Part shown: piece by piece, positions 1 to 64,000 of the stretch
Numbering within the stretch: position 1 is the stretch's first letter
Layout of the letters: each line of letters opens with the position of its first letter
Source: Emticicia oligotrophica DSM 17448
Lineage (GTDB): Bacteria; Bacteroidota; Bacteroidia; Cytophagales; Spirosomataceae
Length of the DNA stretch: 64,000 nt
Assembly: GCF_000263195.1 (NCBI RefSeq)
Contig: NC_018748.1
Coordinates: 186,001-250,000, forward strand
Direction of reading: 5' to 3'
Position numbers and translations under genes: made by a program
Notes under the pieces: model-generated
Told to the model about the DNA's origin: nothing
Seen by the model: the letters and a program-made list of their open reading frames with translations, nothing else
Databases searched by the model: none

Positions 1-71
1 GCAGTTCCAGAGATTTTGTTACGGATACTCCACTTAATTTTTTGTCTTCTATCAGTTTTTACACTTGACAT
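1..71 (-). CDS. rplR: 50S ribosomal protein L18, 5' end only
   Basis: The minus strand opens with ATG at 71 and reads 23 complete codons to the window edge, beginning MSSVKTDRRQKIKWSIRNK and continuing ISGTA. The basic start followed by a K-x-I-S-G-T stretch is typical of bacterial L18, which binds 5S rRNA in the large subunit. The position directly after rplF matches the standard spc operon order (rplF-rplR-rpsE). The gene is truncated by the window, not broken. Confidence 0.85.
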   Translation of the reverse strand, partial: MSSVKTDRRQKIKWSIRNKISGT

Positions 72-142
72 TGTATTTGCTATTTTGTGATTTTCAGAGC
101 AGCAAGCAATTACTTGTTTCTCCTACGTCTTGTGTCTAATGA

Positions 143-703
143 TTATTTTTTCTTACCTGATGTTTTACCAGCCTTACGACGAATAACTTCACCAACAAAT
201 CTAATACCTTTTCCTTTGTATGGTTCAGTTTTACGAAGTGACTTGATTTTTGAAGCTACTAAGCCAATCAATTGCTTATCTGTTCCTTCAAGACTTACCA
301 TCGGGTTTTTACCTTTTTCCATCGCAGTTGTTACTTTCAATTCTGAAGGAACTACAAAGTAAACATTGTGAGAGAAACCTAAGCTTAAATCAAGGACATT
401 ACCATTATTAGCGGCTTTGTAACCAACACCGACGATTTCCATATCAACTTTATAGCCAGTGCTAACACCAATAACCATATTATTGATTAATGAGCGATAC
501 AAACCGTGAAGGGCTTTGTGTCTTTTTTGTTCAGTTGGTCTTTCAACTTTCAATTCGTTATTTTCAACAGAAACTGTGATATCCGAATCAACCTTTTGTG
601 TAAGAGTTCCCTTTGGACCTTTAACTGTAACAATATTTTGGTCATCTACCGAAATACTTACACCACTTGGAAGGGCAACTGGTTTTTTACCAATTCTTGA
701 CAT
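143..703 (-). CDS. rplF: 50S ribosomal protein L6
   Basis: L6 binds 23S rRNA near the factor-binding site of the large subunit. The 186-residue product has the family start MSRIGKKPVALPSGVSI and the conserved C-terminal stretch EPYKGKGIRFVGEVIRRKAG, close to the usual length of about 177-185. It lies between rpsH and rplR in the spc part of the operon. Shadow frames on the plus strand at 506-710 are not genes. Confidence 0.97.
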   Translation of the reverse strand: MSRIGKKPVALPSGVSISVDDQNIVTVKGPKGTLTQKVDSDITVSVENNELKVERPTEQKRHKALHGLYRSLINNMVIGVSTGYKVDMEIVGVGYKAANNGNVLDLSLGFSHNVYFVVPSELKVTTAMEKGKNPMVSLEGTDKQLIGLVASKIKSLRKTEPYKGKGIRFVGEVIRRKAGKTSGKKK

Positions 704-786
704 TTTTTAAATAGTTTAAGGCTTCAAAACACTTTCGTGAGCACGAGTTATTAAGAGCGGTCAACAAAAAATTTACTTGAGAGAGA

Positions 787-819
787 GACCTTTATGCACT
801 GATAAAAGCACATAAGGTC
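787..819. other. Inverted repeat in the rplF-rpsH spacer
   Basis: GACCTT-TATGC and GCACATAAGGTC pair across a loop of about ten bases, with one bulged base. A second short palindrome, TCGTGAGCACGA, lies at about 735-746 in the same 128-bp spacer and recurs in the rpsH-rpsN spacer at about 1278-1289. This is a likely mRNA stem-loop between cistrons; its function is unknown. Confidence 0.5.
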
Positions 820-831
820 AATAATTTTATA

Positions 832-1233
832 TTAATATACGTAGCACAATACTTCGCCACCTACTTTCAATGCACGAGCTTCTTTATCTGTCATTACACC
901 TTTAGATGTAGAAACGATAGCAATGCCCAATCCATTTAACACACGTGGAATTTCAGTTGTACCAGCATATTTACGTAAACCTGGTTTAGAAACACGCTTC
1001 AAATCTACGATTGCTGGTTGTTTCGTAACTGGGTTATACTTTAATGCGATTTTGATTACTCCTTGAGGAGCAGTATCTTCAAATTTATAACTTTGAATAA
1101 AGCCTTTATCGTAAAGTACTTGAGTAATCGCTTTTTTGATGTTCGAAGCAGGAATTTCTACCACTCTGTGACGTGCTTTGATAGCATTGCGTACACGGGT
1201 AAGGAAGTCTGCTATTGGATCCGTTGTAATCAT
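832..1233 (-). CDS. rpsH: 30S ribosomal protein S8
   Basis: S8 is a primary binder of the 16S rRNA central domain and in enterobacteria also the translational repressor of the spc operon. The 133-residue product begins [17 protein letters not shown] and ends [11 protein letters not shown], both strongly conserved. It is preceded by an unusually long 200-bp spacer that contains a Bacteroidota -7 promoter motif, so transcription may restart here. Confidence 0.97.
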
Positions 1234-1306
1234 TGTTGATATTTAATTTTGGATACCTAAGCCAACGTTGAGCAGTATCGTGAGCACGACTTTCTCAACT
1301 GGGCTG

Positions 1307-1314
1307 CAAAATTA
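1307..1314 (-). promoter_or_regulatory. Possible internal promoter (-7 element) upstream of rpsH
   Basis: On the minus strand the 200-bp rpsN-rpsH spacer contains TAATTTTG, an exact match to the Bacteroidota -7 consensus TAnnTTTG. No good TTTG -33 element is seen at 19-20 bp; a TTTG lies only about 12 bp upstream. The match, the long spacer and the TA-rich upstream flank favour an internal start serving rpsH-rplF-rplR, but the evidence is partial. Confidence 0.4.
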
Positions 1315-1433
1315 GAAAATGTATTTCAAAAAAAGTAATATTTGTATAAGTTATTCATGGAAAATATAAATATTCTTCATTAAGTTATATAAAAACCTTG
1401 AATATTTACATCTATACAGATACTTCTACAAAA

Positions 1434-1703
1434 TTACCAAGATGCTTTTGTAACACCTGGGATTAACCCTTTACTTGCCATTTCACGGAAAGTAACACGA
1501 TTGATACCAAATTTACGCATATATCCTCTTGGACGGCCTGTCAATTGACAACGGTTGTGTAAACGTACAGGTGAAGCGTTGCGAGGTAGTTTATCTAAAG
1601 CGGCATAGTCTCCTGCTTCTTTCAAAGCAGCACGCTTTGTAGCGTATTTAGCAACTGTAGCTGCTTTTTTTCTATCTCTTGCTTTTATTGATTCTTTTGC
1701 CAT
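1434..1703 (-). CDS. rpsN: 30S ribosomal protein S14 (zinc-independent type)
   Basis: S14 assembles late into the 30S head. The 89-residue product starts [19 protein letters not shown] and ends in the conserved [17 protein letters not shown]. The CxxC pairs of the short zinc-binding form are absent, and the length fits the longer C-minus paralogue. It sits 35 bp after rplE and 200 bp before rpsH. Confidence 0.96.
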
Positions 1704-1738
1704 CGTATGACTGAATTATTAATATCGAAATCTAAATA

Positions 1739-2287
1739 TTATTTCTTAATGCTTGCGAATGGCATACCCATTGCTTTTAGTAGTTCGTAAGCTTCAGCAT
1801 CTGTTTGAGCTGATGTAACGAAAGTAATATCCATACCTTGAATCTTAGAGATTTTGTCAATCGAGATTTCAGGGAAGATAATTTGCTCTTTTACACCAAA
1901 GGTATAGTTTCCGCGTCCATCAAATCCTTTATCGCTGATACCTTTGAAGTCACGTACACGTGGTAGAGCAATGGCAGTTAAACGGTCTAAGAATTCATAC
2001 ATTCTATCACCACGTAAAGTTACTTTCACACCAATTGGCATGTTTTCACGTAGTTTGAAGTTAGAAACGGCTTTCTTAGAAAGTGTAGCTACTGCTTTTT
2101 GACCAGTAATGTTTGTAATTTCTTCGATACTACTATCGATTAATTTCTTGTCTCCAGTTGCAGCTCCTACTCCACGATTTACTACAATCTTTTGAAGTAC
2201 AGGAACCTGCATAACTGATTTGTACCCAAATTTCTCTTTAAGAGCTGGTACAACTTCGTTTGTGTATTTGTTTTTTAAACGTGCCAT
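1739..2287 (-). CDS. rplE: 50S ribosomal protein L5
   Basis: L5 binds 5S rRNA and contacts the P-site tRNA. The 182-residue product carries the family motifs [16 protein letters not shown] near the start, [15 protein letters not shown] in the middle and [20 protein letters not shown] near the end. Length and position between rplX and rpsN are standard. Confidence 0.97.
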
Positions 2288-2334
2288 TAGTTTTTTTAAT
2301 AGGAGGATTTCCGACCCTCATATTTATTAATAAG

Positions 2335-2350
2335 AGCTTCGGCAGAAGCT
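2335..2350. other. Perfect hairpin in the rplE-rplX spacer
   Basis: AGCTTC-GGCA-GAAGCT forms a 6-bp perfect stem with a 4-base loop, extendable by A/T pairs on both sides. It lies in the 82-bp gap between rplX and rplE. There is no U-tract on the minus strand, so it does not look like a terminator; it is a candidate processing or stability element. Confidence 0.5.
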
Positions 2351-2369
2351 AATATCAAATGGTAATTAA

Positions 2370-2708
2370 TTAAATAAATTTTCCAGTTTCCTTAGAAAAT
2401 CTTTGAAGTTTTCCTTTGTCGTTTTCTTTACGACCAGTACGTGTTGGTTTTCCAGTTGCTGGATCAACTAACATTACGTTACTGATATGAATTGAACCTG
2501 CAAACTCACGGATTTCACCTTGTGGTGATTGTGCCGATGGTTTCACGTGTTTTTTCATCATGTTTACACCATCAACAACTACACGTTGCTTTGATGTAAT
2601 CACTTCGCTGATAACGCCACGCTTTCCTTTAGCATTGCCGGCAATTACTTCAACAGTATCGCCAGTGCGTACGTGTTGTTTCTGCTGCTTATTGAATTTT
2701 CTTTCCAT
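2370..2708 (-). CDS. rplX: 50S ribosomal protein L24
   Basis: L24 starts assembly of the large subunit and carries a KOW motif. The 112-residue protein shows the KOW region HVRTGDTVEVIAGNAKGKRG and the following VVVDGVNMMKKHVKP. It follows rplN directly in the operon. Length is normal for Bacteroidota. Confidence 0.96.
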   Translation of the reverse strand: MERKFNKQQKQHVRTGDTVEVIAGNAKGKRGVISEVITSKQRVVVDGVNMMKKHVKPSAQSPQGEIREFAGSIHISNVMLVDPATGKPTRTGRKENDKGKLQRFSKETGKFI

Positions 2709-2768
2709 TACTTTGAATTTGAAAATTTTGAAATTTTTTAGATTTGAATATTATGCGAATATATCAAA

Positions 2769-3137
2769 TTAAAGAACTTCAGGAGCCAAAGAAACGATTT
2801 TCATGAATTGTTTCTCACGCAATTCGCGAGCAACAGGTCCAAAAATACGCGTGCCACGTGGCTCATCTTGATTGTTTAATAATACAACTGCGTTGTCTTC
2901 AAAACGAATGTAAGTACCATCCTTGCGACGAACTTCTTTAGTAGTTCTCACAACAACAGCCTTCGATACAGTTCCTTTCTTCATATTTGAAGATGAAAGG
3001 GCTGATTTCACCGTAACGACAACCTTATCACCGATTGATGCATAACGCTTACGTGTGCCACCCAATACACGGATAACAAGCACTTCTTTTGCACCACTGT
3101 TGTCGGCAACACCTGCTCTTGATTCTTGCTGTAACAT
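2769..3137 (-). CDS. rplN: 50S ribosomal protein L14
   Basis: L14 lies at the subunit interface. The 122-residue product begins [19 protein letters not shown] and contains [19 protein letters not shown] and the ending [11 protein letters not shown], all diagnostic. It sits between rpsQ and rplX, preceded by a spacer with a perfect 8-bp hairpin. Confidence 0.98.
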
Positions 3138-3201
3138 TGTCTTATAAATTTTTAAAACCCCTAAGTCGGATTAGTTGCTCAAGGGGAATTTGGTTAATAG
3201 C

Positions 3202-3221
3202 ATTCTCCAGCATTGGAGAAT
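3202..3221. other. Perfect hairpin in the rplN-rpsQ spacer
   Basis: ATTCTCCA-GCAT-TGGAGAAT is an 8-bp perfect inverted repeat with a 4-base loop inside the 97-bp spacer. Further CCCC/GGGG complementarity surrounds it (about 3159-3186 and again near 3228). No U-tract follows on the minus strand. It probably folds in the polycistronic mRNA. Confidence 0.55.
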
Positions 3222-3234
3222 TAAATTGGGGCTA

Positions 3235-3489
3235 TTATTTCGCTTTTTCTACGATTTCTACTAATCTCCAATTTTTGTTTTTGCTCAAAGGACGAGTTTC
3301 TTGAATTTTCACAGTATCACCGATACCTGCTTCATTGTTCTCGTCATGGAACATAAACTTCTTGGTTTTGAGCATGAACTTTCCGTACTTCGGATGTTTC
3401 AATTTACGAACTACAGCTACAACACCTGACTTATCCATCTTGTTGCTAACTACTGTTCCGATACGCTCTTTTCTGAGATTTCTTTCCAT
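3235..3489 (-). CDS. rpsQ: 30S ribosomal protein S17
   Basis: S17 is a primary 16S rRNA binding protein with an OB fold. The 84-residue product starts [20 protein letters not shown] and contains [20 protein letters not shown], the classic S17 signature region. It is 44 bp downstream of rpmC. Confidence 0.97.
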
Positions 3490-3533
3490 TGTTCAGATAC
3501 TTGATATCCTGCTGTTCACAGGGATTGCTAAAT

Positions 3534-3716
3534 TTATCTTGCGTTCAATTCGGTCATCAATTGAGCTATCAGTCTACGAGACTGACGGATACGCATCGGA
3601 TTTTCGATGGGTGTAATGGCGTGAGCAAACTGTAATTTCAAGATTCTATCTTTCTCAACAGCTATATTTTGCTCTAACTGCTCAACTGACAATGCTTTAA
3701 TTTCTGACTTCTTCAT
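3534..3716 (-). CDS. rpmC: 50S ribosomal protein L29
   Basis: L29 is a small helical protein at the polypeptide exit tunnel. The 60-residue product starts MKKSEIKALSVEQLEQNI and has the conserved NPMRIRQSRRLIAQLMTEL end. Position between rplP and rpsQ is standard; the 124-bp spacer in front of it is unusually long and palindromic. Confidence 0.95.
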   Translation of the reverse strand: MKKSEIKALSVEQLEQNIAVEKDRILKLQFAHAITPIENPMRIRQSRRLIAQLMTELNAR

Positions 3717-3741
3717 TTTTTTATTTAAACTTTGTCGAGTT

Positions 3742-3814
3742 CTGAATTCTGAACAACTAACTTTTGTGGCTCTGAGTTCTGAGTTTGAAACTCAACAGAA
3801 CATTCAGAATTCAG
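3742..3814. other. Long imperfect palindrome in the rplP-rpmC spacer
   Basis: CTGAATTCTGAA (3742-3753) is perfectly complementary to TTCAGAATTCAG (3803-3814). Inside it a smaller stem TGAGT/ACTCA is formed at 3780-3794, and several direct copies of TTCTGA or its complement fill the region. The block occupies most of the 124-bp spacer. It is either a folded intercistronic RNA element or a decayed small palindromic repeat. Confidence 0.55.
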
Positions 3815-3840
3815 CACCCAGCACTCAGAACTTATTGTAA

Positions 3841-4269
3841 TTATTCAGCTCCTTCTTGGTAGTCTCTACGAACTACAAACTTTGTTTGAACTGGAAGCTT
3901 TTGAGCAGCTAAACGAAGTGCTTCTGTTGCTAACTCTACTGGCACACCAGTTGCTTCAAATAAGATTGTACCTGGTTTAACACTGGCTACCCAGTATTCA
4001 GGTGCACCCTTACCTTTACCCATACGTACCTCTAAAGGTTTCTTTGTGATTGGCTTATCTGGAAAAATACGAATCCATACCTGACCTTCACGTTTCATTG
4101 CACGGGTAACACCGATACGTGCTGCTTCAATCTGGCGAGAGGTAATAAAACCTGGCTCCAAAGATTTGATAGCGTATGTTCCGAAAGCTATCTCGTGTCC
4201 ACGAGTGGCAAGACCTTTAATTCTGCCCTTTTGTTGCTTACGAAATTTGGTTCTTCTTGGTTGTAACAT
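3841..4269 (-). CDS. rplP: 50S ribosomal protein L16
   Basis: L16 sits at the A-site side of the peptidyl transferase centre. The 142-residue product begins [16 protein letters not shown] and carries [20 protein letters not shown] and [10 protein letters not shown]. It lies between rpsC and rpmC, with normal length for the family. Confidence 0.98.
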
Positions 4270-4298
4270 GACGATGTTATATTTGTCAGCACTTAGTG

Positions 4299-4373
4299 CT
4301 TAGTTTCAAGTTTAACTTATTCAATTAGTTTCAATGAATACATCAAATATTGAGTGGTAAACCTGAAACTAAG
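4299..4373. other. Inverted repeat in the rpsC-rplP spacer
   Basis: CTTAGTTTCA (4299-4308) pairs perfectly with TGAAACTAAG (4364-4373); after one mismatch, GTTTA (4310-4314) pairs with TAAAC (4358-4362). The loop is about 43 bases. It ends just before the rpsC stop codon, so the stem would form directly after rpsC in the mRNA. Confidence 0.55.
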
Positions 4374-4381
4374 TAAGGTGC

Positions 4382-5206
4382 TTATCTCTTATTATTACCT
4401 TTGTTATTATTACGGTTGCCACCACGGTTATTATTGTTGCGGCCGCCTTTATTATCTCTACGGTCTTCACGTCCACCACCTCTACGGTCTTCACGTCCAC
4501 CACGTCCACTTGCTTGAGCATCGTTACCACCTCTTTCATTATTTGATTGAGTTGCACCACCTGCTGGAGTCAAATCACGACGACCATATACTTCACCTTT
4601 GAAAATCCATACTTTGATACCGATTTTTCCGTATACAGTAAGGGCCTCAGAAACAGCGTAGTCGATGTCAGCACGAAGTGTATGCAAAGGAATACGTCCT
4701 TCTTTATACATTTCATTACGAGCCATCTCAGCACCTGCTAAACGACCACCTAACTTAACTTTAATACCTTGTGCACCTACACGAACAGCTGCTTGAATAG
4801 CTTGTTTCATGGCACGACGGTAAGAAATACGAGCTTCTAATTGTTGAGCGATAGACTCGCCAACTAATTTAGCATCTAATTCAGGGCGTTTGATTTCGTA
4901 GATGTTAATTTGAACATCTTTGCCAGTTAATTTTTTAAGCTCTTCCTTGATTTTATCAACCTCATTACCACCTTTACCAATAACTACACCCGGGCGTGCC
5001 GTGTGGATTGTAAGTGTAATGCGTTTTAGGGTACGTTCGATAACTACTTTCGAAATAGCACCTTTTGGAATACGAGCTGAAACGTATTTACGGATTTCTT
5101 GATCTTCGACTAATTTCTCGGCGAAAGTTTTACCGCCATACCAGTTAGAATCCCATCCTCTGATATAACCAAGTCTTAGACCTACCGGATTTACTTTTTG
5201 TCCCAT
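4382..5206 (-). CDS. rpsC: 30S ribosomal protein S3 with an RGG/Asn-rich tail
   Basis: S3 forms part of the mRNA entry tunnel. The product starts [20 protein letters not shown], has the KH-domain GxxG in [16 protein letters not shown] and the C-terminal domain GQG-type segment [20 protein letters not shown]. After about residue 210 it continues into a roughly 60-residue low-complexity tail rich in Arg, Gly, Asn and Asp with GRGG/GGRED/NRGG blocks, giving 274 residues against 233 in E. coli. The tail is repetitive at DNA level (4390-4520) and probably disordered and RNA-binding. Confidence 0.97.
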
Positions 5207-5261
5207 TGGTAATTTAATTATTAAGCAACACGAGTAGTGTATCGTTTGCTATTTGAATGAA

Positions 5262-5606
5262 TTAATTTGCACTATCAACTACGATTGTTAGGTGATGAGA
5301 ACGCTTACGAACACGGTATCCGCGTCCTTGTGGAGCTGGTCTCATGCGTTTCAACATACGTCCACCGTCAACGAAAATTGATTTTACATATAAATCTGCA
5401 TCTTCAATTTTCAAATCTTCGTTCTTTTGTTGCCAGTTAGCAACAGCTGATAATAAGACTTTTTTAACCACTGGTGCGGCGTGTTGTGGCTGAAAGCTCA
5501 AAATGCCTAAAGCCTGACTTACCTTTTTCCCTCTAATAAGGTCAATTACTAATCTTGCCTTACGAGGCGAGGTAGGGTAATCATTGAGTTTTGCTACTGC
5601 TTCCAT
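5262..5606 (-). CDS. rplV: 50S ribosomal protein L22
   Basis: L22 lines the exit tunnel and contacts all 23S rRNA domains. The 114-residue product has the start region [20 protein letters not shown] and the tunnel-hairpin region [19 protein letters not shown]. It lies between rpsS and rpsC. A small stem AGCAA(c)ACGA/TCGT(t)TGCT lies in the 55-bp spacer downstream of it. Confidence 0.97.
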
Positions 5607-5631
5607 TATTCTTGAAATGTAGAATTAAGAT

Positions 5632-5691
5632 TTAAGAATTAAGAATGATGTTACTCACAAAAAGAATCAATTCTGCATTCTTAATTCTTAA
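5632..5691. other. 16-bp perfect inverted repeat in the rpsS-rplV spacer
   Basis: TTAAGAATTAAGAATG (5632-5647) and CATTCTTAATTCTTAA (5676-5691) are perfectly complementary around a 28-base loop, filling most of the 101-bp spacer. The arms themselves are made of a repeated GAATTAA unit. This is the strongest stem of the ribosomal operon. No U-tract follows, so termination is not the obvious role. Confidence 0.65.
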
Positions 5692-5707
5692 TTCATCATT
5701 GTAATTA

Positions 5708-5986
5708 TTATCTTTTACCTTTATCTTTCTTTGCGATGTGACCACGGAAGTTACGAGTTGGAGAAAATTCTCCAAGTTTGTGTCCTACCATGTTATCAGT
5801 TACATATACTGGAATAAATTTATTTCCGTTATGTACTGCGAAAGTGTGACCAATGAAATCTGGTGAAATCATTGAGCGACGTGACCAAGTCTTGATAACT
5901 GATTTCTTGCCAGAGTCGTTCATGTCTGTCACTTTCTTGTCAAGACGGTAATCAATGTATGGTCCTTTTTTGAGTGAACGTGCCAT
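5708..5986 (-). CDS. rpsS: 30S ribosomal protein S19
   Basis: S19 is in the 30S head and contacts S13. The 92-residue product starts [19 protein letters not shown] and contains [20 protein letters not shown] and [15 protein letters not shown], which are diagnostic. It follows rplB after 25 bp. Confidence 0.98.
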
Positions 5987-6011
5987 TTGAAATTGTTCTA
6001 ATGCTTAATGA

Positions 6012-6836
<825 letters not shown>

Positions 6837-6886
6837 TGTTACTTAATCTTTTGCAGCCAAAGGCTATACATTTATTTAGTAAATTC

Positions 6887-6919
6887 TGTAATAGTTGACT
6901 GTTTCAGTCTATTATTACA
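6887..6919. other. Inverted repeat overlapping the rplW stop codon
   Basis: TGTAATA...GACT and AGTC...TATTACA pair around a 5-base loop, with a short internal mismatch. The distal arm covers the rplW stop codon. A second small stem (AGCC-AAA-GGCT at about 6855-6865) lies next to it. The position would put a hairpin at the end of rplW in the mRNA. Confidence 0.45.
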
Positions 6920-7202
6920 AATTTTCGTAGAAATCGATTAAATCACCATCTTTCAAAGTAACTACTGCTTTTTTGAAAGTAGAAGTCATTCCTGATGATG
7001 CTCTGCTACGAGTCATTCTCGATTTCTTTTTGCCGATTTGGCGAACTGTGTTTACATCTGTAACTGTAACACCGTACATTTTTTCGACAGCTTTTGCGAT
7101 TTCGATTTTATTCGCGTTCATGTCAACCTCAAACACAAACTTACCTTTTGTTGTAAGCTTTTGTGATTTTTCGGTAACGATTGGTCTTTTAAGTACGCTC
7201 AT
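6915..7202 (-). CDS. rplW: 50S ribosomal protein L23
   Basis: L23 is at the tunnel exit and docks trigger factor and SRP. The 95-residue product starts MSVLKRPIVTEKSQKLT and contains FEVDMNANKIEIAKAVEKMY and VNTVRQIGKKKSR, as expected for the family. It lies between rplD and rplB. Confidence 0.96.
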   Translation of the reverse strand: MSVLKRPIVTEKSQKLTTKGKFVFEVDMNANKIEIAKAVEKMYGVTVTDVNTVRQIGKKKSRMTRSRASSGMTSTFKKAVVTLKDGDLIDFYENL

Positions 7203-7240
7203 TTTCGTGTTATTTATAAGTTGCTGTGCAACTATAAGTC

Positions 7241-7867
7241 TTAATTCAATATTGATTCAATTTTCGACAATGCACCTTCGCTAATTAAGACTTTATCAGC
7301 ATTAATTAAATCGTAAGTACTTACTTCATCAACACTCATTACTTTTGTTTTAGGAATGTTACGTGCTGATAAATATACATTGCTATCGTAGTCACCTAAG
7401 ATAAATAATGTCTTAGTGCCTGACAATGAAAGTGCTTTGAGGAATGACAAATATGATTTTGTCTTTGGAGCTTCGAAAGTGAAATTTTCGATTACTGAAA
7501 GATTATTTTCAGCTACTCTTGAAGAAAGAACTGACTTACGAGCTAAAACTTTAATCTTCTTGTTAAGTTTGAAGTCGTAGTCACGTGGAACTGGTCCGAA
7601 TACACGACCACCACCTACGAAGGTTGGAGATTTAGTAGAACCGTGACGAGCACCCCCTGAACCTTTTTGACGAACAATTTTCTTCGTTGAACGAGCGATT
7701 TCTGCTCTTTGCTTCGCTTTGTGCGTTCCTTGACGTTGAGCTGCCAAATAGTGTTTTACATCTAAGTAAACAACGTGTTGGTTTGGCTCGATACCGAAAA
7801 CACCGTCAGCTAATGTAGCTACGCGACCTGTGTCTTTTCCGTCTTTGCTTAATACTGGTACATTCAT
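7241..7867 (-). CDS. rplD: 50S ribosomal protein L4
   Basis: L4 lines the exit tunnel and in enterobacteria regulates the S10 operon. The 208-residue product contains the tunnel-loop signature KKIVRQKGSGGARHGSTKSP and GGGRVFGPVPRDYDFKLNKK. It lies 106 bp downstream of rplC; the spacer contains two hairpins. Confidence 0.97.
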   Translation of the reverse strand: MNVPVLSKDGKDTGRVATLADGVFGIEPNQHVVYLDVKHYLAAQRQGTHKAKQRAEIARSTKKIVRQKGSGGARHGSTKSPTFVGGGRVFGPVPRDYDFKLNKKIKVLARKSVLSSRVAENNLSVIENFTFEAPKTKSYLSFLKALSLSGTKTLFILGDYDSNVYLSARNIPKTKVMSVDEVSTYDLINADKVLISEGALSKIESILN

Positions 7868-7914
7868 TTGTTTATTACTGCATTTTTTCGATGTCGTTCA
7901 GCTTCGACCTAAAT

Positions 7915-7972
7915 ACTCCTCGCCCTATTAGGAGTTTTTTCTATAACACCCTGTTAAAGGGCTAGGTGTTAT
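7915..7972. other. Two hairpins in the rplC-rplD spacer
   Basis: Stem A is ACTCCT/AGGAGT (7915-7920, 7930-7935) and is followed by six T on the plus strand. Stem B is a perfect 8-bp pair ATAACACC/GGTGTTAT (7943-7950, 7965-7972) with an inner CCC/GGG. Transcription is leftward, so stem B is met first after rplC. They could modulate expression between rplC and rplD; this is inference. Confidence 0.5.
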
Positions 7973-7973
7973 C

Positions 7974-8594
7974 TTATTTATGTAATGTAATGTAAGAATT
8001 TTTCGATCCTGGGATTGAACCATTCACTACGATAAGGTTTTGCTCAGAAAGAACTTTCAATACTTTCAAGTTTTGGATAGTTGTTTGAGTATTACCCATA
8101 CGACCAGCCATACGTAAGCCTTTGAATACACGTGATGGGAACGAACAAGCACCGATAGAACCAGGGTGACGACCTCTGTTGTGCTGACCGTGGGTTTGAC
8201 CACCAACACCACCAAATCCGTGACGTTTTACAACCCCTTGGAAACCACGTCCTTTCGACTTACCAGTTACATCCAAGAAATCTCCTTCTGCAAATACATC
8301 TTCTACACGAATAGTATCGCCAAGGCTGTATTCCTTTTCGAATTCTTTGAATTCTACTAATTTACGCTTAGGTGTAGTACCTGCTTTCTTAAAATGACCT
8401 ACAAGCGAACGGCTTGTATTTTTTTCTTTCTTTTCGCCGTAACCTAATTGAACAGCACTGTAGCCGTCTTTATCTTCAGTACGAACTTGAGTAACAACAC
8501 AAGGTCCCGCTTCAATCAAAGTACAAGGCACTGCTTGACCTTCTGCGTTGAAGATAGTTGTCATTCCAACTTTCTTTCCAATAATTCCAGACAT
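7974..8594 (-). CDS. rplC: 50S ribosomal protein L3
   Basis: L3 starts large-subunit assembly near the peptidyl transferase centre. The 206-residue product starts [20 protein letters not shown] and contains [20 protein letters not shown] and the [20 protein letters not shown] stretch. It is the first gene of this operon here: rpsJ, normally just upstream, is not present between it and the insertion sequence at 9,034. Confidence 0.98.
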
Positions 8595-8668
8595 GGTATT
8601 TTACGCTTTATTTTGCTAATTTAACCTAAACTTTCATCTTTCCTCAGCTCGCTAGGCGAACTGGGGTG

Positions 8669-8700
8669 CAAAATTCGTAAAAACTTCGCACGATTACAAA
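8669..8700 (-). promoter_or_regulatory. Proximal rplC promoter
   Basis: On the minus strand, TTTG (8697-8700) is followed after 20 bp by GAATTTTG (8669-8676), one mismatch from the Bacteroidota -7 consensus TAnnTTTG. Initiation would be near 8660, about 65 bases before the rplC start. Confidence 0.6.
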
Positions 8701-8975
8701 TTTAAGCCAATAATTTATTTACTTTTTTCAGAGGTTGGCCACTGCCAACTTAAACTTTGCATTGCAAACCACGTGGGTAAGGACCAAAATAGGTGCAGGA
8801 CAATTCCTTGTTACCTTGCAATGATTCCTGTAAATGTTCAAAAGCTTTCGGAGACCGTTTCAAAATGAGCGTAACAATTTTACTCAGCTCAGCAGGTCAA
8901 TAGTCAAATTGGTTTCCAGAATGATGTAGGACTTCATTTGACCAGAGAAGAATACTCCGTTTCTTAATGAGGCTG

Positions 8976-9006
8976 CAAAGTTAGAAGTTTTATTTTTATT
9001 TACAAA
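8976..9006 (-). promoter_or_regulatory. Distal promoter between the IS and rplC
   Basis: TTTG (9003-9006) is followed after exactly 19 bp by TAACTTTG (8976-8983) on the minus strand, a perfect match to the Bacteroidota consensus. It reads away from the insertion sequence toward rplC. The left IS end is only 28 bp upstream, so this promoter was spared by the insertion or created near it. Confidence 0.75.
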
Positions 9007-9033
9007 CGTTTGGTGGAAATATTTTTTAATTTA

Positions 9034-9892
9034 AGACCTGTTTAAATTTTATTCAATAAATGTTTTATAGCAGAGATTTTGACAATTTCTTCTGCTGTTT
9101 CCATTAATAATTCGTAATTGCGACACATTCTTCGGTCATTGTCAAACCAAGCAAAGGTTCTCTCAACAATCCACCTTTTTGGTATTGGCTCGAAAGGTTT
9201 TTTGGGTTTGTCTGTCCGCAGAGTAATTTTAAGAAGATAGCCGAAATTCTTCTTTATTTCAGCTACCAAGTCTCCTCGATAACCGCCATCAGCCAATATG
9301 ATTTTAACGCTACTCAGGAAACTCTTTAAAATTCTCATTAATAGTAAAGCAGCTTGACTATCATGAATATTAGCCACAGTTACCATTACAGCAATCAAAA
9401 AGCCATTTTTATCTACCACTACATGCCGTTTAATACCCTTTATTTTCTTATTGCCATCAATCCCATTTAATGACCGATTATTACCCCATCTTACACTTTG
9501 ACTATCAATTATTCCAAGACTGGGTGAGAAATTCTGACCTTTTTGAAGGCGTACTTTACCTCCTATTTTTTCTAATAAAGCATCAAATTCTTCCAAATCT
9601 ATCCATTTCTTGAAGTAATAATAAACTAATTGCCATTTAGGGAAGTCTTTCGGAAGCATCCGCCATTGACAGCCGGTCTTTGTCAAGTATAAAATAGCAT
9701 TCCAAATTGTTCGTAAACAATGTTTTCGTTTCCTGTTGTTATAGTTTAAAGCTTTTTTGATAAATTGCCCCTGAGCATCTGATAAATCGGTTGAATACAT
9801 CTCTTTTAGGTTTGGTCACTTCAAAGAAAGTATTTTATTCCCATTGTTAGATGCTCATATTTTTTTTAATCACCTATTTTTAAACAGGGTCT
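9034..9892 (-). mobile_element. Complete IS5-family insertion sequence
   Basis: The element is about 859 bp. Its left end reads AGACCTGTTTAAA and the inverted right end AGACCCTGTTTAAA, i.e. terminal inverted repeats of about 13-14 bp with one single-base indel. Each end is flanked by TA, the likely 2-bp target duplication. It encodes one intact transposase. It separates the ribosomal operon from the AT-rich accessory genes. Confidence 0.85.
9042..9800 (-). CDS. IS5-family DDE transposase
   Basis: The 252-residue protein catalyses cut-and-paste movement of its element. The N-terminal DUF4096-type region (SDAQGQFIKKAL, then GCQWRMLPKDFPKW) precedes an RNase H-like core with the first Asp in LGIIDSQSV (about residue 100), the second in IILADGGYRG (about 170) and the Glu in RWIVERTFAW (about 213). 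All three catalytic residues are present and the frame is open, so it may be active. Its stop codon lies inside the left inverted repeat. Confidence 0.93.
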   Translation of the reverse strand: MYSTDLSDAQGQFIKKALNYNNRKRKHCLRTIWNAILYLTKTGCQWRMLPKDFPKWQLVYYYFKKWIDLEEFDALLEKIGGKVRLQKGQNFSPSLGIIDSQSVRWGNNRSLNGIDGNKKIKGIKRHVVVDKNGFLIAVMVTVANIHDSQAALLLMRILKSFLSSVKIILADGGYRGDLVAEIKKNFGYLLKITLRTDKPKKPFEPIPKRWIVERTFAWFDNDRRMCRNYELLMETAEEIVKISAIKHLLNKI

Positions 9893-9909
9893 TAGTTAAG
9901 TGTATAAAT

Positions 9910-11067
9910 TCAAAATCTGTAGTCTATGTTTTTTTTGAATTTAGTATTAATAGCTTTATTGTAATTCTCCAAGTTTTCACATTTTCCACACAACAAAATA
10001 GCCTTTTCTTCCGCTTGAATGGCTTCATCGTATTGTTTCAATTTGTTTAAAATATGTGCTTTTGTATCAAAATATTCTGGTTTTTCTTCTATTTTAAGTA
10101 CTGTGTTTACTAATTGAAGAGAAAGCTCTGTATATTTATCTTTTTCATAAATATTCCAAGCTAAATTATTCATATAGCTAACCACATTCCATTTTAATCT
10201 TGTAATAAGGTATTTTTCAAGCTCTTTTTCAGGTAAATTTTTTACCCCGTAAATATTTAGTAATTCTTTAAAAAATGTTATTTTAACATCTATTATTTTT
10301 TGTTTATCAAGTGCTAATAATTTATTTGAGTATTTTTTTATGAGAGAATCATCACATTCATCATTGTAATAAGTGTCGTAGTCTTCTAATAATTCATAAA
10401 TTTTGTCATTTTCCAAAGAAGTTAAACGGCCAAACAAATCTGCATTCGATTCTATATCTAAATCAAGTTTCCTTAATTCATTCCATTTTTTTTTACAAAA
10501 ATCACTTAGATAAACTTTTTCAATAGATTGCAGAAATCTCCTGTAAGTAATCATATCTCGGTAATACTTATTTTTAGAAGATTTTAAAGGCATATTTACA
10601 AAGGTCTGAAACCCTAAATCATTTACACTCCTCGACCAAGTAATTATGATTGGCAAAAAACTTTCGAAAAAAACGGAATCTTCAGGCATTTCTTTTAAAT
10701 AATTTATCACATAATCATTTTTATTATCAAAATCATAGATTGACTCATTTATTGCTAAACTTTTCAACAAAATGGGTTTTAGTAGCGTTTTATCTCCTGA
10801 AATCTTATACTGGTATTTTAGAACCCATAAATCACCTAAATATTTTTTTAATTCAGTATCCGAAAACTCTTCTCTTTCTTTTAGATTATAATATACATTA
10901 AACGGAAGAATATTGTCAAACTTCTCCTTTAAATGTCTTTTAGGATCATTCTGAACTGCTTTTTTTATTGCATTGGCAATAAAATCGCTGTTTATTTCTT
11001 GTGTAAAAGAAGTAATTTGTATCAGCAAGATTGGGATTATAAGTGAAAGAATTTTCTTTAACGCCAT
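9910..11067 (-). CDS. Exported protein of unknown function, TPR-like C-terminus
   Basis: The function is not recognised. The 385-residue product begins with a Sec signal peptide (MALKKILSLIIPILLIQITS, cleavage probably after SFTQ). The rest is Lys/Glu/Asn-rich and mostly helical. Near the end, AHILNKLKQYDEAIQAEEKA looks like a tetratricopeptide repeat, followed by a CGKC pair. It starts one base after the stop of the 747-residue gene, so it is the last gene of a tight three-gene operon. AT content is visibly higher than in neighbouring housekeeping genes. The right end of the IS lies 18 bp beyond its stop codon. Confidence 0.8.
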   Translation of the reverse strand: MALKKILSLIIPILLIQITSFTQEINSDFIANAIKKAVQNDPKRHLKEKFDNILPFNVYYNLKEREEFSDTELKKYLGDLWVLKYQYKISGDKTLLKPILLKSLAINESIYDFDNKNDYVINYLKEMPEDSVFFESFLPIIITWSRSVNDLGFQTFVNMPLKSSKNKYYRDMITYRRFLQSIEKVYLSDFCKKKWNELRKLDLDIESNADLFGRLTSLENDKIYELLEDYDTYYNDECDDSLIKKYSNKLLALDKQKIIDVKITFFKELLNIYGVKNLPEKELEKYLITRLKWNVVSYMNNLAWNIYEKDKYTELSLQLVNTVLKIEEKPEYFDTKAHILNKLKQYDEAIQAEEKAILLCGKCENLENYNKAINTKFKKNIDYRF

Positions 11068-11068
11068 T

Positions 11069-13312
11069 TTACTTTTTATTTATGTAAGTGTCAAAATAAC
11101 CACATTCATGTATAATTTCTTGATAATATTTGGTTTGTTTATAATTGGTTTTTAATTCGGCGAAATACTTTCCCGCTTTAAAATCACCTTTATAGTCTTT
11201 AGGTCTAATTCGATAAAATTCATTTTGTTCACATTTTGCTAGCATAAATGTACACATTGCCTTAAATTCATTATTATTACTCATTTCAAGAGCTTTTTTG
11301 TAATATATTGCAGCTAGTTGACAATCATATATTTTACTTTTTAACATACCACGCTCTTTTTCAGATTGATAGTCTAAATAGTCAAAATTAACATCATAAT
11401 TATAAGCAATAGATGTTTGATAAAATTTTCGAGCATTACCAAAATTTGTAATATTGTAATAGGCATTAGCCACTTCAAATAACAAGTGTGCTTTTTCTTC
11501 CACATTTGTAAGCCTATCGCTTTCCTTTTTTTTATTATTTATTCGTTTCAAAAAAGATAAAATCGTAAACTTTTCTTTTTGGTCTGCTTCATGGTCGCAA
11601 TCGTGGCAATCTTTAATATGTATAATAAATGGGTCTCCTAATAAGGTATCAGTTCCTGCTTTTACATTACTTTCAAGTTTTATTATACTTTCTGGCAGAT
11701 TATCATTATATACATTAATAATAGCTTGCGTTTCTAATAACCTGTCTTTTGAAAAAGCATACATTTTTTTCAGTAGTTTTTCATAATCATTCTTAGCAGG
11801 TGTATTGATAAATTTGATTGTTTTTTCAAGGTTTTCATCGTCTTCATAATAAAATCCGACCGAATGAGTTTGCCAACATTCGGCTTTTAAAAATTCTTTC
11901 TGTTGCTTGTAAATCATCGAAAAACGACTACTCAACCACTGTACAGCCATAGTCTTTCGTAAATACACATCTGTATCATTTTCTAATATAAGCAGAATTG
12001 ATGGCAGTAATTCTATTTCTGTTTTTTCATTTAAAATAGTTTGAGCTTTGATTTTATTAATTGCACGATATAAGTTTATACTTTTTTTCAAAAGTTCATC
12101 AGTTGATTTGCTTTCTGCTTCTTCAAATTGCATTTCTGCATTTTTCAAATCATTTGATAAACTATACAGATATCCTAAAGCTAAATGCCAAACAGCGTTT
12201 TTTTTATTTTGTGGAGATATTAATCCTTTTTGAATTGTTTGTATCAAAACAGCATTCGGTTTTTTATCTACCAATTCTTTTACAGAGTGATTCAAAATAT
12301 TTTCCTCCTCTATATTTATTGCACGTGTCAATAATACATCAAGATAAGGACTATTGATATTTAATGCTAATATTTCTTTAATTGCACGAGTTGCGTCATT
12401 TAAGTAACCCATCATAAATAGAATAGTGGCTTTTTCTTTATTATTTTTTGCTAAAAACAATGAGGCCTTAAAATCTTTTTCTTCCTGTGGATGAAAACTC
12501 CACAATGCTGTTTCCTGCATTAATTCGCAATTTTCAAAAATTAATGAATAGTAATAATTTGACATACTATACACTTTTCTTTTATATAAAGCGGCAGCTA
12601 CATAGCCCAATGCTCTATAATAAATATTACCATTAGGAGTGAAAAATGCTTTGTTTTTCATAAAGAATGATTCACATCCTGTATAATCTTCATTAAAATA
12701 CAACAAGCGTACAACTTGAAAAAGATAACGTTCTTTAATAAATAAGGATTTAAGATTTATTCCTTGTCGAATCCCTCCTTTGATTAATTTTAACAATAAT
12801 TCATTGTCTTTAAAAATAATAGGAGTATAAGTCCAATCATCATTACCATGATTAGCAAATATTTCACAACGAAGAGCAAAACCTAAATAAAACAAAAAAT
12901 CAAGACTTTTTTCTTTATCTGAGTAATTCAAAATTGCTTTTTTTCTTAAACGTTGGCTAATTTTAGTGTCAGGATTTTTCAAGAAAAAAATTAGTGTATC
13001 TATTTGAGGCAGCGTGCTTGAATATAGTATTTCTTTGATAGAAGTAGTATCAAGTTGTTTATCAAAATAATTGTACCAATCGGTAACATTTTGTTTATAA
13101 AAACCTTGTGTTTTTTCCGCATCTCCATAATACAAGGATGAGGTTGTTCGAAAAAAAGGTTCAAGTTTTTTTTCATGGATAAGTTCTGGTGCGAATAGGG
13201 AATTCTCATAATCTCGCCCATACCCATTTTTAAAATCATCGCCACCAGCACAAAAAGCGAAAATCAAAACTACACTAACGGAAAAAAGAGCTAATTTGAG
13301 AAAATTCTTCAT
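11069..13312 (-). CDS. Large exported helical-repeat protein, probable lipoprotein
   Basis: The function is not recognised. The 747-residue product starts with a hydrophobic signal (MKNFLKLALFSVSVVLIFAF) followed by CAGGDD, compatible with a lipoprotein Cys although -1 is Phe. The body has scattered TPR-like pairs, e.g. HLALGYLYSLSNDLKNAEMQ near residue 375 and AIYYKKALEMSNNNEF near residue 690. The segment HIKDCHDCDHEADQ near residue 565 is a Cys/His cluster that could bind metal. Its start overlaps the end of the upstream lipoprotein gene by 38 bp, which implies translational coupling. Confidence 0.8.
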   Translation of the reverse strand: MKNFLKLALFSVSVVLIFAFCAGGDDFKNGYGRDYENSLFAPELIHEKKLEPFFRTTSSLYYGDAEKTQGFYKQNVTDWYNYFDKQLDTTSIKEILYSSTLPQIDTLIFFLKNPDTKISQRLRKKAILNYSDKEKSLDFLFYLGFALRCEIFANHGNDDWTYTPIIFKDNELLLKLIKGGIRQGINLKSLFIKERYLFQVVRLLYFNEDYTGCESFFMKNKAFFTPNGNIYYRALGYVAAALYKRKVYSMSNYYYSLIFENCELMQETALWSFHPQEEKDFKASLFLAKNNKEKATILFMMGYLNDATRAIKEILALNINSPYLDVLLTRAINIEEENILNHSVKELVDKKPNAVLIQTIQKGLISPQNKKNAVWHLALGYLYSLSNDLKNAEMQFEEAESKSTDELLKKSINLYRAINKIKAQTILNEKTEIELLPSILLILENDTDVYLRKTMAVQWLSSRFSMIYKQQKEFLKAECWQTHSVGFYYEDDENLEKTIKFINTPAKNDYEKLLKKMYAFSKDRLLETQAIINVYNDNLPESIIKLESNVKAGTDTLLGDPFIIHIKDCHDCDHEADQKEKFTILSFLKRINNKKKESDRLTNVEEKAHLLFEVANAYYNITNFGNARKFYQTSIAYNYDVNFDYLDYQSEKERGMLKSKIYDCQLAAIYYKKALEMSNNNEFKAMCTFMLAKCEQNEFYRIRPKDYKGDFKAGKYFAELKTNYKQTKYYQEIIHECGYFDTYINKK

Positions 13313-14279
13313 GTGAAAAATGTGAAATATTTGTAGAATCTAGGTCAAAGAATATGACATTTGAAGGACGTTTTATGTGTTTTGATAACAAGTTTACTGC
13401 TTGATAAAGCTCTTTTGTGGAAATCTTTTCAATAAAAATTTCATCATTTTTTTGAAAATAAATTCCTCTCCAATATTTCCCTTCTAAAAATTGAAAATGT
13501 TGTTGATTTATTATATTGACAAAAGTTTGTTGTTTTAGTTCACTATCATCAATTTTTGAAAGTAAATTAATGATTTCACCATTTCTCAAAACATAGCCCC
13601 AACGAAAAATTGGTAGAGCAACATCTAAAGAAAAAGGATACTCTTTTATAGATTTGACATATTGACTGGCATCATAGGTATTATAAATCGAATTTTTTTT
13701 AAAATTTCCAAGTTTGCCCATATTATAGAACATTAATACACCTTTATCGCAAGGAGGAATTCCTGTTTTAAAATAATATTTTATTTGATGTAATCGAATC
13801 GTAACTGAAACTTTTAGACTTCTCTTTATTTTTAATTTCTTTAAAAAGGCAAAATATTTAGACTTTGTAGCATCACTCCAGTCACAATCTATCTGAATTT
13901 CAGTATTATTTTTAATTCCAATAGTTTTATTTATTTTGTCTACCAATTCGAGCGTTTTATTTGATAAACTTTCTATTTCTCTCTCAGATAAATTAATAAA
14001 TACCTCATTCTTGATATATATAACTGGAATAATAATTAAGTCTTTGAATGTTGATTTTGGAAAATAAACCTTTGCTACTGGAATGGGTTTGCTGTTCCAC
14101 TTAATATCGAAATATCTTACATAAATACTTGAAGAATGTGTTAATAAATGTTTTTCGTTTTTAGTCAATTTAACAGTTGGCTTCCAATAATAAAATGCAT
14201 ATTTAGCATCATTACTACTTTTATTGTTGCATGACAAACACAAAATAACAATTATTGAATATATATTAATATATTTCAT
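13275..14279 (-). CDS. Lipoprotein with TIM-barrel/glycoside-hydrolase-like features
   Basis: The 334-residue product has a lipoprotein signal (MKYINIYSIIVILCLSCNNK). The segment EIQIDCDWSDATKSKYFAFL (about residues 130-150) resembles the strand-4 region of GH18-like barrels, where acidic residues follow a beta strand, and LKVSVTIRLHQIKYY, KGVLMFYNMGK and FSLDVALPIFRWGYVLRNG look like further barrel strands. Catalysis is not proven and a family cannot be named. It is the first gene of the trio and lies just after the 901-residue gene (7 bp). Confidence 0.75.
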   Translation of the reverse strand: MKYINIYSIIVILCLSCNNKSSNDAKYAFYYWKPTVKLTKNEKHLLTHSSSIYVRYFDIKWNSKPIPVAKVYFPKSTFKDLIIIPVIYIKNEVFINLSEREIESLSNKTLELVDKINKTIGIKNNTEIQIDCDWSDATKSKYFAFLKKLKIKRSLKVSVTIRLHQIKYYFKTGIPPCDKGVLMFYNMGKLGNFKKNSIYNTYDASQYVKSIKEYPFSLDVALPIFRWGYVLRNGEIINLLSKIDDSELKQQTFVNIINQQHFQFLEGKYWRGIYFQKNDEIFIEKISTKELYQAVNLLSKHIKRPSNVIFFDLDSTNISHFSHEEFSQISSFFR

Positions 14280-14286
14280 AATTCTC

Positions 14287-16992
14287 CTATTTCAACTTCA
14301 CTGTCCAAACTTCAAAGTTAGACTTATTGGGATTATAAATGAATAATTTATTGTAAGCTTCCGAGTAAGTTATGGCTGGTAAACTACTGGCAATCAATGA
14401 TTTATTTCCTAGCAAATTACCTTTCAAGTCGAAGAATGTATTATTCTTTCCATCAAACACAGTAATGATTCGAATATCATGCCCTAAATCAAAATACTTA
14501 AGTTGAGCTTTCAAGAAATTGGTATTTTCAATTTTAAGTACCGATGCACCTTGCTTATTAAAAATAAGCATAGATGTTGACGTACGGCGTACTACCAACC
14601 AATCCTTATGATTTTGGTCGAATAATAACTCGAAAATCGTGCCCTTGTCGGGTCGTTCTAATTGCACACTTGCCTCATTGAGGCTATTTCCGAGCATATC
14701 TACTTTTTTTATCTCACCGATTTCTGAAACTAATGTAAGAACAGAGTTTTTATTAGCATCTTCCTCTATTATCATTCCTATCGGGCGAGCCGTAAGAGGA
14801 ACTTTAGGAAATCCACTTAAGCTGTGACCTTGTTCATACAAAACGCTTAATGTACCATCACGCTGCAAAACCGCCAAATAGGTATTATTTTTATATTTTA
14901 CTGGTGAAATCTGAACAATGTTTCCGAGTTGTAAAGAAGTACGAACTTGTGAAACTTTTTGTGTTTCTTCATTCAGTAAATATATTTTACCAGCTCCATC
15001 AACAACATATATTTTGGTCTCGCTTACAGCTAATGCCTTCACCCCCCCTACTAAATCAAGCTCTGGTTTACTCGCTACAATACCTTGAACAGCATCACGA
15101 CTTAATACAACTAAATCGCTGGGGGTTGTGCTGAGATAATGCAAGAGCCCATCTTGAAAATAATCTGTAGGTAGTAAATAATTTGTGGCAATTTCCTGAC
15201 CCAATGCAATTGAATTAATCTCTTTGGCATTGTTTGAAATTAACTTAAGCTGTTGATTTGTCTGGATGATAATTTCATCATTATTAGATGGCGTCTTTAT
15301 AACATTAGGCATACCGATAATTGGTGCTCCCATCGATAAGCTATCTTGCAAGAAAAATTTATTTAAGATATTTTCTTTCTGTGTTTGTGGTATTTTTTCA
15401 ATTAATAGCTTAGTTCCGAATTTATTATTCATTACAAAGTTTTCTATCGCAATAAATCGTAAGTCTTTAATTCTACCTTCATGCTTTTCGGTGGAACTTT
15501 GCCATTTTTTGGGTAATGAATAAAATATATTATTCCAAATTCGCTGTGGACTAATCATGGCTGTTACTTGCGATTGTGGACTTAGACGTGCAATAAAATC
15601 ACGGTATAAATTAGTTTTAGCCCATGTTTGTCCAGTATTGAGATTATTCAGATAATCTCGCATGGCATCGTCATCGCTGGCCAAAATAATGTAATCATCT
15701 TTTTGGGTATAGTAACAATCTGAGAAACCTCTAAAAACTGAACCAAATAACATAGCGGGCAGCTGACTTACCTGAATCTTGCGAACATAGTTATTCAAAT
15801 AAGTAAAAGGTTGTGGCTTGAAATAACTTGATATCTTTTCGGCATCAGTGGCCAAATCATCAAATAAATTAAGTGCCTCTGCCGAATCGTCAGTTTTTAT
15901 TAGAAGAATCTTCTTCGAAGGTTCATCAGCTGAAGTTTCCATTTCACAAAGCACAATCTCATCTTTCAAAAAAGAATAAAAACCATTGATATTGGCATTG
16001 AGCAAGCGATTCACACTATCTTTCTCAGCTACTAATTCAGCTTCATTATTTTTTAGATAAGCAATGAAATCTTGTGCTAAAGTAAGTTTATTTTTAAAAC
16101 TAAGTCGAATAGCGATAGCTGTGTTTTCAGGAATAAGAGCCGCACAACCAAAGGGTTGAGGTTTTTGTCGAGCAAAAATTCCTAAAAAAGGTATTGAGTT
16201 GGTTCCTTTAGAATGAATATAAGCAGAAATAATATTAGGTACTTTTTGCTTTTCAAAAACAATATCTGGATTTCTCGGCGTAATATTACCGAAAAACTCA
16301 ATCAAATTGGGCGATAATTGAGATGGCAAAATATCTGCAACATCTTGCAGGTTTTTACTCTTAAAGTAAATGTGAGCAGTTCCTTTACGGCTCTCTTTGA
16401 AAGGTGGTAATTCGAGCGAAACACCAGATTTTATTCGATTAGCCACTTCTTCAAGCAAAACTTTTGAGGCACTACAAATCAGGAAATCATCGTGAACAAA
16501 GAAATTAAATAGCAGACGGCTATTGATATCATACAATTCATTAATTCGCAAACCCTTAAAGTTTCGACTATACACCTTCCTTTTGGTGGCATCAGGAACA
16601 AGTAAATTATTTAAAAAAGATTCATCGCCAAACGAGCCAGCGGGAATATATAAAATGTATTCGAGGTTTTTCTTATTTTCTCGATGAAGTGAATAGGTAA
16701 TTAATTTTTTCTCTACAAACTTTTTTGAGAGCTCTTGATTATCAACACTTTCGGTTACTTTTTTTAATTGAGCCAATGCATCATAGAAAAAAGGAATATC
16801 AGAAAGCTGAGTTGGGTCTGTTTTCTCGAAAAGTGATTGTTGTATTTCGGCACTTTCAACAACTAAAAAAGCATTTTCTGGTACAAAACTCCAAGCATCT
16901 TTGCGAGGAGCCAACCAAATTTTATAGGCAATTAATACAGCTGCTATTAAAAGAATGGCATTGATATACCAAATATGTTTTGCTTTTATCAT
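14287..16992 (-). CDS. Membrane-anchored DUF3352-like protein with C-terminal propeller-like region
   Basis: The 901-residue product has one N-terminal membrane anchor (IWYINAILLIAAVLIAYKIW) and a large extracytoplasmic part. The opening SFVPENAFLVVESAEIQQSL is the pattern of DUF3352-type proteins, common and uncharacterised in Bacteroidota. The last ~300 residues have repeated short beta strands (KALAVSETKIYVVDGAGKIY, NTYLAVLQRDGTLSVLYEQG) that suggest a beta-propeller. It heads the leftward gene group and is divergent from mnmE. The function is unknown. Confidence 0.8.
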   Translation of the reverse strand: MIKAKHIWYINAILLIAAVLIAYKIWLAPRKDAWSFVPENAFLVVESAEIQQSLFEKTDPTQLSDIPFFYDALAQLKKVTESVDNQELSKKFVEKKLITYSLHRENKKNLEYILYIPAGSFGDESFLNNLLVPDATKRKVYSRNFKGLRINELYDINSRLLFNFFVHDDFLICSASKVLLEEVANRIKSGVSLELPPFKESRKGTAHIYFKSKNLQDVADILPSQLSPNLIEFFGNITPRNPDIVFEKQKVPNIISAYIHSKGTNSIPFLGIFARQKPQPFGCAALIPENTAIAIRLSFKNKLTLAQDFIAYLKNNEAELVAEKDSVNRLLNANINGFYSFLKDEIVLCEMETSADEPSKKILLIKTDDSAEALNLFDDLATDAEKISSYFKPQPFTYLNNYVRKIQVSQLPAMLFGSVFRGFSDCYYTQKDDYIILASDDDAMRDYLNNLNTGQTWAKTNLYRDFIARLSPQSQVTAMISPQRIWNNIFYSLPKKWQSSTEKHEGRIKDLRFIAIENFVMNNKFGTKLLIEKIPQTQKENILNKFFLQDSLSMGAPIIGMPNVIKTPSNNDEIIIQTNQQLKLISNNAKEINSIALGQEIATNYLLPTDYFQDGLLHYLSTTPSDLVVLSRDAVQGIVASKPELDLVGGVKALAVSETKIYVVDGAGKIYLLNEETQKVSQVRTSLQLGNIVQISPVKYKNNTYLAVLQRDGTLSVLYEQGHSLSGFPKVPLTARPIGMIIEEDANKNSVLTLVSEIGEIKKVDMLGNSLNEASVQLERPDKGTIFELLFDQNHKDWLVVRRTSTSMLIFNKQGASVLKIENTNFLKAQLKYFDLGHDIRIITVFDGKNNTFFDLKGNLLGNKSLIASSLPAITYSEAYNKLFIYNPNKSNFEVWTVKLK

Positions 16993-17095
16993 ATTTCAAA
17001 TGTCGAAAGTAGCTGGCTGCTAGTCGAAAGTTTTAAATAAATTATCGACTGTTTAGTCACAATTACTAAATTTAAGATTTTAGTTGGTAGATTTG

Positions 17096-17103
17096 CAAAA
17101 ATA
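17096..17103 (-). promoter_or_regulatory. Promoter of the leftward group starting at 16992
   Basis: TATTTTTG on the minus strand matches TAnnTTTG exactly; 19 bp upstream lies TTTT in place of the -33 TTTG. It sits about 100 bp before the 901-residue gene, back to back with the mnmE promoter. Confidence 0.5.
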
Positions 17104-17134
17104 AGTAATTAAAACTACGATTAAAAAGATTTAG

Positions 17135-17142
17135 TACTTTTG
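17135..17142 (+). promoter_or_regulatory. mnmE promoter, -7 element
   Basis: TACTTTTG matches TAnnTTTG. Initiation near 17149 would leave about 43 bases before the ATG at 17192. No clear TTTG is seen at -33. Confidence 0.5.
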
Positions 17143-17191
17143 CAAGCAGGTTTCTATCGTGGGTTTTATAGATTCTTTTTACAATCAAAAA

Positions 17192-18514
17192 ATGATACAA
17201 TTAGAAACAATTTGTGCGTTGGCTACTCCGCAGGGAATCGGGGCGATTGGAGTGATTCGTGTTTCGGGCGAACGCACATTTGAGATAGTTAATAAAATTT
17301 TCAAAGGCAAGGATTTAACAAAAGTTGATTCTCACACGATTCATTTCGGAACAATTCGAGATGAAAATGTAATTGTCGATGAAGTGTTGGTTGCAGTATT
17401 TAAGACACCCAAAAGCTTTACGAAAGAAGATGTCGTAGAAATCTCGTGTCATGGAAGTGATTATATTATCAGGTATATTCTAAAACTTCTGCTTCAAAAT
17501 GGCTGTCGAATGGCACAAGCTGGGGAGTTTACCCAACGAGCATTCCTGAATGGTCAATTCGATTTAGTGCAAGCGGAGGCTGTTGCCGATTTAATCGCCG
17601 CCGATTCAGAGGCAGCCCATAAAACTGCTATGAATTTGATGCGTGGTGGTTTTTCGAATCAACTGAAAGAACTTAGAGATGAGCTCATTCATTTTGCAAG
17701 TTTGGTTGAATTAGAATTAGATTTTGGCGAAGAAGACGTTGAATTTGCTGAAAGAGACGATTTAAAATCTTTAATTCTGAAAATTCAAAATTTCCTTAAA
17801 AAACTAATAGACTCCTTTGATGCAGGAAATGTTATCAAAGAAGGGGTTCCTGTTGCTATCATTGGCCCACCCAATGCTGGAAAATCGACATTATTAAACA
17901 TTCTTTTGAACGAAGAAAAAGCCATTGTAACAGAAATTGCAGGCACTACTCGTGATGTCATTGAAGATGTACTATTTATTGAAGGGATTAAATTTAGGTT
18001 CATAGATACTGCTGGTATTAGAGAAACCAAAGATGTGGTTGAGTCGATTGGTATCGAACGCTCAAAAGATGCCATGCGTCGAGCAGAGATTGTTCTCTTA
18101 CTCTCTGATAATCAAAGCAAAGACGAAGATTTCATTTCAGATATTGAAGAGGAAAAAGTAATCAGAGTATTGAATAAAATTGATTTAGGAGAAAACCATC
18201 AATTAGTTGACTATATCAGAATTTCGGCCAAAAATAATATCGGCATAGATACACTCAAAGCGGCTATTGTTGAAAAAGCCAAGACAAAAAAACGTGCTGA
18301 TACGATGTTGACCAATTTACGTCATTATGAGCATTTAATGAAAGCAAACGAAGCGTTAGGTGAGGTATTGAACGGCCTAGATTTTGGCATTACCGGAGAT
18401 TTTCTTGCTCAAGATATTCGTTTGTCATTACATCATCTTGGAGAAATTACAGGCAGCATTACGACTGATGATTTATTAGCCAATATATTTAGCAAGTTTT
18501 GTATCGGAAAATGA
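17192..18514 (+). CDS. mnmE: tRNA modification GTPase MnmE (TrmE)
   Basis: MnmE with MnmG installs the 5-carboxymethylaminomethyl group on U34 of several tRNAs. The ATG at 17192 gives MIQLETICALATPQGIGAIG, the usual start; an in-frame GTG at 17159 would add 11 residues with no family support. The N-terminal folate-binding domain is followed by the G domain with P-loop GPPNAGKSTLLN (about residue 225), GTTRDV, DTAG and NKID, and the protein ends in the conserved CIGK motif that carries the catalytic Cys. It precedes the ebo cluster by 80 bp. Confidence 0.96.
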   Translation: MIQLETICALATPQGIGAIGVIRVSGERTFEIVNKIFKGKDLTKVDSHTIHFGTIRDENVIVDEVLVAVFKTPKSFTKEDVVEISCHGSDYIIRYILKLLLQNGCRMAQAGEFTQRAFLNGQFDLVQAEAVADLIAADSEAAHKTAMNLMRGGFSNQLKELRDELIHFASLVELELDFGEEDVEFAERDDLKSLILKIQNFLKKLIDSFDAGNVIKEGVPVAIIGPPNAGKSTLLNILLNEEKAIVTEIAGTTRDVIEDVLFIEGIKFRFIDTAGIRETKDVVESIGIERSKDAMRRAEIVLLLSDNQSKDEDFISDIEEEKVIRVLNKIDLGENHQLVDYIRISAKNNIGIDTLKAAIVEKAKTKKRADTMLTNLRHYEHLMKANEALGEVLNGLDFGITGDFLAQDIRLSLHHLGEITGSITTDDLLANIFSKFCIGK

Positions 18515-18594
18515 TTTCGGTCATTGTGGCAACCAAATTCCGATTAAATATTTACGATTATTTTCCACAATCGTTATTTTTATCCTAACCAAAA

Positions 18595-19401
18595 ATGAAT
18601 TTTTCAGAACAATTATTCGAAAAGATAAAAGCATTTTCGTCGCCGAAGGAAATTAGTTGGATAGAAAGCAAGGCAAGTGGGAGTTTACAGGCCCTGCAAA
18701 CTGCCTTTGTATCCACTCCAAGGTTTATCAGTAAAACAACTATCCTATCTACAGAACTCATTAATGAAGTGTCTATCAATGAATGGACACTCGACCGGCT
18801 TGTTAGAGTGTTTTTCCTTTCAAAATTAGATAGTGCTAATAAAGATACCTATACCAAAACACTTGACACGCTTTTTGAAACGGCAGAAATTAACGAAGCT
18901 GTTGCCCTTATATCTGCCCTACCCTTTTATGCATTTCCCGATTATTGGATGTTACGTGCCACTGATGCCGTACGGTCAAACATTGGTTTAGTCTTAGAAG
19001 CAATTGCCTTTCAAAACCCATATCCAAAAAACTATTTTACAGAATTGGCGTGGAATCAATTAGTTTTGAAATGTATATTCAATGATAAACCAATCCATAA
19101 AATAGAAGGTTTAGATGAGCGAGCCAACCAAGAATTAGCAAATTCTATTTCTTATTTAGCTCACGAGCGTTGGTCAGCAGGCCGAACAATCACCCCGCAA
19201 GCTTGGCGTTTAGTAAGTAAGTTCATGAATGATGAAATCTTGCATGATTTAGATATTTTGTTCAAATCAGGTGAGAAAAAAAATCAGATAGCAGCGGCTT
19301 TAGTTTGCCATGACACTAACTTTAAACCTGCCAAAGACTTATTAAGTCAATACGCTCAATTTGATAAAAAAGAGCTTAGTTGGTCATTGATTGAGAATTA
19401 G
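18595..19401 (+). CDS. eboA: EboA family protein
   Basis: EboA is an uncharacterised member of the six-gene ebo cluster. In cyanobacteria the cluster is needed to move the scytonemin monomer to the periplasm; it is also known from eustigmatophyte plastids. The 268-residue protein has no signal or membrane segment and is helical. ALPFYAFPDYWMLRATDAVR and SYLAHERWSAGRTITPQAWR with RLV are the recognisable family blocks. It is the first gene of the cluster and is followed after 62 bp by eboB; the spacer holds a CTCCT/AGGAG stem plus T6 (19419-19441). Confidence 0.85.
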   Translation: MNFSEQLFEKIKAFSSPKEISWIESKASGSLQALQTAFVSTPRFISKTTILSTELINEVSINEWTLDRLVRVFFLSKLDSANKDTYTKTLDTLFETAEINEAVALISALPFYAFPDYWMLRATDAVRSNIGLVLEAIAFQNPYPKNYFTELAWNQLVLKCIFNDKPIHKIEGLDERANQELANSISYLAHERWSAGRTITPQAWRLVSKFMNDEILHDLDILFKSGEKKNQIAAALVCHDTNFKPAKDLLSQYAQFDKKELSWSLIEN

Positions 19402-19418
19402 AATACCTCGTTTTCCAT

Positions 19419-19441
19419 CTCCTCGAAGCAAGGAGTTTTTT
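19419..19441 (+). terminator. Weak terminator or attenuator between eboA and eboB
   Basis: CTCCT-cgaagca-AGGAG followed by TTTTTT. The stem is only 5 bp, so full termination inside the cluster is unlikely; partial attenuation is possible. Confidence 0.35.
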
Positions 19442-19463
19442 AACACTTATACTTTTTAATAAA

Positions 19464-20483
19464 ATGTGTCAGAAACACGCAGATATATCGCAGAACCCTT
19501 CGCATTTTGAAGGTAGTGCAGAAGAGCTTGAAACATCTAAAAACGTTCAGGCCAATTATGCTGATTATACCAAAGGGATGAAGTTTTTCGACCCACACAT
19601 TCACATGACCTCACGCACAACCGACGATTATACAGCCTTAATTGATGCGGGAGTAGTGGCAATTATCGAACCAGCTTTTTGGTTGGGGCAACCTCGTACG
19701 GGCCTAGCCTCATTCAAGGATTATTTTAGTAGTTTAGTAGGTTGGGAACGCTTTCGTTCATCTCAATTTGGTATCAAACATTACTGTACTATTGGTTTAA
19801 ATTCTCGTGAGGCAAATAATGAGCCTTTGGCTGAGCAGGTAATGGAAATTTTACCCTTATTTTTGTATAAAGAAGGAGTAGTTGGTGTAGGAGAAATTGG
19901 ATTTGACGACCAAACTGCCGCTGAGGAGAAATTTTATCGCCTACAACTCGAACTGGCTAAGGAAGCCAATTTACCAGTACAAGTACACACGCCTCACCGC
20001 GATAAAAAGAAAGGTACTGAACTAAGTATGGCGATTGCCCTTGAGCATGGCATCGACCCAAGTATGGTGATTATTGACCATAACAACGAAGAAACTGTTG
20101 AAAGTGTATTAGAAAAAGGCTTTTGGGCAGCATTTACCATTTATCCTTTTACCAAAATGGGGAACGAACGTATGGTAGAAATTGTAAAGAAATATGGTTC
20201 GGAGAGAATCATGGTCAATTCTGCGGCTGACTGGGGAATTAGCGACCCACTGGCTGTGCCAAAAACCGCCGCATTAATGAAAATTAAGGGTGTCTCTGAT
20301 GAAGATATTCGTTTGGTAACTTATCAAAATGCCATTGATGCCTTTGCACAAAGTGGACAAATCAATGTAGCTGATTTTGAAACACCACAGGTAATTGACC
20401 AAAGCCTGAAATTTAATGGAAATACGGTTTTACGTGGTGGACAAATTCCAAGAATTGATAAAAATTCATTGATAATTAGTTAA
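19464..20483 (+). CDS. eboB: TatD-like metal-dependent hydrolase, EboB
   Basis: This is a TIM-barrel amidohydrolase of the TatD type. The HxH metal motif is in FFDPHIHMTSR (about residue 45), the Glu ligand in GVVGVGEIGFDD (about 145), His in PVQVHTPHRD (about 180) and VIIDHNNEE (about 205), and the last Asp in NSAADWGISDP (about 255). The first 38 residues are not part of the barrel; an alternative ATG at 19578 (MKFFDPHIHM) would remove them. Substrate unknown. Second gene of the ebo cluster. Confidence 0.85.
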   Translation: MCQKHADISQNPSHFEGSAEELETSKNVQANYADYTKGMKFFDPHIHMTSRTTDDYTALIDAGVVAIIEPAFWLGQPRTGLASFKDYFSSLVGWERFRSSQFGIKHYCTIGLNSREANNEPLAEQVMEILPLFLYKEGVVGVGEIGFDDQTAAEEKFYRLQLELAKEANLPVQVHTPHRDKKKGTELSMAIALEHGIDPSMVIIDHNNEETVESVLEKGFWAAFTIYPFTKMGNERMVEIVKKYGSERIMVNSAADWGISDPLAVPKTAALMKIKGVSDEDIRLVTYQNAIDAFAQSGQINVADFETPQVIDQSLKFNGNTVLRGGQIPRIDKNSLIIS

Positions 20484-20518
20484 TTACACAATGTTTTACC
20501 CATTAAAATGGGTAAGTA

Positions 20519-20591
20519 GGAAACAACCGATGAAAAGTATATTTAGCGACTAAAGTCGCTAAATATACTTTAAAATAAATCCGTTGTTTCT
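20519..20591. other. Strong nested inverted repeat between eboB and eboC
   Basis: A 17-bp perfect stem (20534-20550 with 20555-20571, loop TAAA) is embedded in an outer imperfect stem GGAAACAACCGA/CCGTTGTTTCT (20519-20530, 20581-20591). A smaller TTACCCA/TGGGTAA stem lies just before it at about 20496-20516. No U-tract follows. It may be an RNA stability or processing element, or a palindromic repeat of the genome. Confidence 0.7.
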
Positions 20592-20644
20592 TTAAAAAGT
20601 GAATTCATTCACTGAACAAAATATCAAAAATCAAACTTACGACT

Positions 20645-21526
20645 TTGAACCTAAAGGCCTACTTACAACTCACTCGCCCTGCCAATGTCATCACGGCTAT
20701 TGCTGATATTTTGGCGGGTATTTCGATTGCTTGTTTTTCAGTAAATTTTGAAGAAATCCCTCTTCAAAATGTATTTTTTTTGTGTATTTCTACGATTGGG
20801 CTTTATGCTGGGGGTATTGTTTTTAACGATATTTTTGATTTAGAATTAGATAAAATCGAACGCCCCGAAAGAGTAATTCCAAGCGGAAGAGTAAGTAAAA
20901 ACAATGCACTTATCTTTGGTGTTTTACTATTACTAATAGGCGTTTTAGCAGCATTAGGCAATAGCTTTACGAGTGCAAACATCGCTGTATTAGTAGCAGC
21001 TTCTGCTCTAATTTATGATAAATACGGCAAACATCATTCATTTTTCGGGCCTATTAATATGGGCCTTTGCCGAGGAGGTAACCTAATTTTGGGTATGAGC
21101 ATCATTGATAGTGCCATTGGTGAATGGTGGTGGATTGGTCTTCTGCCAGTATGCTACATCGCTGCTATTACAATGATTAGTCGAGGAGAAGTACACGGAG
21201 GCAATAAGAGCACCTTGTATTTTGCCGCATTTTTATACGTCTTGGTTAGCACTTTTCAGTTGATTATCTCTTTTAATTTGGGAAATCTGCTGATTACCTC
21301 AGGATTTGTAATTTTGCACATTTATTTGATTTTCAAACCTTTAATTACAGCTATTACTAACCCAATTGGGCCAAATATCGGTAAAGCAGTAAAAGCAGGT
21401 GTCTTGTCACTGATAGTAATGGATGCCGCTTGGGTGAGTGTTTCAGGTAACATCATTTTGGCTTTGGCCGTTCTATGCTTACTGCCTATTTCTATCCAGT
21501 TGGCAAAGATTTTTGCAGTAACTTAA
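20645..21526 (+). CDS. eboC: UbiA-like prenyltransferase, EboC
   Basis: EboC belongs to the UbiA superfamily of membrane prenyltransferases. The 293-residue, mostly hydrophobic protein has the first Asp-rich motif in FNDIFDLELDKIERPERVIP (about residue 60) and the second, degenerate one in ALIYDKYGKHHSFFGP (about 120). No ATG fits; TTG at 20645 gives MNLKAYLQLTRPANVITA, which matches the family start, and the frame is open back to a TGA at 20600. It probably prenylates or otherwise processes the cluster's small-molecule product in the inner membrane. Confidence 0.87.
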   Translation: MNLKAYLQLTRPANVITAIADILAGISIACFSVNFEEIPLQNVFFLCISTIGLYAGGIVFNDIFDLELDKIERPERVIPSGRVSKNNALIFGVLLLLIGVLAALGNSFTSANIAVLVAASALIYDKYGKHHSFFGPINMGLCRGGNLILGMSIIDSAIGEWWWIGLLPVCYIAAITMISRGEVHGGNKSTLYFAAFLYVLVSTFQLIISFNLGNLLITSGFVILHIYLIFKPLITAITNPIGPNIGKAVKAGVLSLIVMDAAWVSVSGNIILALAVLCLLPISIQLAKIFAVT

Positions 21527-21575
21527 ACAAAACGACAATAAATTTACCACTAATTCTATTTATTCAATCCATTCG

Positions 21576-22724
21576 ATGAATGTAATTCAGCAGTCTTTTC
21601 AAGTACCATTTACTTTCAATATAGTTTTCACGAAAGACCTTTTTTCGACTGAAAATCATGAGTTTAGTAAGTTTTTATCAAACTTTGGTGATAATAGTTT
21701 TCAAAAGAAAATTTTATTTTTGATTGATGCTGGTGTTGCTGAGGCTCACCCTAAACTCCAAAATGCTATCAAAACATACTTTCAAGGAGTAAGCAACATC
21801 AATTTAGTAGAAGAAATTTTGGTATTGCCCGGTGGGGAACAAGTGAAGAATAATACAAAATATTTAGACGAAACCCTTTTGGCAATTAATAAATACGGCA
21901 TCGACCGACATTCTTTTGTAGCAGCCATTGGTGGTGGAGCTTTTTTAGATATGGTTGGCTATGCCTCAACGATTGCCCATAGAGGTGTAAAGCATATACG
22001 AATTCCAACTACGGTTCTTTCTCAAAATGATTCTGGGGTGGGTGTAAAAAATGGTGTTAATTTCTTAGGGAAAAAGAATTTTCTCGGTACTTTCTCACCA
22101 CCTGTTGCGGTATTCAATGACACTAACTTCTTAACAAGTCTCTCTGACCGTGATTGGCGTTCGGGAATTTCAGAAGCCGTAAAAGTGGCTTTAATAAAAG
22201 ATTTGCCTTTTTTTGAATGGCTTGAAGCAAATGCACTTGCTATGGCTAATCGTGAAATGAATATTATGCACGAACAAATCTTCCGTTCGGCCGCATTACA
22301 TACTAACCATATTTCGAGCGGAGACCCTTTTGAAATGGGTTCAGCACGTCCGCTTGATTTTGGCCATTGGGCTGCCCACAAATTAGAGTATCTAACGAAT
22401 TTCGAAATACGTCATGGTGAAGCAGTAGCTATCGGAATTGCACTTGATTCTATCTACTCAAAGCTTTTAGGTTTGATTTCCCAAGAAGATGTGGCTAGAA
22501 TCATCACTTTACTCAAAAATCTTGGATTTACACTTTATCACGAAAAATTAGGTGAGAATGACAAGTTGAATTTGTGGGAAGGTTTAAATGAGTTTAGAGA
22601 ACATTTGGGCGGCCGACTAACCATCACGATTTTAGAGAAATTGGGTAAAGGTCGAGAAATTCATGAAGTTAATTTTGAACTCATGAAACAAGCCGTCGAT
22701 GAATTGAAAATGACGCTAGATTGA
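21576..22724 (+). CDS. eboD: Sugar-phosphate cyclase of the 3-dehydroquinate synthase superfamily, EboD
   Basis: The 382-residue protein has the NAD-binding VAAIGGGAFLDMVGYAST, a metal Glu in GISEAVKVALI, and metal histidines in LDFGHWAAHKLE and IRHGEAVAIGIA. The region QNDSGVGVKNGVNFLGKKN replaces the DSSVGGKT loop of AroB, so the substrate is likely not DAHP; EboD-type enzymes are proposed to be 2-epi-5-epi-valiolone-synthase-like. It is fourth in the ebo cluster and could make its cyclitol core. AroB is unlikely in this context. Confidence 0.87.
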   Translation: MNVIQQSFQVPFTFNIVFTKDLFSTENHEFSKFLSNFGDNSFQKKILFLIDAGVAEAHPKLQNAIKTYFQGVSNINLVEEILVLPGGEQVKNNTKYLDETLLAINKYGIDRHSFVAAIGGGAFLDMVGYASTIAHRGVKHIRIPTTVLSQNDSGVGVKNGVNFLGKKNFLGTFSPPVAVFNDTNFLTSLSDRDWRSGISEAVKVALIKDLPFFEWLEANALAMANREMNIMHEQIFRSAALHTNHISSGDPFEMGSARPLDFGHWAAHKLEYLTNFEIRHGEAVAIGIALDSIYSKLLGLISQEDVARIITLLKNLGFTLYHEKLGENDKLNLWEGLNEFREHLGGRLTITILEKLGKGREIHEVNFELMKQAVDELKMTLD

Positions 22725-22735
22725 TAAAAATTTAC

Positions 22736-22858
22736 CACAGAGACACGGATTACAATACTACCGTTGTCTGTGTACCTACTGACAACAAATTAACAAATTC
22801 GTACAAGGATTCCAATAGTTGTCTGTGAGAACACAGACAACTGCACAGCACAGAAAAA
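22736..22858. repeat. CACAGA-rich palindromic repeat between eboD and eboE
   Basis: The spacer contains GTTGTCTGTG twice in direct order (22763, 22818) and once inverted (from 22832). A perfect 11-bp stem AGTTGTCTGTG-AGAA-CACAGACAACT lies at 22817-22842, and GTTGTC/GACAAC pair at 22763-22786. The run ACCACAGAGACACGG at the left is of the CACAGAG type seen as dispersed repeats in many genomes. This looks like an inserted repeat element inside the cluster. Confidence 0.6.
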
Positions 22859-22888
22859 GATTAAATATACATTTGCAAATATTCAACC

Positions 22889-24082
22889 ATGCAAACACCA
22901 TACGGGCACCTCAGTTATTGTAGTAACATTCACCCAGGCGAAGACTGGAAGGAGCATTTTTCAGTCTTACAAAGCAGTATTCCTCAAATTAAAGTATCGG
23001 TATGTCCAGATGCTTCGATGGGAATTGGACTTCGATTGGCCAATCAAGCAAGCATTGACTTATCGGAAAAATCTAATTTCGATGCTTTCAAAAAATGGCT
23101 TGATGATAATAATTGTTACGTCTTCACAATGAACGGGTTTCCATACGGTGGCTTCCACAATGTAGTAGTTAAAGACAAAGTTCACGCTCCCGACTGGACA
23201 ACCCAAGAACGTACTGATTACACTATCAGAATGTTTGGTTTATTGGCTAAACTCCTTCCCGAGAACCTTTCAGAAGGGGGGATTTCTACTTCGCCACTTT
23301 CTTATCGTTTTTGGTGGAAAACAACTGATGCACTGATAGATGCTACTCAAAAAGCTACTCAAAATATGGTTTCTGTGGTAGAATCGCTTGTAGAATTGAA
23401 AGCAACTACAGGAAAAACACTACACCTTGATATTGAACCAGAACCTGATGGCATCTTAGAAAATTCTACAGAGTATCTTGATTGGTATAACCACTATCTT
23501 TTACCAATAGGAATTAAACAGCTTTCAGGGAAGGGGTTTTCGGAAGAAGAAGCAACGAATGCAATCAAAACTCATATTCAACTTTGCTACGATGTTTGTC
23601 ATTTTGCAGTTGGATTTGAGCATCCACAATCGGTTATTGACAAACTAGATGCACAAGGATTAAAAGTTGGAAAAATACAAATCAGTTCGGCCTTAAAAGT
23701 AGATTTTTCGAATGATGCTACTGAAAAATTAAAGGTTATTGCTCAATACAACGAGCCAACCTACTTACACCAAGTGGTAGCACAGAAAAAAGATGGAAGT
23801 TTTGTAAAATTCCCCGACTTAACGGAAGCAATCTCAGGTTTTGATGAAAATATTTTGTCGTGGCGAGTACACTTCCACGTTCCTTTATTCATTGAAAACT
23901 ATGGAATGTTGGCATCCACTCGAAGCGATATTGAGGATACTATCAATGTTCATAAACAAAAACCTTTTACGAATCATCTCGAAATTGAAACATATACATG
24001 GGGAGTTTTACCAACTGAGTTTCAAGCACCACTTAACGAATCAATTATCAGAGAAATTAATTGGGTAAAAGGGCTTTTGTGA
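22889..24082 (+). CDS. eboE: Metabolite traffic protein EboE (xylose isomerase-like TIM barrel)
   Basis: The 397-residue protein starts MQTPYGHLSYCSNIHPGEDW, a typical EboE start. Further family features are VFTMNGFPYGGFH (about residue 90), LHLDIEPEPDGILEN (about 180) and CYDVCHFAVGFEHP (about 235), whose acidic and His residues suit the metal site of AP-endonuclease-2/xylose-isomerase-like barrels. No signal peptide. Substrate unknown. Fifth gene of the cluster. Confidence 0.88.
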   Translation: MQTPYGHLSYCSNIHPGEDWKEHFSVLQSSIPQIKVSVCPDASMGIGLRLANQASIDLSEKSNFDAFKKWLDDNNCYVFTMNGFPYGGFHNVVVKDKVHAPDWTTQERTDYTIRMFGLLAKLLPENLSEGGISTSPLSYRFWWKTTDALIDATQKATQNMVSVVESLVELKATTGKTLHLDIEPEPDGILENSTEYLDWYNHYLLPIGIKQLSGKGFSEEEATNAIKTHIQLCYDVCHFAVGFEHPQSVIDKLDAQGLKVGKIQISSALKVDFSNDATEKLKVIAQYNEPTYLHQVVAQKKDGSFVKFPDLTEAISGFDENILSWRVHFHVPLFIENYGMLASTRSDIEDTINVHKQKPFTNHLEIETYTWGVLPTEFQAPLNESIIREINWVKGLL

Positions 24083-24170
24083 TTTTTCAAGTCAATTTGA
24101 TATTCTCTTTAGTTTCCATCGGCTAAAATAAACGGCGAAGAGATAAAAATAGTGTAAATACTACAAAGAA

Positions 24171-25541
24171 ATGAAAAAAACAGTAGTTATAGATATAGTT
24201 GGACTTAGCTCAAGTGTTATTGGCGAGCATACGCCATTTATACAGCAGTTTATCAATAAAAATAAACTAACGCACATAAAACCAGCTTTTCCTGCGGTTA
24301 CTACAACTGCACAAAGCTACTATCTTACAGGTAAAACTGCTACTGAGCACGGAATTGTGGGCAATGGTTGGTATGACCGTGAAGCTAATGAAATGAAGTT
24401 TTGGAAGCAATCAAACAAACTTGTTCATGCCGAAAAAATTTGGGAAGCAGCTAGACAAAAAAATTCAAATTTTACTGTTTCTAAGATGTTTTGGTGGTAT
24501 AATATGTATTCTTCGGCGGATTTTTCGGCTACCCCACGACCACAGTATCATTCTGACGGTAAAAAGGAGCCAGACTGCTATACCTATCCTGCCGATTTAC
24601 GAGATAAACTTCAAGCCAAATTTGGAACTTTCCCATTGTTTAAATTTTGGGGGCCTAATACCAGCATTGACTGTTCAAAATGGATTGCTAACGCAGCCTT
24701 AGAAGTTGATAAAGAAAATGACCCAACGCTTACGCTCATTTACTTGCCACACTTAGATTATTGTTTACAAAAATTTGGCGTAGATTTTAATAAAATCGCT
24801 AAAGATCTACACGAAATTGATGATTTAGTGAAGGAATTGGTAGAATATTATGAAGCAAAAAATGCCAATGTCATTCTACTTTCGGAGTATGGAATTAATA
24901 ATGTGAGTAACCCTATTCACATTAATCGTATTTTAAGAGAAAACGGACTTTTATCGGTCAGAGTTGAAAGTGGTCATGAGTTACTTGATGGTGGAGCATC
25001 GAAAGCATTTGCCGCCGCAGACCACCAAATTGCCCATATTTACATCAACGATTTAACTCAAAAAGAGCGAATCAAATCTATTCTATCTAAAGTAGAAGGA
25101 ATCGCTTTGATAATGGACGAAGCCGAAAAACAAGAGCACAATATTGACCACCAGCGAGCAGGAGATTTGGTTTTAATGGCCAAAGCCGATAGTTGGTTTA
25201 CATACTATTACTGGTTTGATGATAAAGTTGCTCCTGATTTTGCCCGTAGTGTAGATATTCATAACAAACCCGGTTACGACCCCGTTGAAATGTTTATGAA
25301 TCCTAAAAATCCGTTCATTAAACTTCGTGCCGCTTATAAATTAGCTCGAAAATTATTAGGATTCCGATATAGAATGGATGTGATTCCACTTGATGCAACT
25401 TTAATTAAAGGTTCACATGGTACACTTGATATTGGTAAAGAATATTATCCTGTTTTGATAAGTAATCAAAAAACTTCTGATGAAATTGCGGCAACTGATG
25501 TATATAATGTGATTTGGAATAGTATTTTTGAAGAAAAATAA
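24171..25541 (+). CDS. eboF: Alkaline-phosphatase/nucleotide-pyrophosphatase family protein, EboF
   Basis: The 456-residue protein belongs to the type I phosphodiesterase/nucleotide pyrophosphatase fold. The N-terminal metal Asp is in TVVIDIVGLSS, the nucleophile region is FPAVTTTAQSYYLTG (Thr around residue 45), and later ligands are in YLPHLDYCLQKFG and ILLSEYGINNVSNPIHINR; the last His is in IKGSHGTLDIG. There is no signal peptide. It ends the ebo cluster and probably acts on a phosphorylated intermediate or product. Confidence 0.87.
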   Translation: MKKTVVIDIVGLSSSVIGEHTPFIQQFINKNKLTHIKPAFPAVTTTAQSYYLTGKTATEHGIVGNGWYDREANEMKFWKQSNKLVHAEKIWEAARQKNSNFTVSKMFWWYNMYSSADFSATPRPQYHSDGKKEPDCYTYPADLRDKLQAKFGTFPLFKFWGPNTSIDCSKWIANAALEVDKENDPTLTLIYLPHLDYCLQKFGVDFNKIAKDLHEIDDLVKELVEYYEAKNANVILLSEYGINNVSNPIHINRILRENGLLSVRVESGHELLDGGASKAFAAADHQIAHIYINDLTQKERIKSILSKVEGIALIMDEAEKQEHNIDHQRAGDLVLMAKADSWFTYYYWFDDKVAPDFARSVDIHNKPGYDPVEMFMNPKNPFIKLRAAYKLARKLLGFRYRMDVIPLDATLIKGSHGTLDIGKEYYPVLISNQKTSDEIAATDVYNVIWNSIFEEK

Positions 25542-25553
25542 ACACTTCAAACA

Positions 25554-25943
25554 ATGAATAAACTATTCTTATTTCTAATCTTAGTTGGAAATTTAACATT
25601 TGCTCAGAAACAGGAGACTACGCCTGAGTCATTGGCTCAAAAGCAGTTAGAAGCCTACAATGCTCACAATATTGATGCCTTTGTTGAGCCTTATGCTGAT
25701 GATGTAGAAATTTATGGTTTCCCTGATAAATTACTCTACAAAGGCAAAGAAACCATGAGAAAAGATTACGGAGAATTCTTTAAAAATACCCCAAAACTTC
25801 ATTGTGAACTAAAAAATCGCATTGTTCAAGGCAACACAGTAATTGATAAAGAATACATCACGGGTGCGGGTAAAACCTTTGAAGCGGTTGCTATTTATCA
25901 AGTAGAAAACAATAAAATTAAAAAGGTTTATTTTATTCAATAA
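25554..25943 (+). CDS. Secreted NTF2/SnoaL-like protein
   Basis: The 129-residue product has a signal peptide (MNKLFLFLILVGNLTFAQ) and an NTF2-like fold: ESLAQKQLEAYNAHNIDAFV then YADDVEIYGFPDKLLYKG and a beta-rich end (TVIDKEYITGAG, VAIYQVENNKIKKVYFI). Such proteins bind or isomerise small molecules. It starts only 12 bp after eboF, so it is probably cotranscribed with the ebo cluster, but it is not a standard member. Confidence 0.8.
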   Translation: MNKLFLFLILVGNLTFAQKQETTPESLAQKQLEAYNAHNIDAFVEPYADDVEIYGFPDKLLYKGKETMRKDYGEFFKNTPKLHCELKNRIVQGNTVIDKEYITGAGKTFEAVAIYQVENNKIKKVYFIQ

Positions 25944-25954
25944 GCCAAATATAG

Positions 25955-26740
25955 ATGCAAAATCTCCGAACCGTAAATATTACTCGTTACGTAACACCTT
26001 TGCGAGAAGGTGGTTCATTACCAGCCATTGTCGAAGCCGATGATGGCTTTTTATATGTTATCAAATTTCGTGGGGCAGGACAAGGTGTAAAAGCTCTCAT
26101 TGCTGAATTAATTGGCGGAGAACTGGCTCGTTTTCTAGGTTTGAAAATGCCTGAAATGGTTTTTGCTATGCTCGATGATAGTTTTAGCAAGACAGAGCCA
26201 GATGAGGAAATCCAAGATTTACTGCAAGCAAGTGTTGGGCAAAATCTGGGTGTACATTATCTTTCAGGCTCAATAACCTTCGACCCAGTCATTTCGGAAG
26301 TTTCTCCCCTACTTGCTTCACAAATTGTTTGGTTAGATTGTATTCTGACAAATGTTGACCGCACTTTCAGGAATACCAATATGCTTATGTGGCACAAAGA
26401 ATTATGGTTGATTGACCACGGTGCCTCATTGTATTTTCATCATTCATGTGATAGCTGGGAATCACAAGCCGAACGCCCATTCGCTGCCATTAAAGACCAT
26501 GTTTTGCTTCCCAAAGCCAGTGAACTTGATAGTGTCAATCAGGCTTTCAAGCAAAAACTCAATTCAGAAATTATTAGAGAAATTACCTCTCTAATTCCAG
26601 ATGAATGGCTATTGGCTGATACTTATGATGAAACTGCCGAAGACCGTCGAGCAGTTTATACCAAATTCATAGAAAAACGTTTAGAAATCTCTGATTTATT
26701 AGTAAAAGAAGCCCAAAATGCAAGAAAAAGTCTTATATGA
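25955..26740 (+). CDS. HipA-like kinase domain protein
   Basis: The 261-residue protein resembles the short HipA-like kinases found with DUF3037. GSLPAIVEADDGFLYVIKFR holds the nucleotide-binding Lys region (about residue 35), QIVWLDCILTNVDRTFRNTN carries the HipA-type catalytic Asp/Asn (about 130) and LWLIDHGASLYFH the metal-binding Asp (about 150). It lacks the N-terminal HipA domain and no HipB-like repressor is nearby. Its end overlaps the DUF3037 gene by 23 bp. Confidence 0.82.
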   Translation: MQNLRTVNITRYVTPLREGGSLPAIVEADDGFLYVIKFRGAGQGVKALIAELIGGELARFLGLKMPEMVFAMLDDSFSKTEPDEEIQDLLQASVGQNLGVHYLSGSITFDPVISEVSPLLASQIVWLDCILTNVDRTFRNTNMLMWHKELWLIDHGASLYFHHSCDSWESQAERPFAAIKDHVLLPKASELDSVNQAFKQKLNSEIIREITSLIPDEWLLADTYDETAEDRRAVYTKFIEKRLEISDLLVKEAQNARKSLI

Positions 26741-27101
26741 ATACGCTGTCATTCGGGTAGTTCCAAAGGTTGAGAGAGAGGAGTTTCTGAATGTAGGCAT
26801 CATTTTATACTGTGCCAAGCAGCATTTTTTAAAGTCAGTTTTCAAGATTGATGAAGCACGAATACGTGCATTTTCAAGTAATATTGATTGCGAAGAACTG
26901 AATGATTATCTCGAAACTTGGCAAAAAATCTGTAGTGGGGGCAAAAATGGGGGTCCAATTGGGAGCTTGGCAATATCGGCCCGCTTCAGATGGTTGACAG
27001 CCACTCGCAGTACGATTATTCAGACCTCAAAAGTACATCCGGGCTACACCCAAAATGCCGAAGAAACGATGAATTGCTTGTTTAATGAATTAGTATTATG
27101 A
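26718..27101 (+). CDS. DUF3037 domain protein
   Basis: The 127-residue protein begins MQEKVLYEYAVIRVVPKVER and EEFLNVGIILYC, the diagnostic start of DUF3037, and ends with the family's HPGYT stretch near residue 108. The function is unknown. It overlaps the HipA-like gene upstream by 23 bp and the DUF3820 gene downstream by 4 bp (ATGA), so the three are translated together. DUF3037 and HipA-like kinases are a recurrent pair in genomes. Confidence 0.87.
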   Translation: MQEKVLYEYAVIRVVPKVEREEFLNVGIILYCAKQHFLKSVFKIDEARIRAFSSNIDCEELNDYLETWQKICSGGKNGGPIGSLAISARFRWLTATRSTIIQTSKVHPGYTQNAEETMNCLFNELVL

Positions 27102-27304
27102 ACTCACAAGTACTACAAGATTTAGTAAAAATTCAGATGCCATTTGGGAAATATAAAGGAAGATTCATTTGTGATTTACCTGAGTATTATTTGATTTGGT
27201 ATCATAATAAAGGCTTCCCCGCAGGAAAGTTGGGAATGTTATTGGCTACTATGTACGAAATAAAAGTCAATGGATTGGAGTATTTATTAAAACCTTTGAA
27301 ATAA
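27098..27304 (+). CDS. DUF3820 family protein
   Basis: The 68-residue protein contains the family core MPFGKYKGRFICDLPEYYLI and WYHNKGFPAGKLG. DUF3820 proteins are small and sometimes annotated as quorum-sensing-regulated virulence factor; related sequences occur next to exonuclease domains and may bind nucleic acid. It is the last gene of the HipA-like module and is followed by a strong hairpin. Confidence 0.87.
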   Translation: MNSQVLQDLVKIQMPFGKYKGRFICDLPEYYLIWYHNKGFPAGKLGMLLATMYEIKVNGLEYLLKPLK

Positions 27305-27313
27305 ATAAAAACA

Positions 27314-27346
27314 AAGGAAGTCTTCGCTTTAAGCGAAGGCTTCCTT
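27314..27346. terminator. Hairpin after the DUF3820 gene
   Basis: AAGGAAGTCTTCGCTT and AAGCGAAGGCTTCCTT pair almost perfectly (one G-T) with practically no extra loop. It is followed by GAAAAAATTT. It likely ends the ebo/HipA-like transcript and resembles the hairpin after the next gene (28096-28128). Confidence 0.6.
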
Positions 27347-27377
27347 GAAAAAATTTCCTTAAAAACTAATAGAAAAT

Positions 27378-28085
27378 ATGTCTGAAATAAAAACCGCACT
27401 CATCACAGGAGGCTCAAAAGGAATTGGCTATGGTGTAGCCGAAGTTTTAATCAAAGAAGGAATAAAGGTAACCATCACAAGCCGTACCCAAGAAGCTGCC
27501 GAAAAAGCAGCCACTGAATTAAATAAAATCAAAGAAGGATATGCTTTGGGGATTGAATCAGATGTAAGAAATTTAGCATCTCAGCAGCACGCCGTTGATA
27601 CTGTTTTAAAAACTTGGGGACGCCTCGACTACTTTATTGCCAATGCAGGCGTTGGACACTTCGCTCCTATTCAATCGCTTTCGGTTGAACAATGGCAAGA
27701 AACCATTGACATCAATCTCACAGGTGTATTTTACAGTACTAAAGCTTCTTTAGAAGCACTAAAAGCATCAAAGGGTTATTTCATCAGCATAGCTAGTTTG
27801 GCAGGTACCAACTTCTTTGCTAATGGAAGTGCATACAATGCCAGTAAATTTGGATTAGTTGGTTACACCCAAGCCATTATGCTTGATTTAAGAAATGAGG
27901 GAATAAAGGTTAGCACAATTATGCCGGGTTCGGTTGCAACTTATTTTAATAATCACGAACCAAACGAGAAAGATGCATGGAAAATCCAGCCAGAAGATAT
28001 TGGGCAAATAGTATCGGATTTAATTAAGATGCCAGCTCGTACGCTACCAAGCAAAATCGAGGTTCGTCCAACAATGCCGAAGTAA
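27378..28085 (+). CDS. Short-chain dehydrogenase/reductase
   Basis: The 235-residue cytosolic NAD(P)-dependent oxidoreductase has the TGGSKGIGYGVAE cofactor motif (about residue 11), NAG in YFIANAGVGHF, and the catalytic Ser-Tyr-Lys in FISIASLAG and SAYNASKFGLVGY. PGSVAT follows. Classical SDR; substrate not predictable. It stands alone between two similar hairpins. Confidence 0.93.
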   Translation: MSEIKTALITGGSKGIGYGVAEVLIKEGIKVTITSRTQEAAEKAATELNKIKEGYALGIESDVRNLASQQHAVDTVLKTWGRLDYFIANAGVGHFAPIQSLSVEQWQETIDINLTGVFYSTKASLEALKASKGYFISIASLAGTNFFANGSAYNASKFGLVGYTQAIMLDLRNEGIKVSTIMPGSVATYFNNHEPNEKDAWKIQPEDIGQIVSDLIKMPARTLPSKIEVRPTMPK

Positions 28086-28095
28086 ATTTAAAATG

Positions 28096-28128
28096 AAGGG
28101 AATCTTCGCTTAAAACGAAGATTCCCTT
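28096..28128. terminator. Bidirectional terminator between convergent genes
   Basis: AAGGGAATCTTCG and CGAAGATTCCCTT form a 13-bp perfect stem with a 7-base A-rich loop. It lies between the SDR gene (plus) and the amidohydrolase gene (minus) and can serve both. Confidence 0.7.
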
Positions 28129-28133
28129 AAATA

Positions 28134-29417
28134 TTATTTCTGCTTATAAATTTTACCATCTTTCATTACAAAAGCAACATTCATCATTGCTTTAGCATCC
28201 TGAAGTGGGTCTCCTTCTACCGCCACAATATCAGCAAATTTACCTTTTTCTATCGAACCTAATTCTTCTTTCATTCCCAGAACAGTGGCATTTACGATAG
28301 TAGCAGATTTAATAGCTTCCATCATTGGCATGCCACCCTCAACCATATACTGAAACTCTTTCGCATTATATCCATGCGGGAAAACCCCAGCGTCAGTACC
28401 AAACGCAACTTTTACACCAGCTTTATATGCTTTAGCAAAAGTAGCAGCAATTTGCTTAGAAGTTTCGATTGCTTTAGGTACTACTAATGGGTGATAATAA
28501 CCCGGTACTTTCACCGAATCTCCTACGGTTTTTCCTGCAATTATAGTTGGCACATAATAAGTACCATGTTTTTTAAATAATTCAATAGCTTCATCGTCCA
28601 TGAAAGTTCCGTGCTCAATCGTTGTTACACCAGCACGAATTGCACGCTTCATTCCTTCAGCACCATGAGCATGAGCCGCCACAATAAAACCATAATCTTT
28701 GGCAGTTGAAACAATTGCTTCGATTTCGTTTTCGGTAAATTGTGGTCCTTTACCATTTTTTGCCACACTTAACACACCACCCGTAGCTGTAATTTTGATA
28801 CAATCAGCACCATCTTTGTAGCGTTGACGAACTGCCTGACGGCCTTCTTCTGGGCTGTTTACAACACCATCCGTAACATCATCAGGTACGGTATATTTTG
28901 AACTATTAATTCCGTTAGTTGGGTCGCCGTGCCCACCAGTTGTTGCAATTGTTTTACCAGAAGTAAAAATTCTTGGACCAACAGTTAAACCCTTAGTAAT
29001 AGCATTACGCAGCGAAATATTTACGCCCGATCCACCCAAGTCACGCACACTTGTAAAACCTGCCATCAAGGTCGTATTGGCATGTTTTTGTGCCTCAAAA
29101 GCAATATCAGCCATATTTTGGCTCATACGTTTTAAATATTGGTCTTTACTGGTTTCACTTTCAATATGCACGTGCATATCAATCCAGCCAGGAGTAACTG
29201 TTCGGTTTTTCAAATCTACTACTTTGTCGTTTGCTTGAGCTGCCGTATAACCTGACTGCACATCAGTTATACGATTCTTTTCAACGACGATTGTCATTTG
29301 TGATTTCGGTGTATTGCTCACACCATCAATCAACGTTCCACAATGAATGAGTGTACGTTGAGCAAAAGCCGAAACCGACAAGCCAAGGGCAAGAGCCAAA
29401 AGGTAAGTTTTTTTCAT
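28134..29417 (-). CDS. Exported amidohydrolase (prolidase-like family)
   Basis: The 427-residue protein is a metal-dependent hydrolase of the amidohydrolase superfamily, probably periplasmic. Start ATG at 29417 gives the signal MKKTYLLALALGLSVSAFAQ; the open frame extends 40 codons further but without a signal. Metal ligands: PGWIDMHVHIE (about residue 75), a Lys in CIKITATGGV, His in VAAHAHGAEGM and GVTTIEHGTFM, Asp in VAFGTDAGVFPHG. Related enzymes hydrolyse Xaa-Pro dipeptides or imides. Substrate uncertain. Confidence 0.92.
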   Translation of the reverse strand: MKKTYLLALALGLSVSAFAQRTLIHCGTLIDGVSNTPKSQMTIVVEKNRITDVQSGYTAAQANDKVVDLKNRTVTPGWIDMHVHIESETSKDQYLKRMSQNMADIAFEAQKHANTTLMAGFTSVRDLGGSGVNISLRNAITKGLTVGPRIFTSGKTIATTGGHGDPTNGINSSKYTVPDDVTDGVVNSPEEGRQAVRQRYKDGADCIKITATGGVLSVAKNGKGPQFTENEIEAIVSTAKDYGFIVAAHAHGAEGMKRAIRAGVTTIEHGTFMDDEAIELFKKHGTYYVPTIIAGKTVGDSVKVPGYYHPLVVPKAIETSKQIAATFAKAYKAGVKVAFGTDAGVFPHGYNAKEFQYMVEGGMPMMEAIKSATIVNATVLGMKEELGSIEKGKFADIVAVEGDPLQDAKAMMNVAFVMKDGKIYKQK

Positions 29418-29535
29418 TGAGATGTTTTTTAGTTTAGGAGGAAAATAACGATTAAATCGACCCGATAAAAGTAAGATTTTTTTTATGAGTTGTATAAATA
29501 AATAGGCGAAAAGATTTTTTTCAGAGACATCCAAC

Positions 29536-29566
29536 AAAAAAGGCTTTCCTTTGAAGGAAAGCCTTT
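29536..29566 (-). terminator. Intrinsic terminator of the DUF4920 gene
   Basis: GGCTTTCCTT/AAGGAAAGCC is a 10-bp perfect stem with a tiny loop; reading leftward it is followed by six U (CCTTTTTTG). It lies 22 bp after the DUF4920 stop codon. Confidence 0.85.
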
Positions 29567-29587
29567 CGAATATATGAGCAGAAAGCT

Positions 29588-30043
29588 TTAGTTTTTAGGT
29601 ACTAAAACACCATTTGCTTCAAATGCTAATTCAGTTTTTGGTTCTGTAATTTTAGCAATTTCATCCTTGCTTTTGCCTGCATCTTCTGCGTAATGGCGAA
29701 GTTCTTCAACTGAAGTTGTTTTTGTTTTTGCATTTCCTTCAAACACAATTGTTTTCCCTGTAATATCTTTTGGCACAAAGAAACCATAATCTTTAAAAGT
29801 TACACGCATCGTTTGTCCATCATCCATTTTTACCTTCATCCAACAACCTTTTACCTGACAAACTGATTCAACTACCCCAGTTACTTTAGCATTTAAAGTG
29901 CCTTTTTCAGCTGCTTTTTTTGCTAAATCGCTCGTTGTTATAGCTCCACTTGGTTTAATTTTTTCGCCGAAGCTATCATATTTTTGACCGAAAGAAACAT
30001 TGATTATAAAAGTAATTGCGAGAAGTGTTATGAATTTTTTCAT
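29588..30043 (-). CDS. Exported DUF4920 protein
   Basis: The 151-residue protein has a signal peptide (MKKFITLLAITFIINVSFGQ) and the DUF4920 core: a beta-barrel-like region GVVESVCQVKGCWMKVKMDD with two conserved Cys, then KDYGFFVPKDITGKTIVFEG. It is widespread in Bacteroidota and may be a metal- or heme-related periplasmic protein; no function is established. Confidence 0.9.
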   Translation of the reverse strand: MKKFITLLAITFIINVSFGQKYDSFGEKIKPSGAITTSDLAKKAAEKGTLNAKVTGVVESVCQVKGCWMKVKMDDGQTMRVTFKDYGFFVPKDITGKTIVFEGNAKTKTTSVEELRHYAEDAGKSKDEIAKITEPKTELAFEANGVLVPKN

Positions 30044-30129
30044 TGTTTGGAATTATTTATTTGTTTTAAAATTTGTTGCATTATACAGAATCATCTGAAT
30101 TATTTATAGGAAATTTTATACTTATTTTA

Positions 30130-33100
30130 CTAATCAATCACTGTCACCCAGCCTTTACAGTCGACTCCAGTATCAGTTTTAATGGTGTAATAATAAGTAC
30201 CTGATGCGATGCCGTTTCCCCAATCATTCTGATAGTTTTTTGAATTAAATATCATTTTTCCGAAGCGATTATATATTTCAACCGTGGCATTCTTGAATCC
30301 AGTTACAAAGGTATCATTTTTTCCATCATTGTTAGGCGTTAATACATTCGGAACTTTTCCATCACCTTCAGGAATATCAACATTTTTTGTAATAACCATT
30401 TCACAACCAATTTTATTATAAGCCTTCAAACTAACCGAATAAATGCCCCCTTTTTGAAAACGATAGGCCGTTGGAACTACTGATTTCACGGAATCTTGAT
30501 TGCCAAAATCCCAAGTAAAAGTACTCGCATTAATGCTTTTATTATAAAAAGTCAATTCATAAGGTTTATCACAAAATTGGGTAAGACTATAATCAAAGTC
30601 TGGCTTGAAGGAATTATCAATGATTACAGTGGTAGTTCTGGTTGGTTTACAACCATCTAAATATTCACCTTTCACTGAATAAGTTGTTGTTTCGGTTGGT
30701 TTTACCGTAATTTGTTTAGCTACAGTATCTTTCAAAGAGGTACCTGACCACGTAAACTTGGTAGCATTTCCAATTGCGGTAAGGGTCACGCTTTGTCCAG
30801 CACAAATTTCTTTTCCACCCGTCGCTTGAAAATCAATTTTGTTATCCTCAACCTTGATGGTCACATCTTTCGACATAGTGCAACCATCTTTCTCCACTAC
30901 AACGGTATATTTTGTAGTTGTTTTAGGAGTAGCAAGTGGGTTTGGGATATTTGAATTATTTAAATTAGTTGTAGGCGACCAAGTGTATTTATTTCCCCCT
31001 TCCGCTAATAATTGTACAGGGGAATCTGGACAAACTAACGTATCTTTTCCTGCTTTGGCGATAAAACCTTTTACCAAGATTTTCTTCACAGTTGAATCGG
31101 TGGTTCGGCATGTAATTTTATTAAATATTCGTAGCTTAATCGTATATTCTCCAGGATTAGTGAAATTAAAATTCACATCTTTTAATCTTGAAATTACTGT
31201 TCCATTAAATTCCCATTCGTAGGTTTTAGCACCAACACTCAAATTATTGAAATTCAAACGAGCAGGAGCACAAATTTCGGTAACCGTTTGGTTTGATGCG
31301 TTTTTAATTTCAAAATCCGCTTTTAGAGCATCTATGCTAAATTTAAAAGCAGCCATATTACAATTTGTACTCATGTGACGCGGCTGATAAGCATTTTTAA
31401 TTGGAAAAGTAGCCACTGCCTGCCCTTGCCGCGGTAAACACGAACAGGCAGTATGATAGATAATTCCGTTTTTATCGAATCTACAAGTACCGCCATCGAG
31501 GTGGTCGCCTACTTCACCTTCAGATATTGGCGGAGCAGATGCACCAAAAAAAGTAGCATAAAGTAAAGACTTTGCTCCTTTTTCGAGTATCATGAAATAA
31601 TAATTACTTCCCGTGGTGGTGGTTTGATAAGCATCCGAAGTAATAGGCAAACCAGTGGTAGTACTATTTCGATTTAAATTTCTACTAACCGCAGCATTTA
31701 CTTTTCCCCCCCAACCAGAAAGGTAGATATTCCCACAATCATTTACTAAGAAGGCGGTCGGAACTATATCAATTTTACCAATTCCCCGACCCGTGCCTAC
31801 AACAGTTGAAAAAACACTTTTTGTTAAGTTTTTATCAAAGCAATGAATAAACTGGCCACTTTTAGGATTATTATAAACATCTCCAGAAACAGGATATTGA
31901 CCTAAAGTTAAGCCAAAAACATAGACATTTTCCTCTTTATCAGTTTCTATAAAGAAATTTACATCAGCATCTTTTGTTCCTACATAAGTAAGTTGTTCGA
32001 TTACACCCTCTGTACTAAACTTGGCAATAAAACCATCTCCACTACCTGCGTAGCTTGGGGCGAAGGCTCCACTTTTCGTTGCCAAATTTGCACTAAAAGT
32101 TTGTCCACAAACATAGATTTTGCCATTTTGTGTTACTTTGATACCGTAGGCCGCATCAAAATTATTTCCGCTTAAATATGTACTCCATAAAAGTTGCGTA
32201 CAAGCTCGATTAAGTTTACAGACGACCCCATCAAAACCCTCACCCTTCGTCGCTTGTGATTGATTTACAAGTGGGAAATCTGAAGAAGCTGTAATAGAAG
32301 CAAAATAAATATTATCATCATTATCAACTATTACTTCCCCTCGATATTCATCTCCATAATTTTTGATGTTTAAAGCACGTGTATCATTAAAACCATCATT
32401 GGCTTTACCTCCAACATACGTACTACCCACTAAACTTTTACCATCGGCACTCAACACGGCAACAAAAATATCGGTTCCTCGCTCAAAACCAATTCCTGTA
32501 AAATTAGGGTCTTGGTCGGCAGCGGAGAGAGAAGAATAAATACCAATCAAGCTTCCGCCAGCAAAGGTTTTTTGATAAGACGAACGATTAACAGGAAAAT
32601 CATTGGAAGATGTTGTACCAAAAACAACCAATTCTCCTTTCGAATTTGCCACTAAACTATGAGCAACCTCTGAGGCATTTCCACCTAAATAAGTAGAATA
32701 AAGTAGCTGAGAGCCATCAGAACTAAACTTCATAATTACTACATCTGTAACTCCATAACCCGCAATATTTTCTGCACTTGACGCAGTGGTAGAACTCCCT
32801 TTTATTTGAAAGGCTCCGTTTGTTACTGGAAATTCAAGTCCAAACACAGTGCCACCGGCAAATAAATTACCATCAGCATCATATGTGGCTGTCTGAGCCC
32901 AATTATCAGATTTTGAACCAGAATATGTAGAAAACACAAGTTCTGGGTCAATAATTAGCGGTTTTGAGGCATCATACTTTTCGGGAAATTCAAAACTTAC
33001 TTCATTATTATTGATACGAAATTTCGATTTCACATCAATTGTTGTTCCGTTTTGGGTTTGAAAAGTGTAAGGTTCAAACTCCTTCACTACATTGACAGAA

Positions 33101-33669
33101 GTTTTATAAAGCAACTGGCCATTTTCGGAACTAAGATGCTCCAAACCCTCATACCTCATTCTAATCTTCGAAACATCTGCTTGAGGTTTAGCAATGTATT
33201 CGTATTTGAGTGATTGTTCGAAACTATAAAGTTTGAAATCTATATTTGGATAAATATCTTTAATATATAGCTCATCAAAAGCTGTTACACTCGATTTCCA
33301 TTTGGTGGGGTCATTACCAAGGAAGTAATTATATGTAGTTGTATTAGGAGAAACAGCTTCTATTTTTGGAGTAAGATTAGCATCTTTGAAAGTCATTTCA
33401 TAGGCGTGTCCTTTGATAGGTCCAATCGTTTTTCTACCCGATTTTGCATCTAATCCGCCTGTATGAATCGTTGATAATGCCTCAGTATCGTAAAACACAT
33501 ACTGAACACCCGTATTTTTAACTAATAAGTAGCCGCCGGGAATATCTGCACGGTATCTAACAGAAGCCTCCCACTGTCCTTCATTTCGAATAAATCTGAT
33601 TGAGGGCTTGGGAGTGGCAAAGGTCACAATTACATTAACTGCAAAAAAGATTAGTAATAGATATTTCAT
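30130..33669 (-). CDS. Giant secreted protein with PKD-like domains and T9SS type B C-terminal domain
   Basis: With start ATG at 33669 (MKYLLLIFFAVNVIVTFAT) the product is 1179 residues, with a Sec signal. An N-terminal domain (FIRNEGQWEASVRYRADIPG) of the DUF7948 type is followed by repeated blade-like segments of the SBBP type (STYLGGNASEVAHSL, STYVGGKANDGFND, STYLSGNNFDAAYGI), several PKD-like domains (YEWEFNGTVIS, FTWDFGNQDSV), and the C-terminal PNVLTPNNDGKNDTF with KMIFNSKNY, the gliding-motility-associated/T9SS type B sorting domain. Probably an adhesin-like surface protein. Confidence 0.93.
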   Translation of the reverse strand: MKYLLLIFFAVNVIVTFATPKPSIRFIRNEGQWEASVRYRADIPGGYLLVKNTGVQYVFYDTEALSTIHTGGLDAKSGRKTIGPIKGHAYEMTFKDANLTPKIEAVSPNTTTYNYFLGNDPTKWKSSVTAFDELYIKDIYPNIDFKLYSFEQSLKYEYIAKPQADVSKIRMRYEGLEHLSSENGQLLYKTSVNVVKEFEPYTFQTQNGTTIDVKSKFRINNNEVSFEFPEKYDASKPLIIDPELVFSTYSGSKSDNWAQTATYDADGNLFAGGTVFGLEFPVTNGAFQIKGSSTTASSAENIAGYGVTDVVIMKFSSDGSQLLYSTYLGGNASEVAHSLVANSKGELVVFGTTSSNDFPVNRSSYQKTFAGGSLIGIYSSLSAADQDPNFTGIGFERGTDIFVAVLSADGKSLVGSTYVGGKANDGFNDTRALNIKNYGDEYRGEVIVDNDDNIYFASITASSDFPLVNQSQATKGEGFDGVVCKLNRACTQLLWSTYLSGNNFDAAYGIKVTQNGKIYVCGQTFSANLATKSGAFAPSYAGSGDGFIAKFSTEGVIEQLTYVGTKDADVNFFIETDKEENVYVFGLTLGQYPVSGDVYNNPKSGQFIHCFDKNLTKSVFSTVVGTGRGIGKIDIVPTAFLVNDCGNIYLSGWGGKVNAAVSRNLNRNSTTTGLPITSDAYQTTTTGSNYYFMILEKGAKSLLYATFFGASAPPISEGEVGDHLDGGTCRFDKNGIIYHTACSCLPRQGQAVATFPIKNAYQPRHMSTNCNMAAFKFSIDALKADFEIKNASNQTVTEICAPARLNFNNLSVGAKTYEWEFNGTVISRLKDVNFNFTNPGEYTIKLRIFNKITCRTTDSTVKKILVKGFIAKAGKDTLVCPDSPVQLLAEGGNKYTWSPTTNLNNSNIPNPLATPKTTTKYTVVVEKDGCTMSKDVTIKVEDNKIDFQATGGKEICAGQSVTLTAIGNATKFTWSGTSLKDTVAKQITVKPTETTTYSVKGEYLDGCKPTRTTTVIIDNSFKPDFDYSLTQFCDKPYELTFYNKSINASTFTWDFGNQDSVKSVVPTAYRFQKGGIYSVSLKAYNKIGCEMVITKNVDIPEGDGKVPNVLTPNNDGKNDTFVTGFKNATVEIYNRFGKMIFNSKNYQNDWGNGIASGTYYYTIKTDTGVDCKGWVTVID

Positions 33670-33754
33670 TGGCAAAGCATGATTCACGCATTTATAAACA
33701 TACTATTTTGACGTTTCTATTATTCAGAGTAACATAAAATTTATTGTGAATGCT

Positions 33755-35131
33755 CTACAAATGGGGCAATGTAACCACAAATGTACTGCCCTTTCCCTCT
33801 TCACTCGTTACATTAATACGGCCTTGATGCATATCAATAATTCTTCGACAAACCGATAAGCCAATGCCATGCCCACGGTATTTAGAAGCATTGGCGGTTC
33901 GATAAAAAGGCTCAAAAATTTTGCTTAACTCACCAGCAGCAATACCTATACCATTGTCTTTTACGGCCACAATACAATGTTTTTCATTGAAGCGAATCTT
34001 TGCTTCAGCTCGGTGGTCGGGTGAGTATTTACAGGCATTTTCTAATAAATTCGTAAAAACAGTGAGTAACAATGCTTCATTTCCATTCGTACTCACCCAC
34101 TCATCATCATCGGGGATATCATCGAAATCGATTGAAATATTATATTCACTATTTTGACTTTGCACTTCTTCTTGAGCTTTAAATAACAATTCGTCCAATC
34201 TAGTGGGTTTCATTAGTAAACTATTATCACGATTCTCTGATTTAGCTAACTGTAACAAACCATTCGTCAACTGAATAAGTCGCTGATTATCAATCAGTAA
34301 AGACCGCAGAATTGCTTTGTATGCATCGGGGGTACGGTCTTGCTCTAATGCAATCTGGATTTCCGATTTTATGGCCGCCAAGGGCGTTCGTAACTCATGT
34401 GAAGCATTGGATACAAAGCTTTTTTGGAGTTCGAAAGAACGCTCCAAACGCTCAAGCATCTGATTAAAATTAAGTGCCAGTTGAGCAATTTCATCTTTAT
34501 TATTACCTGTATTGAGTTTCTGTTTTAAGTTATAAGCTGTAATATTGGTGATTTCGTCATTGATTTCGGCAATTGGTTTGAGTGATTGCCCAGCGAAGAT
34601 AATTCCTAAGAAAATTGTCAGTAAAATTCCTATAATAAAACTAATCAATAAAGTATCACGAATATTCTTTAGCTTATCTGTTCCATATTTATCACGAGCC
34701 GATGCCACCACCACATAAGATTTACCATCTTCGCTCTTATACATTGTTCCAATTACTTGGTTATCCCAATCGCTAGTTTCTATGTATTTCTGTCTTCGAA
34801 CTTGGTTCAAAAAATCAGGACTAAACAAAAACTTTTCAGCCTCGTAACTAGCATAAACCAATTCGTTTTTTTCGTTAAACATCAAAACTTTCTCGGCATT
34901 CAATTTGCTCAGAAAGGTCTTATTTGCATCACGGAGTTTCTTTTTATCTTTTTCCGTAATTTTTAATTCTTTCAAAAGTCCAGCGGTAAGAATCGCACGG
35001 TCATTTAGACGGTTATAAAATTCTTGCTTACGAAAGTTCTCAGAAGTATAATAGACCGCCAATGAGAAAATCGTGAGAATCAAAGCAATGATTATCGTAA
35101 ACTGAATTGCTATTTTAGTGCGAATCTGCAT
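33755..35131 (-). CDS. Sensor histidine kinase
   Basis: The 458-residue inner-membrane kinase has TM1 at about residues 8-28, a periplasmic sensor region, TM2 (LLISFIIGILLTIFLGIIFA), HAMP, then HisKA with phospho-His in SNASHELRTPLAAIKSEIQI, the N box NLLENACKYS, and the ATP motifs DNGIGIA and GHGIGLSV. No response regulator is adjacent; the OmpR-type regulator at 41215 is a possible partner. Confidence 0.94.
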   Translation of the reverse strand: MQIRTKIAIQFTIIIALILTIFSLAVYYTSENFRKQEFYNRLNDRAILTAGLLKELKITEKDKKKLRDANKTFLSKLNAEKVLMFNEKNELVYASYEAEKFLFSPDFLNQVRRQKYIETSDWDNQVIGTMYKSEDGKSYVVVASARDKYGTDKLKNIRDTLLISFIIGILLTIFLGIIFAGQSLKPIAEINDEITNITAYNLKQKLNTGNNKDEIAQLALNFNQMLERLERSFELQKSFVSNASHELRTPLAAIKSEIQIALEQDRTPDAYKAILRSLLIDNQRLIQLTNGLLQLAKSENRDNSLLMKPTRLDELLFKAQEEVQSQNSEYNISIDFDDIPDDDEWVSTNGNEALLLTVFTNLLENACKYSPDHRAEAKIRFNEKHCIVAVKDNGIGIAAGELSKIFEPFYRTANASKYRGHGIGLSVCRRIIDMHQGRINVTSEEGKGSTFVVTLPHL

Positions 35132-35270
35132 AAGTTATGTACCGTACCTCTAACCATTAGTGGCTTCGAAGACTACGGCTTTGCTAAAGACGTAATTTTG
35201 ACTAAATTTGAAACGGGTCAGTCACACAGTGAAGCCCCAAAACAAATTTAAGAAACAATTAGCAAAATAT

Positions 35271-36107
35271 ATGCAAATTCATGTAATTGATGCGGGCCAC
35301 TTTAAATTAGACGGTGGAGCAATGTTTGGGGTTGTACCGAAAAGCATTTGGAATAAACAAATGCCAGCAGATGAAAATAATCTTTGTAGCTGGGCTATGC
35401 GTTGTTTATTAATCGACACTGGTAAACAACTAATACTGATTGATAGCGGCATGGGGGATAAACAAGATGCCCGTTGGCAAGGTTTTTATTTTCGCCATGG
35501 CGATGGAGACCTCATGACTTCCATCAAAAAAGCAGGTTATTCTCCAAATGAAATCACAGATGTATTAAGTACACATTTGCATTTCGACCATTGTGGAGGC
35601 AGCGTAAAATGGAATACAAGTAAAGACCGCCTCGAATTAGTATTCCCGAATGCCAATTACTGGACTCACTCTGAACATTGGGCAACAGCAACAAAACCCA
35701 ATCCAAGAGAAAAAGCTACTTTCTTGAAAGAAAACATTATGCCTATGCAAGAAACAGGGGCTTTACAATTTACAGATAAAATAATAAACCCATTTGGCGA
35801 AAACATTGAGCTGCTCTATGCAGAAGGCCACACCGAAAAGATGATTATGCCGAAAATAAAGCACGGAGACAAAACTTATCTATATATAGCCGATACCATT
35901 CCATCGCATGCTCATATCCCTGTACCTTATGTAATGGGTTATGATGTGCGTCCGCTTCAAACAATGACAGAAAAAGAAACGTTATTAAAGCAAGCCGTTG
36001 ATGAAAACTGGACAATTATCTTCGACCATGACCCTACCCACGAAGCAGCTACGGTTCAACTGACTGAAAAGGGTTATCGGGTTGGAGATTTTGAGAAAGT
36101 TTCTTGA
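35271..36107 (+). CDS. MBL-fold metallo-hydrolase
   Basis: The 278-residue protein has the metal motif in STHLHFDHCGGS (about residue 105), a further His in LYAEGHTEKMI (about 190), Asp in YIADTIPSHAH, and a final His-rich end IIFDHDPTHEAAT. The ATG at 35271 (MQIHVIDAGHFKLDGG) is preferred; a TTG at 35208 would add 21 residues with no fold support. N-acyl homoserine lactonase-like or similar; substrate unknown. Confidence 0.9.
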   Translation: MQIHVIDAGHFKLDGGAMFGVVPKSIWNKQMPADENNLCSWAMRCLLIDTGKQLILIDSGMGDKQDARWQGFYFRHGDGDLMTSIKKAGYSPNEITDVLSTHLHFDHCGGSVKWNTSKDRLELVFPNANYWTHSEHWATATKPNPREKATFLKENIMPMQETGALQFTDKIINPFGENIELLYAEGHTEKMIMPKIKHGDKTYLYIADTIPSHAHIPVPYVMGYDVRPLQTMTEKETLLKQAVDENWTIIFDHDPTHEAATVQLTEKGYRVGDFEKVS

Positions 36108-36158
36108 GTCTTATGCTATTCAAAAATTTTATCATTCACACATTGTATTAACAAAAAT

Positions 36159-36917
36159 ATGAAAATAGGAATTGCTTTATCGGGTGGAGGAAGTAGAGGT
36201 TTTGCACATTTAGGTGCTTTAAAAGCCCTCAATGAAATGGGTATTAAACCCGATATTATTACAGGCACAAGTGCTGGCTCGATTGTAGGAGCTCTAACCG
36301 CTGCAGGTTATTCACCTGATTTTATTTTCGAAACTATCCAATCTTTGGGAATTATTAATTCTCTCAAATTTGCATTTAACCGTTTTGGTTTATTCAAAAT
36401 GGAGAAAGTGGAAGAAATCTTTTTGAAATATATTCCCCATAATTCATTCGAAAAGCTCAAACTACCTTTGATAGTTTGTGCAACTGATATCATTGAAAGT
36501 CAGCCAATCTATTTCAGCAAAGGAGAGCTCATCAAGCCAATTATGGCGTCTTGTAGTATTCCCGGAATTTTTGAACCCATCAAATTTCAAGATAAAATAC
36601 TGGTTGATGGCGGCATTTTGAATAACCTACCCGTTGAACCTTTAGAGGGCATTTGTGACTTTATCATCGGTGTAAATGTAACTCCCGTAAGTAATAGTAT
36701 GGCCATAAATTCGGCCAAAGATATTCTAATGAAAAGCCTCTACCTAGCCATTCGAAATAACTCCGGAGCAAAACTTAAAAGGTGTGATATTGCTATTGAA
36801 CCTGATGAAATTTATAATTATAATGGCTTAAGTATGGCCAAAGCCAAAGAGATGTATCAATTAGGTTATGAACATGCCCTAAGAGCGGCCGAAGGAAAAC
36901 TTTCGCATATACTCTAA
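36159..36917 (+). CDS. Patatin-like phospholipase
   Basis: The 252-residue protein has the oxyanion motif LSGGGSRGFAHLG, the nucleophile elbow GTSAGS (Ser about residue 40) and the catalytic Asp in VDGGILNNLPVEPL (about 150). No signal peptide, so it is probably cytosolic and acts on membrane lipids, as in the RssA/YlbK group. Confidence 0.93.
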   Translation: MKIGIALSGGGSRGFAHLGALKALNEMGIKPDIITGTSAGSIVGALTAAGYSPDFIFETIQSLGIINSLKFAFNRFGLFKMEKVEEIFLKYIPHNSFEKLKLPLIVCATDIIESQPIYFSKGELIKPIMASCSIPGIFEPIKFQDKILVDGGILNNLPVEPLEGICDFIIGVNVTPVSNSMAINSAKDILMKSLYLAIRNNSGAKLKRCDIAIEPDEIYNYNGLSMAKAKEMYQLGYEHALRAAEGKLSHIL

Positions 36918-37066
36918 AAACCATTAATTTTGAATTCGTTCTAAATAAAAAGTATGCCTTCTAGCATAAAAGTAGAATTTAGTGAACTTTGGCATCAAAT
37001 TAGATAATTTTTTTCTAGGAAAACCGTTTAAAACAAAGGTATTTATCATCCAACTTTAAAGTTTAA

Positions 37067-39244
37067 GTGCAAAGACTATATATACTGATAACTATTTTAG
37101 TACTTACTGCCTCTTGTTCGCAGTTTAGTAACTCCATTACCAGCAAAGCATGGCATAATGCTAATGCTCGCTTCAATTCGCTTATTATTGCTCGTGAAAA
37201 CATGAAGCAAGCAGAAAAAGACCTATTTGATAAGAGAGTTGAAAATTATAGTTCTTTGATGACAATCTATCTACCCATTGATTCTATCAAAAGTCAAGCA
37301 GTGGCAACCAATTTAAAGGAAGTAATTGAAAAAACTTCATTAATTGCCGAACGTCATTCAAATTCAAAATATTTAGGAGAAGCCTATATTCTACTTGGAA
37401 AAGCTCGATTATTGAAGGAAGATTTTCTAAATGCCATTGAAGTATTTAAATACATTAATTCAACCCAAAGTAATGAAAACGATAAGCATTCGGCATTGGT
37501 TTGGTTAATGAGGGCATATACCGAAGAAAAAGACTACGATACTGCCCTAAAAGTTGCAGAAGTGCTTCGTACACTTGACTTGAACAAAGAAAATACCAGA
37601 GATTTTTATCTGACAAAAGCCTATTTGCACCAACGTCGTGAAGAGTTTGCCATCTCTGCCGCCATTGCAGAAGAAGCCATTAAATTGGTGCCCAAGGGGG
37701 AACAAAAAGCCCGCATACATTTTGCGATTGGGCAAATGTATGATATGATTGGTCAACCAGCCAAGGCTATTCCTCATTTTCAGGCTGTAGCCCAAAATCG
37801 ACCAAATTATGATATGGAGTTTTATGCCCGCATGAATACCCTACTTGATGAAGCTGCCTCAAGGAGAGGGAGTACCGCAGGAGTACAAGAAAACTTCAAA
37901 AAAATGCTGGTTGATAGAAAAAATTCTGACCTAAAGGATAAGATTTATTTTACGATGGGTAGTTTGGAAGTGAAAAAACAAAACTATCCCAAGGCTATCG
38001 AATACTTTAATGCTTCACTTAAAAACTCAAAAGGTAATAGCACTCAAAACGCTTATACTTATCTTGAATTAGCGGAATTGCATTATAATCAATTAGGAAA
38101 ATACGATTTAGCAAGTATGTACTATGATAGTACGCTTACGGCTTTACCTAAAACTTCTTCTGATTATGAGCGAATTGCAAAACGTGCCATTTCACTTGCT
38201 GATTTTGTTAAATACCAAAAAGTGCTAATCGTTGAAGATAGTTTACAACGTTTGGCAGGAATGAATCCTACGGCTCTCGATAAAACACTTGAACGTATCA
38301 TCAAACAAAAAGAAGATGATGAACGTAAGATGCAAGAATTAGCCCAGAAAATAGTATCTCAAAATAGCCTTCCTGTTGAACGTATTTCAGATAAAGACCC
38401 TGAATTTAAGCGTTGGATATTGTACGACCCACTTGTAATGTCGAAAAATAAAAGTGATTTTCAACAAATTTGGGGAAATCGCCCACTCGATGATAACTGG
38501 CGTAGAAAAGATAAGGAAGCGGGCTCTATCAGTTTTAAAGTTGAGCGAGGCGTAGTTGGTCAAGAACCAAACAAGCAAGCACCTAAAATTTCGCCTGAAG
38601 AAATAAAAAAACAACAAGAACAAAAGGAATTGCTTGCTTTGGAATCGAAGAAAAAAGAGCTCTATGAAAAAATTCCAACAACACCCGAAAAACTAATCGT
38701 TTCTAAACGCAAGCAAGAAGAGGCACTTTATCAGCTTGGCAAGATTTATAAATTTCAGTTTAACGAGCCCGATAATGCTACCGAAACATTTTTAAACCTA
38801 CTTAGTAGGTTTCCAAATACTGTACATGAAGTTGAAGTTTTGTATTTACTCACACTTTTATCTGATAATCAAGCATCAAGCCCTTATCGAAAAACCTTGA
38901 TTGAAAAATACCCAGCTTCAACTTATGCTCGACAGCTTCTTAGAGGCAAAGTTGAAATTACGAGCGATACCGAGAGTAAAGCTAGTACAGTTTATTCTCA
39001 AGCATTTAATCTTTATTCAAACAAAAGCTATGAGTCGGCATTGAAATTAGCCGAAGACGGATTAATTACCTATACTGGTACAAGTATTGAAGATAAATTT
39101 GCCATGCTTCGCATATTCTTATTTGCCAAGACCGAGCAAAAAGAAGCGTACAAACAAGCACTAAACGAATTCATTCAAGGGTATCCTTCAAGTGCCTTGC
39201 TAGGGCGTGCAAAGGAATTAATGGCCGTTTTAGATAAAAAATAA
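37067..39244 (+). CDS. SprE/PorW-like TPR lipoprotein
   Basis: The 725-residue protein begins at GTG with a lipoprotein signal (ILVLTASCSQFSNSITSK). KAWHNANARFNSLIIARENM resembles the start of SprE/PorW, the periplasmic lipoproteins of type IX secretion and gliding. Many TPR-like repeats follow (IHFAIGQMYDMIGQPAKAIP, IYFTMGSLEVKKQNYPKAIE), with a charged insertion at about residues 440-560. It may link the T9SS ring and motor. The assignment is by pattern only. Confidence 0.75.
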   Translation: MQRLYILITILVLTASCSQFSNSITSKAWHNANARFNSLIIARENMKQAEKDLFDKRVENYSSLMTIYLPIDSIKSQAVATNLKEVIEKTSLIAERHSNSKYLGEAYILLGKARLLKEDFLNAIEVFKYINSTQSNENDKHSALVWLMRAYTEEKDYDTALKVAEVLRTLDLNKENTRDFYLTKAYLHQRREEFAISAAIAEEAIKLVPKGEQKARIHFAIGQMYDMIGQPAKAIPHFQAVAQNRPNYDMEFYARMNTLLDEAASRRGSTAGVQENFKKMLVDRKNSDLKDKIYFTMGSLEVKKQNYPKAIEYFNASLKNSKGNSTQNAYTYLELAELHYNQLGKYDLASMYYDSTLTALPKTSSDYERIAKRAISLADFVKYQKVLIVEDSLQRLAGMNPTALDKTLERIIKQKEDDERKMQELAQKIVSQNSLPVERISDKDPEFKRWILYDPLVMSKNKSDFQQIWGNRPLDDNWRRKDKEAGSISFKVERGVVGQEPNKQAPKISPEEIKKQQEQKELLALESKKKELYEKIPTTPEKLIVSKRKQEEALYQLGKIYKFQFNEPDNATETFLNLLSRFPNTVHEVEVLYLLTLLSDNQASSPYRKTLIEKYPASTYARQLLRGKVEITSDTESKASTVYSQAFNLYSNKSYESALKLAEDGLITYTGTSIEDKFAMLRIFLFAKTEQKEAYKQALNEFIQGYPSSALLGRAKELMAVLDKK

Positions 39245-39303
39245 TAACACTAAAATTCGACAATACTAACCGACTAATCAATTCAATAAAAAACTTAAAT
39301 ACT

Positions 39304-39441
39304 ATGATAAATAATGAATTAAGTGATGAAAATGATGTTCCTCCGATTTTAGGAACTTGGAAAAATGTATATACCTTGGTCGTTATCTCTTTGGTTGTAT
39401 CTATTGTACTTTTCTACGCTTTCACCTTATACTTTTCATGA
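39304..39441 (+). CDS. 45-residue single-pass membrane protein
   Basis: ATG at 39304 reads MINNELSDENDVPPILGTWK, then a hydrophobic segment (VYTLVVISLVVSIVLFYAF) and ends at TGA 39439-39441. The stop overlaps the ATG of the symporter (ATGA), a classic coupling arrangement. The acidic N-terminus and one helix suggest an accessory subunit of the transporter. No family is recognised. Confidence 0.7.
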   Translation: MINNELSDENDVPPILGTWKNVYTLVVISLVVSIVLFYAFTLYFS

Positions 39442-41135
39442 CAAACCTCGACTGGATTTTACTTACTGTTACCTTACTTTTTATAATTATTTATGGTGTT
39501 TATAAAAACCATAAAGACAAAGACCTTGATGGCTATTTACTTGGTAATCAATCACTTCCGTGGTACCATGTTGGATTATCAGTTATGGCTACTCAAGCCA
39601 GTGCCATTACATTTTTATCAACAACTGGACAAGGTTTCGATGATGGAATGAGATTTGTACAGTTCTATTTTGGACTTCCATTAGCCATGATAGTTTTGTG
39701 TGTAACTTTTATTCCGATTTTTCATCGTTTAAAAGTTTATACAGCTTATGAATACCTCGAAACTCGCTTTGATGGGAAAGTTCGTGTCTTTACTGCCTTT
39801 TTATTTTTAATTCAACGTGGTCTATCGACAGGAATTTCAATTTACGCACCTGCAATTATTTTATCAACTATTTTTGGTTGGGATATTTTTTGGACCAATA
39901 TTTTAATGGGCGGAATGGTTCTCACTTACACCGTTGTTGGTGGAACAAAAGCCATTTCATACACCCACCTTCAACAAATGATTGTTATTACTGTTGCCAT
40001 GTTTTTAGCAGGAGTAATTGTAGTAATGATGCTACCCGAAAATATTGGTTTTGTAAAAGCTCTTAAAATTGCGGGAAAAGCCCACCATACCAATGTAGTA
40101 AGTTTTGAGTTTAATCCGAAAGACCGTTATAATCTTTGGTCTGGTTTAATTGGAGGCTTCTTCTTACAATTATCTTATTTTGGTACAGACCAATCACAAG
40201 TAGGACGTTATCTAACTGGTGAATCTATTACACAAAGTCGTTTGGGTTTAGTAATGAATGGTTTATTAAAAGTACCCATGCAATTCTTGATTTTACTTGT
40301 AGGTGTCTTGGTTTTTGTTTTCTATCAATACAATCCTGCTCCTATTTTCTTTAATAAAGTAGAAGTCGATAAATTACGTACAAGTCAATACGCACCACAG
40401 TTAGAAAGTCTTGAACAGCGATATAACGAAGTGACTGAGAAACGTAAAAATCTTTTATTAATTTCATCTAATTTAGAAGAAGAGCAGCTTAAAATTTATC
40501 AAAATAGCTTAGCTGAATCAGATTCAATTTCAAAAGCTCTCAAAAGTGAAGTGGCAGGTCTAATCAAGAAAAATAATCCATCGGCCAGCACCAATGACCG
40601 TGATTATGTGTTTCTAAGATTCGTACTCGATCACCTTCCGCATGGCCTTATTGGGCTTTTGGTTGCTGTTATTTTCGCTGCTTCGATGGGTTCAATTGCT
40701 TCGGCCTATAATTCATTGGCGGCGACATCGGTAGTTGATGTTTATCGAAAATTCAGCAAAAATACGCCAACCGAAAAGTCAGAACTCAACGCTTCCAAAG
40801 TTTCAACCGTTTTGTGGGGGCTTTTTTGTATATTTGTTGCACAATACGCCAACGAACTTGGCAATATGATAGAAGTAGTAAATGTGCTTGGTTCGCTATT
40901 CTACGGAATTATTTTAGGTGTATTTTTAGTAGCATTTTACTTCAAGAATATCGGCGGAACTGCCACATTTTGGGCAGCGGTTATTAGTCAAACTATAATT
41001 CTTGGCATTGGTATTCCGCAAGTAATTTTGAAAAAAGAATGGATAGCTTATCTATGGTTTAACCCTATTGGTTGCTTTTTGGTAATAGGTATTGCATGGA
41101 TTTTGCAGAAAAATTTGAAATTAGCTAAGGTATAA
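39438..41135 (+). CDS. Sodium:solute symporter (SSS family)
   Basis: The 565-residue transporter starts at ATG 39438 (MTNLDWILLTVTLLFIIIYG), coupled to the 45-residue gene; the open frame extends 27 codons further upstream but overlaps that gene. Family features: LLGNQSLPWYHVGLSVMATQ, GGTKAISYTHLQQMIV and GSIASAYNSLAATSVVDVY. A charged, coiled-coil-like loop of about 90 residues (about 304-394) is inserted between transmembrane helices. Probable substrates are sugars, sialic acid or other organic solutes. Confidence 0.92.
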   Translation: MTNLDWILLTVTLLFIIIYGVYKNHKDKDLDGYLLGNQSLPWYHVGLSVMATQASAITFLSTTGQGFDDGMRFVQFYFGLPLAMIVLCVTFIPIFHRLKVYTAYEYLETRFDGKVRVFTAFLFLIQRGLSTGISIYAPAIILSTIFGWDIFWTNILMGGMVLTYTVVGGTKAISYTHLQQMIVITVAMFLAGVIVVMMLPENIGFVKALKIAGKAHHTNVVSFEFNPKDRYNLWSGLIGGFFLQLSYFGTDQSQVGRYLTGESITQSRLGLVMNGLLKVPMQFLILLVGVLVFVFYQYNPAPIFFNKVEVDKLRTSQYAPQLESLEQRYNEVTEKRKNLLLISSNLEEEQLKIYQNSLAESDSISKALKSEVAGLIKKNNPSASTNDRDYVFLRFVLDHLPHGLIGLLVAVIFAASMGSIASAYNSLAATSVVDVYRKFSKNTPTEKSELNASKVSTVLWGLFCIFVAQYANELGNMIEVVNVLGSLFYGIILGVFLVAFYFKNIGGTATFWAAVISQTIILGIGIPQVILKKEWIAYLWFNPIGCFLVIGIAWILQKNLKLAKV

Positions 41136-41214
41136 TTAATTATGTGCCTTCAAAAAAGAGGAGGCATTATAAAATTTTAGCTTTCTTGGCTAAAAGCTTT
41201 CCTCAAATAAGATT

Positions 41215-41907
41215 ATGGAAAAAAAACGCATACTCATTGTAGAAGACGACCAACGATTGGCCGAAAACCTTGTTAAGGGTTTGTCTGAAAAAGAATTTGA
41301 TACCGAAGTGGCCTACGATGGTCAAATCGGGCTTCGCTTTGGGCTTAGCGGTAAGTTTGACCTGATTTTGTTGGATGTAAATCTCCCACAAATGAATGGT
41401 TATGAAGTTTGTGCGAAAATCAGAGAAAAAGACCGCCAAACGCCAATTATCATGTTAACTGCATTGGGCGAAACAGATGATAAAATTACGGGCTTTGAAA
41501 AAGGTGCTGATGATTACATAGTAAAACCTTTCGAATACAGAGAATTGATTGCTCGCGTAAATGTTTTCTTAAAACGTGCTTATGCAGAGAATGAAAACAA
41601 CGCAAATCTGCTTCGTATCGCAGACCTTGAAATTAACCTTGAGAGTAAAATGGCCTCACGTCAGGGTAAACACATAGACCTTACTCCTAAAGAATTTTCA
41701 TTACTTGAATACTTAATACGAAATAAAGGTAAAGTAGTATCTAAAGCCGAGATTGCTGAAAAGATTTGGGAAGGAAATAATGCCGAAAATAGTTTAAATG
41801 TGATTGAAGTTTACATTAACTTCTTGCGAAAAAAAATCGACAAAGATTTTGAGCCAAAACTCATTCATACCAAAACAGGCATGGGCTATGTTTTAAAAGA
41901 TGAATAA
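41215..41907 (+). CDS. OmpR/PhoB-type response regulator
   Basis: The 230-residue protein has a receiver domain (acidic pair in ILIVEDDQR, phospho-Asp in LILLDVNLPQMNG at about 54, Thr in MLTALGE, Lys in IVKPFEYREL) and a winged-helix DNA-binding domain (LTPKEFSLLEYLIRNKGKVV, then HTKTGMGYVLK). No kinase is adjacent in the window's plus-strand cluster; the kinase at 33755-35131 is the nearest candidate partner. Confidence 0.94.
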   Translation: MEKKRILIVEDDQRLAENLVKGLSEKEFDTEVAYDGQIGLRFGLSGKFDLILLDVNLPQMNGYEVCAKIREKDRQTPIIMLTALGETDDKITGFEKGADDYIVKPFEYRELIARVNVFLKRAYAENENNANLLRIADLEINLESKMASRQGKHIDLTPKEFSLLEYLIRNKGKVVSKAEIAEKIWEGNNAENSLNVIEVYINFLRKKIDKDFEPKLIHTKTGMGYVLKDE

Positions 41908-41936
41908 CGATTCACTTCCCAGTTAAATAGATATAC

Positions 41937-41982
41937 AAAAAAGTACACCTTATTAAATCTTAATGAAGTGTACTTTTTTTTT
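41937..41982. terminator. Terminator after the response regulator gene
   Basis: AAAAAAGTACAC (41937-41948) pairs with GTGTACTTTTTT (41968-41979); inner TTA/TAA pairs shorten the loop. A T-run follows. It can terminate in either direction and lies 30 bp after the regulator stop codon. Confidence 0.85.
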
Positions 41983-42048
41983 GAAATACTACCATTTTTT
42001 CTTCTTATTTTTACATTTCAACAAAATCAACCTAAAAACCGTTTTTTA

Positions 42049-44460
42049 ATGAAAATTGTCAAAAAAATTTTATTAGGACTGCTAATTTTGCTCGTGGTAG
42101 CTACTGTTGGCATTTTCTTTTATCTTCAAAGCACAAAACCTAAACTTGATGGTGAACTCCAACTCAAAGGACTGAAAGCACCAGTCGAAGTCGTTTATGA
42201 TGATTTCGGTGTGCCTCACATTTACGCACAAAACGAAGAAGATTTATTCCAAGCATTTGGTTATGTCCACGCCCAGGATCGTCTTTTTCAAATGGAAATC
42301 GTCAGACGCCTTGCCGATGGCCGTTTAGCTGAATTATTCGGAGAAAAAGCACTCCCTTCTGATAAATTTTTTCGTACACTAAGTTTCCGAAAACACGCTC
42401 AGTGGACCATTGATTCGGTACTTATGACCAATCCTAATGCACCATTTGTTAAAGCAGCTCAAGCTTACATCAAAGGTGTAAACGAATACATTCAGAATGG
42501 TAAAACCCCCATTGAATTTTCAATCATTGGCATCAAAAAAACTCCATTTGAGTTAGCTGATATGCAAATTATTATGGGTTACATGGGTTTTACATTTGCC
42601 GAAGCATTTCGTTCAGAATCAATCGCAACCATGATTCAAAGCAAATATGGCCCTGAATATCTGAAAGATGTCATGTCGGCTTGGCCTGCAAACGAACCAA
42701 AAATTCCAACCCAAGCACAAGAATCTAAAGTTCAATCTTCAGAAATATTGGCAAAAATGGCTAATCAATTGACAAATATTGAATATAATTCTCCTTTTCC
42801 ACCTTATCACGGTTCAAATGGCTGGGTTATCGCTGGCTCTAAAACTAAATCTGGTAAACCTATCTTATCAAACGATACCCACATTGCATTCTCACAACCA
42901 TCAGTTTGGTACGAAGCACACCTCGAATGCCCTAATTTTAAATTTTATGGAAATTTCTTAGCTGGAACACCTGTAGGGGCTCTAGGACACTCACAATATG
43001 GCGGTTGGGGACTAACGATGTTCGAGAACGACGATGTTGATTTCTTCCGTGAAAAAGCTAACCCTGCCAATCCTAACCAAGTTTGGTATAAAGATCACTG
43101 GGAAGATTTGAAAGTTAGAGAAGAAGTTATCAAAGTAAAAGACAAAGGTGATGTAAAAATTGCCATCAAAACTTCTCGACATGGAATCATTATGAATGAA
43201 AGTTTTGATAAAATGGCTGACCAAAAAGAGCCAATTGCTCTTTGGTGGGTATTTAACCAATTTCCAAGCTACCATTTAGAATCTTTCTATAAAATGGCTC
43301 ATGCCAAAAATGCGACCGAAGTTGGCGAGGCAGTAAGTAAACTGACTTCACCGGGATTAAATGTAATGTGGGGAGATACTGAAGGAAATATCGCTTGGTG
43401 GGCGGCAGGAAGATTACCGAAACGTCCTGCACATGTCAACCCAATGGTTATTTTGGATGGCTCAACTGGTAATGATGACCCACAAGGCTGGTATGATTTC
43501 TCATTGAATCCTCAAATACTGAATCCTAAACGTGGGGTACTTTACACGGCTAATAACCAACCTGCCGATATGGGGAATGGTCTTGTAGCGGGCTATTATG
43601 TAGCAGGCAATCGAGCAAGTCGCATTGAAGAATTATTATTCAACGACAAGAAAGATTGGACAGAAGAAAGTGTTCGTCAAGTTATCAACGATGTAACCTC
43701 TTCCCCATACAAGGCTCTTTTAAAAGATATTTTACCTGTAATTGATAGAACTCAACTGAACGAACCAGCAAAAGTAGCTTACGAAAAATTAGCTAAGTGG
43801 GACGGGTCACATGATTTAGAAGATACAGAACCAACCATTTATTATCGTTTCTTGTATCATTTCTTTGTCAACACAATCAAAGATGAGTTAGGCAATGAAG
43901 TCTTTAAAGCTTTCGAGCATAACGGAAATTTCAAACGAAATATGGCGTCATTGATGCGAAATGATGCCTCGCCTTGGTGGGATAATATTTCGACCCCTAA
44001 AAAAGAAACTCGTAAAGAAATTCTTACACAATCATTGAACGAAGCTCTAAATAGCCTTGCAGAGCAACTAGGAAAAGAAATGAATGATTGGCAATGGGGT
44101 AAAGTGCATACACTTACGCACAATCATCCGCTGGGAATTGTGCCCGTTATTGGTAAATTTTTCAATGTGGGTCCACTCCCAGCACCGGGCGGACGAGAAA
44201 CCATTAATAATTTAGACTTTCCAATTGATTCAAGTGGAACCTATAAAGTTACCTACGGACCCGCCCTGCGTAGAATTGTAGATTTTGGCGATGCCGAGCA
44301 CGGAAGAAGCGTTTTACCAAGTGGACAGTCGGGTAATGTAATGAGTAAACATTATGGTGACCAAGCCGAGATGTTTGTAAAAGGTGGGTCTCGTCCAGAA
44401 TTAATGAATCGAACAGAAATTGAGAAGGTAAAAACAGGGAAATTAATTTTGAAGCCATAA
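42049..44460 (+). CDS. Penicillin acylase family protein
   Basis: The 803-residue Ntn hydrolase starts at ATG 42049 (MKIVKKILLGLLILLVVATV), which gives an export anchor; the open frame runs 27 codons further upstream through the terminator, which is not plausible coding. The subunit alpha region has VVYDDFGVPHIYAQNEEDLF; autocleavage before the nucleophilic Ser occurs in PYHGSNGWVIAGSKT (about residue 258); a further conserved stretch is HTLTHNHPLG. Related enzymes hydrolyse N-acyl amides, including acyl homoserine lactones. Confidence 0.93.
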   Translation: MKIVKKILLGLLILLVVATVGIFFYLQSTKPKLDGELQLKGLKAPVEVVYDDFGVPHIYAQNEEDLFQAFGYVHAQDRLFQMEIVRRLADGRLAELFGEKALPSDKFFRTLSFRKHAQWTIDSVLMTNPNAPFVKAAQAYIKGVNEYIQNGKTPIEFSIIGIKKTPFELADMQIIMGYMGFTFAEAFRSESIATMIQSKYGPEYLKDVMSAWPANEPKIPTQAQESKVQSSEILAKMANQLTNIEYNSPFPPYHGSNGWVIAGSKTKSGKPILSNDTHIAFSQPSVWYEAHLECPNFKFYGNFLAGTPVGALGHSQYGGWGLTMFENDDVDFFREKANPANPNQVWYKDHWEDLKVREEVIKVKDKGDVKIAIKTSRHGIIMNESFDKMADQKEPIALWWVFNQFPSYHLESFYKMAHAKNATEVGEAVSKLTSPGLNVMWGDTEGNIAWWAAGRLPKRPAHVNPMVILDGSTGNDDPQGWYDFSLNPQILNPKRGVLYTANNQPADMGNGLVAGYYVAGNRASRIEELLFNDKKDWTEESVRQVINDVTSSPYKALLKDILPVIDRTQLNEPAKVAYEKLAKWDGSHDLEDTEPTIYYRFLYHFFVNTIKDELGNEVFKAFEHNGNFKRNMASLMRNDASPWWDNISTPKKETRKEILTQSLNEALNSLAEQLGKEMNDWQWGKVHTLTHNHPLGIVPVIGKFFNVGPLPAPGGRETINNLDFPIDSSGTYKVTYGPALRRIVDFGDAEHGRSVLPSGQSGNVMSKHYGDQAEMFVKGGSRPELMNRTEIEKVKTGKLILKP

Positions 44461-44472
44461 ATCGCTGAAAAT

Positions 44473-44505
44473 AGGATTTTGGTCTAAATTGTAGGCCAAA
44501 ATCCT
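44473..44505 (+). terminator. Hairpin after the penicillin acylase gene
   Basis: AGGATTTTGG and CCAAAATCCT form a 10-bp perfect stem around a loop that can pair further (CTA/TAG). Only TTAAAT follows, so it is a weak intrinsic terminator or a 3' stabiliser. Confidence 0.55.
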
Positions 44506-44652
44506 TAAATAATTAGCCCAATTAAGAACAATTTCTTTAATTTTATGTATTATAAATATTCTATAAACGGAATCATAATTTCTATTAACACAGATATTTT
44601 CAAACATAAATAAGCTTTACTCTATTCATTTTCACCATTATTACCTACAAAA

Positions 44653-45111
44653 ATGGCAAAATATAAACTCAAAATCAACGGTAAAGAATACGAAACCGAC
44701 GCATCTCCAGACACCCCACTTCTTTGGGTTTTACGTGATAACCTCGGCCTCGTTGGTACAAAATATGGCTGCGGAATGGCCATGTGTGGTGCTTGTACTG
44801 TACACGTGAACGGTGAAGCTACACGCTCTTGTGTGTTGCCTGTTTCATCGGTATCTGATTCAAAAATTACGACAATAGAAGGCCTTTCTGAAAAATGTGA
44901 CCACCCTGTTCAACAAGCATGGGATGCAATGGATGTTCCACAGTGCGGATATTGCCAAGCAGGACAAATCATGACCGCTGTATCATTCTTGAAAAAGAAT
45001 TCAAAGCCAAGTTTAGAGGAAATTGAAGCAGCTATGTCGGCTAACTTATGTCGTTGTGGCACTTATCACCGCATCAAAGAGGCTGTTCAATTAGCAGCAT
45101 CAAAAATGTAA
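44653..45111 (+). CDS. 2Fe-2S subunit of a molybdenum hydroxylase (IorA/CoxS-like)
   Basis: The 152-residue protein carries electrons from the molybdenum subunit. The plant-type 2Fe-2S Cys are in [18 protein letters not shown] and RSCV, and the second cluster Cys in [10 protein letters not shown] and [15 protein letters not shown]. No signal peptide; it likely travels with its Tat-exported partner, encoded 75 bp downstream. Confidence 0.95.
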
Positions 45112-45186
45112 TTTTTAAAGTTTGAATGAATTTTCATCATTCATAACTAACGATTCATTTTTAATCTAAAATCAAGATATAAAATC

Positions 45187-47319
45187 ATGACAAAACATAA
45201 TAGCCGACGAGATTTCTTAAAAACTTCTGTCCTTAGTACTGGAGGCTTGCTTTTGGGCTTTAATTGGTTTGGACAAGAAGCATCGGCCGCACAAGTGGTA
45301 GAAAGTGCAAGCAATAGTTTCAATGCATATTTATCTATCCAACCCGATGGCATCGTTACGATTCTGTCACCTAATCCTGAAATCGGACAAGGCATTAAAA
45401 CTGCATTCCCAATCATTGTTGCAGAAGAATTGGATGTAGATTGGAATAATGTAAAAGTAGTTCAAGCTCCGCTTGATACCAAAAAATTCGAACGACAAGT
45501 AGCTGGTGGTAGCGGTTCGATTCCTCATTCATGGCAACGCCTACGTAAAGCAGGTGCAACTGCCCGCCAAATGCTTATTGAAGCAGCAGCTAAGCGTTGG
45601 GGAGTTTCAGCTAGCGAATGTAGCACGGATAAGGGTTTTGTTGTTCATACTTCGGGCAAAAAACTAAGTTATGGAGAATTAGCCAATGATGCTGCTAAAC
45701 TTACACCACCTACTGACGTTAAACTAAAAGACAAAAAAGACTTTAAACTCATTGGTTCAACGGTAAAAGGTGTTGATAATTATGGGGTTCTCACAGGAAA
45801 ACCACTTTTTGGGCTCGACTTTTATCGTGAAGGAATGAAGTTTGCCATGATTCAGCGACCAGCTGCTTTTGGCATGAAACTAAAATCTTTTGATGCTTCA
45901 GCAGCTAAAGCGTCTGCTCCCGGCATTGAGGTCGTGTCGTTTAAAGATAAAGTGGCCATTGTTGGAAAATCTACTTGGGAAGTTAAGAAAGCCCGTGAGT
46001 TAGTAAAGATAGAATGGGAAAAAGCCTCTAATCTTGAAAGTACTGACGAACACAACAAAATTTTCAAGGAACTATTAGATAGTAATAAAGCAGAAGTTCG
46101 TAGAAAAGATGGAGATGTTGAGACAGCCTTTAAAGATGCTGCAAAAATTGTAGAGGCAGAATATCAATGTCCATTCTTGCCTCATAATCCAATGGAACCT
46201 ATGAATTTCTTCGCTCACGTTCGTGAAGATGGCGTTGAATTAGTTGGTCCAACCCAAACTCCTCAGGCAGCACAAACACAAACTGCAAAATTACTCAATA
46301 TTCCAGTTGAGAAAGTAAGTGTTGAACTCACTAAAATGGGTGGTGGATTTGGTAGAAGATTAGGAACTGACTACGTTTTGGAAGCAGCTGAGCTTTCGAG
46401 TATCATTAAAGCTCCTGTGAAAGTGATGTGGACGCGTGAAGATGATATGAGCGGTGGAAGTTATCGTCCTGCGGTTCGCTATCGTTTCCGAGCTGCCCTC
46501 GATAAACAAGGAAATATGATTGGCTATACCCTTCGAGGTGCGGGAATTAATGCTGGTAACTCAACTCGCCAAGACAATTTTCCTTCAGGTGCAGTTCCAA
46601 ATTTATTGATAGATTCTGTAGAACATAAATCACCAATTACCACTGGACCTTGGCGTGCTCCAATTACTAACTTCTTGGCATTTGCCGAGCAATCTTTCAT
46701 TGATGAAGTTGCCAACGCCGCTGGTAAAGACCCTGTTCAATTCAGACTTGATTTATTAGAAAAAGCCAAAACTTCACCAACAGGGCCTATCAAATATGAT
46801 ATCGACCGTATGAAAGCAGTGATTGAGTTAGCGGCAGAAAAATCGGGTTGGGGCAAGAAGAAAAAAGGTGTAAGTCAAGGCTTTAGCGTTTATTTCTCAC
46901 ATGCATCTTATGTGGCTCAAGTGGCTGATGTAGTACTGAAAAAAGGAAAGCCTGTAATACAAAAAATTCATGCCGCTGTTGATTGTGGTATAGTTGTCAA
47001 TCAAAGTGGTGCAAGAAACCAAGTAATGGGTGGAATTGTAGATGGAATCGGACATGCCATGTATGGAAATCTAACTTTTAAAGATGGAGCTCCAATCCAA
47101 AATAACTTTAATGCATTTAGAATTATAAAAATGAACGAAATTCCAGCAATTGAAGTGCATTTTGTTAATAATGGCATTGACCCAACTGGTCTTGGAGAAC
47201 CTGCCCTTCCTCCTACTGGTGGTTCTGTTGCCAATGCAATATTTAAAGCAACTGGTAAGCGTCTTCGCAACCAACCATTTGTTGAAGAAGATGAAAAAAT
47301 GTTTGAGGGTATTTCTTAA
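45187..47319 (+). CDS. Molybdopterin-binding subunit of an aldehyde/isoquinoline-type oxidoreductase
   Basis: The 710-residue catalytic subunit has a twin-arginine signal (NSRRDFLKTSVLSTGG). Cofactor-binding regions include KMGGGFGRRLGTDYVLEAAE (about residue 395), VAGGSGSIPHSWQRLRKAGA (about 105) and GLGEPALPPTGGSVANAIF (about 675) with the active-site Glu. The pair is of the IorAB type without an FAD subunit; electrons probably leave via a cytochrome. Substrate unknown, probably an aromatic heterocycle or aldehyde. Confidence 0.94.
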   Translation: MTKHNSRRDFLKTSVLSTGGLLLGFNWFGQEASAAQVVESASNSFNAYLSIQPDGIVTILSPNPEIGQGIKTAFPIIVAEELDVDWNNVKVVQAPLDTKKFERQVAGGSGSIPHSWQRLRKAGATARQMLIEAAAKRWGVSASECSTDKGFVVHTSGKKLSYGELANDAAKLTPPTDVKLKDKKDFKLIGSTVKGVDNYGVLTGKPLFGLDFYREGMKFAMIQRPAAFGMKLKSFDASAAKASAPGIEVVSFKDKVAIVGKSTWEVKKARELVKIEWEKASNLESTDEHNKIFKELLDSNKAEVRRKDGDVETAFKDAAKIVEAEYQCPFLPHNPMEPMNFFAHVREDGVELVGPTQTPQAAQTQTAKLLNIPVEKVSVELTKMGGGFGRRLGTDYVLEAAELSSIIKAPVKVMWTREDDMSGGSYRPAVRYRFRAALDKQGNMIGYTLRGAGINAGNSTRQDNFPSGAVPNLLIDSVEHKSPITTGPWRAPITNFLAFAEQSFIDEVANAAGKDPVQFRLDLLEKAKTSPTGPIKYDIDRMKAVIELAAEKSGWGKKKKGVSQGFSVYFSHASYVAQVADVVLKKGKPVIQKIHAAVDCGIVVNQSGARNQVMGGIVDGIGHAMYGNLTFKDGAPIQNNFNAFRIIKMNEIPAIEVHFVNNGIDPTGLGEPALPPTGGSVANAIFKATGKRLRNQPFVEEDEKMFEGIS

Positions 47320-47338
47320 GACTCTCACTTTCAATAAA

Positions 47339-47380
47339 AGCCAAATCAGCTATGAAACTGATTTGGCTTTGTTGTTTTTT
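47339..47380 (+). terminator. Intrinsic terminator of the molybdenum hydroxylase operon
   Basis: AGCCAAATCAG (47339-47349) pairs with CTGATTTGGCT (47358-47368), followed by TTGTTGTTTTTT. It lies about 20 bp after the stop codon. Confidence 0.9.
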
Positions 47381-47392
47381 ATTACGCAATAG

Positions 47393-47764
47393 CTAAGATA
47401 AGCTTAAAACCCCGATGTTTTTTTCATCATTTCCCAGATAAAAAATCAAACTATACAAAACTCAACATTACTCACTTATAAATTCATTCTTTTTTAAATT
47501 GACAAAAACTACAAGTTTTCAATCAAAATAATTAAAATAAAAACATTCTATTTCATATCTTAATCTCAGACTTATTTTATTTGCCAAAGCTAAAAATTAC
47601 ATATATTTTCTTTTGTAGCACACTTTTTCGCTAGAATCACATTATAGATATTTTCTCTAAATAAGACAAGATTTATAGATTAAATTACTATCCTTCAAAA
47701 ATATTCCATAAAATTTCTCTAATATTTCTAACAATTTGTTTTAACAATTAATTTATAATTTTAG
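47393..47764. other. Gene-free AT-rich region upstream of gcvP
   Basis: About 370 bases of very AT-rich DNA with no convincing ORF on either strand, no tRNA-like fold and no clear inverted repeat. It separates the hydroxylase terminator from the gcvP promoter. Confidence 0.5.
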
Positions 47765-47772
47765 TATATTTG
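47765..47772 (+). promoter_or_regulatory. gcvP promoter, -7 element
   Basis: TATATTTG matches TAnnTTTG exactly. A TTTG lies about 26 bp upstream, longer than the usual 19-20. Initiation near 47779 would give a leader of about 90 nt. Confidence 0.5.
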
Positions 47773-47796
47773 CAAACTCATCTAAACAAACAATTC

Positions 47797-47865
47797 ATGC
47801 AGATTTACACCCCAAAGCATGAATCAATTCAAAAATAAACTCCCCTTCAGGGGCAGGGGGTTTTT
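47797..47865 (+). promoter_or_regulatory. Structured gcvP leader with a tiny ORF and a possible attenuator
   Basis: An ATG at 47797 opens a 13-codon ORF ([13 protein letters not shown]) ending at 47838. It is followed at once by CCCC-TTCA-GGGG, a second GGGGG and TTTTT (47842-47865), only 5 bases before the gcvP ATG. Another CCCC (47810-47813) inside the ORF can compete for the G-runs. The layout recalls an attenuator or a ribosome-site sequestering switch. The tiny ORF contains no Gly codon. Confidence 0.4.
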
Positions 47866-47870
47866 CACCG

Positions 47871-50747
47871 ATGAAAGTAAACCTTAGTACGCAAGAATCC
47901 TTTGAGAGTCGTCACCACGGCAAAAGCCAAAATGACCTTCAAGCCATGTTTAATACAATTGGCGTTAATTCACTAGATGAACTAATTGACCAAACAGTTC
48001 CTGAAAAAATCCGTTTGAAAAATGCATTAAACTTACCATCTTCGAAATCAGAGGTGGAGTTCTTGGCTGACTTCAAAGCTTTAGCTCAAAAAAATAAAAT
48101 CTACAAATCTTTTATCGGTACTGGCTACTACGATACAATCGTACCGAATGTAGTTTTGAGAAATATATTAGAAAATCCATCTTGGTACACTGCCTACACA
48201 CCTTATCAGGCTGAAATTGCCCAAGGTCGTTTAGAAATGTTACTCAATTTCCAAACTATGGTAATTGAACTAACAGGAATGGAAATTGCCAATGCTTCTT
48301 TACTTGATGAAGGAACTGCCGCTGCTGAAGCCATGACGATGCTCCATAGTGTGCGTCCTGCTGCTAAGAAAAACGCTCAAACTTTCTTCGTTTCAGAACT
48401 TTGTCACCCACAAACCATTGATTTGGTGATTGGTCGTGCAAAACCATTAGGCATTCATGTTGTAGTTGGTAACCATATTACTTATGACCTTACAAACGAA
48501 GACCTCTACGGAATTTTACTGCAATACCCAGCTACTAATGGCGAAGTATATGACTATACAGATTTGATTGCATCGGCTCATGAGCTTAATGTATTTACAG
48601 CGGTTGCTGCTGATTTACTTTCTTTAACCCTTCTTACTCCTCCAGGTGAAATGGGTGCTGATGTTGTAGTTGGTTCGGCACAACGCTTAGGTGTTCCGAT
48701 GGGTTATGGTGGACCTCATGCCGCATTCTTTGCTACTAAAGATTCTTTTAAGCGTCAGATTCCTGGCCGTATTATTGGTGTTTCGGTTGATGCACAAGGC
48801 AATCGTGCACTAAGAATGGCATTACAAACACGTGAACAACACATTCGTCGTGAAAAAGCTACTTCAAATATTTGTACAGCTCAAGTACTGCTTTCGGTAA
48901 TGGCGGCTGCTTATGGTATCTATCATGGACCAGCAGGTTTGAAAGGAATTGCAGCAAAAGTACATGGATTAGCTAAATTATTTGCTGAATCAGTTGAAGG
49001 CCTTGATTATCAGGTAATCAATAAAAATTATTTCGATACCGTAACACTCCACGTAGAAGATAGTTCAAAACTTCGTGCTATTGCTGAAAAGAATGAGGTA
49101 AACTTACGTTACTATGCAGATGGAAACGTTGGTGTTTCATTTGATGAACGTAAAACACTCAAAGATGTAGAACTCCTGCTAAATATCTTTGCAGAAGCCA
49201 ACGGAAAAGCAACGACTATCAACTTAAAATCTGAAGTAGAAATTGGTTTTGCACCGGGCTTAAACCGAACTTCTGATTACATGACTCATCCAGTGTTTAG
49301 TAGTTATCATACTGAACACGAAATGTTGCGTTACTTAAAATCTTTAGAGAATAAAGATTTATCGTTGGTTCACTCAATGATTTCATTGGGAAGTTGTACG
49401 ATGAAGCTTAATGCAACGGCTGAAATGATTCCTGTAACTTGGCCAGAATTTGGGAATATCCACCCATTTGCTCCGCAGAATCAAGCGGAAGGCTATCAAG
49501 AATTATTCAAAAACTTGAACGACTGGCTTTGTGAAGTAACTGGTTTTGCTCAAATGTCACTACAACCAAACTCGGGGGCACAAGGTGAATACGCAGGTTT
49601 GATGGTAATTCGTGCTTACCACGAAAGTCGTGGGGATTCACACCGCAATATTGCTTTAATTCCTTCATCGGCTCACGGTACAAACCCAGCTTCTGCAGTA
49701 ATGGCAGGTATGCAGGTGGTTGTGACCAAATGTGATGAAAAAGGAAATATTGATGTGGCTGATTTAAAAGCAAAAGCCGAACAATACTCAGCAAACTTAG
49801 CTTGTTTGATGGTAACTTACCCATCGACGCACGGTGTTTTTGAAGAATCTATCATTGAAATTTGCGACTTGATTCACGCTCACGGCGGACAAGTATATAT
49901 GGATGGTGCAAATATGAATGCCCAAGTAGGTTTGACCTCTCCTGCTACCATTGGAGCGGATGTTTGTCACCTCAACCTACATAAAACATTCTGTATTCCT
50001 CACGGTGGTGGTGGCCCTGGAATGGGACCAATCGGTGTAGCTCAGCATTTAGCTGAATTTTTACCCACTAATGCAGTGGTTAATATGGGCGGGAAATTTG
50101 GAATTCATGGAATTTCAGCAGCTCCATTTGGTAGTGCAAGTATCCTTACTATTTCATACGCTTACATTGCTATGATGGGGGGAGAAGGCTTAACCAATGC
50201 CACTAAAAATGCTATCTTAAATGCGAATTATATCAAATCTCGTTTAGAAGGCGAATACCAAATCCTTTATACCGCAGATAGTGGACACTGTGCTCACGAA
50301 ATGATTGTTGATTTGCGTCCGTTCAAGGCAAGTGCAGGTGTTGAGGCAGAAGACGTAGCCAAACGTTTGATGGATTATAACTTCCATGCTCCTACGCTTT
50401 CGTTCCCAGTAGCTGGAACATTGATGATTGAACCAACAGAGTCAGAATCAAAAGCTGAACTTGATCGTTTCTGTGATGCATTATTGAGCATTCGTGAAGA
50501 AATCAGAGAAATTGAAGAAGGCAAAGCGGATAAAGCAAATAATGTATTGAAACATGCCCCTCATACTGCTCCAGTAGTTTTAACAGAAGAATGGACAAGA
50601 CCTTATTCGAGAGAAAAAGCAGCTTATCCTCTAGCTTATGTTAAAGCAAATAAGTTCTGGGCAACAGTTAGCCGCATAGACTCGGCTTATGGAGATAGAA
50701 ACCTCATTTGTGCTTGCGAGCCAGTTGAGGCTTATGCAGAAAATTAA
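47871..50747 (+). CDS. gcvP: Glycine dehydrogenase (decarboxylating), P protein
   Basis: The PLP-dependent P protein of the glycine cleavage system decarboxylates glycine and passes the aminomethyl group to the H protein. At 958 residues it is the fused, full-length form. It starts with [18 protein letters not shown] and carries [20 protein letters not shown], the glycine-rich [20 protein letters not shown] and the PLP Lys in [20 protein letters not shown] (about residue 705). Other gcv genes are not in the window. Confidence 0.97.
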
Positions 50748-50769
50748 ATAATTTGAGGCACATCTTAGG

Positions 50770-50817
50770 TAAGAGCGTCCTAAACTTTGTAACTAATCAA
50801 AGTTTAGGACGCTCTTA
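50770..50817. terminator. 19-bp perfect hairpin after gcvP
   Basis: TAAGAGCGTCCTAAACTTT (50770-50788) is perfectly complementary to 50799-50817, with a 10-base loop. It lies 23 bp after the stop codon. No U-tract follows, so it is either a Bacteroidota-type hairpin terminator, a 3' stabiliser or a mobile palindrome. Confidence 0.65.
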
Positions 50818-50947
50818 TCGTAAAGGTGTTCCACACTTTTATTCTCAATCTCAGAAAATATAAATTGCCTATACATTTTCAATAAATCCTTGAATTTCTT
50901 CTTCAAAAATTACTTTCTTTGTAATTAATCACAAACGAAACCCTCTA

Positions 50948-52111
50948 ATGAAAAATAAAAATGCCTTACTTGGAGCTGCTTTTCTAATGGCCACTTCAGC
51001 TATTGGTCCAGGCTTTTTGACACAAACTACTGTTTTCACACAGCAATTAGCAGCTAGTTTCGGTTTTGTGATTTTACTTTCCATTTTACTTGATATTGGA
51101 GCTCAATTGAATGTTTGGCGTGTAGTTTCGGTGAGCCGTAAACCAGCCCAAGATTTGGCCAATGAATTATTCTTTGGTTTGGGCTACCTTTTAGCTTTCT
51201 TAATTGTCATTGGTGGTTTGGCATTTAATATTGGGAATGTTGCAGGTGCAGGTTTAGGCTTTGAGGTATTATTTGGAATAGATGTGAAGTTGGGAGCTAT
51301 TATAAGCTCTGGCATTGCAATTGGAATCTTTTTATCGAAAGAAGCAGGAAAATTAATGGATAACTTTGCCAAAATTCTAGGTTTTTTAATGATTCTACTT
51401 ATTCTCTATGTAGTTTTTGTCTCTCAACCTCCTATTTTTGAAGCTATTCAACGTACAATAATTCCTCAAAAATTTGATGCTTTAGCCACTGTTACACTCG
51501 TTGGTGGAACAGTAGGTGGTTATATAACTTTTGCGGGGGTGCATCGTTTGATGGATGCTGGCATTAGTGGAGAAGAAAACCTATCAGAAATCAACCGTAG
51601 TGCAACCACCGGTATTTTGGTAACGGCCATTGTCAGATACCTACTTTTCTTAGCTTCATTGGGTGTTGTTGTTGCAGGAATGACCTTGAATAAGGATAAT
51701 CCACCTGCTTCGGTATTTCAGCTAGCTGCCGGAGAAATTGGGTATAAAATCTTTGGAGTAGTTATTTGGTGTGCAGCTATTACTTCAGTAGTTGGGGCAG
51801 CTTATACATCTGTATCTTTCTTACGAACTTTTCATCCAAGTTTCGAAAAATTCCATCGACAAATCATCATTGGCTTCATCGTTTTCTCTACAATTATTTT
51901 TGTATTAATTGGGAAACCTGTAAAAATACTTGTTTTAGTAGGTACAATCAATGGATTTATTCTCCCAATTGCCTTAGCCATTATGCTGGTGGCAAGTAGA
52001 AAGACTCGAATTGTTGGTAATTATAAACATTCCATCTTCTTACAAATCATTGGGTGGTTAGTGGTAATGATTATGACAGCCATGGCAGTTTATGGATTTT
52101 TCCCAAAATGA
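50948..52111 (+). CDS. NRAMP-superfamily transporter without the metal motif
   Basis: The 387-residue, roughly 11-helix protein resembles NRAMP transporters, but helix 1 reads TSAIGPGFLTQTTVFTQQ in place of the metal-binding DPGN, and helix 6 reads GGYITFAGVHRLMDAG in place of the MPH motif. This fits the YcsG-like branch, which in Bacillus lies with 5-oxoprolinase genes, so the substrate may be an organic compound and not a metal. Inference from motif loss. It converges with the barrel gene, 8 bp apart. Confidence 0.85.
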   Translation: MKNKNALLGAAFLMATSAIGPGFLTQTTVFTQQLAASFGFVILLSILLDIGAQLNVWRVVSVSRKPAQDLANELFFGLGYLLAFLIVIGGLAFNIGNVAGAGLGFEVLFGIDVKLGAIISSGIAIGIFLSKEAGKLMDNFAKILGFLMILLILYVVFVSQPPIFEAIQRTIIPQKFDALATVTLVGGTVGGYITFAGVHRLMDAGISGEENLSEINRSATTGILVTAIVRYLLFLASLGVVVAGMTLNKDNPPASVFQLAAGEIGYKIFGVVIWCAAITSVVGAAYTSVSFLRTFHPSFEKFHRQIIIGFIVFSTIIFVLIGKPVKILVLVGTINGFILPIALAIMLVASRKTRIVGNYKHSIFLQIIGWLVVMIMTAMAVYGFFPK

Positions 52112-52119
52112 TGCATTAA

Positions 52120-53220
52120 TCAAAATGCTTCACCAATTGTTGCGTAAAAATTGCCGCCAGTATATGGGGATAGGGCATAATCTAAGCGAAGATTTAGGTG
52201 ATTTTTGGTAGCTATTCTCAAACCTGCTCCATATGTAAATTTGGGTTTATTTAGGCGTAAAAAATGATTATGCTCACTTCCCATAAAACCTACCGAACCA
52301 AAAGCAACTGCTCCTAAGCGTTTCCAAACTTCTTGGCGAACTTCTTGTTGAATCATTAAGGCATTTTTATCACGGAAGTAACCTTCAAAAATTCCTCGCA
52401 TTTTCGATTGTCCTCCTAAATATGCTAATTGATTGAATGGCACATTTCCTAAATTAGCAATAGCAACGTAATTACTAGCCCAAACTGTTTTATTAGTCAA
52501 TGATTTATAAAAAGCAAAATCTGCTGAAATCTTTGTAAAATTGCGATTTGCACCAAAAAATCTCCCTGAAGGAACGATGAAAAATTCCCCAAAAACACCT
52601 TTTCTAGGATAAAACACTTGGTCACGGGTATCTTTCAAAAAACTTAAACCTAAACCTAATGTACGCGATTTATCACTCCCATCAATGATTCCAGAAGCTA
52701 ATTCTCCATCTTTTTTGGTTTTCGTGACAACGTAGTTTTCAAAATTTACTCTTAGACCTACATAAGTTTTGGCATTAATCGCACGCGTAGCTAGTAACCT
52801 AACACGCTCATAATCAGCATCGTATTTTTCTTCTGGTACTCGATTTTCACCAATTCCAGAATAAATATAATTATATCTAAACCAACCATTTTCAGAGGCG
52901 AAGTAGTATTTACCATTATTGGTAAATATTTTAAAAGGCATAAAAATAAGTATTTGCTTATTTTGAGTAAATGTAGTCCCAAAAGAAATTTGTGATAATT
53001 TAGCATTGATGGAATCTTTGGCAAAGCCAAAAGTGGCGACACCTCCTACCCCTCCACCCCAACGTGTTTCGGGTAGTCGAAAAACGACAGGTAAGGCCAC
53101 AAAATTTTTATCCCTGAGTAGTTTATGAGTAGAATCTTGTGCGGAAACTTTTTCTAAACCAAAGAATAATAATATAACCAAACAAAAAAACTTCATTCTC
53201 ATTAGTTTATCTTCTTTCAA
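52120..53220 (-). CDS. BamA/TamA-type outer-membrane beta-barrel protein (POTRA-less)
   Basis: The 366-residue protein has a signal (MKFFCLVILLFFGLEKVSAQ, so the start may be ATG at 53196) and a surface-antigen (D15) barrel. The conserved L6 loop is present as YLGGQSKMRGIFEGYFRDKN (about residue 265), and the protein ends in Phe (ATIGEAF). There are no POTRA domains, which separates it from BamA proper. It is more likely a specialised export or lipid-related barrel. Confidence 0.88.
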   Translation of the reverse strand: MKEDKLMRMKFFCLVILLFFGLEKVSAQDSTHKLLRDKNFVALPVVFRLPETRWGGGVGGVATFGFAKDSINAKLSQISFGTTFTQNKQILIFMPFKIFTNNGKYYFASENGWFRYNYIYSGIGENRVPEEKYDADYERVRLLATRAINAKTYVGLRVNFENYVVTKTKKDGELASGIIDGSDKSRTLGLGLSFLKDTRDQVFYPRKGVFGEFFIVPSGRFFGANRNFTKISADFAFYKSLTNKTVWASNYVAIANLGNVPFNQLAYLGGQSKMRGIFEGYFRDKNALMIQQEVRQEVWKRLGAVAFGSVGFMGSEHNHFLRLNKPKFTYGAGLRIATKNHLNLRLDYALSPYTGGNFYATIGEAF

Positions 53221-53526
53221 GATTAAAACGAGATTAAAGACTAATTGTTTGAATTAGCATTTATTAAGGTTTTATTAGGTTATTTAGCGAAGCAATACTA
53301 GCACCTCGGTAATTGAGCGAAGCAATACTAACACCTCGGTAGCTGAGCGAAGCCGAAGCTACTCACAAATTTCAATGATTTCGGCATTACTCAACCACCG
53401 AAATTTAATGACAATTTATCAATTTGAAATTTTAAGATAGAATTTTCAAAGTTCAATGGCATCCAATCATCTACCAAAATTTAGAACCAATTGAATATAC
53501 AGAATACAGACAAATGAAATCTTACA
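53221..53526. other. Gene-free spacer with a tandem repeat
   Basis: This 306-bp spacer between the tsaB end and the start of the barrel gene shows no ORF of interest. Its notable content is the 30-bp tandem repeat at 53285-53366. The rest is AT-rich. Confidence 0.5.
53285..53366. repeat. 30-bp tandem repeat, 2.7 units
   Basis: The unit GCGAAGCAATACTA(G/A)CACC then TCGGTA(A/G)(T/C)TGA occurs at 53287 and 53317 with few changes; a third, diverged copy starts at 53347 and reads GCGAAGCCGAAGCTACTC. The junction GTAGCT...AGCTAC also forms an inverted repeat (about 53339-53362). It looks like a small amplified palindromic repeat. Confidence 0.75.
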
Positions 53527-54234
53527 TTACTTTACCTTCGCGGTAGTAGCCATAAATTCTTTGAGATAAAAAGGCTCAAAATCAGCTACATTTTCAAATT
53601 GCCCTCTTTCGAATACATTTGTAGCCAAAATACCCACACTTTTAGCAGATGGATTAAGTGTTGTTTCTAAAAAAAGAGCATTGGGATTTTGACCTAAAGT
53701 ACTACGACATTTACTAGCTCCATCGCCAAAAAACAATACTTTTTTCTTTTGTAAGATTTCATTAAATGAATTTTCATCAATAATTTTTGCCTGAGTTTCC
53801 TCTACTTGTTCTTGTGTGTAAGCATTATAAATCGCACAATAAACTTCCATTCGGCGAGCATCAAGCATTGGGCAAAGTAAATCGAAACTTGTGGATTCCT
53901 CATTTAAGATTCGAAAATCAGAAATTGCGTATGCCATTGCTTCCAAAGTATTTACAGAAATCAATGGTTTATCAAGTGTATAACATAAACCTTTAGCGGT
54001 AGAAACACCAATGCGTAAACCAGTATATGAACCTGGCCCTTTTGCAACAGCAATAGCATCGAGACTTTCGTAGGTTAATCCTGCAGTTTTTACTACGTGT
54101 TGTATTAACGTAGTTAACATGCCAGAAGAAGATTTTTCATTATATATCTCGCTGATTGATAGTAGCTTTCCATCTTGATGAATTGCTGCTGAACAACCTT
54201 TTGTAGAAGTTTCGATACTTAAAATAATGGGCAT
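53527..54234 (-). CDS. tsaB: tRNA threonylcarbamoyladenosine biosynthesis protein TsaB
   Basis: TsaB with TsaD and TsaE makes t6A37 in ANN-decoding tRNAs. With start ATG at 54234 (MPIILSIETSTKGCSAAIHQ) the protein has 235 residues, the family length; nine upstream codons belong to a longer open frame. The conserved ASKHA block VAKGPGSYTGLRIGVSTAKG is present (about residue 65). Confidence 0.95.
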   Translation of the reverse strand: MPIILSIETSTKGCSAAIHQDGKLLSISEIYNEKSSSGMLTTLIQHVVKTAGLTYESLDAIAVAKGPGSYTGLRIGVSTAKGLCYTLDKPLISVNTLEAMAYAISDFRILNEESTSFDLLCPMLDARRMEVYCAIYNAYTQEQVEETQAKIIDENSFNEILQKKKVLFFGDGASKCRSTLGQNPNALFLETTLNPSAKSVGILATNVFERGQFENVADFEPFYLKEFMATTAKVK

Positions 54235-54304
54235 TGAGCGGTAATTAAGAATTTGAATCAAAAATTAAGGGTAAGTAATTTCCTTAATATGGTCTATTTT
54301 CCTG

Positions 54305-54312
54305 CAAAAATA
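54305..54312 (-). promoter_or_regulatory. Possible tsaB promoter, -7 element
   Basis: TATTTTTG on the minus strand matches TAnnTTTG, about 70 bp before the tsaB start. The nearest TTTG lies 23 bp upstream, longer than optimal. Confidence 0.35.
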
Positions 54313-54448
54313 CACATTTACCTATCATTTATCAGCAAAGATGTGGTATAACATTTTAAAAGCCATCGAATAAATTCAATGGCTTTTGAAACAAAGGATA
54401 TTTTATAAGAACTGAATAAATTCAGTGGTACATTTTCTTTATTAATTA

Positions 54449-55693
54449 TTATTTACTTCTAATGGCAATTACTGGGTCAAGACGTGCGGCTTGCCACGCT
54501 GGTATGATTCCCGAAACAACTCCGATGATACTAGCTATGATTAATCCAAAAATAATATTGCTCGATGTAAGAATAATATCAAGTGACCCCAGTGGTAAAA
54601 AACTAAGGAGATAAACTAAAAGAATGCCAAAGAATCCACCAATTAGGCACAAAAAAACTGACTCGAATAAGAATTGAAAAAGAATAAAGAAATTTTTAGC
54701 TCCAAGAGATTTCTGAATACCAATGATATTTGTACGCTCTTTTACCGAAACAAACATGATATTAGCAATACCAAAACCTCCAATAAGTAAAGAAAATAAT
54801 CCAATGAAAAAGCCACTTGTACGAATTGTGCCAAAGAGTTGTCCTAATGCTGCTGCGGCGGCTTCGGGGCGATTCAAAGCAAAATTATCCTCTTGAGTTG
54901 GTCGAAGACCACGTTTAGTACGCATCAAACCAGTAGTTTCTCCTTCCAGTTCCAATAATCCTTCATCAGTATCAAATCCTTTTAAAACAATATCACCATA
55001 AGGTTCGCCCGAAGAGAAAATACGTTTATGTGCTAAAAAAGGAATATAAACTTTCTGGTCTGGCTCACCACCAAAATCGGCAATTTGTTTCCCTTTTCTT
55101 TCTTGAATACCGATTACCGTTAGCGTTTGACCTTTCATTTTAAATGATTGTCCGATTGGGTCTGAATCAGGAAATAGAGCATCAGAAATATCCGCACCTA
55201 AAATCGCAACGTTTCTTCCAGACTCAACTTCCTGAGGGGCAAAATACCTACCATTAACAATAGGTACTTCGGTAATATCGGTAAAATCATAAGTTATTCC
55301 TTGACATAAAGCTTCGATACTATTACTACCTTTTTTACAAGAAACCCCACTCGAGAAATCCATCATTGCCACTGATTGAGCGTGTTCTAGGTTTTCTTTC
55401 AAATATTTAAACTCATCATATTTAGGCTCTGGACGCATAAAATACTTCCACCACGGATAATCTCCCCCACCAAAAAACCAAGGCCATTTTTGTACGTATA
55501 TTACATTCGTACCGATTGAACTTAAACTACCCTTTATATTAGACTCTAATGAATCGACCATTGTATAAACGCCAATTATTGAAAAAATTCCAACAGTTAC
55601 TCCCAGTAAAGAAAGAACCGTACGGAGAATATTCTCTCGCAAAGCGTTCATCGCAAATCGAAAACTTTCTAATATTAGTAATAGTACTTTCAT
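54449..55693 (-). CDS. ABC transporter permease (MacB/FtsX family)
   Basis: The 414-residue inner-membrane protein has TM1 (ILRTVLSLLGVTVGIFSIIG) after ESFRFAMNALRENILRT, a large periplasmic MacB_PCD domain (ITEVPIVNGRYF, VAILGADISDALFPD) and a C-terminal FtsX part with three helices and the coupling segment KERTNIIGIQKSLGAKN. It probably exports a substrate or lipoprotein with a separately encoded ATPase; none is nearby. Confidence 0.94.
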   Translation of the reverse strand: MKVLLLILESFRFAMNALRENILRTVLSLLGVTVGIFSIIGVYTMVDSLESNIKGSLSSIGTNVIYVQKWPWFFGGGDYPWWKYFMRPEPKYDEFKYLKENLEHAQSVAMMDFSSGVSCKKGSNSIEALCQGITYDFTDITEVPIVNGRYFAPQEVESGRNVAILGADISDALFPDSDPIGQSFKMKGQTLTVIGIQERKGKQIADFGGEPDQKVYIPFLAHKRIFSSGEPYGDIVLKGFDTDEGLLELEGETTGLMRTKRGLRPTQEDNFALNRPEAAAAALGQLFGTIRTSGFFIGLFSLLIGGFGIANIMFVSVKERTNIIGIQKSLGAKNFFILFQFLFESVFLCLIGGFFGILLVYLLSFLPLGSLDIILTSSNIIFGLIIASIIGVVSGIIPAWQAARLDPVIAIRSK

Positions 55694-55911
55694 AATTTTA
55701 AAATGTTAGCTAGGCACAAAACCTCAATTTAATGTATCCACGAAAATAATCAACCGAAATTACTTTCGTAAATGAATTTCCTCAATCAGTAGATTTTAGT
55801 AAATTAACGGCAAATTTTAAGGATATGTGGGATACCTCTATTTTTAACATTGAGCAAATCTGTAGAAACTAGAAAAATATTTAATTTCCTAAAGTACAAA
55901 TTTCAACAAAC

Positions 55912-57702
55912 ATGAATAAAAACCTCGCCCTAATTACATTACTATTTGTAAGTTTAATTTTCTCTTGCACAAATAAACCTACTCAAACAACCAATGGCGT
56001 TTCAAGCGAACGCAAAGACCTTTTTGTTCTTTTCGAAGAAGACCCAAGTCAGAAAACATTTTTCTCCGACCGAAAAGGAGTTATAGGTAAAAATGGGATG
56101 GTAGCTTCAGCCCACCCTGACGCGTCAAAAGTAGGTGTAGAAATCATGAAAATGGGTGGCAACGCCGTTGATGCAGCCGTGGCTACACATTTTGCTTTAG
56201 CCGTGGTATTTCCATTTGCTGGGAATTTAGGTGGCGGTGGTTTTGCTGTTATCCGAGATAAAAATGGAAAAGCTTACACACTTGATTTCAGAGAAAAGGC
56301 ACCTCTTAAAGCTCACCGAGATATGTATTTAGATGCCAAAGGTGACGTGATTCAGGGACTAAGCCTTTTAGGCCACTTAGCGAGTGGCGTGCCTGGTTCA
56401 GTTGATGGAATGGTTGAAATTCATAAAAAATTTGGAAAATTATCTTGGGAGAAAGTTATTCAACCTGCCATTGACCTTGCAGAAAATGGTGTAGTATTAA
56501 CTGAAAGAGAAGCACTCGGACTCAATAATAACAAAGCGGCTTTTAGAAAAGTAAATGGAGAAAATACACCTTATTTTATGCACCCAGAAAATCGTGATTG
56601 GGTAAAAGGTGAAATATTAATTCAAAAAGATTTGGCTAAAACCTTACGTCTTATCCAACAAAAAGGTAGAAATGGCTTTTACGATGGAGAAGTGGCCGAC
56701 CTATTAGTAAAGGAAATGCAAAAAGGTGGAGGAATAATCTCGCACGAAGACTTGAAAAAATATCATTCGGCATGGAGAGAACCCATCGTTGCCGATTATA
56801 AGAATAATTATAAAATCATTACAATGCCACCTTCTTCGAGTGGTGGCGTAGCTTTGGTCCAACTTCTGCGTTTAGTTGAGCAATACCCACTTCGTAAATG
56901 GGGCTTTAATTCTGATTCTACTGTACAGGTCATGATTGAAGCAGAACGCCGAGTTTATGCCGACCGTGCCAAATGGATGGGTGATATGGATTTCATTAAA
57001 GTACCAATGAAAGAGTTGATGAGCAGGGAATATTTGAAAAAACGTTGGTCAGATTTCAATTTTGCGAAAGCAACTGATAGTAAAAGCATTGATGGTGGTA
57101 AAATTCCAGGCTATGAGTCTAATGAAACTACACACTATTCAGTCGTTGATAAAGATGGAAATGCGGTTTCAATTACTACAACGCTTAATGGTGGTTATGG
57201 CAGTAAAGTTGTGGTAGCTGGGGCTGGATTTTTAATGAATAATGAAATGGACGATTTCAGTATTAAGGCTGGTGTGCCAAATATGTTTGGCTTACTTGGC
57301 AACAAAGCCAACGAAATTCAACCCGAAAAACGTATGCTTTCATCAATGACTCCAACAATCGTTGAAAAAGATGGAAAATTCCTGATGGCAGTTGGTACAC
57401 CCGGAGGGTCTACCATCATCACCTCAGTTTATCAAACCATTTTAAACGTAATTGAACATGGAATGACTATGCAGCAGGCCGTTAACGCCTTAAAATTCCA
57501 CCACCAATGGATGCCTGACCGCACAGTTTATGAACCCAATGCATTCAATGAGAAAACAGTCAATGCTTTAAAATCACGAAGTTATATTATTGATGCACAA
57601 AAAGGTACACTCGGAAGAATGGATTGCATTATGTTACGTTCGGATGGAATGCTTGAAGGAGCATCAGACCCAAGAGCTGATAATACAAGTGTAGGGTATT
57701 AA
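55912..57702 (+). CDS. ggt: Gamma-glutamyltransferase
   Basis: The 596-residue Ntn hydrolase cleaves gamma-glutamyl compounds such as glutathione, outside the cytoplasm. A lipoprotein signal (LFVSLIFSCTNK) precedes GMVASAHPDASKVGVEIMKM and GGNAVDAAVATHFAL. Autoprocessing occurs before the nucleophilic Thr in SNETTHYSVVDKDGNAV (about residue 402), and TPGGSTIITSVYQTILNVIE follows. All key parts are intact. Confidence 0.95.
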   Translation: MNKNLALITLLFVSLIFSCTNKPTQTTNGVSSERKDLFVLFEEDPSQKTFFSDRKGVIGKNGMVASAHPDASKVGVEIMKMGGNAVDAAVATHFALAVVFPFAGNLGGGGFAVIRDKNGKAYTLDFREKAPLKAHRDMYLDAKGDVIQGLSLLGHLASGVPGSVDGMVEIHKKFGKLSWEKVIQPAIDLAENGVVLTEREALGLNNNKAAFRKVNGENTPYFMHPENRDWVKGEILIQKDLAKTLRLIQQKGRNGFYDGEVADLLVKEMQKGGGIISHEDLKKYHSAWREPIVADYKNNYKIITMPPSSSGGVALVQLLRLVEQYPLRKWGFNSDSTVQVMIEAERRVYADRAKWMGDMDFIKVPMKELMSREYLKKRWSDFNFAKATDSKSIDGGKIPGYESNETTHYSVVDKDGNAVSITTTLNGGYGSKVVVAGAGFLMNNEMDDFSIKAGVPNMFGLLGNKANEIQPEKRMLSSMTPTIVEKDGKFLMAVGTPGGSTIITSVYQTILNVIEHGMTMQQAVNALKFHHQWMPDRTVYEPNAFNEKTVNALKSRSYIIDAQKGTLGRMDCIMLRSDGMLEGASDPRADNTSVGY

Positions 57703-57754
57703 TTTTGGAATTTCAAAGAAGGATTATGCCAAGCAGATGACATAATTTAATAAA

Positions 57755-57802
57755 AACGCTAATTTTCACTGAAATGTATTAACATCAGTGAAAATTAGCG
57801 TT
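57755..57802 (+). terminator. 18-bp perfect hairpin after ggt
   Basis: AACGCTAATTTTCACTGA (57755-57772) is perfectly complementary to 57785-57802 around a 12-base loop, about 50 bp after the stop codon. AATAAAT follows, with no U-run. It is of the same class as the hairpin after gcvP. Confidence 0.65.
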
Positions 57803-57880
57803 AATAAATCTGTGCTCTATGCGGTTTGACAATTTGTAGATAATATTGAATTTATAGTTATAATAATTCAGCATCATCCA

Positions 57881-58012
57881 TTATTTACTAATAATTCCCT
57901 TAGCAATTAGATAAGGAATAATTAACCAAAGTAAGCCTTTTATCAAGAAAAATAGGAATCCAGCCCATCCGAGCCTTTTGAACCATTGCTTAAATTTCGA
58001 CTGTTCTTCCAT
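57881..58012 (-). CDS. 43-residue membrane protein
   Basis: ATG at 58012 reads MEEQSKFKQWFKRLGWAGFL, then FFLIKGLLWLIIPYLIAK and GIISK to a TAA at 57881-57883. A basic amphipathic start followed by a hydrophobic helix suggests an inner-membrane miniprotein; similar short KRLGWAGFLFFLIKG proteins are common in Bacteroidota. It begins 11 bp after the stop codon of the CPBP protease gene, so it is cotranscribed with it. Confidence 0.75.
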   Translation of the reverse strand: MEEQSKFKQWFKRLGWAGFLFFLIKGLLWLIIPYLIAKGIISK

Positions 58013-58023
58013 GAAAAATTTTA

Positions 58024-58962
58024 CTAAATTTGATTATTGTCTGCCGACGGTCGATTACTTGTGTAATTCTTCAACAAAAACATTAGGCCAATAGTTGCAA
58101 TTAAAGAAAAAGCAATAATTGAAGTTGGTACATCATCCATGCTTTCAAGGTCGGTTTTTACAATTCCTAAATTATGTAAATACATGACCGTAACAGCAAA
58201 ACCATTATTGAAAATATGGGCGAAAATTGGAACGAGAATGTTTCCTGTCCAATAGTAAAAATAGCCAAACAACACGCCCAACATCATACGAGGTATAATT
58301 CCATAAAACTGAAAGTGAATCACGGCAAAAATGAAAGCTGCTACCCAAATAGCCACATGGTGATTTCGTGTTCCTAAAAGCAGTTTTCGCATAATTAAAC
58401 CTCTAAAAATTAACTCCTCTCCTACTCCTGCTATCACGGCAATAACCAAAAATGCTAATATAAATTGCCCAAACGATTTAAAATCAGTGAAAAACTTAGT
58501 TGTTTCAGCCAATTTATCTTCCATACCTTTTAGTATTGCCTCTAAGCCTTTCAAAGATTCTGGAAAAACAATTGCCTGATTAATTTCTTGCAGCCAACCA
58601 TTGAAACCCATGAAGGCCATTTGAATCATCACAACCATTCCAAACACAGGAAGAGCAGGTATTTTCTCAAAATTAAGTGCTTGCCAAGTTTTCTTTTCGA
58701 TAATTCGCCAATACAACCAAGCAGAACCTACAAAACCAATAAACGAACCCAAACCTTGACCTAAAATCATTCCAAGCCAAGCATTCGGAAGTTTAGAAAA
58801 ATCGCCAGCACTCTCCATCAAATCTGTCAATGAAGCACCGACGGCCAACATCACTAGTATTTGTACAATACTTCCGACGACAAGAAAACCTATCAAAAAA
58901 AGGCCAATAATTATTAGTAAAGAGGAAACTGCGGGGTTTTCACGCGAATCAGAAAGTTTCAT
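58024..58962 (-). CDS. CPBP-family intramembrane metalloprotease
   Basis: The 312-residue multi-pass membrane protein has the glutamate motif in GVGEELIFRGLIMRKLL (about residue 185), a second motif in AAFIFAVIHFQFYG (about 215) and the last His in ILVPIFAHIFNNGFAV (about 255), all needed for the CAAX-protease/bacteriocin-processing (CPBP, formerly Abi) site. Substrate unknown. It is followed by the 43-residue gene. Confidence 0.93.
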   Translation of the reverse strand: MKLSDSRENPAVSSLLIIIGLFLIGFLVVGSIVQILVMLAVGASLTDLMESAGDFSKLPNAWLGMILGQGLGSFIGFVGSAWLYWRIIEKKTWQALNFEKIPALPVFGMVVMIQMAFMGFNGWLQEINQAIVFPESLKGLEAILKGMEDKLAETTKFFTDFKSFGQFILAFLVIAVIAGVGEELIFRGLIMRKLLLGTRNHHVAIWVAAFIFAVIHFQFYGIIPRMMLGVLFGYFYYWTGNILVPIFAHIFNNGFAVTVMYLHNLGIVKTDLESMDDVPTSIIAFSLIATIGLMFLLKNYTSNRPSADNNQI

Positions 58963-59147
58963 AAGTTTTTAGTAATTTTGTGGTAAAATTATTCAGTAAT
59001 TCCTGTATTCGCAATGTTTAGGCCGTTTTTGGCACTCCGAAAGGAATTTTTAGCGTTTTTTTATAGTTAAGTTTATAAGGCAGGTTTCTAAACTGTCGAT
59101 TGATTTACAAGCAAAAAGGTTTCAAACCTTTTCTTCATCAATAAGAT

Positions 59148-60176
59148 ATGGCAAAAATAGGCAATATAGATTTGGGGGAATTTCCACTTTTACTCGCACC
59201 GATGGAAGACGTGAGCGACCCACCCTTTCGTTTGGTTTGCAAAGAAAATGGTGCAGATATGATGTACACGGAATTCATTTCATCAGAGGGTTTGATTAGA
59301 AATGCAGCCAAAAGTGTACAAAAATTAGATATTTTCGAGTACGAACGTCCCATTGGTATTCAACTTTTCGGGAGTGACGTAGAAACGATGGGAGAATGTT
59401 CACGGATTGCCACCGAAGCACGCCCAGATTTAATTGATATTAACTATGGCTGTCCTGTAAAAAATGTTGCCTGTCGAGGAGCAGGAGCTGCCCTCTTGCA
59501 AGATATTCCGAAAATGGCAGAAATGACTGCCTCGGTTGTAAAGAATACCCATCTACCCGTAACAGTAAAAACACGTTTGGGCTGGAACGACGAAACCAAA
59601 AATATTGAAGAGGTAGCCGAACGCCTACAAGATGTTGGCATTCAAGCACTTACTGTTCATGGACGTACACGTGCACAGATGTATAAAGGTGAAGCCGATT
59701 GGACTTTAATCGCCAAAATTAAAGAGAACCCACGTATTAAGATTCCAATTTTTGGTAATGGCGATATTGATTCTCCTGAAAAAGCCCTCGATTATAGAAA
59801 TAGATTTGGCGTTGATGGTATCATGATTGGCCGAGCAGCCATTGGTTATCCTTGGATTTTTAATGAAATCAAACATTATTTTGCAACAGGAGAAAAACTT
59901 GCCCCTCCGAGTATAGCTCAACGCGTAGATGCTGCACGAAAACATTTGGAGTTTTCAATCAAATGGAAAAATGACCGTCAAGGTATTTTAGAAATGCGAC
60001 GCCACTACAGCAACTATTTCAAGGGTTTACCTAATTTCAAAGAATATCGTATGCGTCTAGTTCTCTCTCTTGATTTCCAAGAGATTTTATCAATCTTAGA
60101 TGAAGTCTCGGTTGCATATGAAGGTTTTATCCTTGAAAAACAACAAATCAAAGTAGAATACGCTGGAGTAGATTAA
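59148..60176 (+). CDS. dusB: tRNA-dihydrouridine synthase
   Basis: The flavoenzyme reduces uridines in the tRNA D-loop. The 342-residue protein has the FMN-barrel start LLLAPMEDVSDPPFR, the catalytic Cys in NYGCPVKNVACRGAG (about residue 107), KTRLGWN, VHGRTRAQMYKG and the flavin-binding GNGDIDSP and MIGRAAIGYPWIF. Length and motifs fit DusB. Confidence 0.93.
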   Translation: MAKIGNIDLGEFPLLLAPMEDVSDPPFRLVCKENGADMMYTEFISSEGLIRNAAKSVQKLDIFEYERPIGIQLFGSDVETMGECSRIATEARPDLIDINYGCPVKNVACRGAGAALLQDIPKMAEMTASVVKNTHLPVTVKTRLGWNDETKNIEEVAERLQDVGIQALTVHGRTRAQMYKGEADWTLIAKIKENPRIKIPIFGNGDIDSPEKALDYRNRFGVDGIMIGRAAIGYPWIFNEIKHYFATGEKLAPPSIAQRVDAARKHLEFSIKWKNDRQGILEMRRHYSNYFKGLPNFKEYRMRLVLSLDFQEILSILDEVSVAYEGFILEKQQIKVEYAGVD

Positions 60177-60218
60177 CAATAACTCGTAAAGAAAGTTTCC
60201 TTACAAAAAAACAACCAC

Positions 60219-61115
60219 GTGAATAAAAACACTTTTACCAATCCAGAAAATAAATCACTTATTGCATGGCTACTTTTAAGTATTTTAGCCATGATGTGGG
60301 GCTCATCGTTTATTATTATCAAAAAAAGCCTCGATGCTTTTACTCCTATTCAAATAGGTACTATCAGAATTTTAGCGGCAGGAATCGTTTTTTTACCTTG
60401 GATAATTTCATCGAGAAAACAATATCCTAAAGAAAAAACAAAATACTTTTTAGCTTCAGGATTACTGGGATATTTCCTACCCGCATTTTTATTCGCTTTT
60501 GCAGGAAGTAGAATAAATAGCTCATTATCAGGCACATTAAACTCTGCAACACCTATTTTTGTACTTATAGTTGGAGCTATTTTTTTCCAACAATTCATTC
60601 GTAGTTGGCAAGTTGCAGGTCTAATACTCGGTTTTATTGGCAGTGTGGTGTTGGTGCTTTCTTCAAGTAAAGATGGCCTTTCTATTAGCCAACTCAATCC
60701 TTACGCCCTACTTGTTATTTTGGCATCTTTGATGTATGGATTCAATGTAAATATTGTAGGGAAGCATTTAAGCGAAATCAATGCCGTATTGCTCAGTGGT
60801 TGGACTCTCTTCTCAATGGCAATACTTTCTGCAATTATCCTTTTTTCATCTGATTTTGTTTCAAGAATCAATGCCGATACACTCAATCCATTATTAATGT
60901 TACTTTTATTAGGAGCTATAAATTCGGGTTTAGCAGCTATTATTTTTAATTATATCTTGCAAATTTCTTCACCTGTATTTGCTTCATCTGTTACCTACCT
61001 CATACCTGTGGTGGCTACAATGATGGGCTTTATTGATGGAGAATCTATATCATTTTTGCATTATTTTGGTATGACAATCATTTTGGTTGGTGTATATTTG
61101 ATTAATAAAAAATAA
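60219..61115 (+). CDS. EamA (DMT superfamily) transporter
   Basis: The 298-residue protein starts at GTG 60219 and has about 10 transmembrane helices in two EamA repeats: LLSILAMMWGSSFIIIKKSL (about residue 15) and LLVILASLMYGFNVNIVGKH (about 170). Probably a metabolite exporter; substrate unknown. It is 42 bp downstream of dusB and 11 bp upstream of the biotin carrier gene. Confidence 0.92.
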   Translation: MNKNTFTNPENKSLIAWLLLSILAMMWGSSFIIIKKSLDAFTPIQIGTIRILAAGIVFLPWIISSRKQYPKEKTKYFLASGLLGYFLPAFLFAFAGSRINSSLSGTLNSATPIFVLIVGAIFFQQFIRSWQVAGLILGFIGSVVLVLSSSKDGLSISQLNPYALLVILASLMYGFNVNIVGKHLSEINAVLLSGWTLFSMAILSAIILFSSDFVSRINADTLNPLLMLLLLGAINSGLAAIIFNYILQISSPVFASSVTYLIPVVATMMGFIDGESISFLHYFGMTIILVGVYLINKK

Positions 61116-61126
61116 ACAACAAAACC

Positions 61127-61624
61127 ATGCTAAAAGCAATCGTCAACGACCAAAACTTTGAGATTTCTGAGGATAAAGAACAAATTCTATTAAATAATCA
61201 GCCTTTTTCTTGGGATTTCCGTGATATCTCTGATAATCACTACCATATTATCAAAGATAATCAATCGTATAATGCAGAACTCGTTGAGGCCAATTTTGCC
61301 GAAAAAATATTCAAAATAAAAATCAATGGCACAATTCATACCGTAAACTTGAAAAATCGTACGGATTTACTTTTAGAAAAAATGGGAATGAGTGGTACGG
61401 CTTCTGCTAAGATTAACAATCTCAAAGCTCCAATGCCAGGACTTATTTTTGATATGAAAGTAAAAGAAGGAGATGAAGTAAAAAAAGGGGATGTTCTTTT
61501 AATTTTAGTAGCCATGAAAATGGAAAATGCCATTAAAGCAACTGGCGATGGGAAAGTAAAAAATATCAAGGTAAATACTGGCGATAGCGTAGAAAAAGGT
61601 CAGTTAATTATGGAATTTGAATAA
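61127..61624 (+). CDS. Biotin carboxyl carrier domain protein
   Basis: The 165-residue protein has an N-terminal region of unknown fold and a C-terminal biotinyl domain with the attachment Lys in LILVAMKMENAIKATG (about residue 131). APMPGLIFDMKVKEGDEV precedes it. This matches the separate carrier subunit of acyl-CoA (e.g. propionyl-CoA) carboxylases more than AccB. No carboxylase gene is in the window. Confidence 0.9.
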   Translation: MLKAIVNDQNFEISEDKEQILLNNQPFSWDFRDISDNHYHIIKDNQSYNAELVEANFAEKIFKIKINGTIHTVNLKNRTDLLLEKMGMSGTASAKINNLKAPMPGLIFDMKVKEGDEVKKGDVLLILVAMKMENAIKATGDGKVKNIKVNTGDSVEKGQLIMEFE

Positions 61625-61653
61625 ATAATCAATTGATTATAAGACCTTTAATG

Positions 61654-61702
61654 ACGACAGACGTTGGTTTTTATAAGAAAAACTAACGTCTGTCGTTTTT
61701 TA
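61654..61702 (+). terminator. Intrinsic terminator after the biotin carrier gene
   Basis: ACGACAGACGTT (61654-61665) and AACGTCTGTCGT (61685-61696) form a 12-bp stem, extended by TTTT/AAAA, followed by TTTTTT. It ends the dusB-EamA-carrier transcript. Confidence 0.9.
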
Positions 61703-61752
61703 TGACGTGTAAATAAAGATTCTGAATTTATTCAATTTTCTGTTATCAAATT

Positions 61753-61783
61753 TTCGAAACTCAAAAATTAAACCCTAACTTTG
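61753..61783 (+). promoter_or_regulatory. pyrH promoter
   Basis: TTCG (61753-61756) is followed after 19 bp by TAACTTTG (61776-61783), an exact -7 match with one mismatch in the -33 element. Initiation near 61790 would leave a very short leader before the ATG at 61803. Confidence 0.6.
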
Positions 61784-61802
61784 TTGGAAAATACACCCGT
61801 CA

Positions 61803-62519
61803 ATGTCTGAATTAAAGTACAAACGAATTCTCCTGAAACTAAGCGGCGAAGCCCTCAATGGTGGCGATAAAAGCCAAATTATTAACTCTGATATTCTTTC
61901 GCAATATGCCCAAGAAATTAAGGCTGTAGTTGATGCAGGTTGCCAAGTAGCAATCGTCATCGGTGGTGGCAATATTTTCCGTGGAGCTAGCCAAAATTCA
62001 GGTATCGACCGTGAACAAGGCGACTACATGGGTATGATTGCTACTGTAATTAACGGAATGGCCATTCAAAGTGCCTTGGAAAAAACAGGCCTCAGTACTC
62101 GACTCATGTCGGCAATTAAGATGGAACAAGTGGCTGAGCCATTTATTCGTCGTAGAGCCATTCGTCACTTAGAGAAAGGCCGCGTGGTTATCTTAGGTGC
62201 TGGTACTGGAAATCCGTATTTCTCTACCGATTCAGGTGGAGCTCTCCGTGCCAACGAATTAGGCGTAAGTGTATTATTAAAAGGTACTAGTGTAGATGGC
62301 GTTTACTCAGCCGACCCACGCAAAGACGCAACGGCCACTCGTTATACACAAATCGGATACGATGAGGCAATTAGCAAAAACCTTAAAGTTATGGACCTTA
62401 CTGCGTTTGCACTTTGCAAAGAAAACAAAATGCCAATCATTGTGTTTGACATGAATGTAGCTGGCAATTTGATGAAAGTAGTACAAGGTGAAGATGTGGG
62501 AACTTTAGTAGGAGATTAA
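61803..62519 (+). CDS. pyrH: UMP kinase
   Basis: PyrH phosphorylates UMP to UDP. The 238-residue protein starts [20 protein letters not shown] and has [14 protein letters not shown] (about residue 60), [20 protein letters not shown] (about 138) and the [15 protein letters not shown] block. It is followed after 33 bp by frr, a common pairing. Confidence 0.97.
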
Positions 62520-62552
62520 TTAAATACATATAGATTTTGTAATTTTAGACTA

Positions 62553-63113
62553 ATGGAAGAAATAGAATTAGTACTCGATATGGCTAAAGATTCAATGGAA
62601 CGTGCATTGAAACATACGCAAATCGAACTTTCGAAAATCAGAGCAGGGCGTGCATCAGTTCAGATGCTCGATGGTATTCAAGTAGAATATTATGGGGTAC
62701 CAACTCCACTTGCACAGGTATCGTCTATCACCGCTCCTGATGCTCGTACATTGGCTATCAAACCCTTCGAGCGTAAAATCATCAATGATATTGAGCGTGC
62801 AATTATCAACTCAAATATCGGTCTTTCTCCTGCTAATGATGGTGAACTTATTCGTTTAAATATTCCACCACTTACTGAAGAGCGTCGTAAAGACCTTGTA
62901 AAGAAAGCAAAAGGTGAAATTGAAATAGCACGTGTAAATGTGCGTAAAGTACGTCAGGAAGCTAACGAAGAATTGAAAAAAATTCAGAAAGATGGTGGTT
63001 CGGAAGATGAAGTAAAAAAAGCAGAAGAGCGTGTACAGAAAATGACCGACAGCTATATTGCTAAAGCCGAACAATTAATGGCAGATAAAGAAAAAGATAT
63101 CATGCAAGTTTAG
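62553..63113 (+). CDS. frr: Ribosome recycling factor
   Basis: RRF splits post-termination ribosomes with EF-G. The 186-residue protein has SKIRAGRASVQMLDGIQVEY, the PDARTLAIKPFERKI stretch, and the C-terminal NVRKVRQEANEELKKI. Operon partner of pyrH. Confidence 0.97.
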   Translation: MEEIELVLDMAKDSMERALKHTQIELSKIRAGRASVQMLDGIQVEYYGVPTPLAQVSSITAPDARTLAIKPFERKIINDIERAIINSNIGLSPANDGELIRLNIPPLTEERRKDLVKKAKGEIEIARVNVRKVRQEANEELKKIQKDGGSEDEVKKAEERVQKMTDSYIAKAEQLMADKEKDIMQV

Positions 63114-63150
63114 TACTACACATTTTTAATAATTGTGTAGAATTATATAT

Positions 63151-63181
63151 GAAAGCCTGCTTCTAACAGCAGGCTTTTTTA
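63151..63181 (+). terminator. Intrinsic terminator after frr
   Basis: AGCCTGCT-tctaac-AGCAGGCT followed by TTTTTT, about 40 bp after the frr stop codon. Textbook intrinsic terminator. Confidence 0.93.
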
Positions 63182-63238
63182 ATTAAATCTTTATAAATTG
63201 CATCAAGATATAAATACATTACTCCATAAAATATTTGT

Positions 63239-64000
63239 ATGAATCCTGCCGAACGCATTAGTGAACTGACCGAAAAACTCAATTACTATAATCATCGCTA
63301 TTATATGGATAGCGTGTCGGAAATTTCTGACCAAGAGTTTGACATGCTCTTGAAAGAATTAGAAAATCTCGAAAATCAATATCCATACCTTAAACTTCCT
63401 GAATCGCCTTCGCACCGAGTAGGCGGAACAATCACGAAAAACTTTGCAAGCGTAGAGCACCGTTATCCAATGCTTTCGCTGGCCAACACCTATAATGAAC
63501 AAGAGCTACTCGATTTTGATGAAAGAGTAAGAAAAGGCCTAAACGGAGAGAGTTATGAATATATTTGTGAATTAAAATTTGATGGTATATCCCTTTCAAT
63601 GACCTTCGAAAACGGTGTTTTTGTTCGTGGCGTAACACGAGGTGATGGTGTTAAAGGCGATGATATTACTAATAATGTAAAAACTATCAAAACTTTGCCC
63701 CTGAAAGTCAAAATACCACCAAGCATCACAACTGGAATTTTTGAAATCAGAGGCGAAGGATTCCTGCCCTATTCTTCGTTTGAAAAAATGAATGCCGAAG
63801 CAGAAGCAGCTGGCGAAGAAAGCTATGCTAATGCAAGAAATGCTGCTTCAGGAAGCTTCAAATTACAAGATTCTGCTGAAGTTGCTCGCCGTGGTTTAGA
63901 TGCCTACGTTTATCAATTTTTATCTGATGAAGAGGTTTTTGCAACGCATGAAGAAAGCTTAATCGCACTCAAAAACTTAGGTTTTAACGTCTCGCAAACT
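63239..64000 (+). CDS. ligA: NAD-dependent DNA ligase LigA, 5' part
   Basis: The frame opens at ATG 63239 and is open for 254 codons to the window edge. MNPAERISELTEKLNYYNHR, then YYMDSVSEISDQEFDMLLKE is the LigA domain Ia, PMLSLANTYNEQEL follows, and the adenylated Lys is in YICELKFDGISLSMTF (KxDG, about residue 117). GVTRGDGVKGDDITNN and NARNAASGSFKLQD also match. Truncated only by the window. Confidence 0.97.
   Translation, partial: MNPAERISELTEKLNYYNHRYYMDSVSEISDQEFDMLLKELENLENQYPYLKLPESPSHRVGGTITKNFASVEHRYPMLSLANTYNEQELLDFDERVRKGLNGESYEYICELKFDGISLSMTFENGVFVRGVTRGDGVKGDDITNNVKTIKTLPLKVKIPPSITTGIFEIRGEGFLPYSSFEKMNAEAEAAGEESYANARNAASGSFKLQDSAEVARRGLDAYVYQFLSDEEVFATHEESLIALKNLGFNVSQT

Follow-up and report, generated by a model that had tools for sequence, protein, structure and literature searches.

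A horizontally acquired copy of a conserved Bacteroidota gene pair in Emticicia oligotrophica, encoding a predicted GH18-type barrel lipoprotein and a TPR-like helical solenoid

Analysis of a 64,000-nucleotide stretch of the Emticicia oligotrophica DSM 17448 genome (contig NC_018748.1, positions 186,001 to 250,000; hereafter the window) showed that two overlapping genes, A and B, constitute a two-gene module found across the Bacteroidota, and that the copy present in the window was horizontally acquired as part of an AT-rich insertion that has an IS at one end. The A-B module probably binds or processes envelope sugars. In the explanation that we favour, and to which we give about an even chance, A and B form a module of the envelope, with A binding or processing a glycan and B acting as its scaffold, the window carries an acquired second copy of this module, and a third gene, C, is a passenger.

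The organization of the locus is given in Table 1. A sequence-only reading of this DNA had pointed to three tightly packed, AT-rich ORFs beside an IS, and this description was borne out, all three ORFs being on the minus strand. The reading frames of A and B share 38 nt and a single nucleotide lies between the stop codon of B and the start of C, while a Shine-Dalgarno-like AGGAG overlaps the stop codon of gene D and ends 4 nt before the ATG of A. The GC content of A, B and C was 0.257, 0.285 and 0.263, respectively. These gene values compare with 0.344-0.423 in four native neighbours and 0.351 and 0.373 in a native A-B pair of the same genome. For the segment 9896-14287 the value was 0.272, and the lowest value for a segment of this size sampled elsewhere (200-nt steps, with starts outside 5.5-14.3 kb) was 0.345. 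The mobile element encodes an IS5-type DDE transposase and is bounded by terminal inverted repeats, as expected for the IS5 family; one full and two partial matches to it were counted in the genome. Searches against Pfam and NCBIfam left A, B and C below the cut-off of every model, and PADLOC and PDB sequence searches returned nothing above cut-off for A or B. The product of gene D looks exported and has no domain above cut-off; the gene was found in all 11 genomes of the genus that were sampled.

Table 1. Features of the A-B-C insertion and its borders (window positions)
Feature	Position	Strand	Description
Gene A	13275-14279	minus	ORF, 334 aa, lipobox-like LCLSC
Gene B	11069-13312	minus	ORF, 747 aa, KDCHDCDHEAD at residues 567-577
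Gene C	9910-11067	minus	ORF, 385 aa, signal-peptide-like start
IS5-family transposase	9042-9800	minus	252 aa; NF033580 181 bits (cut-off 110); DDE_Tnp_1
IS element	9032-9894		bounded by imperfect inverted repeats (9032-9046 and 9879-9894), each with TA at its outer end
Whole insertion (IS + C + B + A)	9032-14287		at the rplC-D boundary; missing from relatives
Gene D	14287-16992	minus	901 aa, native neighbour genus-wide

Comparison with the ten other genomes of the genus showed that in five of them (L172, L173, L174, L176 and L180) rplC follows D and the insert is missing. At the DNA level, sequences corresponding to the window from 14288 onward and up to 9005-9031 abut within 26 bp in four of these five genomes; in L180 the match is looser and ∼350 bp of other sequence separates the two flanks. 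Among the remaining five genomes, four had no rplC within 1.5 kb after D and one was cut by a contig end, and the insert had no match in any of these five. The empty sites in relatives thus indicate that ∼5.26 kb, from 9032 to 14287, was gained. The genome also carries a native second A-B pair (G000:C5:1165316-1168772). Homologues of A were detected in 72 of 150 genomes of the family (own genome included) and, within the genus, in 8 of the 10 other genomes; among those family genomes only that of the window showed two full copies of A, and G128 and G129 have split pieces. Phylogenies of A and B were obtained by quick searches, and the terminal branches leading to the window proteins are long (1.03 for B and 1.2 for A). 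In the B tree (63 rows), the window B clustered with B proteins from other Bacteroidota, mostly of the CHDCDH type (28 rows, SH-aLRT 98), and the native B grouped with its own family (20 rows, SH-aLRT 100); constraining the window B to its own family was rejected by the AU test (p-AU 3e-70). The A tree was poorly resolved, and an origin of the window A within the family was not rejected (p-AU 0.264), so that transfer, which the sequence-only reading had already suspected, rests on the empty site, the composition and the B tree. A plasmid search with A gave no match. A divergent A-B pair was observed on a 103.6-kb IMG/VR contig (L203, IMGVR_UViG_3300021256_004135) that is classed as viral; the pair may belong to host flank.

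Profile searches in 296 genomes of the phylum detected A in 37 genomes, B in 38 and both in 36, and according to their coordinates the two genes were adjacent and in the same direction in 34 of these 36 genomes. In G305, A lies at the end of one contig and B at the start of another, and in G327 the two genes are on separate contigs. The A of the only genome with A alone (G378) is a fragment, and the two genomes with B alone contain short weak pieces (E 3.5e-5 and 6e-4). Likewise, in named genomes (80 loci, kept from 116 relatives), A was located directly upstream of B in 78 loci, one A being cut by a contig end, and the contigs of the other two start 53 and 75 nt before B. The genes overlapped in 94 of 97 pairs measured. 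The pair was seen in 14 of 17 genomes of genus g46, where eight genomes have two pairs, some of them split, and it is also carried by named Flavobacterium species, F. johnsoniae CI04 included. The genes surrounding A-B, including the one after B, vary by lineage, and no gene context tying the pair to a named glycan pathway was found among the A-B loci compared. A and B are hence a two-gene module, and the trio is not a unit: the co-occurrence elsewhere that had been anticipated for the three genes held for A and B but, in the loci examined, not for the trio. A description of the pair was not found in open-licence PMC literature. Two records deserve mention: one G305 contig (L155:1-7051) contains three tandem B genes, a local expansion of B, and in the B tree the B of a record titled Klebsiella pneumoniae MAG (L045) groups with Flavobacterium, so the record looks mis-binned.

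In 12 genomes of genus g31, A corresponds to the C-terminal part of an 838-893-aa frame. This genus belongs to the same family as the genome of the window, and in its fused frames (L152, L204-L213) a polytopic membrane domain of ∼450 residues forms the N-terminal part. Each of ten N-terminal parts has 7-10 hydrophobic spans, and GxGGFRPQHFDY is common to them. Neither Pfam nor NCBIfam matched any of eleven N-terminal parts, PDB sequences gave no significant match, and a comparison with 23 other loci around A or B did not reveal the domain there. Our impression is that it resembles GT-C glycosyltransferases. Because the fusion puts A beside a multi-span membrane domain, it points to the envelope as the place of A; signal sequences also support an envelope location, in agreement with the envelope system that had been suggested from the sequence.

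Structure prediction gave an AF2 model for A (pLDDT 92.2, pTM 0.88, from 32 sequences). The best PDB match in Foldseek was SleL (4s3j, E 8.5e-12), and the first 29 rows were GH18-type, followed by weaker GH113, GH5 and other barrels. A second structural aligner returned 50 rows, all of them chitinases or GH18-type relatives, with a best Z of 19.9; SleL and a putative chitinase aligned at Z 19.9, 3.6-4.0 Å over 275-279 residues. A is predicted from this model to be a GH18-type TIM barrel lipoprotein. A barrel lipoprotein with no known domain had been proposed; this holds as regards curated sequence models, but the predicted fold is a known one. At the sequence level, an hhalign comparison of the A profile with GH18 proteins of relatives remained under 1% probability with a crude GH18 profile, and the 13 families that 32 A members matched at E up to 0.1 did not include PF00704. 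DUF3142 (PF11340), whose function is likewise unknown, matched the window A weakly, at 12.1 bits (cut-off 30) over residues 99-160, and, with the same limit on E, 3 of the 32 members (best E 0.0061). A search of 61 phylum genomes for DUF3142 detected neither this family nor any of the controls, and therefore carries no weight.

Like GH18 chitinases and SleL-type spore cortex-lytic enzymes, A combines the predicted barrel with DxDW on strand 4, MxY on strand 6 and, in its model, a beta-rich insertion between strands 7 and 8. Unlike them, it has Ser/Thr for the catalytic Glu and Asn for the Asp after Tyr, shows no detectable sequence similarity to them, and is a predicted lipoprotein with a near-constant TPR-like partner gene. 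The strand 4 motif of A reads QIDCDWS (residues 129-135) and that of strand 6 reads MFYNMG (183-188). In 97 A sequences, the position after DCDW (residue 135) was Thr in 71 and Ser in 26, and MxYD read MxYN in all 97 (Asn in 112 of 114 in a wider set). Residues Q129, D131, C132, D133, W134, T160, R162, H164, Q165, K167, M183, Y185, N186 and E284 were invariant in the 97 sequences. As controls we used GH18 proteins from relatives of this genome: by script, 12 of 13 loci yielded a frame with the motif and the remaining locus yielded none, and one long frame was dropped. The 11 that were kept show DxxDxDxE, and 10 of them MxYD. In these controls MxYD lies 56-77 residues after the second Asp of DxxDxDxE, and the Met of A lies 52 residues after D131. 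Since motif and strand order are shared with GH18, the catalytic Glu maps to residue 135 of A, a correspondence set by motif and strand order and not by residue-by-residue superposition. Replacement of the GH18 Glu by Ser/Thr and of the MxYD Asp by Asn makes ordinary GlcNAc-assisted hydrolysis unlikely. Thus, of the putative hydrolase that had been suggested here, the hydrolase-like fold was recovered but the GH18 catalytic Glu motif is missing.

The AF2 model of B (pLDDT 84.2) is nearly all helical solenoid. TPR matches were sub-threshold in the window protein and reached 4.4e-5 at best among homologues, and comparison with PDB structures returned generic solenoids only. According to these predictions, B is an exported, TPR-like helical solenoid and apparently a lipoprotein, with an atypical lipobox in the window copy (F20, where 93% of 110 homologues have Ala). 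Acidic residues after the presumed lipid Cys are reminiscent of the signal for surface export known from some lipoproteins of Bacteroidota. Two or more of them follow this Cys in 72 of the 115 B homologues that have it (130 in all), whereas among A homologues the count is 9 of 98 (115 in all); these counts are too crude to support a conclusion. The Cys/His cluster that the sequence-only reading had placed in a repeat protein is present, but it falls in a lower-confidence loop (548-583, with pLDDT below 50 at 571-573) and not in a repeat. Among loci that were not chosen by motif, the exact KDCHDCDH was found in none of 29 B proteins of the family and in one of 20 fetched phylum-wide, plus two variants. 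Of the loci that supplied the 97 A and 110 B sequences, 80 had been collected by a pattern scan with KDCHDCDH as one of its patterns, and the frequency of the cluster in those sequences is therefore biased. Judged by the sequences compared, the cluster is a mark of one B clade only.

Gene C had no full-length relative in 150 genomes of the family or 395 of the phylum, and none of the other A-B pairs examined had C as a neighbour. At E up to 0.01 its matches, nearly all of them to the TPR tail, occurred in 31 of the 150 genomes of the family, and at E up to 0.001 in 12 of the 395 of the phylum, with the genome of the window counted in both cases. Residues ∼110-373 of C align to the C-terminal TPR part of thioredoxin-TPR proteins (hhalign 96.6%, E 5e-10), with a profile of 8 proteins (7 with WCGPC); of the 14 matched loci considered for this profile, the other six were short or belonged to a different type. 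C therefore resembles the C-terminal part of these Bacteroidota proteins of ∼410-470 aa, and differs from them in having neither the thioredoxin domain nor its CxxC. Of the two helical-repeat partners that had been assigned to A, B is nearly always beside it but C is not part of the conserved pair, and C would be a passenger outside the module.

In the mechanism that we propose, A would be anchored at the outer membrane as a lipoprotein and its GH18-type barrel, with a modified pocket, would recognise a sugar chain, as suggested by the fold, the co-conservation of A and B and the overlap of their genes. The otherwise invariant motif residues of A would bind an envelope glycan, or process it by a route other than that of GH18. 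On the same grounds, B would contact A and be its dedicated TPR-type scaffold at the outer membrane.

Other readings of the locus have to be weighed against this one. A could be an active enzyme with a rebuilt GH18 site, using D131/D133, E284, H164 or another acid, to which B delivers or positions the substrate. The phylum-wide invariance of 14 residues seems to exceed what simple binding would require, and the Glu position is occupied by Ser or Thr only rather than by mixed residues; however, the Glu of DxDxE and the Asp of MxYD are both substituted in all 97 sequences, and we consider such an enzyme possible but rather doubtful. A three-part machine with C as a fast-evolving subunit would fit the start of C 1 nt after B and its equally low GC, but it is very improbable given that C is absent beside the other A-B loci examined, that the gene after B depends on the lineage and that matches to C elsewhere are nearly all to its TPR tail. 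It is also improbable, although slightly less so, that the acquired copy is a decaying passenger without function here and that only the native pair works: the presence of that pair elsewhere in the genome and the atypical lipobox of the window B would agree with decay, but none of the three frames is disrupted and the invariant residues of A and B are retained.

The reading to which we give the least credit is that the pair serves the Type 9 secretion system, with B related to the TPR lipoprotein SprE/PorW. Like these proteins, B is a large exported helical-repeat protein with a lipobox, and SprE (8gl8_I) was its best VIA match (Z 12.6). However, the superposition has an rmsd of 14.3 Å over 379 residues, the Z value falls in the range that the tool gives for unrelated helical repeats, the Foldseek E was 0.014, and the genomic partner of B is A. 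All 36 genomes with A-B had a SprA match (in G416 only at E 9.3e-4), compared to 228 of the 296 overall; as SprA occurs in that many genomes and in 136 of 140 genera sampled, most SprA genomes being without A-B, this co-occurrence says little. RemZ, a component of the structure entry for the T9SS translocon, was considered separately as a possible glycosidase partner of SprE and was dropped as a candidate, as it is described as a secretion substrate and a homologue of the adhesin RemA (PMC10994853).

Our preferred reading thus remains that of an A-B envelope module with a glycan as its ligand. Its relevance lies in that 36 of the 296 Bacteroidota genomes sampled share a tight two-gene module for which there is no curated domain name, and in that a predicted GH18 fold has both key catalytic side chains replaced phylum-wide, which would represent either a large glycan-binding pseudo-enzyme family or a new use of the barrel. 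Tentatively, and as a possibility well short of even, A-B may be an undescribed envelope-glycan machine of the Bacteroidota, in which A would be an enzyme or receptor with a rebuilt GH18 site, guided by a TPR-type lipoprotein, fused in one genus to a membrane domain that may itself be a glycosyltransferase, and movable between families.
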